Below, in pieces: positions 1-8,192 of a stretch of DNA of 8,192 bases (position 1 is its first letter; each line of letters opens with the position of its first letter). The position numbers were made by a program, and so were the translations under genes. The DNA comes from a bacterium (GTDB lineage: Bacteria; JACRDZ01; JAJRWM01). Where the stretch lies: contig JAJRWM010000085.1 of the NCBI GenBank assembly GCA_024276815.1, forward strand, positions 1 to 8,192. The letters are read 5' to 3'. The notes below the pieces were generated by a model that did not search any database, was not told where the DNA came from, and saw nothing but the letters and a program-made list of their open reading frames with translations.

Positions 1-27
1 CAGTCCCAGAGTATAACCATCAACCAT
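1..27 (-). CDS. N-terminus of an unidentified minus-strand gene (runs off the left edge)
   Basis: Only nine codons are visible, MVDGYTLGL. The start is well supported: on the minus strand an AAGGAG Shine-Dalgarno (plus-strand 35-40) lies 7 nt before an ATG at 25-27. A credible promoter sits about 50 bp further upstream (77-104), so this gene probably has its own transcript rather than depending on rho readthrough. Nine residues are too few to name a family. The G-Y-T-L-G-L pattern is loosely like the N-termini of flagellar rod or hook proteins, but this is only a weak hint. Confidence 0.55.
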
Positions 28-57
28 TTAATTTCTCCTTAACCTGTAAATAAAAAT

Positions 58-86
58 TTGACAAACAGTGTGTTTAAGTATATCAT
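58..86 (+). promoter_or_regulatory. sigma-70-type promoter on the plus strand
   Basis: A consensus -35 hexamer TTGACA (58-63) is followed by a 17-bp spacer and TATCAT (81-86), one mismatch from the consensus -10. This is the best-matching promoter in the window. It faces right, against all annotated genes, so the predicted start near 92-94 would make an RNA antisense to the rho 3' flank. An intrinsic terminator about 95 nt downstream fits a short transcript. Confidence 0.6.
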
Positions 87-104
87 GCAGGTATTCTATC
101 TCAA
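77..104 (-). promoter_or_regulatory. sigma-70-type promoter for the gene at the left edge
   Basis: Read on the minus strand, TTGAGA (plus-strand 99-104) is followed by a 16-bp spacer and TATACT (77-82). A TG dinucleotide one base upstream of the -10 gives an extended -10. The predicted start is near 70, leaving a leader of about 43 nt before the ATG at 27, with a good ribosome binding site. Its -10 overlaps the -10 of the opposing plus-strand promoter (81-86), so the two may compete or be fired from one shared AT-rich site. Confidence 0.5.
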
Positions 105-187
105 CCTGCTACTTTTCACACCAAAAGAAAAGTTTGCAGGCACCGCCCGTTGTTAGTTTAATCTCTGGCAACGGGCGTCCTTTTTTT
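93..187 (+). ncRNA. candidate small RNA, about 95 nt, antisense to the rho 3' flank
   Basis: The interval is bounded by a near-consensus promoter (58-86) and an intrinsic terminator (144-187). It contains no plausible ORF with a ribosome binding site. Inside it, CCTGC (105-109) and CTTTTC (112-117) pair with GAAAAG (127-132) and GCAGG (136-140), giving a first hairpin. The second hairpin is the terminator itself. Upstream, GCAGGT (87-92) could alternatively pair with ACCTGC (104-109), but most of it lies before the predicted start. I recognise no known RNA family. It could act as a trans-acting sRNA, or transcription through it could interfere with readthrough from rho. Confidence 0.42.
144..187 (+). 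terminator. Rho-independent terminator (plus strand)
   Basis: A perfect 9-bp GC-rich inverted repeat, CGCCCGTTG (144-152) and CAACGGGCG (169-177), has a 16-nt loop and is followed by TCC and seven T residues (181-187). The T-tract lies only on the plus-strand side, so it terminates rightward transcription. No plus-strand gene precedes it; the only upstream signal is the promoter at 58-86. Confidence 0.7.
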
Positions 188-276
188 ACCGGCGGAGTTC
201 TTCGAGAAGCTTCTGCGTGTCGGAAGGTAAAGTCTTCATTGGAAACTGCTACAACTTGTTCTAGGAGGGGGTGCCG

Positions 277-312
277 AGGGGGACGGCCTTTTTTCAAAAA
301 AAGAGTCCCCCT
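277..312. repeat. 8-bp perfect inverted repeat after rho
   Basis: AGGGGGAC (277-284) and GTCCCCCT (305-312) are perfect inverted copies. The 20-nt interval holds a T-run facing an A-run that can extend the stem. The repeat lies about 30 nt beyond the rho stop codon, so it may stabilise or define the 3' end of the rho operon mRNA. It has no terminal U-tract on the minus strand and is therefore not a standard intrinsic terminator. On the plus strand a nested GCCG/CGGC hairpin (273-287) is followed by C and six T residues, a weak terminator-like arrangement. The rest of 188-342 shows nothing I can assign. Confidence 0.45.
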
Positions 313-342
313 GACAAAATTTATACTTGATCGCGCTTTGCT

Positions 343-1596
343 TTAGCTGTTCATGGAATCGAGAAACTCTTGGTTGGTTTTGGAAGGGCGCATCTTTTCC
401 AGCAATAATTCCATGGTTTCAACCGGTCCCATGCTGCTTAAAACATTGCGCAACACTCTGACCCGAACCAGTTCCGTCTCATTCATCAGAAGCTCCTCTT
501 TCCTGGTACCCGAAGAATTAATCTCAAAGGCCGGGTAGATATGCTTGTCGCTTAACCGCCGATCCAGATGAACCTCCATGTTGCCGGTACCTTTGAATTC
601 CTCAAAAATAACGTCATCCATGCGGCTGCCGGTGTCAATGAGAGCCGTAGCAATAATAGTCAGACTACCGCCGTTCTCAATGTTACGGGCGGCTCCGAAA
701 AACCGTTTTGGTTTCTGCAACGCGTTGGAATCGATACCGCCGGAAAGAACCTTGCCCGAAGGAGGAACAATTGTATTGTAAGCACGGGCGAGACGGGTGA
801 TGCTGTCGAGTAAAATCACGACATTATGCTTGTGCTCAACCAAACGCTTGGCTTTGGCGATTACCATCTCCGCCACCTGAACGTGCCGGGTCGCCGGCTC
901 GTCAAAGGTGGAGCTTATCACCTCGCCGTTGACCGAACGAATCATGTCGGTAACTTCCTCAGGACGCTCATCAATCAACAAAACAATCAGCTTGACATCA
1001 GGATGATTGGCGGTAATGCTCTGGGCCATCTTCTGTAGCAGGACAGTCTTGCCGGTACGAGGCGGGGCGACAATAAGTCCGCGCTGCCCCTGACCAATCG
1101 GCGTCATCAAATCCATAACGCGGGTACAAAAATCATCCTGATCCTTTTCCAGCTTGAAACGCTGGTCCGGGAAAAGAGGCGTCAGGTTGTCAAACAATAT
1201 TTTGGTTTTTGATTTTTCCGGATCCTCAAAATTTACATTCTCGACCTTCAGCAGGGCAAAATAACGCTCGCCTTCTTTGGGCGGGCGGATTTGACCTTCC
1301 ACCGTATCCCCGGTCTGCAAGTCAAAACGGCGGATTTGGGATGGGGAGACATAGATATCATCCGGGCCGGGCAAGTAATTATAATTAGGAGAACGTAAGA
1401 AACCATAGCCATCCGGTAAAACTTCCAGTACGCCTTCACCAAAAATATGCTCACTTTTGCCGGCGGACGCGGAAGCTTCCAGTATCTTGAAAATCAGCTC
1501 CGATTTACGCAGATTGCTGACTCCTTCAATTTTTAACGCCCGGGCGATTTCCGTGAGTTCCTGAACAGTCTTTTTCTTCAGGGCTTCCATATCCAT
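343..1596 (-). CDS. rho: transcription termination factor Rho
   Basis: Hexameric RNA-dependent ATPase/helicase that ends transcription of untranslated RNA. The order is canonical: a Rho_N helical domain (about residues 4-45), a cold-shock-like RNA-binding domain (about 50-130, with the G-Y-G-F-L-R patch), and a RecA-type ATPase core. The core has Walker A APPRTGKT (catalytic Lys183), Walker B VVILLD (Asp264), the Q-loop VLSGGID and an R-loop region [15 protein letters not shown]. The length of 417 aa is normal, with no N-terminal insertion. I chose the ATG at 1596; an ATG two codons later is equally possible. The frame stays open to 1653, but that extension would overlap coaE and is basic and unlike Rho. 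The start lies 23 nt after the coaE stop, so the two are probably cotranscribed. The sequence is most like delta-proteobacterial Rho proteins. Confidence 0.98.
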
Positions 1597-1619
1597 TTCG
1601 TCTTTTTTGATGCGGTTTC

Positions 1620-2222
1620 TTATTGTTGTTCCGTTTCTTGCCATTCTTGCCACTTTTTTTCTACCTCTTCTTTCAGTATGTTAATTGATTTTGTATTTTT
1701 AATGACTGTGTCAGCCATCGCTGTTTTCCTCGTCAAAGGCATCTGAGCGTCAACCCGCTTTTTAATTTCCGCTCTTTCTACCTGATCTCTTTTTACCAAC
1801 CGCTCCAGCCGTGTCGCTAGCGGAGCTCCAACCACAACCAACTCATCGACAATCCCGTCAAGCCCCACTTCGATCAGCAAAGGAGCCTCAATTATCACGA
1901 CCCCGCTGTCCGTTTCCCATGCCGCGACCCTCTTTTTAATTTCACTGACAATTAAAGGATGCAAACAAGCGTTAAGTTTTTTCAGCTCAGCCGGCTGATC
2001 GAACACCAGCCGTCCCAGTTTCCGCCGATCCAGTTCCTGGTTCGGGAAAAAATAGCCGCCGCCGAAAACCTCCCTTATTAACCGCCAGCCTTCCGCGTCA
2101 GGTTTCGTCAAGTCCCGGGCGACCTCATCAGCCGAAATAACTTCCGCCCCCAGTTGTTTGAAAAAGCCGGCCACGGTCGTTAGACCGCACCCCATGCCGC
2201 CAGTCAAACCGATCAGCTTCAT
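1620..2222 (-). CDS. coaE: dephospho-CoA kinase with an altered Walker A motif
   Basis: Catalyses the last step of coenzyme A synthesis, ATP-dependent phosphorylation of the 3'-OH of dephospho-CoA, in the cytoplasm. The 200-residue length is typical. Family signatures are present: the N-terminal IGLTGG, the SADEVAR substrate-side aspartate, APLLIE near residue 95, the arginine-rich lid ([17 protein letters not shown]), and ADTVIKN near the C-terminus. The P-loop reads GGMGCGLTT where the family has GG(I/M)xSGKST. Codon 14 (2181-2183) is CTA, leucine, instead of the phosphate-binding lysine. Changing AAA to CTA needs two substitutions, so one miscalled base cannot explain it. The start is the ATG at 2222, 5 nt after the galT stop; a TTG three codons earlier overlaps that stop. 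Neither has a clear Shine-Dalgarno, which suggests coupling to galT. Identity is secure; activity is uncertain. Confidence 0.93.
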
Positions 2223-2227
2223 CGATT

Positions 2228-3241
2228 TCAAACCGATGGCAATTTCGCCTGACGTAAAAACAGCGCCGCGTCCTCAGGCGCGGTAGGATTAATATAGAAA
2301 CCCGTACCCCACTCGAAACCGGCCATCCTGGTCAGAGTGGGAATAATTTCAATATGCCAGTGATAACTGTCCTGGCCGCCGCTCTGCGAGGGCGAAGTGT
2401 GCAAAACAAAATTGTAGGAACAATCGTTTAACACGACCTTCAGCCGAAGTAAAACCAGCCGCATAAGACTGGCCAGTTCCAGAATCTGTTCCTTTCGCAG
2501 ATTGGTGAAATCATTATCATGAATTTTCGGCACCAGCCACATTTCAAAGGGAAAACGGGAGGCAAAGGGAGTGATGGCGATAAAAAAACGGTTCTCCTCC
2601 ACAATTCGCTCGCCGGTCGCGACTTCCTGTCGGACGATATCACAATAAATGCAACGGTCTTTCAATTCCCGATGCAGCTTGACGCCGGCCATTTCCTCGA
2701 TCACCCGCTTGGGTATGATCGGCAACGCGATAACCTGGGAATGAGCGTGAGCCATTGACGCTCCGGCCTGCCTGCCGTGGTTTTTAAAGATCAGAATATA
2801 TTTAATACGTTCGTCTTTTTTCAGGTCAAGGATGCGGTCCCGGTAAGCCCAGAGAACTTTTTCAATTTGATCGTTGCTGTAATCAGCCATATCCTTGTCG
2901 TGGTGGGGCGTCTCAATAATAACTTCATGCGCCCCCCGACCGCTCATCAGGTCGAACATACCGCGGCCGACACGGTTAAGATCGCCTTGCGGCTGCAGAG
3001 CGGCAAACTTGTTGGGAATAACCCTCAGCCACCAGCCGGGATTATTCGCCTGGCTGCCTTCCTTCCGGAAAGCCAAAATCTCTGTCGGTGTTTTATCTTC
3101 ATTACCCTGACAAAAGGGACAGGTCTCCGGCGTGCTGTGATTACCTTCAGCCGAACCGAAATCGAACTCCCGCGGAGTCTGCGACCTGGTCGAGACGACA
3201 ACCCAACGATTAACAACCGGATCTTTTCTTAATTGCGCCAT
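2228..3241 (-). CDS. galT: GalT-family hexose-1-phosphate nucleotidylyltransferase
   Basis: HIT-superfamily enzyme transferring a nucleotidyl group between UDP-hexose (or a related donor) and a hexose-1-phosphate via a covalent histidine intermediate; Leloir pathway if it is a true GalT. Visible features in 337 residues: CPFC (41-44) and CIYC (197-200), candidate metal ligands; the GAHEV segment (103-107); the active-site block NHGRQAGASMAHAHSQ (154-169), whose second histidine (His167) would be the nucleophile; and the C-terminal YHWHIE (293-298) and GFEWGTGFYINP. The motif is H-A-H-S-Q rather than the H-P-H-G-Q of classical GalT. H-x-H-S-Q is also found in the related ADP-glucose:phosphate adenylyltransferases, so the nucleotide used is uncertain. 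The start ATG is preceded by AGGGA with 6-nt spacing, overlapping the polA stop region. No other galactose gene is present. Confidence 0.9.
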   Translation of the reverse strand: MAQLRKDPVVNRWVVVSTRSQTPREFDFGSAEGNHSTPETCPFCQGNEDKTPTEILAFRKEGSQANNPGWWLRVIPNKFAALQPQGDLNRVGRGMFDLMSGRGAHEVIIETPHHDKDMADYSNDQIEKVLWAYRDRILDLKKDERIKYILIFKNHGRQAGASMAHAHSQVIALPIIPKRVIEEMAGVKLHRELKDRCIYCDIVRQEVATGERIVEENRFFIAITPFASRFPFEMWLVPKIHDNDFTNLRKEQILELASLMRLVLLRLKVVLNDCSYNFVLHTSPSQSGGQDSYHWHIEIIPTLTRMAGFEWGTGFYINPTAPEDAALFLRQAKLPSV

Positions 3242-3250
3242 AAATAGTCC

Positions 3251-5872
3251 CTAATTTAACTCCGCCCAGTTCCGGCCCAGCCCGACTGAGACTTTCAGCG
3301 GAACTTTCAAACTCGCCGCCCGCTCCATTTCCCATCTGACAACGTCTTTCATCAACTCAACTTCCGCTTCGGGAACTTCATACATCAACTCATCATGGAT
3401 TTGCAAAAGAAGCCTGCTCGCTAAATTTTTATTCCTGAGAACCTGGTCTATTTTCAGGATTGCGATTTGTATGATATCCGCGCTGCTACCCTGGATAATG
3501 GTATTAACCGCGGCTCGTTCACTAAACTCCCGACGGTTTTTATTGCCGCTCATTATTTCCGGCAAAACCCGGCGGCGACCCGACAGGGTCCTGACATAAC
3601 CGGTAATTTTAGCTTCGGTGACAACACCTTTGATATACTCAGCGACGTTTTGGTAGCGTTCAAAGTAACGATTTATGATCGATTTCGCTTCCCTGTAGGG
3701 AATTTTCAACTGGCGGGCCAGGGCAAAAGCGCCCAGGCCATAGACCACCCCGAAATTAACCGCTTTGGCCCGCTGACGCATCTCTTTGGTTACCAACTGG
3801 GGGAAACACTGGAAAAGCTCGGCCGCGGTATGGGTATGAATGTCTTTGTCTTCCTCAAAGGCCTCGATTAAATTTTCATCCTCGCTAAAATGGGCCAGCA
3901 CTCTTAATTCCATCTGTGAATAATCCGCCGATAATAAATAACAGCCCGGCTCACTGACAAAAGCGGCGCGAATCTTCTTCCCCGGCTCGCTGCGCGCCGG
4001 GCTGTTCTGCAAATTAGGCTCGCTGCTACTGAGACGACCGGTCAGGGTGCCCACCTGGTGAAAACAGGTATGCACCCGCCCGTCATCTTTGTTTATCATC
4101 CAGGGCAGCGTTTCAATATAGGCGGACCGCAGTTTGGCCAGTTGCCGGTATTCGATAATAGCCGCCGGCAAAGGATGCTCAGCCGCCAGGACTTCCAGGG
4201 TATCGATATCAGTGGAGGGCCCTGTTTTGGTCTTGCGAATGACCGGCAGTTCCAATTTATTGAAGAGAATGTCTCCTAACTGCTGTGAAGAATTGGGGTT
4301 GAACTCTTCGCCAGCCAGGTCATAAATCTTCTTCGTTAGCTCTTTCAAGCCGACATTGACCTGTTCCGAAAGTTCGCTCAACTTTTCCGGCAGGACCTTG
4401 ATCCCCGTTCGCTCCATCCCGGCCAAAATCCTGGTCAGCGGCTGTTCCATTTCCAGATAAAGATCATTCAATCCGGCTGTTTTCAAGCGCTCATCCAGTA
4501 AAGAAAAGGAGCGGTAAATTATCTCTAAACGCCGGCTGAGTGCTGTGAGCGCCTGCTCAAACAGGCTATCTCCTAAAAAAGCCGGATTAATTTCGTCAAT
4601 TTTGAAAAGCTCTTGGCTGCTGGAAATATCTGCCCAAATATCATTTAGCTGATAACGTTTTTTTAATGGGTTTAGTAAGTAGGAAGCAATCTTTATATCG
4701 AATATCTTCTCGGTAAGCTCAATCCCGTTAAGGGCCGCCAATATATATAAGGTCTTCAGCCCGCTACCGATAATCATATTAGCACTCGTTTTTAGCTCTG
4801 TCAAGCCTTTTATCAAGCTTTTTTTCGGGATATCCTCCCCCCCGAAGACCACGGTCACCCCATCAAAGAGCCCGACACCTCTGAGTTTTGCCGTCAGAGG
4901 ACTTTCGCCATCCATGATCCAGTCGACAGCGATCCGCTTCCGCCGTGAAATCGCCTTGATCTCATTAAGCCAATCCCGCTCGTTATCAATGACCCTGACC
5001 GGCAGCCGGCTGTCCTCCTGAAGCGGAACCTGGTAATCCTTAAGCAGAGAGTAAAGCTCAAAACGCTTCAGCAAAGGAAGCAGCTTTTCTTTATCCGGCT
5101 CCCTGATTTCCAGGTCATCCAGACCGGCCTGGAGGGGAACATTTTTATCAATGGCGACCAGTTGCCTGCTGAGGTAGGCCTTCTCTTTGTCGGCGACCAG
5201 TTTCCGTTGCAACGATTTGGAGTTGACCGCCTCGATATTATTATAGAGGTTATCCAGGCTCTCAAATTTTAAAAGCAGGGTCCGGGCCGTTTTGTCGCCG
5301 ACTCCCCTGACGCCGGGAATGTTGTCCGAACTGTCGCCCATAAGCGCCAGAAAATCCGCCATCTGGTCAGCCCTGACGCCCATTTTTTTCTTGACGGCTT
5401 TTCGGTCAAAAACAATTCTTGGGGCGCGGTCATTGAGAACCTTAACCTTGTCGTCCACTAACTGCAAGAGATCTTTATCGGCAGAAGCGATCAAAATTTC
5501 CTCAACGCGGTCCCGGGTTAGCTCGACTAATGACGCGATTAAGTCGTCAGCTTCAACGCGGTCGCGCTCAAACACCTGGAAACCCAGGGCGGTGGTAATC
5601 TCCTTGATAAAAGGGATTTGGAATACCAGTTCCTCCGGCATGGGCGGACGGGTACTTTTATATTCGCTGTAAATACTGGCGCGTACTGATGATTTGCCAC
5701 TGTCAAAAGTCATCGCCAGGTGGCTGGGGTTTTCTTCCCGGACCAGCTTTAACAGCATCTTGATAAAACCATGAATGGCGTTGGTCGGTTCGCCCGCGGA
5801 GTTACTCAGATGGCGGATGGCGAAGAAAGCCCGGTAAAGATAATTATGTCCGTCGACAATGATTAGTTTCAT
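3251..5872 (-). CDS. polA: DNA polymerase I
   Basis: Repair and Okazaki-fragment polymerase, 873 aa. The 5' nuclease domain (1 to about 290) has the expected acidic motifs: VDGHN, EADDLIASL (107-115), SADKDLL (130-136), GDSSDNIPGVRGVG (179-192). The middle domain (about 305-470) keeps the 3'-5' exonuclease fold position but not its catalytic set: D-x-E is D-W-I (317-319), and the second motif reads GSGLKTL, with no N or D. Proofreading is therefore probably lost, as in Taq and Bacillus enzymes. The polymerase domain is intact: TGRLSSSEPNLQN (611-623), motif A DYSQMELR (Asp650), motif B Arg699/Lys703/Phe707/Tyr711, motif C QIHDE (824-828). The start is the ATG giving MKLIIVDGHN; a TTG 13 codons upstream is less likely. 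No good Shine-Dalgarno precedes the ATG. A small open frame ends there in an ATGA overlap. Confidence 0.98.
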   Translation of the reverse strand: MKLIIVDGHNYLYRAFFAIRHLSNSAGEPTNAIHGFIKMLLKLVREENPSHLAMTFDSGKSSVRASIYSEYKSTRPPMPEELVFQIPFIKEITTALGFQVFERDRVEADDLIASLVELTRDRVEEILIASADKDLLQLVDDKVKVLNDRAPRIVFDRKAVKKKMGVRADQMADFLALMGDSSDNIPGVRGVGDKTARTLLLKFESLDNLYNNIEAVNSKSLQRKLVADKEKAYLSRQLVAIDKNVPLQAGLDDLEIREPDKEKLLPLLKRFELYSLLKDYQVPLQEDSRLPVRVIDNERDWLNEIKAISRRKRIAVDWIMDGESPLTAKLRGVGLFDGVTVVFGGEDIPKKSLIKGLTELKTSANMIIGSGLKTLYILAALNGIELTEKIFDIKIASYLLNPLKKRYQLNDIWADISSSQELFKIDEINPAFLGDSLFEQALTALSRRLEIIYRSFSLLDERLKTAGLNDLYLEMEQPLTRILAGMERTGIKVLPEKLSELSEQVNVGLKELTKKIYDLAGEEFNPNSSQQLGDILFNKLELPVIRKTKTGPSTDIDTLEVLAAEHPLPAAIIEYRQLAKLRSAYIETLPWMINKDDGRVHTCFHQVGTLTGRLSSSEPNLQNSPARSEPGKKIRAAFVSEPGCYLLSADYSQMELRVLAHFSEDENLIEAFEEDKDIHTHTAAELFQCFPQLVTKEMRQRAKAVNFGVVYGLGAFALARQLKIPYREAKSIINRYFERYQNVAEYIKGVVTEAKITGYVRTLSGRRRVLPEIMSGNKNRREFSERAAVNTIIQGSSADIIQIAILKIDQVLRNKNLASRLLLQIHDELMYEVPEAEVELMKDVVRWEMERAASLKVPLKVSVGLGRNWAELN

Positions 5873-6163
5873 AGAATGGATACCATAATAGAGGTGTGCC
5901 ACCTCGGGCAATTGCCTTCGGCTCTTTTAATTATCGCTCCCGAACAGTCGGTCGCTATCGTGTTACCTAAAGGCAAATTAAAAGCGAAGCCAAGGCAAAA
6001 CAAGAACCTTGGAAACCCCTTTTTTACGCCGAAGGCGAATTGGGTGAAGCAGCCTGCTTCTTTCCGGCACCTTCCCCATATCCTATCGTGCGCGTAGTTG
6101 AAGCACTAAAAACTTTAAACTTAGGATAACGGACGACCGCCTTGCATAAGCTTGAAATACGCT
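5873..6163. other. palindrome-rich intergenic segment between rqcP and polA
   Basis: No recognised gene. The stretch is unusually rich in inverted repeats: GAGGTG/CACCTC (5891-5905, 3-nt loop), the self-complementary GGCAATTGCC (5907-5916), a longer imperfect pair (5915-5932 with 5976-5995, sharing CTTTTAATT/AATTAAAAG), CCAAGG/CCTTGG (5990-6012), CGCC/GGCG (6027-6037), and GAAGCAG/CTGCTTC with one central base (6046-6060). A minus-strand frame is open from 6105 to the TGA at 5869-5871, which overlaps the polA ATG as ATGA. Its only useful start is a TTG at 6003, giving 44 residues with a hydrophobic N-terminus. The strand opposite also has long open frames. It may be an interspersed repeat, a structured leader of the polA mRNA, or decayed coding DNA. 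I see no convincing promoter or terminator. Confidence 0.4.
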
Positions 6164-6436
6164 CTAATACCAGGCAGGACTAATTTCTCTTTCCGCGAGG
6201 ATTTTATAATATTCTCTCCCGGCTTGCTCGGAAACATTGTTTTGGGGAAAACCGGTAATTTCAATTCGAAGTTCACGTTTGGGCAGACTGATCAGAAGCT
6301 GGTCGCCGATTTTACAGTCTTTCCCCGCCTTGACCCGATGACCGTTAAGCGATACCCGGTTATTACTGATCAATTCCCGGCTCCAGGAACGGCGTTTAAC
6401 GATATGGGTTCTTTTTAAATACAGATCAACTCGCAA
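6164..6436 (-). CDS. RqcP/YabO-like S4-domain RNA-binding protein
   Basis: A 90-aa single-domain S4 protein. The N-terminus MRVDLYLKRTHIVKRRSWS, followed by the ISNNRVSLNG and VKAGKDCKIGDQLLI blocks, matches the YabO/Hsp15 class; the YYKIL near the C-terminus and the short length are closest to RqcP (YabO). In that family the protein binds 50S subunits with peptidyl-tRNA and helps RqcH add C-terminal tails to stalled chains. The start is TTG at 6436, six bases after the surA stop. No Shine-Dalgarno is visible, so translation is probably coupled. An ATG overlapping that stop (TAATG, 6441-6443) would be in frame if the TTT run were one base shorter, giving MSLRVD; a small start-region indel or sequencing error is possible. 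The RqcP assignment over Hsp15 (hslR) is an inference. Confidence 0.85.
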   Translation of the reverse strand: MRVDLYLKRTHIVKRRSWSRELISNNRVSLNGHRVKAGKDCKIGDQLLISLPKRELRIEITGFPQNNVSEQAGREYYKILAEREISPAWY

Positions 6437-6442
6437 AGGACA

Positions 6443-7405
6443 TTATTTCTTCAGGGATTCATCCATTATTTCAACTACCGCCTTTTCTTTGAGATCTTTG
6501 ATCCAGGCGTCATAACGGAAACGTAACTCCTTAGCGCGATATTCCTTGCGCAAAGCCTTAAGCTCCTCCCGGGAAAGCGGTTTTATCTCTTGAGGTTTCT
6601 CGATATCTTCCACTTTAATCAGGTGGTAGCCGAAGGGGGTCTGAACCGGTTCGCTGAACTCTCCCTTGGCCAGGGAAAAAGCCGCCTCTTCGAAAGACGG
6701 AATCATGACGCCGCGGGCAAAGTAACCCAAATCGCCGCCATTCCCGGCGGAGGGGTCGATTGAATGCTTTTTGGCCAATTCCTCGAAATCAGCCCCATCT
6801 TTGAGCTGATAATATAATTTCGTGGCTTCCGCTTTGGTTTTTACCAGGATATGACGAGCGCGCACCCGATAAAACTTCTGCCGGTAATATTCTTTGACCT
6901 TGTCATCCGAAGCGTCTATTTTCGAGGTGACCTCGTCGCGAACTATTTTCTGACGCAACAACTCATCGGTGATTTCCTTGCGGTAGTCTTTTTTGAGATC
7001 CGCCAAGGTTTTGCCCTCTTTTTTCAGCTCTTTGAAGAAATCACGTTCGTCCCCGAATCGCTTTTTAGCCAAATCAATCTGCTTGTTTACCTCCAGGACA
7101 ATTTGGTCTTCCTGGATATCATATTTCCGGGACCGGGCGGCGTCCAGAATCACTTTATCCTCAATCAGGCGGTCAATGATCATCGCTCTCTGAATCGGCA
7201 TAGACTCTTCGATTTCCTGTGGCGTTTTCACTTGCTGACTCAAGGTATAGCGAACCATCCGCAATTCGTCATTGACCATCGACGAGGTAATCCGCAGTCC
7301 GTTGACCTTGGCGATGATTTTCTCAATCACCATCGCCGAGAGAGCCGAAGCGGCGACCAGACTCAGGATTAAAAACACAATTGGCTTAAAACAGTTTCTT
7401 TTCAT
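6443..7405 (-). CDS. SurA/PpiC-type periplasmic peptidyl-prolyl cis-trans isomerase
   Basis: A secreted folding factor that catalyses proline isomerisation and chaperones outer-membrane or periplasmic proteins. In 320 residues: a signal peptide (basic MKRNCFK, hydrophobic core 8-20, probable cleavage after ALSA near 24; the early Cys is not a lipobox), a SurA-like N-terminal helical chaperone domain (about 27-165, beginning IAKVNGLRITSSMVNDEL), one parvulin domain (about 183-267, with ARHILVKT, GGDLGYFARG, IPSFEEAAFSL and TPFGYHLIKVED), and a charged C-terminal helix. Having one parvulin domain, it is closer to PpiC/PrsA-like forms than to two-domain E. coli SurA. The ATG has AAGGA at 5-nt spacing. 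It is the first gene after the leader region and sits just before the rqcP-like gene. Confidence 0.93.
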   Translation of the reverse strand: MKRNCFKPIVFLILSLVAASALSAMVIEKIIAKVNGLRITSSMVNDELRMVRYTLSQQVKTPQEIEESMPIQRAMIIDRLIEDKVILDAARSRKYDIQEDQIVLEVNKQIDLAKKRFGDERDFFKELKKEGKTLADLKKDYRKEITDELLRQKIVRDEVTSKIDASDDKVKEYYRQKFYRVRARHILVKTKAEATKLYYQLKDGADFEELAKKHSIDPSAGNGGDLGYFARGVMIPSFEEAAFSLAKGEFSEPVQTPFGYHLIKVEDIEKPQEIKPLSREELKALRKEYRAKELRFRYDAWIKDLKEKAVVEIMDESLKK

Positions 7406-7502
7406 GGTTTTCCTTACTCGCCAAAACGACGGTTGCCTCGGCGGCTTTCTCTTTTTCAGGGATAGACTTTATCAATCCGGCTCGTTCAGGTACTGACCGC
7501 AT
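7386..7502 (-). CDS. possible 38-aa ORF overlapping the surA start
   Basis: Begins with ATG at 7502 and reads MRSVPERAGLIKSIPEKEK, then an alanine/valine-rich part, ending in KKLF at a TAA inside the first codons of the surA-like gene (20-bp overlap). The composition is charged and looks coding-like (many GAA/GAG, GCC, GTC codons), and the overlap would allow translational coupling. Against it: no Shine-Dalgarno before the ATG, no recognisable family, and short length. It could equally be a chance frame within a 142-nt leader. Confidence 0.2.
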   Translation of the reverse strand: MRSVPERAGLIKSIPEKEKAAEATVVLASKENHEKKLF

Positions 7503-7525
7503 CTGTTTTTTGGGAGCTTTGTCTG

Positions 7526-7544
7526 GGTAATGATAAACATTACT
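7526..7544. promoter_or_regulatory. Fur-box-like operator
   Basis: The 19 bases match the classical Fur box GATAATGATAATCATTATC at 15 positions. The core is a perfect inverted repeat, GTAATG-ATAAA-CATTAC (7527-7543). It lies immediately downstream of the candidate -10 at 7554-7559, over the predicted transcription start of the surA–rqcP–polA operon, where binding would repress. The binder could be Fur or a relative such as PerR or Zur. This is a sequence match only; no regulator gene is in the window. Confidence 0.45.
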
Positions 7545-7553
7545 ATTGACAAT

Positions 7554-7583
7554 ATTATGACATAACTTTTAAAAAGTTTTCCA
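7554..7583 (-). promoter_or_regulatory. candidate promoter of the surA-led operon
   Basis: On the minus strand an extended -10, TGTCATAAT (plus-strand 7554-7562), is preceded at 18 bp by TGGAAA (7578-7583), a 4-of-6 match to the -35 consensus. The predicted start is near 7547, giving a leader of about 140 nt to the surA ATG. The spacer contains a 15-bp palindrome, AACTTTT-A-AAAAGTT (7564-7578), which could be a second operator. The Fur-like box covers the start site. Confidence 0.4.
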
Positions 7584-7614
7584 GTTTTTTATACCAGTGG
7601 GCGAGGTCTTTCAA
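7555..7614 (-). CDS. possible 19-aa peptide ORF after the polyferredoxin gene
   Basis: A TTG codon at 7614 lies 6 nt after an AGGAG (7621-7625), an ideal spacing, and opens the frame MKDLAHWYKKLENFLKVMS before TAA. The peptide is amphipathic and lysine-rich. An ATG at 7618 in another frame sits only 2 nt from the Shine-Dalgarno and stops after nine codons. No similarity is known to me. The Shine-Dalgarno is good, but the ORF is very short and overlaps the candidate operon promoter, so it may be fortuitous. Confidence 0.22.
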   Translation of the reverse strand: MKDLAHWYKKLENFLKVMS

Positions 7615-7660
7615 TCATTTCTCCTAAGTATCAGCGGTTATTAGGTAAATCAAAGTTTTC

Positions 7661-8192
7661 TTATTGCCGGCTTTCTCCCCGGCTGGTCACGATGATCGCC
7701 GGCTCGTTCCTCAGGACACATTTATTTTCACAAATCCCGCAACCGATACACAGCTCCTCGTCAACATAAGGACGCTTGAGCACCTTTCCCGGCTGCCCTC
7801 AGGCAGATCAAGATGTTCAAACTTAATGGCTTTGCGCGGAGTCGGGCAATGCTCTTCGCAGACCAGACAGTTCTGGTTTTTGGCCCAGGGCAGACAGCGG
7901 TTGCGGTCGAAATGGGCGAGACCGATTTTTATCTTCTGTTTCTGCGGCAAGGTGATCCTCCGGATGGCCCGGGTGGGGCAAACCTGGGCACAAAGGTAAC
8001 AGTTATACTCACAGTAACCGATTCTTGGTATCAGGCGGGGACTGAACATCACGCTAAGCGTCGCCTCGAAAAGGCTCGGCTGCAGCGCGTTGTTCAAACA
8101 AACCCTCATACATTCGCCGCAACGCACGCAGTGTGACAGGAACTCTTTTTCGGGAAGCGCGCCCGGAGGGCGGATCAGTCTTTCATCGGGAG
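7661..8192 (-). CDS. polyferredoxin (4Fe-4S protein), 5' partial with an apparent frameshift
   Basis: Electron-transfer protein of the NapG/MauM-like multi-cluster type; the gene starts beyond the right edge. From the edge it reads DERLIRPPGALPEKEFLSH, then three cluster motifs: CVRCGECMRVC (8130-8098), CEYNCYLCAQVC followed by PT (8013-7978), and CLPWAKNQNCLVCEEHC followed by PTP (7896-7846). The PRIGYCEYNC block is characteristic. After EHLDLPEG the frame degenerates and stops at 7711. Shifting by one base at the CCC run 7796-7798 restores a perfect continuation: KVLKRPYVDEELCIGCGICE, completing a fourth CxxCxxCxxxC (7750-7718), then a normal end at TAA 7661-7663. One extra G in the coding-strand GGG would repair it. 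It is therefore a sequencing indel, a recent null allele, or a truncated protein. Neither substrate nor partners are visible here. Confidence 0.85.

Follow-up and report, generated by a model that had tools for sequence, protein, structure and literature searches.

The dephospho-CoA kinase (CoaE) encoded in the window, the whole stretch of 8,192 nucleotides analysed here, carries a leucine at the position of the Walker A lysine. Our preferred reading, held with a probability of roughly 0.77, is that this protein is a functional enzyme and the sole dephospho-CoA kinase of its genome, working without the lysine, whose part would be taken by arginines of the lid. The evidence lies in the sequence itself, the recurrence of the lysine loss, the single copy of the gene, the purifying selection on one lysine-less clade, the retained lid and catalytic residues, and a co-change at columns of the Mg2+ site. 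This lysine is regarded as nearly invariant, and mutating it is the usual way to inactivate a P-loop enzyme.

The coaE gene and its genome

The coaE gene is located on the minus strand (1620..2222) as an unbroken open reading frame, which gives 200 amino acids from the ATG at 2222 or 203 from a possible TTG start at 2231. It is the single CoaE match in its genome, and the protein matches PF01121 with 170 bits (cut-off 27; E = 4.8e-50) over profile positions 2-178 of 180. The closest sequence relatives in the PDB are all dephospho-CoA kinases. Furthermore, an AlphaFold (AF2) model (mean pLDDT 96.0, pTM 0.90) was compared with PDB structures, and its best 30 fold matches are dephospho-CoA kinases throughout, with TM values up to 0.91.

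The P-loop (2178..2201, minus strand) reads G8-G-M-G-C-G-L-T15 at the place of the consensus GGIxxGK[ST], and it departs from the canonical Walker A pattern GxxxxGK[ST] by having Leu14 for the lysine. The codon (2181..2183) is TAG on the plus strand and CTA on the minus strand, that is, leucine at residue 14 when counted from the ATG at 2222, and it aligns exactly under the lysine of the solved CoaEs among the PDB alignments listed. The codon and this alignment bear out the sequence-only reading, which had reported a leucine replacing the lysine in GGMGCGLTT. As it had also pointed out, CTA differs from AAA by two bases, so that one read error is no explanation. Its view that the gene is not decayed agrees with the intact frame, the PF01121 score and the strong conservation of the rest of the protein. 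Regarding the motifs said to be preserved, the remaining conservation is indeed strong, but SADE does not belong among them, since the family consensus is D-A-D and Ser30 (2133..2135, minus strand; the position of E. coli Asp31) sits where the first Asp is expected. This replacement is itself part of the change that accompanies the lysine loss.

The gene lies in a minus-strand run of housekeeping genes (PpiC/SurA-like, S4 protein, polA, galT-like, coaE and rho). The upstream neighbour encodes a galactose-1-phosphate uridylyltransferase-like protein (2228..3241, minus strand; PF01087, PF02744), and it ends with a stop codon immediately adjacent to where coaE starts. The downstream neighbour encodes the transcription terminator Rho (343..1653, minus strand; PF07497, PF00006, PF07498).

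The genome comprises 2.39 Mb in 246 contigs and is 91% complete, which means that about 9% may be missing. A second coaE had been suggested as one way out for an impaired enzyme, and a profile search of this 91%-complete genome did not find it. The archaeal-type GTP-dependent dephospho-CoA kinase (PF04019) gave no match in the genome either, and the controls matched in four archaea. CoaBC and CoaD are both encoded. Together with the one CoaE, this indicates a genome that makes CoA, in which no candidate other than coaE was found for the final step.

Lysine loss across bacteria

Column 14 was inspected in the closest genomes, a check proposed with the first observation, and the answer was partial. 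The three other genomes of the same phylum that were compared all carry lysine, and the nearest of their CoaEs is only 40% identical to the window protein, so close relatives cannot decide on an error at this codon. A peptide-based scan of the genome contig collection with the window protein revealed no relative.

A DNA pattern for non-lysine CoaEs was then applied to 84,980 species genomes. It left position 30 free, permitted Ser or Thr at position 15 and asked for a second codon base other than A at the lysine position, by which Gln, Glu and Asn are missed. The scan gave 17 matches, 15 of them genuine CoaEs; the remaining two (L127 and L141) are beta-propeller-like repeat proteins. Considering these 15 matches, and that the lysine form of the pattern recovers 115 of 207 lysine-bearing CoaEs, lysine-less CoaEs would be rare per species, well under 0.1%. 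In a set spanning many phyla, 7 of 120 CoaEs lack the lysine, the window's included.

An alignment of 233 distinct CoaEs, gathered from the genome scan and targeted sampling with one fragment excluded, has lysine in 207 sequences and another residue in 26 (nine Val, five Gln, four Ala, four Thr, and one each of Ser, Met, Leu and Arg). Trees from which the trait columns were left out show 13 changes of the lysine state, with the direction uncertain at two places, which corresponds to about 11-13 separate changes. The initial picture of a lone oddity was therefore wrong, since the lysine has been lost in many lineages. One wholly lysine-less clade, with Val or Ser, is formed by eight genomes of Armatimonadetes- and ANGP1-named MAGs and their relatives (L128, L130, L133, L135, L140, L210, L279 and L280). 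Another, with Ala, Val or Thr, is formed by six genomes of Calditrichaeota-, LCP-89- and Zixiibacteriota-named MAGs and their relatives (L126, L132, L136, L137, L138 and L175). Among the Nitrospirales relatives, two of about 30 CoaEs are lysine-less (L129 and L261, with Thr and Gln, respectively); they and their lysine-bearing neighbours, which are about 70% identical, would make well-matched natural partners for comparative biochemistry.

Two other observations were made in these sequences. In a gammaproteobacterial MAG (L142/L153), Arg takes the place of the Walker A lysine within an open frame of 805-846 amino acids, which is perhaps a fusion. Genome G002, from the same phylum as the window, presents two different CoaE genes (L032 and L033), each adjoining a thiC-like gene and one of them ending at the contig end; this reflects either a duplication together with the neighbour or a mixed bin.

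Judged by their sequences, the natural lysine-less CoaEs, including that of the window, look like working enzymes, and we infer that the window protein is active. In 16 lysine-less genomes, a search for further CoaEs above the Pfam cut-off found none; one of these genomes (L129, OY282373.1) is a single contig of 2.9 Mb. The weak extra matches in these genomes are confined to roughly the first 35-50 positions of the profile, as expected of other P-loop proteins. The catalytic base Asp32 (2127..2129, minus strand; E. coli Asp33, M. tuberculosis Asp32) is invariant in all 233 CoaEs, the 26 lysine-less ones included, a retention that, like that of the P-loop Gly and Thr residues, is partly built into the scan pattern. 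Moreover, pairwise dN/dS in the eight-genome Val/Ser clade, which is not the lineage of the window, is 0.11-0.39 at 60-82% identity; these are rough NG86 values with high dS, yet far from neutral. The sequences clearly point to purifying selection on the lysine-less CoaE of this clade.

Lid arginines and the Mg2+ site

It had been suggested that another lysine or arginine substitutes for the missing one, as in deviant P-loops, and this is partly right. No column with a newly gained Lys or Arg marks the lysine-less group in the 233-CoaE alignment. The compensating lysine in or near the P-loop that defines deviant Walker motifs (such as KGGxGK) is absent as well, and a 12-residue stretch of the protein inspected for it contains no basic residue. 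On the other hand, a lid arginine that was already there is kept throughout. Arg141 (1800..1802, minus strand), which corresponds by alignment to Arg140 of M. tuberculosis and H. influenzae CoaE and is the proposed main phosphate-binding cation, is present in 26 of 26 lysine-less CoaEs versus 202 of 207 others. Two more lid arginines, Arg145 (1788..1790, minus strand) and Arg156 (1755..1757, minus strand), are kept in 25 and 26 of the 26 lysine-less proteins versus 155 and 181 of the 207 others, and the conserved basic residue Lys166 (1725..1727, minus strand) in 25 of 26 versus 178 of 207. Gln160 is found in 26 of 26 versus 204 of 207. None of these five residues is covered by the scan pattern, which therefore did not select for them.

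Mutants of M. tuberculosis CoaE bear on this point. The K14A mutant keeps 81% of the activity (kcat of 2.34 versus 2.886 per min), with a Km(ATP) of 86.7 versus 56.8 uM; R140A shows no reaction, and R140K does not bind an ATP analogue (PMC3019153). The authors of that study, who called the Walker A lysine absolutely conserved in CoaE, proposed that Arg140 covers for the absent lysine (PMC3019153). In this one CoaE, the lysine is nearly dispensable and the lid arginine indispensable. At about 3 per min, the M. tuberculosis enzyme turns over slowly, and K14A may for that reason be a poor yardstick. The lysine seems dispensable in CoaE, and we infer that the lid arginines carry its role in the window protein. 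Its repeated loss would be explained most simply if the lysine contributes little in this family and the work falls to the lid arginines.

The lysine loss was also examined for co-change with other positions, over 99 testable columns and two statistics on 11 lysine-loss branches. The best column is position 30, where Asp is absent at the end of nine of the 11 branches (4.35 expected) and on five branches disappears together with the lysine (0.74 expected, p = 0.00025), a result that is marginal on one tree after correction over 99 columns and two statistics, and weaker on the other. An alternative rooting gave the same result, and the second tree gave four same-branch losses versus 0.89 expected (p = 0.0067). 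The second-best column is that of the Mg2+-binding P-loop Ser/Thr, Thr15 in the window protein (2178..2180, minus strand), where the change is from Ser to Thr and Ser is absent at the end of seven of the 11 branches (2.6 expected, p = 0.004). An independent-pairs test, with only five supported pairs, was not significant. The data did not support the idea that Asp31 must be gone from a lineage before the lysine is lost (four of 11 events versus 39% expected, p = 0.69).

In CoaE, Mg2+ is held by the P-loop Ser/Thr and, via water, by two carboxylates (PMC3019153). Taken with these ligands, the co-change at positions 30 and 15 is a new signal and suggests that the lysine loss is tied to a retuning of the Mg2+ site, which perhaps removes a charge pair.

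In the mechanism that we propose, ATP-Mg would be bound by the backbone amides of the P-loop, the Thr15 hydroxyl and Mg2+. When the lid closes, its conserved arginines, chiefly Arg141, would neutralise the charge of the beta and gamma phosphates, probably with the assistance of Arg145, Arg156 and Lys166, and Asp32 would activate the 3'-OH of dephospho-CoA. The loss of the lysine would be accompanied by the retuning of the Mg2+ site, in which D-A-D loses its first Asp and the P-loop Ser becomes Thr. A wider proposal, which we hold tentatively and at somewhat less than even odds, is that dephospho-CoA kinases with lysine-free P-loops are a natural class that has arisen repeatedly, in which the Mg2+ site is rearranged in a coupled way and, together with the lid arginines, replaces the lysine, so that phosphoryl transfer is lysine-independent.

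Alternative explanations and relation to known enzymes

The assembly is fragmented (246 contigs) and incomplete, and the nearest relatives carry lysine, as would be seen with an assembly or sequencing error at the codon or with a recent inactivating mutation. This is very improbable, since two base changes would be required in a frame whose surroundings and motifs are intact, unrelated lineages and entire clades also have no lysine in this column, with codons that vary, and Ser30 and Thr15 match the pattern of the other lysine-less CoaEs. It is very unlikely that the protein is an impaired enzyme or a regulatory pseudo-kinase and that another, unrecognised enzyme makes CoA. Such an enzyme could be missed in a 91%-complete genome, but the 16 lysine-less genomes, with the single-contig one among them, hold no second CoaE, the window's genome has no PF04019 enzyme, the catalytic Asp and the lid are kept in all, and dN/dS is far below 1 in one clade.

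An enzyme that works by a changed mechanism or donor, with a monovalent cation (K+ or NH4+) in the place of the lysine or with a donor other than ATP, is unlikely. It would fit with the nature of the replacements, small or uncharged residues instead of Arg, by which the charge is not simply kept, and with a D-A-D motif that loses its first Asp along with the lysine, as if a charge pair were removed. However, no sequence feature in the differing columns points to a bound cation or to another donor, and K14A of M. tuberculosis still uses ATP (PMC3019153).

The preferred reading, a working CoaE with lid arginines in the role of the lysine, places the window protein close to the known enzymes (EC 2.7.1.24; PF01121; E. 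coli 1n3b/1vhl, H. influenzae 1jjv and Aquifex 2if2). It shares their fold, length, lid, catalytic Asp, lid Arg and single-copy housekeeping setting, and differs by Leu for the Walker A lysine and Ser for the first Asp of D-A-D. The K14A protein of M. tuberculosis also has a neutral residue at this position, keeps most of its activity and depends on Arg140, but it is an engineered Ala mutant with the rest of the Mg2+ site unchanged, whereas the window CoaE is natural (PMC3019153 for the mutant). The other lysine-less clades share with the window protein a neutral residue, Glu or Ser in place of the first Asp, the lid arginines and, where searched, a sole CoaE; they differ in having Val, Ala, Thr or Ser instead of Leu and in their separate origins on the tree.

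The biochemical half of this finding was already known from one engineered enzyme in 2011 (PMC3019153), and the natural recurrence was found here. A literature search, mostly without subscription journals, found no description of a natural lysine-less CoaE. These natural sole-copy CoaEs from many lineages offer ready subjects for testing how P-loop kinases can work without the lysine, and they warn against declaring proteins dead on a motif alone.

Elsewhere in the window, the DNA polymerase I (3251..5911, minus strand) has probably lost its proofreading activity, as judged from a 3'-5' exonuclease region that matches PF22619 weakly, below the cut-off, and from VDWIMDGESP at the place of the D-x-E motif of active enzymes. 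Near the right end, 7711..8127 (minus strand) encodes part of a multi-cluster 4Fe-4S protein.
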